From contig JAUVUL010000013.1 in the NCBI GenBank assembly GCA_030600975.1, positions 1 to 11,076 of the forward strand: a stretch of DNA of 11,076 nt, written 5' to 3'. The position numbers were made by a program, and so were the translations under genes. Below are positions 1 to 11,076 of this stretch, one piece after another. The notes under the pieces are model-generated. The model had not been told where the DNA came from. It saw only the letters and a program-made list of their open reading frames with translations, and searched no databases. Within the stretch, counting starts at the first letter, position 1. The number at the start of each line of letters is the position of its first letter. Origin of the DNA: Candidatus Aegiribacteria sp. (GTDB lineage: Bacteria; Fermentibacterota; Fermentibacteria; Fermentibacterales; JCC-6).

Positions 1-1406
1 ATTCTCTTTCCCTCCTCTTCATGCAGGTACTCGGCAAGTTTCGGATGAACGGAAATCACAAGATTCCTGTGCTTCCGGTCAAGGGACGCTCTTTCAATAA
101 ACCGCCCCAACCTGGTAGCTGTCGACACCGTGGACATCACCCTGCCTGAACCTCCACAGCAAGTGCAGGGTTGAGAGAGAGACTGAAAAACGCTCGGACG
201 AACCCTTTTCCTGGTCATCTCAACCAGCCCGAGAGGACTTACCTGGCATGTTTTAGTAGGCGATCTATCCCTGCCCAGTTCGCTCCTGAGAGTATTGAGC
301 ACCTTTTCCTTGTGGTCAGGAAAATCCATATCGATAAAATCAATGACGATAATCCCGCCGAGGTCGCGCAGCCGGAGCTGCCTTGCAACTTCCTTTGCAG
401 CTTCCAGATTGGTTTTGAGGATAGTGTATTCCTGTTTCTTCCTGCCCACGTATCTTTTTGTGTTAACATCGATTGCTACAAGAGCTTCCGTATGCTCGAT
501 GACCAGTGATCCCCCGCTTTTGAGGGGTACTTCTCTGTCCATTATCCCCGTTATTTCCTGCTCTATTCCAAAATGGTCGAATATCGGAGTTTTTCCTCTG
601 TAATACTTTACTTTACCTGTCATGCCGCTGGCACAGGTTTTCAGATACTTCCGGGCTTCCCTCGCTACCGTGTTGGAATCCGTAACTATGGAATTGGTAT
701 CCAGTGTGACCAGATCCCTCATTGTAATAGTCACAATATCCTGTTCCTGGTGAAGAAGGGAAGGAGCTTTCCTCTTAAGGGCAGTTTGTCCGACCTCCTT
801 CCATCTTTGCACAATCATATCCATATCCACCTTGAAGGCTTTTTCATCCTGCGAGACTCCTGCAGTCCTGGCGATAATACCGTATCCAGGGGTCTTTACA
901 GTAGACAGGATCTTCCTGAGTCGTGCTCTTTCCGATCTGTCACTGATCTTCCTTGATATCCCGGTAACGGATTCACCCGGCATACTGACGATATATCTTC
1001 CCGCAATTGAGATCCTGGTGCTGACCCTCGCACCTTTGGTCCCGATGGGTTCCTTTGTAACCTGTACAAGGATATCCTGTCCTTTTTTCAGGACTTTTTC
1101 TATGGAATCGCTTACCTCTTTTGTGCTTGTTGGTAAGCCGCTGGCAAGGGACTTTGTGAACATCTCGGTGTCCACCGCACCGGAACGGGTATCACTAACA
1201 TGCAGAAAGGCACTTCTCTCGAGACCTATGTCCACAAAGGCCGCCTGCATACCGGGTAGAACGGCATTTACTTTTCCCAGATAGATGTTTCCTACCTGTC
1301 TTTTCTCGTTGCCATCTTCAACGATTATCTCCATCAGTTTGTTGTCTTCAAGAATTCCAATTCTTGTAACTTCCGGATGGGAGTTTATTATAAAATCAAC
1401 TTTCAA
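1..1406 (-). CDS. rng: Ribonuclease G/E family endoribonuclease (3' end cut off by window)
   Basis: Single-strand-specific endoribonuclease of the RNase E/G family, which matures rRNA and starts mRNA decay in the cytoplasm. 468 residues are visible and the frame is still open at the window edge; E. coli RNase G is about 490 residues, so only a short tail is missing. An S1-like RNA-binding segment lies around residues 35-125 (GNIYLGKVNAVLPGMQAAFV). The DNase I-like catalytic part contains VAIDVNT (Asp313) and IDFIDMD (Asp356, Asp359), matching the metal-binding aspartates of RNase E. The zinc-link is CTCCGGSG (Cys414 and Cys417). There is no long RNase E-type C-terminal scaffold in view. The start is a TTG at 1406-1404, chosen because the frame gives MKVDFIINSHPEVTRIGI and a GGAGAAG site sits just upstream; no ATG fits. 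It overlaps the end of the radical SAM gene by 11 bases, so the two are probably translated together. Confidence 0.95.
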   Translation of the reverse strand, partial: MKVDFIINSHPEVTRIGILEDNKLMEIIVEDGNEKRQVGNIYLGKVNAVLPGMQAAFVDIGLERSAFLHVSDTRSGAVDTEMFTKSLASGLPTSTKEVSDSIEKVLKKGQDILVQVTKEPIGTKGARVSTRISIAGRYIVSMPGESVTGISRKISDRSERARLRKILSTVKTPGYGIIARTAGVSQDEKAFKVDMDMIVQRWKEVGQTALKRKAPSLLHQEQDIVTITMRDLVTLDTNSIVTDSNTVAREARKYLKTCASGMTGKVKYYRGKTPIFDHFGIEQEITGIMDREVPLKSGGSLVIEHTEALVAIDVNTKRYVGRKKQEYTILKTNLEAAKEVARQLRLRDLGGIIVIDFIDMDFPDHKEKVLNTLRSELGRDRSPTKTCQVSPLGLVEMTRKRVRPSVFQSLSQPCTCCGGSGRVMSTVSTATRLGRFIERASLDRKHRNLVISVHPKLAEYLHEEEGKR

Positions 1407-3822
1407 AGAACATCTTCTCCAAATCTCTGCTGTGAGACCTTATTGATCTCCAGCCATTACTATCGTAACTGATATATATATCCGTCCGTTTAATTCTTAC
1501 CTGGTAATCCAGAATTTCGGATAAAAGCAGATCCGGACGGGATTTTCTGCTATCCGTTCGAGTCATAAATACGACACAACCATCTTTTTCATTCACGCTG
1601 AGTACATGCTCACTGTTACCGAGGGTCTCTGCTGTCCTTTCGACTTCCTCTTCTGTCCATAATCCGCAATCCGACGACACACTGTATTCGGCTGAAACGG
1701 AGCTTCCATCGGGTGGAGGTGTATCCGGGGCCAGTGTCCAGGTTTCCTCAACCCTGAGACCTGCAGGCATGAAACGGTTGAGAAGCTCTTCAACCCCGCT
1801 AACATGTATCGTATTAAACTCTATATCTATATACTCTGCAATACTCTCAATACCAAGTGGAAGAGAAGGGCCAAAATGTACTCTAGGCCTTGTAACATAA
1901 CCATCAGACCACGATACAGGCAAATCAGAACGTCTCAGTGCCCTTCCCCACATCCGTACCATATCAAGATGGGAAGTGTATGCAGTACAATCCGTCTTTG
2001 AATAGCGTACCCTCAGTATCGCAGCACATTTTGCCGATGATACGGAATGATCTGGGGCGTAATCCCGGACGGGTGTTTCCCTGCTGTTCCGCGTTCCGGA
2101 GCAGGCTCCACATCCCCTGCATCCCTCCTCCCTGCAGTCGGGGGTTTTCCGGCCTTCTAAATATCGTTTATTCTCCGATTTAAGAAACACCTCAGAAACA
2201 CCCGTGGAAACAAAGCTCCATGGAAGCTCTTCTCCCGGTTCGATACCTGACTGCAACCGTGTCAGAAGATGATCGTAACCGTCAATAAGGTCTTTCCATA
2301 TATCCCATCTGAATCTATCGGTCCATGCGTCAAACCTTGCCCCAAGAGAAACGGCTTTCTCCAGCATATCAGCGGTATCTTCGTCATTACCCAGCGAAAG
2401 CAACCCCTCGATAATGGCTATATTGGGGCTGTTCCAGCTCAGAGAAACTTTCTTTCCGCAGATTTTCCTCACCATCCGGATTCTCCGCCAGAGTTCATTT
2501 TCATCCATCTGCGGTGACCACTGCAACGGTGTCTGCGCTTTCGGTACAAATGGAGAAAGGGCTGCTGTAATGCTCTTTCTCGAATTACGACCATGACTCC
2601 GTGCAATTCCTGCTATCTTCAATACAAGCTCACCTATCCCGGTTACATCTTCATCGGATTCCCCCGGAAGACCCACCATGAAATAGAGCTTTACCCCCTT
2701 TGCTCCCATTCTGAAAACGGTGTCAACCGCAGTGAGAATAACTTCATCGGACATGGGCTTGTTAATCTTCCGCCTCATCGATTCCGTGCCCGCTTCGGGC
2801 GCAATAGTGATCCTGCCGGTAATGCTGCGGCTTTCTCCAAGCCGGTTTATCGTATCCGGCCTCATCGATGGCCTGCCTATGGCTGCATGATGCTTTTCGG
2901 CCAGCATATCCATACCGCTCAGGAGCAAAGGCAGTTGGGAATAATCGGAGAGCGAAAGGGTCAGGAGGCCGGATTTCTCCCATCCTGTTGATTTGAGGGT
3001 TCTATCCATCAGATCTACTGCCTCCTCAGTCGGTCTCTCCCGAACGGGTCTGTAAAGCTGTGACGCCTGGCAGAATCTGCATCCTCTGGTGCAGCCCCTG
3101 GCAATTTCGATGACTGCCCTGTCCTGCGATATCCTGGAATTCGGAACCAGCTGTCTCACCGGAGCATATTCCATTCGGAGGCTTTCGATCCTCTGTATCT
3201 TCACCTGTTTCTTTCCCAGAGCCGGAACGTATACTCCTGGTATTTCGCTGGCTTTTTTCAACCGATCGCTATGGGAACCGACACCCGCAAGAACCCTGAA
3301 CAAATCTACCGCCTGTTCCTCTGCCTCGCCCAGAAAGAAAATATCCGCAAAGGGAGCAAGGGGAAGCGGGTTACCCAGACCGCCACCTCCGAAGAGGATA
3401 ATGGGAGCATTATCATCTCTGTCGCTGCTGCGAAGGGGCAATCCCATTCTGGTTATGAGATGAAGCACATTCGTATACAGAGCCTCGGAGGAAATGCCAA
3501 AACCTACGACCCTGCTGAAACGGACAGGATCCCATCCTTCCAGATCAACCCATTCCAGGTTCTCCCTGCCTATGATCTCATCCATATCCGGAGCAGGACA
3601 GAATGCTCTTCTTACATCAAACTGATTGCTTGAGATTAAAATATGCCTGAGAATTACAAGTCCGAAATTGGACATACCCAACTCGTATATATCGGGATAT
3701 ACAAGTGTGACCCTTGGCCTCCCACTTACAGTGATATCAAGGTTCCACTCTCCCCCGGTATACTGCTGGGGTCTCTGTGCCTTTTGAAGGAATCGCGCGT
3801 AGGGATGTTCTGCGCAGATCAA
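1396..3822 (-). CDS. Radical SAM protein (TIGR03960-like) fused to C-terminal DUF2344 domain
   Basis: An 808-residue two-part protein. Residues 1-180 form the family's N-terminal Rossmann-like region (VTLVYPDIYELGMSN), often labelled B12-binding, but I see no DxHxxG cobalamin motif. The radical SAM core follows, with the 4Fe-4S motif C244-x3-C248-x2-C251 (ARGCTRGCRFC), then EAGTESMRRKINKP near 343 and YFMVGLPGE near 380. A second cysteine cluster C563-x4-C568-x2-C571-x2-C574 joins the core to DUF2344 (from about 601: RVRYSKTDCTAYTSHLDMVR, then PRVHFGPSLPLGIESIAEY). In many genomes these two parts are separate adjacent genes or one fusion, commonly near RNase E/G. The substrate is unknown; RNA or ribosome modification is only a guess from context. 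The start is TTG at 3822-3820, the only plausible start in frame. It overlaps the preceding stop as TTGA with no clear Shine-Dalgarno site, which suggests coupled re-initiation. Family identity is firm, function is not. Confidence 0.9.
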   Translation of the reverse strand: MICAEHPYARFLQKAQRPQQYTGGEWNLDITVSGRPRVTLVYPDIYELGMSNFGLVILRHILISSNQFDVRRAFCPAPDMDEIIGRENLEWVDLEGWDPVRFSRVVGFGISSEALYTNVLHLITRMGLPLRSSDRDDNAPIILFGGGGLGNPLPLAPFADIFFLGEAEEQAVDLFRVLAGVGSHSDRLKKASEIPGVYVPALGKKQVKIQRIESLRMEYAPVRQLVPNSRISQDRAVIEIARGCTRGCRFCQASQLYRPVRERPTEEAVDLMDRTLKSTGWEKSGLLTLSLSDYSQLPLLLSGMDMLAEKHHAAIGRPSMRPDTINRLGESRSITGRITIAPEAGTESMRRKINKPMSDEVILTAVDTVFRMGAKGVKLYFMVGLPGESDEDVTGIGELVLKIAGIARSHGRNSRKSITAALSPFVPKAQTPLQWSPQMDENELWRRIRMVRKICGKKVSLSWNSPNIAIIEGLLSLGNDEDTADMLEKAVSLGARFDAWTDRFRWDIWKDLIDGYDHLLTRLQSGIEPGEELPWSFVSTGVSEVFLKSENKRYLEGRKTPDCREEGCRGCGACSGTRNSRETPVRDYAPDHSVSSAKCAAILRVRYSKTDCTAYTSHLDMVRMWGRALRRSDLPVSWSDGYVTRPRVHFGPSLPLGIESIAEYIDIEFNTIHVSGVEELLNRFMPAGLRVEETWTLAPDTPPPDGSSVSAEYSVSSDCGLWTEEEVERTAETLGNSEHVLSVNEKDGCVVFMTRTDSRKSRPDLLLSEILDYQVRIKRTDIYISYDSNGWRSIRSHSRDLEKMFFES
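1414..1420 (-). promoter_or_regulatory. Shine-Dalgarno site for rng
   Basis: GGAGAAG on the minus strand, 7 bases before the TTG at 1406. It lies inside the last codons of the radical SAM gene. It supports TTG as the start, because no ATG or GTG in the RNase frame lies at a suitable distance. Confidence 0.65.
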
Positions 3823-4343
3823 ATTCGTAACGGGGCAGGAAGATCGATCTTCTGGGAAATCGGATTTGCCAGAAGGCCGTGATCTCTGTAGGTGGAGACA
3901 GTCAGGTCCAGGACTCTGTTTCTGGCATTATCGAACGATATCCCGGATGTAAAACCGAAACGCCATAGAACTGAACAGAGGACACCTTCAACCTCGCAGT
4001 TGTTTCTGCGGAGGATTGCTGTCCAGTTCTCAGAAACACTGTCGATTCTGTCAGTTACAAGAACATCGATCCATACCATCCTGTCATCCGATCGGTCAAC
4101 AAGCTTGCTGAACTCATCAATGAAGGACCATATCTGCTTGTTGGGGTTGACAATATCATGGTAGCGGGATACTATCCCGCTGACGGTTTCTCTACCCAGA
4201 CAAGGGTTCAGGAAACACCAGTAATCGTACCGCTCAAGACTGTCGGGACACGTTTCGGGATATATCCGCCTGAAAGTTGACATGGCGGTCATGGCCGCCG
4301 GATCGGGGGCTTTCAAACTGACAACGATAGAGATATTTCCCAT
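3819..4343 (-). CDS. Probable tandem PurS-like subunit of FGAM synthase (two PurS-like halves)
   Basis: A 174-residue soluble protein without a textbook motif, starting one base after the purQ stop. I propose it is a divergent, duplicated PurS, the small structural subunit that bridges PurQ and PurL. The second half (about 89-170) has the PurS order strand-helix-strand-helix and ends in LLANPISQKIDL, close to the LLANPxIxDY-type tail of PurS. The first half (4-75) repeats the plan: ISIVVSLK plus DPAAMTAMSTFRRIY resembles the VYVSLK...DPQG opening of PurS, and it ends in NPNKQIWSF. PurS is usually about 80-90 residues and dimerises, so two fused copies fit 174 residues. The start is ATG 4343-4341, with AGGGGAG 7 bases upstream. 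An ATG at 4451 is in frame but would overlap purQ by 107 bases and lacks this support. No other purS is visible. What is seen is the motifs and position; the function is inferred. An unrelated hypothetical protein remains possible. Confidence 0.6.
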   Translation of the reverse strand: MGNISIVVSLKAPDPAAMTAMSTFRRIYPETCPDSLERYDYWCFLNPCLGRETVSGIVSRYHDIVNPNKQIWSFIDEFSKLVDRSDDRMVWIDVLVTDRIDSVSENWTAILRRNNCEVEGVLCSVLWRFGFTSGISFDNARNRVLDLTVSTYRDHGLLANPISQKIDLPAPLRI

Positions 4344-4344
4344 A

Positions 4345-5172
4345 TTAGCGCTCCCCTCTGAAGTAATCTGCCAGACTCGTGAAGAAAAGCGATCCGGGAC
4401 CCTTTGTGGATGCATAGGAACCGGAATGGAGTGATTGATCTCTGCGGTCACCCCATTCTCCGGGAAGGTACGGAGGAAGCTGCCACAGCCAATAAGCCCT
4501 TTCAGGATGAGGCATCATTGCCAGCACGTTTCCGCGGTCGTTCATGATCCCGGCAAGGTTAAGGAAGGAACCGTTCGGGTTGGCCGGATAATCACTCGTT
4601 TCGGTTCCTTTTTCATCACAATATTTCAGAGCTGCACTGTTCGAGGCTCTGTAGCGGTTCTCCTCCGAGAAGACAAACCTTCCTTCGGCGTGGGCTATGG
4701 GCAAAGGTAAAATCCCGGTGCCTGTCCTCCCAAGCCATGGACAGATCTTCCGTGCCTTTGCAGCGACATGAAGGAATATCCACCTGCTCAGATAACCACT
4801 TCGTCCGCTGATGTGATTCGCCGCAAGGGCGGATTCGATCCTTCCCCTCTCCCATCCGGGGACCATACCGCTTTCAACCAGTATCTGGGCACCGTTGCAT
4901 ATACCCAAAACAGGTTTGCCGCCTGCAGCCTCGCTGAAAACCAGATCCATTATTTTTTCCTTTGCGGCCACAGCGCCGGCACGAACCCTGTCCTGAAACG
5001 AAAATCCCCCGGGAAGTACATAAGCATCCGGCAGAGAATCCTTCAGTTCCTGCCATTGATTCCACCGGTAAATACAGCTATCCATGCCACTGTTCTGTAC
5101 AGCACGAGATGTCTCATACTCGCAGTTTGATCCGGGGAACTGAATTACCACAACAAGAGGGGCGGACTTCAT
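4345..5172 (-). CDS. purQ: Phosphoribosylformylglycinamidine synthase subunit PurQ (glutaminase)
   Basis: Class I glutamine amidotransferase subunit of FGAM synthase. It hydrolyses glutamine and passes ammonia to PurL for step four of de novo purine synthesis. The 275 residues open with VVVIQFPGSNCEYE, and the oxyanion region is YVLPGGFSFQDRVRAG. The catalytic nucleophile is Cys92 in GKPVLGICNGAQILVESG. PIAHAEGRF lies at 159-166, and the His222-Glu224 pair in MMPHPERAYW completes the triad. It is longer than the roughly 227-residue Bacillus PurQ, mainly from about 50 residues after the HPE motif, ending SLADYFRGER. The ATG at 5172 overlaps the purL stop as ATGA, and AGGAGGT lies 6 bases upstream (5179-5185). 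The PurS-like gene follows after one base. All three would be made in matching amounts as one complex. Identity is very secure. Confidence 0.96.
   Translation of the reverse strand: MKSAPLVVVIQFPGSNCEYETSRAVQNSGMDSCIYRWNQWQELKDSLPDAYVLPGGFSFQDRVRAGAVAAKEKIMDLVFSEAAGGKPVLGICNGAQILVESGMVPGWERGRIESALAANHISGRSGYLSRWIFLHVAAKARKICPWLGRTGTGILPLPIAHAEGRFVFSEENRYRASNSAALKYCDEKGTETSDYPANPNGSFLNLAGIMNDRGNVLAMMPHPERAYWLWQLPPYLPGEWGDRRDQSLHSGSYASTKGPGSLFFTSLADYFRGER
4351..4357 (-). promoter_or_regulatory. Shine-Dalgarno site for the PurS-like gene
   Basis: AGGGGAG on the minus strand, 7 bases before the ATG at 4343 and inside the last codons of purQ. It decides the start in favour of 4343 over the in-frame upstream start at 4451, which would run deep into purQ. 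Confidence 0.65.
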
Positions 5173-7454
5173 TCCGTTACCTCCTCTCTCCAGATAATTC
5201 TGTCAAGCCTGTTGGCATGGTCTTCAAGTATCTCCCGAAGATCCATTCTCCACCGGGACGCTGCTATACAGAATTCATCCGTCACCCTTCCAGCCACAGA
5301 AAGAAATTCCGGCTTATTTTCTATTGCATCCCAGGATTCCTGTGACATTTCAATGAGATAACCCGGTGTTTCGGAATAGAGAACAACAGGGTCCATCGCT
5401 TCAGTATCGAAAACAATTCCCCTTCTGGCGTCAGGTCGGGAAGCAATGGCCATTTCCGCTGCCGCCAGTATCATTCCCCCCTCCGAAATGTCATGGACGG
5501 CTCTTGATATACCTGCTTCGCAGCATTCGAGTACGAACCGGGCCATTTCCCGTTCGAGTTTCCCCCTGAATGCAGGGACTCTGCCCCCCCTGTGACCAAT
5601 ACATGTTCTATAGTAAAGACTGCCCCCCAGCTCATCCTTCCGGTCACCTGCCATGATGATCAGGTTTCCTGGTGCCTTGAGAGATATATCGGTGGACTTC
5701 GTAAAATCATTTATCCTGCCGAAGACAGCGACTATGGGCGAGGGGGGAATAGACCCCCCCTTCGATGACTGGTTGTAAAAACTTACATTACCCGAGACGA
5801 TGGGCAGAGGGTCTTCACTTTCAAGGCCAAGGTCCATGCAGGCGGCTGCAATTCCTTCCACACCTCGGCGGAATTGCCAGAAGACATCGGCTTTTTCAGG
5901 GTTTCCGTAATTCAGGCAGTCTGTGGCTGCAATAGGAGTGGCTCCGGTTGCTACAACATTCCGGACGGCTTCGCCTACGGCGTGGGCTCCCGCAAGAAAG
6001 GGGTCAAGCTCACCGATCCAGGGATTACCGTCTCCTGAGACAGACAATCCCGCCCTGCATCCGGGAATCGGAACGATTACACAGGCATCAGCCTCTCCTG
6101 GTCTGAAATGTGTATTACCTTGAACCTCACTGTCGTAATAACTCCATACGGGAGACCTGCTGACCCCGTCAATGGAAAGCAGCATTCTTTTCAAATCCAG
6201 AGGCGGATTGCAGGGTCTGGAATCCGGTTCAATTACAGGCACAGGGGATGGTTCCCAGTTCCTTTTGTATACTATTCCCTCGGTTATGTACTCAATTGGA
6301 GTGTTGGCGACTTCTTCACCCCGGTGGAGGACCCTGTAAAAAGGCTCAGCGGTAAATGTACCGATAACTGTAGCACCTGCTCCGGGAAACAACCGGGGCA
6401 TTTCGTATTTTTCATTGTAGATTTCAAGAACCTCAGCTGATATCCTTCGGGGCACAGCGAGCCCGTACCGTTCCTGGGTTTCGGCACATGCAATAACCTC
6501 TGAAGGCAGTTCAGGAATGGATACGGGAACAAGGTCAAGGTTCACCTTTATGCCAAGGTTTCCATGGGCCGCAAGTTCGCTGGTAACACAGGCTATTCCA
6601 CCTGCGCCCAGATCCTTGAATCCGAACTTGATCTCCCTGTCGAAAAGATAATCGAGTACATTCAGATTAGCCTCGGAAAGCACTCTCTTCAGGAATGGAT
6701 CAGCCACCTGAACCGCTCCCTTCTCGGACTCGTCTTCAAGATCGGTCGAGGCGAATGTGGCTCCACCGAAACCCGTATCATCGGTAGGCTTTCCAACCAG
6801 AATAAGAACGTACTGCTCTTCATGTGCTTCGACGGGAACGAAGCTGTGTACTATTCTGTCATGCCTTACAAAACCGAGTGCAACAACGTTAACAAGGCAG
6901 TTGTCATCGTAACCTTTATGGAATCTTGTATCACCACCGAGGTTGGGTACACCAAGAGCGTTCCCGTACTTCCAGATGCCTTCTACAACACCGCGGCATA
7001 TAGCCCTTGACTTCTCCCCTGAATTGCCCAGAGGATCCCCGAACCGGAGCAGGTCAAGGGAACCTGTTACCCTGGCACCCATGCAGTACACATCACGAAC
7101 GATACCACCTATTCCGGTGGCAGCGCCTTCAACGGGGAGAACCTGGGACGGATGGTTATGACTCTCGTGGGCAACAACAAGATCCCAGGAGAAACCGTCA
7201 TGATCGGTGAATTTTACGATACCGGCATCCTCCCCGGGACCCACAACCACACCGGTTGCATGGGTAGGAAGCAGTTTCAATACAGATCTGGAACTTTTAT
7301 AGGAACAGTGTTCGCTCCACATCGTATCGAAGAGGTGCAGCTCTAGAGGTGTCGGCATCCTGCCCACGTATCCGGCAAGCTTTTCGGCTTCTTCAATCGT
7401 CATGGCCAGGCTGCGATGCCTGATGGCTTCTTTCAGTTCATCCCGGAGGTTCAT
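5169..7454 (-). CDS. purL: Phosphoribosylformylglycinamidine synthase subunit PurL (small type)
   Basis: ATP-dependent FGAM synthase subunit: FGAR plus ATP and PurQ-supplied ammonia gives FGAM. The 761 residues match the small PurL of Bacillus and Thermotoga type (about 600-740), not the roughly 1300-residue fused enzyme, so PurQ and PurS partners are expected. The N-terminal motif MWSEHCSYKSSR lies near 46-56, and the nucleotide/substrate loop AHESHNHPSQVLPVEGAATG near 95-114. FGFKDLGAGGIACVTSELAA lies mid-protein. The second AIRS-type half has NPWIGELDPFLAGAHAVGEA, DCLNYGNPEK, SGNVSFYNQSS and AVHDISEGGMILAAAEMA. I start at ATG 7454 because GAAGGGA lies at ideal distance; a TTG three bases earlier (7457) is too close to it. 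The coding strand holds two G7 tracts, but the frame reads intact across both. It overlaps purQ by 4 bases and lies 51 bases after the GAF gene. Confidence 0.97.
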   Translation of the reverse strand: MNLRDELKEAIRHRSLAMTIEEAEKLAGYVGRMPTPLELHLFDTMWSEHCSYKSSRSVLKLLPTHATGVVVGPGEDAGIVKFTDHDGFSWDLVVAHESHNHPSQVLPVEGAATGIGGIVRDVYCMGARVTGSLDLLRFGDPLGNSGEKSRAICRGVVEGIWKYGNALGVPNLGGDTRFHKGYDDNCLVNVVALGFVRHDRIVHSFVPVEAHEEQYVLILVGKPTDDTGFGGATFASTDLEDESEKGAVQVADPFLKRVLSEANLNVLDYLFDREIKFGFKDLGAGGIACVTSELAAHGNLGIKVNLDLVPVSIPELPSEVIACAETQERYGLAVPRRISAEVLEIYNEKYEMPRLFPGAGATVIGTFTAEPFYRVLHRGEEVANTPIEYITEGIVYKRNWEPSPVPVIEPDSRPCNPPLDLKRMLLSIDGVSRSPVWSYYDSEVQGNTHFRPGEADACVIVPIPGCRAGLSVSGDGNPWIGELDPFLAGAHAVGEAVRNVVATGATPIAATDCLNYGNPEKADVFWQFRRGVEGIAAACMDLGLESEDPLPIVSGNVSFYNQSSKGGSIPPSPIVAVFGRINDFTKSTDISLKAPGNLIIMAGDRKDELGGSLYYRTCIGHRGGRVPAFRGKLEREMARFVLECCEAGISRAVHDISEGGMILAAAEMAIASRPDARRGIVFDTEAMDPVVLYSETPGYLIEMSQESWDAIENKPEFLSVAGRVTDEFCIAASRWRMDLREILEDHANRLDRIIWREEVTE

Positions 7455-7458
7455 CAAT

Positions 7459-7465
7459 TCCCTTC
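7459..7465 (-). promoter_or_regulatory. Shine-Dalgarno site for purL
   Basis: GAAGGGA on the minus strand. The GGG core is 5 bases from the ATG at 7454 but only 2 bases from the TTG at 7457, so it favours the ATG. The rest of the 7455-7505 gap is AT-rich and shows no terminator. Confidence 0.6.
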
Positions 7466-7505
7466 AACACCAGTAATTCCTTTTAAAAACATGTTAACAG
7501 AGTGA

Positions 7506-8657
7506 TCAGCCAAGGGAAGAGATGTATGCCTTACTATCAAGGATCTCGAGGACATTCTCCAGGGTTTCCTCCTTACCTGCTCCTACTATCAGGTATCTAA
7601 GGCGGACTACGCCAAGGGGATCTCCGGCATCATTCTGAAGCTTCGGAATGTCATCCAGCAGCCTTTGCATTACATTTTCCATGCCATCCTGGTCGGTTCC
7701 GGGAAGCAGGAGGGTCATTTTGTCTGTTCCCGTACGCAAGGCTATATCGATGTTCCTCATTGTTGCTTTTATATGATTGGCGCCTATTGACATGAACTCC
7801 CTGGCGCGGAAACGGTCATCAATACTGCCCCGTTCGATAACCAGCTCGACAATAGCGAGGGCACTGTCGAACCTGCTTACTCTCTCCAGTTCCTGGACAA
7901 GGACCGGTTTCAGTCTTCCCTTACCAGGTAATCCGGTATCCGGATCCATATCCGAGGCGGATTCGAACCTGCCCAGAAGCCGTATTCCCTCAAGGGCTGC
8001 GGCGCCAACCGCCGCAATCGAGACCAGTCTTTCCTTTGGTAATATGGCTGTTATCGGAACATCTACAAGGCAAATTACGCCGTAAAGAACACCCTGGGAC
8101 ATCATAGGTGTTGCTATGTCGGGCACAAAATTAAGTATGGCGGTTTTTTCGAGCCTCTTCTTCGTTAGTTCACTTTCTTTATCAAGATTCTTTTTTTCAA
8201 AAACCAATCCTGTTTCCGCTACGAAGCCGACGTGTCCATCCCCCACATTCACAACCAGAGGATGTTTCAGGATGTCTCCAAGCCCTTCGGAGTAGACCAG
8301 TCCCAGTTTCCCACCCCTTACGTCTGCGATGAAAACTGCGATTCTCTCACAACCGGTGAGTTTTTTCATCGCCCTTGCCAGAAGCCTGGCGAGCTCATCC
8401 GGTGTCCTGGCGGAGAATACCTGCTTGACAATATCCGGGAAGATAATTGTCAGGTCTCTGTGCTTTTTTATCTCGAGATCGTATCTTGTCTGCCTCGCGT
8501 CAGCTTCCTGCTGCTGGTATCGAAGAGAAGTTATATCATTCTTCAGCGTGTGTATACGTTCTTCAAAACCCGCTACCCTCTTTCTTTTCTGGATTATCAG
8601 AATGAGCCACACTATCAGCGAACCAGCTGCTAATCCTGCTATAATACCTGGTACCAT
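7506..8657 (-). CDS. Membrane-anchored GAF domain protein with degenerate GGDEF-like domain
   Basis: A 383-residue sensor-like protein of unknown role. A single N-terminal membrane helix (about 4-23, IIAGLAAGSLIVWLILII) is followed by a basic stop (QKRKR), placing the rest in the cytoplasm. A likely coiled coil spans 30-67. A GAF-type domain covers about 75-230 (ERIAVFIADVRGGKLGLVYS; ATPMMSQGVLYGVICLVD). The C-terminal part, 235-380, resembles a diguanylate cyclase fold: DPDTGLPGKGRL matches the usual D-x-LTGLxNR opening, and ALRTGTDKMTLLLPG matches the catalytic hairpin. There the GGDEF residues read GTDKM (310-314), so the second glycine and the metal-binding glutamate are lost and cyclase activity is unlikely. 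The ATG at 8657 has GGGAGGG 8 bases upstream (8666-8672). It lies 22 bases after purB and 51 before purL, so it is probably co-transcribed with purine genes. Nucleotide or metabolite sensing is a guess. Confidence 0.85.
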   Translation of the reverse strand: MVPGIIAGLAAGSLIVWLILIIQKRKRVAGFEERIHTLKNDITSLRYQQQEADARQTRYDLEIKKHRDLTIIFPDIVKQVFSARTPDELARLLARAMKKLTGCERIAVFIADVRGGKLGLVYSEGLGDILKHPLVVNVGDGHVGFVAETGLVFEKKNLDKESELTKKRLEKTAILNFVPDIATPMMSQGVLYGVICLVDVPITAILPKERLVSIAAVGAAALEGIRLLGRFESASDMDPDTGLPGKGRLKPVLVQELERVSRFDSALAIVELVIERGSIDDRFRAREFMSIGANHIKATMRNIDIALRTGTDKMTLLLPGTDQDGMENVMQRLLDDIPKLQNDAGDPLGVVRLRYLIVGAGKEETLENVLEILDSKAYISSLG

Positions 8658-8679
8658 TTATATCACCCTCCCAGCGAAA

Positions 8680-9987
8680 TCATTCATTTTTATGTATCAG
8701 ACCAAGTCTGTCAAGGGTATTATTCTCATTCCGGAGGTGATACTCAAGGATACATCTTCGGTTGATCTCCTCACCGGTGAGATACTCACCGATTTCTGGA
8801 TCATCCTTTACCATATCAAGGAATCCCTTACCACTCTCCATAGCACTCATCGCCACATTCTGAACAAGCCTGTACGCTTCCTCTCTTGTACGACCCGTAT
8901 CTATAAGCGCCAGCATAATAGTCTGGGAATAGAACCTGTCACCTGCGGAATCGATATTTTCCGCAACGGCTTTCGGAAGTACCCTCAGACCCGAAACCAG
9001 TGAAACCGCCTTTCTGAGTGCATACAGTGCTATACCGCAGGCGTCCGGAAAAATGAAACGCTCTGCGGATGAATGTGAGATATCCCGTTCATGCCATAAA
9101 GCCGTATTCTCAAGGGAAGGAATAAGGTATCCCCTCAGCATTCTGGCAAGACCGCATAACCTCTCACTGATGATAGGATTCCTTTTATGGGGCATGGCGC
9201 TCGAACCCTTCTGGCCTTTTCCGAAGGATTCCTCCACCTCCCCTACCTCCGATCTCTGGAGGTGCCTTATCTCGATTCCAAGCCTCTCCAGTAATCCGCC
9301 CGCGGTGGAAAGGGCGTAGATGAAGTCCGCATGTCTGTCCCTGGCAACAACCTGTGTCGCAATATTCTCAATTCCTATTCCAAGTCTGCTGCATACGTAC
9401 TCTTCGACTGAAGGATCAAGATGAGCGTAGGTTCCAACCGCCCCGGACAGCTTACCCACGCATGCTGATCTCAGCCCGTCTTCCAGCCGCTTACGTACTC
9501 TCAGGTATTCGGAATAGAAACCGGCGAACTTCAAGCCGAGCGTGGTAGGTTCAGCGAACATACCATGGCTTCTTCCAATACACATGACACCACGGGTCCT
9601 TCGGACAAGACCCCTGAGGGCTTCGCCCAGGGCATCAAGCTCATTCATGAGAAGTTCTCCGCTGTCCTTTATCTGCATAGCCAGGCAGGTATCAAGTATG
9701 TCACTGGATGTCATGCCGTAATGAATGTGCCTGGATTCAGGTCCCAGGCTTTCCGACACGCTGGTAAGAAAAGCTATGACATCGTGCCGTACAGTTTTTT
9801 CGATCTCAGCTGCACGTCCTTCATCAAAGGACACTTTCTCCCTTATCAATTCCAGGTCTTCCACCGGGACGTCCCCTGATTCAACCCTTGCCTCAACTAC
9901 GAGCAACTCGATCTCAAGCCAGCGGGAATACCTGGATGCAGTCGTCCAGATCTCCCTCATTTCCGGAATTGAGTAACGTTCAATCAT
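8680..9987 (-). CDS. purB: Adenylosuccinate lyase
   Basis: Cytoplasmic homotetrameric lyase of the fumarase/aspartase superfamily. It releases fumarate twice in purine synthesis: SAICAR to AICAR, and adenylosuccinate to AMP. The 435 residues equal the usual bacterial length (about 430-455). Visible motifs are VRHDVIAF (His68), HIHYGMTSSDILDT (87-100), GRSHGMFAEPTTLG with the catalytic-type His141, and the family signature GSSAMPHKRNPI at 261-272 with the catalytic serine in its mobile loop. The N-terminus MIERYSIPEMREIW is typical. The ATG at 9987 has AAGGGG 5 bases upstream (9993-9998). It is the first gene after a 166-base gap, so it probably opens the transcript that continues into the GAF gene, purL and purQ. 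Nothing looks damaged. Confidence 0.97.
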   Translation of the reverse strand: MIERYSIPEMREIWTTASRYSRWLEIELLVVEARVESGDVPVEDLELIREKVSFDEGRAAEIEKTVRHDVIAFLTSVSESLGPESRHIHYGMTSSDILDTCLAMQIKDSGELLMNELDALGEALRGLVRRTRGVMCIGRSHGMFAEPTTLGLKFAGFYSEYLRVRKRLEDGLRSACVGKLSGAVGTYAHLDPSVEEYVCSRLGIGIENIATQVVARDRHADFIYALSTAGGLLERLGIEIRHLQRSEVGEVEESFGKGQKGSSAMPHKRNPIISERLCGLARMLRGYLIPSLENTALWHERDISHSSAERFIFPDACGIALYALRKAVSLVSGLRVLPKAVAENIDSAGDRFYSQTIMLALIDTGRTREEAYRLVQNVAMSAMESGKGFLDMVKDDPEIGEYLTGEEINRRCILEYHLRNENNTLDRLGLIHKNE

Positions 9988-10153
9988 TGAAACCCCTTAT
10001 CAGCGCTGATCCATTATTCAGCACAGACCGCTCAGGATAGGAGCGACTCTCCAGTCATTCGGAATTGGAATGCCGCAACAATCCATAATTATTGGTAATA
10101 TATCAAACTGCACAGTCACAGAAAAAGCATAGAAACAATCATCTTCGAATATA
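9988..10153 (-). other. Intergenic leader upstream of purB
   Basis: No open frame or RNA gene is seen here. This is the longest gap in the window, so it is the likeliest site of the promoter for the purB operon. An AT-rich patch at about 10081-10106 could hold it, but no convincing -35/-10 pair stands out. A weak hairpin is possible at 10029-10045 (5-base arms CGCTC/GAGCG, 7-base loop). No strong terminator for the upstream lipoprotein gene is visible, so read-through into purB cannot be excluded. Confidence 0.45.
9999..10010. promoter_or_regulatory. Perfect 12-base palindrome before purB (possible operator)
   Basis: ATCAGCGCTGAT is its own reverse complement. It directly abuts the purB Shine-Dalgarno site on the minus strand. 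A dimeric repressor binding here could block early transcription or translation of purB. The regulator is unknown and chance occurrence is possible. Confidence 0.35.
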
Positions 10154-10501
10154 TCAGGGAAGTTCCGTTCCGGAAGTTAACGGACCGTAAATCCAGGCGA
10201 ATAGGGACATACTCGGGACATAAATTCTGTACCAGTCATCAAGCCCTCCGGTAACCTGCAGGGAATCTCCCTCATGAACCTGCCCCAGAATCGCATAAAC
10301 CGTTCCAGGGCCGGATCGGAGATTGACAACTCTGCCGGTTACTATGATAAGATTCCACACAGCATGAGGCTCGATGCCATTTTCTTCTTCAGATACGACA
10401 GTCCGATTAACAGTACATGAGGAAAGCGAAATAATAACGAGCAGCAGACATGCAAACACAGTTAATCTGATTGTTTTCTTCCTTACTATTCTACAGTACA
10501 T
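10154..10501 (-). CDS. Small SH3b-domain lipoprotein
   Basis: A 115-residue exported protein. The N-terminus is basic (RIVRKKTIR), followed by a hydrophobic stretch and the lipobox LSSC with Cys29, so it is predicted to be a lipid-anchored envelope protein. After a short linker, residues 53-109 form a bacterial SH3 (SH3b) domain: VTGRVVNLRSGPGTVYAILG, then GDSLQVTGGLDDWYRIYV and WIYGPLTS. Such domains often bind cell-wall peptides or proteins; the ligand here is unknown. The start ATG 10501-10499 lies inside the end of the ubiA-like gene (16-base overlap), with no good Shine-Dalgarno site, which suggests translational coupling. The frame is open further upstream to 10705, but that part is cysteine- and arginine-rich, antisense-like text overlapping ubiA and would displace the signal peptide, so I reject it. 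Domain and lipobox are clear; the exact role is not. Confidence 0.8.
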   Translation of the reverse strand: MYCRIVRKKTIRLTVFACLLLVIISLSSCTVNRTVVSEEENGIEPHAVWNLIIVTGRVVNLRSGPGTVYAILGQVHEGDSLQVTGGLDDWYRIYVPSMSLFAWIYGPLTSGTELP

Positions 10502-11076
10502 ATCAATACTGGAAGGAGTCCGGCAGCAAACAGGCTTCCATCTGCAATTACCCTTTTTAAAAGCTCCGAGGGAAAGGGGGTTCTTGCGAGGATCAGAAAC
10601 CCCGCTGCAAGGAACAGAGGTCCTGGAAAGAACGCTGCAGCACTGCCGGGAAGATAACCCGACGCAATACCTGCTGCGAGAAGAACCGATGCCAGTGAGA
10701 AGCACAGCCAGAACAGCCGAATACTCATGAACTTACCAGCATGGATGGGAATGGTGTCCATTCCCATCAGAGCATCTCCTTGCAGATCAACAAGGTCTGT
10801 GAGCAGACACCTGCTCAGGAATAGAAAGAACAGGACCGCCGCCCAGATCACAATTCCCGGTGTAATGGCTTCACCGGCAGATATATAACCTGGCAGAAAT
10901 GCAAGAAGAAAGGACCATGCTCCTGCAAACATCAGGTCCCTGGAACCGGGGAGAGACCTCAATCCCCTGAACGGGTATACTTTGCGTATGAGCGGTATGG
11001 AATAAACGAGAAAAAGCGCCAGCATCACTCCCAGTACAGCAGGCCACAATGGATTAAGAAAGACTGACAGCACGAG
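10486..11076 (-). CDS. UbiA-family prenyltransferase, C-terminal part (5' end outside window)
   Basis: Integral membrane enzyme of the UbiA family, which joins an isoprenoid diphosphate to an acceptor such as an aromatic ring or a glycerophosphate. 196 residues are visible and the frame is open through the window edge, so the GTG at 11073 is probably internal. Family members have about 280-300 residues, so roughly a third is missing, including the first Asp-rich motif. The second motif is present as TDLVDLQGDALMGMDTIPI, the D-x2-D-x3-D pattern that binds the magnesium-diphosphate. Several hydrophobic helices are visible: PAVLGVMLALFLVYSI, LMFAGAWSFLLAFLPGY, PGIVIWAAVLFFLFLS, LFWLCFSLASVLLAAGIASG and GPLFLAAGFLILA. 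The stop TAG at 10486 overlaps the lipoprotein start. The acceptor cannot be told from this part; quinone, haem or lipid pathways are all possible. Confidence 0.85.
   Translation of the reverse strand, partial: LVLSVFLNPLWPAVLGVMLALFLVYSIPLIRKVYPFRGLRSLPGSRDLMFAGAWSFLLAFLPGYISAGEAITPGIVIWAAVLFFLFLSRCLLTDLVDLQGDALMGMDTIPIHAGKFMSIRLFWLCFSLASVLLAAGIASGYLPGSAAAFFPGPLFLAAGFLILARTPFPSELLKRVIADGSLFAAGLLPVLICTVE

Follow-up and report, generated by a model that had tools for sequence, protein, structure and literature searches.

A free-standing tandem PurS, PurSS, as the probable third subunit of FGAM synthase in Fermentibacterota and other little-studied bacterial groups

A conserved gene directly behind purQ

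The window (the whole 11,076-nt stretch of DNA analysed here) carries a run of minus-strand genes in the order purB, a GAF-GGDEF gene, purL, purQ, the gene that we call purSS and a radical-SAM gene. purB lies at 9987-8680, and between it and purL is the GAF-GGDEF gene (7506-8657), whose GGDEF motif looks degenerate by eye (RTGTDKMTLL); its product in this purine gene run may therefore be an inactive sensor. The purL gene (5169..7457) encodes the small FGAM synthetase subunit (762 aa; TIGR01736, 634.2 bits, cut-off 525.75), with an alignment that starts at protein residue 20 and profile position 2, so that a PurS-like domain cannot be accommodated at its N-terminus. It overlaps by 4 nt with purQ (4345..5172), which encodes the glutaminase subunit (275 aa; TIGR01737, 203.1 bits, cut-off 177.8). 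Equivalogs of small PurL and PurQ, both over cut-off as in multi-subunit FGAM synthases, therefore adjoin purSS.

The purSS frame runs from an ATG at 4343 to a last codon ending at 3822 and a stop at 3819-3821, giving a 174-residue product at 3819..4343 (stop codon included). The original prediction had named this product and its position one base after purQ, both of which hold (purQ ends at 4345), and to which we add the minus strand; the stretches it quoted, VVSLK, DPAAMTAMSTFRRIY, NPNKQIWSF and LLANPISQKIDL, are all present in the translation. A likely ribosome binding site, the purine-rich AGAGGGGAG, can be read from the sequence at 4351..4359 on the minus strand, 7 nt before the ATG. Directly after purSS comes the radical-SAM gene (1396-3822), of TIGR03960/TIGR03936 type, which overlaps purSS by 4 nt if its listed start codon, a TTG at 3822, is used. 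A gene similar by eye to the TIGR03960-type radical-SAM gene also lies downstream in the L079 locus (13087-16167).

The product had been described as having no obvious family, and among Pfam and NCBIfam models none matches the whole protein at E <= 10. The homologue search (E <= 10) returned 73 proteins, even the weakest of them at E 2.6e-25. They have no Pfam domain, and wherever the source gives a name it reads hypothetical protein. Comparison with four close relatives gave a dN/dS of ~0.10-0.19, indicating purifying selection (the ungapped comparison with a fifth, L010, crosses an indel and yields no usable value). Because of these homologues and this dN/dS, we conclude that purSS is a real gene.

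Two PurS-like repeats with conserved terminal motifs

The original prediction held that both halves of the protein follow the PurS plan. Modelled alone by AlphaFold2, the protein is predicted to form two PurS-like repeats of ferredoxin-like type. The first comprises residues 1-74 (4122..4343, minus strand), with strands at 4-10, 35-45 and 70-74 and helices at 15-27 and 51-60; the second comprises residues 89-167 (3843..4079, minus strand), with strands at 89-98, 120-132 and 164-167 and helices at 102-113 and 137-148. Each predicted repeat has the b-a-b-a-b unit of PurS, and the predicted pair has the two-repeat fold of the N-terminal domain of large PurL (PF18076). Repeat 2 aligns structurally with the PurS structures 2zw2, 2yx5, 1gtd and 2cuw, and the PurSS model as a whole finds its best structural match in the undivided N-terminal domain of large PurL. 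In both VIA structure lists, only FGAM synthases and PurS rank above the unrelated rows; for a second PurSS model, unrelated chains head the Foldseek list.

Each repeat ends in an NP-containing motif just before its own last strand, which is the place of LLANPxxE in PurS. These are NPNK in repeat 1 (residues 66-69; 4137..4148, minus strand) and GLLANP in repeat 2 (residues 156-161; 3861..3878, minus strand). N66 and N68 are present in all 70 + 145 + 11 aligned sequences, with K69 in 91-100% and P67 in 73-100% by group, and in the second motif P161 is found in 99-100% and N160 in 82-100%. Positions at which each of the three groups (226 sequences in total) has the same commonest residue include D14, A20, R38, N66-P67-N68-K69, W127, G156-L157-L158 and N160-P161.

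Profile homology of both halves to PurS

The analysis used alignments of 39 of the 74 proteins formed by the window's and its 73 homologues (A1), of 25 distant loci (A2) and of 50 sequences (A3), together with a pooled set that retained 215 of 219 sequences after a 160-215 aa length filter. The Pfam model of PurS (PF02700) matched none of 39 window-group members at E <= 10, one of 25 distant members (L087, whose 19.7 bits fall short of the 22.2 cut-off and whose separate halves gave no match) and two of ten Margulisbacteria-type proteins (E about 0.05, below cut-off), so that none of the PurSS proteins tested reached the curated cut-off. A Pfam scan of the PurSS halves taken alone returned no match, and PF18076 matched neither the whole of PurSS nor either half at E <= 10.

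In profile-profile comparison, the second half of the pooled Fermentibacterota, Krumholzibacteria and kin matched the PurS profile clearly (score 27.1, reached by none of 200 column shuffles, with a null maximum of 16.1), and the first half weakly (17.1; 1/200 shuffles). The Margulisbacteria-type branch (11 sequences) is nearer PurS: its two halves, the first of which corresponds to repeat 1, reached scores of 35.3 and 35.8 over 79 and 70 columns (null maxima 17.0 and 16.1), each above all 200 shuffles. The profile alignment of this branch with the window group spans the full length (probability 99.0, E 2.7e-18, 169 columns). Judged at profile level, and by way of this branch, both PurSS halves are homologous to PurS. 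The idea that each half follows the PurS plan is thus borne out by model and profile alike; of the proposed search with separate halves, the Pfam PF02700 match failed and the profile match succeeded, weakly for a window-type first half.

PurSS accompanies small PurL where no PurS is recognised

To the original prediction, no purS was otherwise visible, and a genome search for a normal one agrees: PF02700 has no match at E <= 10 in the window's own assembly (391 contigs, 61% complete). Among 41 relatives of the same order (G001-G041), PF02700 is over cut-off in none, compared with 13 of 18 outgroup genomes; the same-order count omits weak rows in eight genomes (E 0.147 and above), none of them at the PurSS gene. 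As for the other five outgroup genomes, three are without a TIGR01736 match, and G047 and G049 have longer, fused PurLs.

PurSS itself is found in 40 of the 41 relatives, a count that omits weak rows at E 0.0257 and above (second matches beside a strong one, and lone hits in G047 and G059). TIGR01736 PurL matches in exactly these 40 genomes, exceeding its cut-off in 32 and with purL in pieces in the other eight; the remaining genome, G013 (73% complete), is without either protein. purSS and purL share one contig in 38 of the 40, and in G026 and G033 purSS adjoins purQ near a contig end. PurM, the next enzyme, has matches in all 30 same-order relatives searched (partial in G008) as well as a partial match in the window's own genome, and the FGAM synthase step of the pathway is therefore needed.

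Linkage to purQ extends beyond the order. A purL search of GTDB genomes yielded 79 loci, and among the 56 (of L031-L109) with purQ beside purL, the family profile finds a purSS-family frame with purQ in 54; many loci in L031-L109 have contigs matching in length those of genomes already searched for PurSS above and are not independent of them. One exception (L069) ends 66 nt past the purQ frame, with purSS at the start of another contig of that genome; the other (L108) is an archaeal locus with canonical PurS. Going by record labels alone, the loci include Fermentibacteria, Krumholzibacteria, one Eisenbacteria and one Latescibacterota record, and some labelled Gemmatimonas or Gemmatimonadales. 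PurL and PurQ occupy one open frame, in the order L-Q, at 23 of the 56 loci, all Krumholzibacteria-type (L060, L062, L064-L074, L076-L081, L084, L085, L096 and L105), and 22 of these have a separate purSS; the L069 fusion is about 1,090 aa long, with GATase_5 behind AIRS domains by Pfam. In Candidatus Sabulitectum silens (L106:10227-11696, and L030 of G035), purQ and purSS stand in one open frame and purL in three, reflecting either a PurQ-PurSS fusion or sequencing errors.

A protein profile search found 422 family members at E <= 1e-3; among the best 120, none has a Pfam domain and the source-named ones read hypothetical protein. Eleven loci from Margulisbacteria, UBP8 and other MAGs have neither purQ nor purSS beside purL within the DNA analysed, and PF02700 finds no PurS in their genomes at E <= 0.1. 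A genome-wide search with the A3 profile, which is blind to place, recovered divergent members in eight of these eleven genomes (best E 3.5e-10 to 3.5e-5), and all eight lie directly behind purQ, on the same strand and on a contig other than that of purL; in the remaining three, a targeted look behind purQ found a member each time. Altogether 45 of 48 genomes have a family member (42 by the A3 profile, three by the look behind purQ), the others being G068 and G098, without a PurQ match at E <= 1e-10, and the archaeon G106, which has canonical PurS and is the only one of the 48 with PF02700 above cut-off (a count omitting weak rows in G064 and G098, E 0.05-0.06). By eye, three Margulisbacteria-type loci (L247, L248 and L249) show a thioredoxin-reductase-like gene, the purQ-PurSS pair and then a family-2 glycosyltransferase-like gene. 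Taken together, PurSS very probably replaces the missing PurS in several little-studied bacterial groups.

Origin of the double PurS

In a FastTree phylogeny of 54 PurLs (midpoint root, small outgroup), all sampled PurSS-associated PurLs and nine of Margulisbacteria type group in a single clade (support 1.0) that stands apart from the canonical small PurLs and at a large distance from the mid-size and large ones; PurSS is therefore tied to a small-PurL lineage of its own. Another arrangement occurs in G047: L135 encodes a PurL of about 1,040 aa that carries an apparent N-terminal double PurS, with a separate purQ, and its relatives L146 and L147 carry such an apparent fusion too. PF02700 does not detect the apparent double PurS of L135 and may miss doubled PurS in general. 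Compared with PurS, the second half of the G047 fusion reaches a probability of 91.4 and the first a weak 8.8, both above all 200 shuffles.

Such fusions raise the question of whether PurSS arose by joining two PurS genes or whether it was once the N-terminal domain of a large or mid-size ancestral PurL and split off from it, in which case it would work in the same way. We consider the split unlikely but a serious competitor. In its favour are the structural match to the large-PurL domain as one piece and the mid-size PurLs of G047 (L135), L146 and L147, and passages of PMC3261824 describe mdPurL from some archaea, whose N-terminal extension of ~200 residues is suspected of a PurS-like role. 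However, the sampled PurL partners of PurSS are nearer canonical small PurL than mid-size or large PurLs in the midpoint-rooted tree, the gene order is L-Q-SS rather than SS-L-Q, and a comparison of the first half of PurSS with that of the G047 fusion reveals no likeness above chance (186/200 shuffles score as high), as opposed to the second halves (0/200).

The suggestion that a free double PurS is a middle form between the three-subunit and the fused enzyme is a good hypothesis. A broader reading, which we rate at even chances, would make PurSS part of a fourth FGAM synthase architecture (free double PurS with PurL and PurQ, or with a PurL-PurQ fusion in Krumholzibacteria-type genomes), tied to its own PurL clade in several bacterial phyla. 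The doubling would then be independent of the large-PurL fusion and the halves specialised toward PurL and PurQ, one each, and thus a symmetric homodimer would have become an obligate asymmetric pseudo-dimer.

A proposed role in FGAM synthase

The resemblance of the large-PurL N-terminal domain to a PurS dimer, invoked by the original prediction, is confirmed as homology in passages of PMC10927867 and PMC3815217, the latter constructing a 'synthetic PurSS' sequence for an alignment. Passages of PMC10912719 describe PurL, PurQ and PurS combining 1:1:2 in the known system, and the large-PurL domain contacting synthetase and glutaminase and probably coupling both. We are confident, short of certainty, that the product is a free-standing tandem PurS that serves as the third FGAM synthase subunit beside small PurL and PurQ, equivalent to a PurS dimer or to the large-PurL N-terminal domain. 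The predicted duplicated fold, the profile homology, the place after purQ and the lack of a recognisable PurS all support the interpretation as an internally duplicated PurS. As a natural protein with the make-up of a PurS dimer, PurSS would be expected to replace that dimer, one per PurL and PurQ. We infer its binding, stoichiometry and coupling as follows: PurQ would release ammonia from glutamine, PurL would convert FGAR to FGAM with ATP and this ammonia, and PurSS would sit at the PurL-PurQ interface and couple both sites, in a PurL:PurQ:PurSS complex of 1:1:1 rather than a PurL:PurQ:PurS complex of 1:1:2.

A protein with the PurS fold could instead act outside FGAM synthesis, regulating the purine operon or serving as an assembly factor for it, with PurL-PurQ working without PurS or with an unrecognised one. 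PF02700 is blind to PurSS, so another highly divergent PurS could escape it too, and the GAF-GGDEF gene indicates that genes other than purine enzymes can occur in the run. We regard this as improbable, since PurSS co-occurs with small PurL, purSS stays beside purQ in distant phyla even when purQ and purL are on separate contigs, and strongly conserved motifs and purifying selection fit a core subunit.

Ferredoxin-like folds are common, no curated HMM is over cut-off and unrelated chains lead one Foldseek list, yet an accidental likeness between PurS and a ferredoxin-like double domain of unrelated function is hardly credible and already disfavoured, given that FGAM synthase and PurS fill both VIA lists above the unrelated rows, that both halves of one branch exceed all 200 shuffles in their similarity to the PurS profile, and that the purQ linkage holds at loci found by profile irrespective of place.

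Comparison with known systems

As a third subunit, purSS would close a core-pathway gap in several candidate phyla, where PurL and PurQ appeared partnerless, and would assign a function to a family whose source-named members, among those listed, all read hypothetical protein. It would also be a natural, free version of the structural assumption that equates two PurS with a single N-terminal domain of large PurL. Now that free PurS, free PurSS, PurSS-PurL, PurLQ with PurSS, and full-length large PurL are all known, phylogeny and subunit swaps can test in which order duplication and fusion took place. In the open-access literature searched, with subscription journals mostly outside it, we found no account of a free double PurS.

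purSS is a new variant of the known PurS subunit. It resembles PurS of Gram-positive and archaeal FGAM synthase (PF02700) in the fold of each half, in the NP-containing C-terminal motif, in having its gene beside purQ and in accompanying small PurL. PurS, however, is a single domain of ~80 aa that forms a homodimer, whereas PurSS carries two diverged domains in one chain (about 170-200 aa; 174 aa in the window, with two repeats) and, unlike PurS, falls below PF02700 detection. In large PurL of the Salmonella and human type, the N-terminal domain (PF18076) belongs to a ~1,300-residue chain, whereas PurSS is a free protein without a detectable sequence match to PF18076, encoded by a separate gene next to a purL that starts without such a domain. 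The mdPurL-like protein of L135 (G047) shares with PurSS two PurS-like units per chain, as read from the L135 sequence; in L135 these units, like the extra residues of mdPurL, are joined to the front of PurL, whereas in PurSS they form a separate gene behind purQ.
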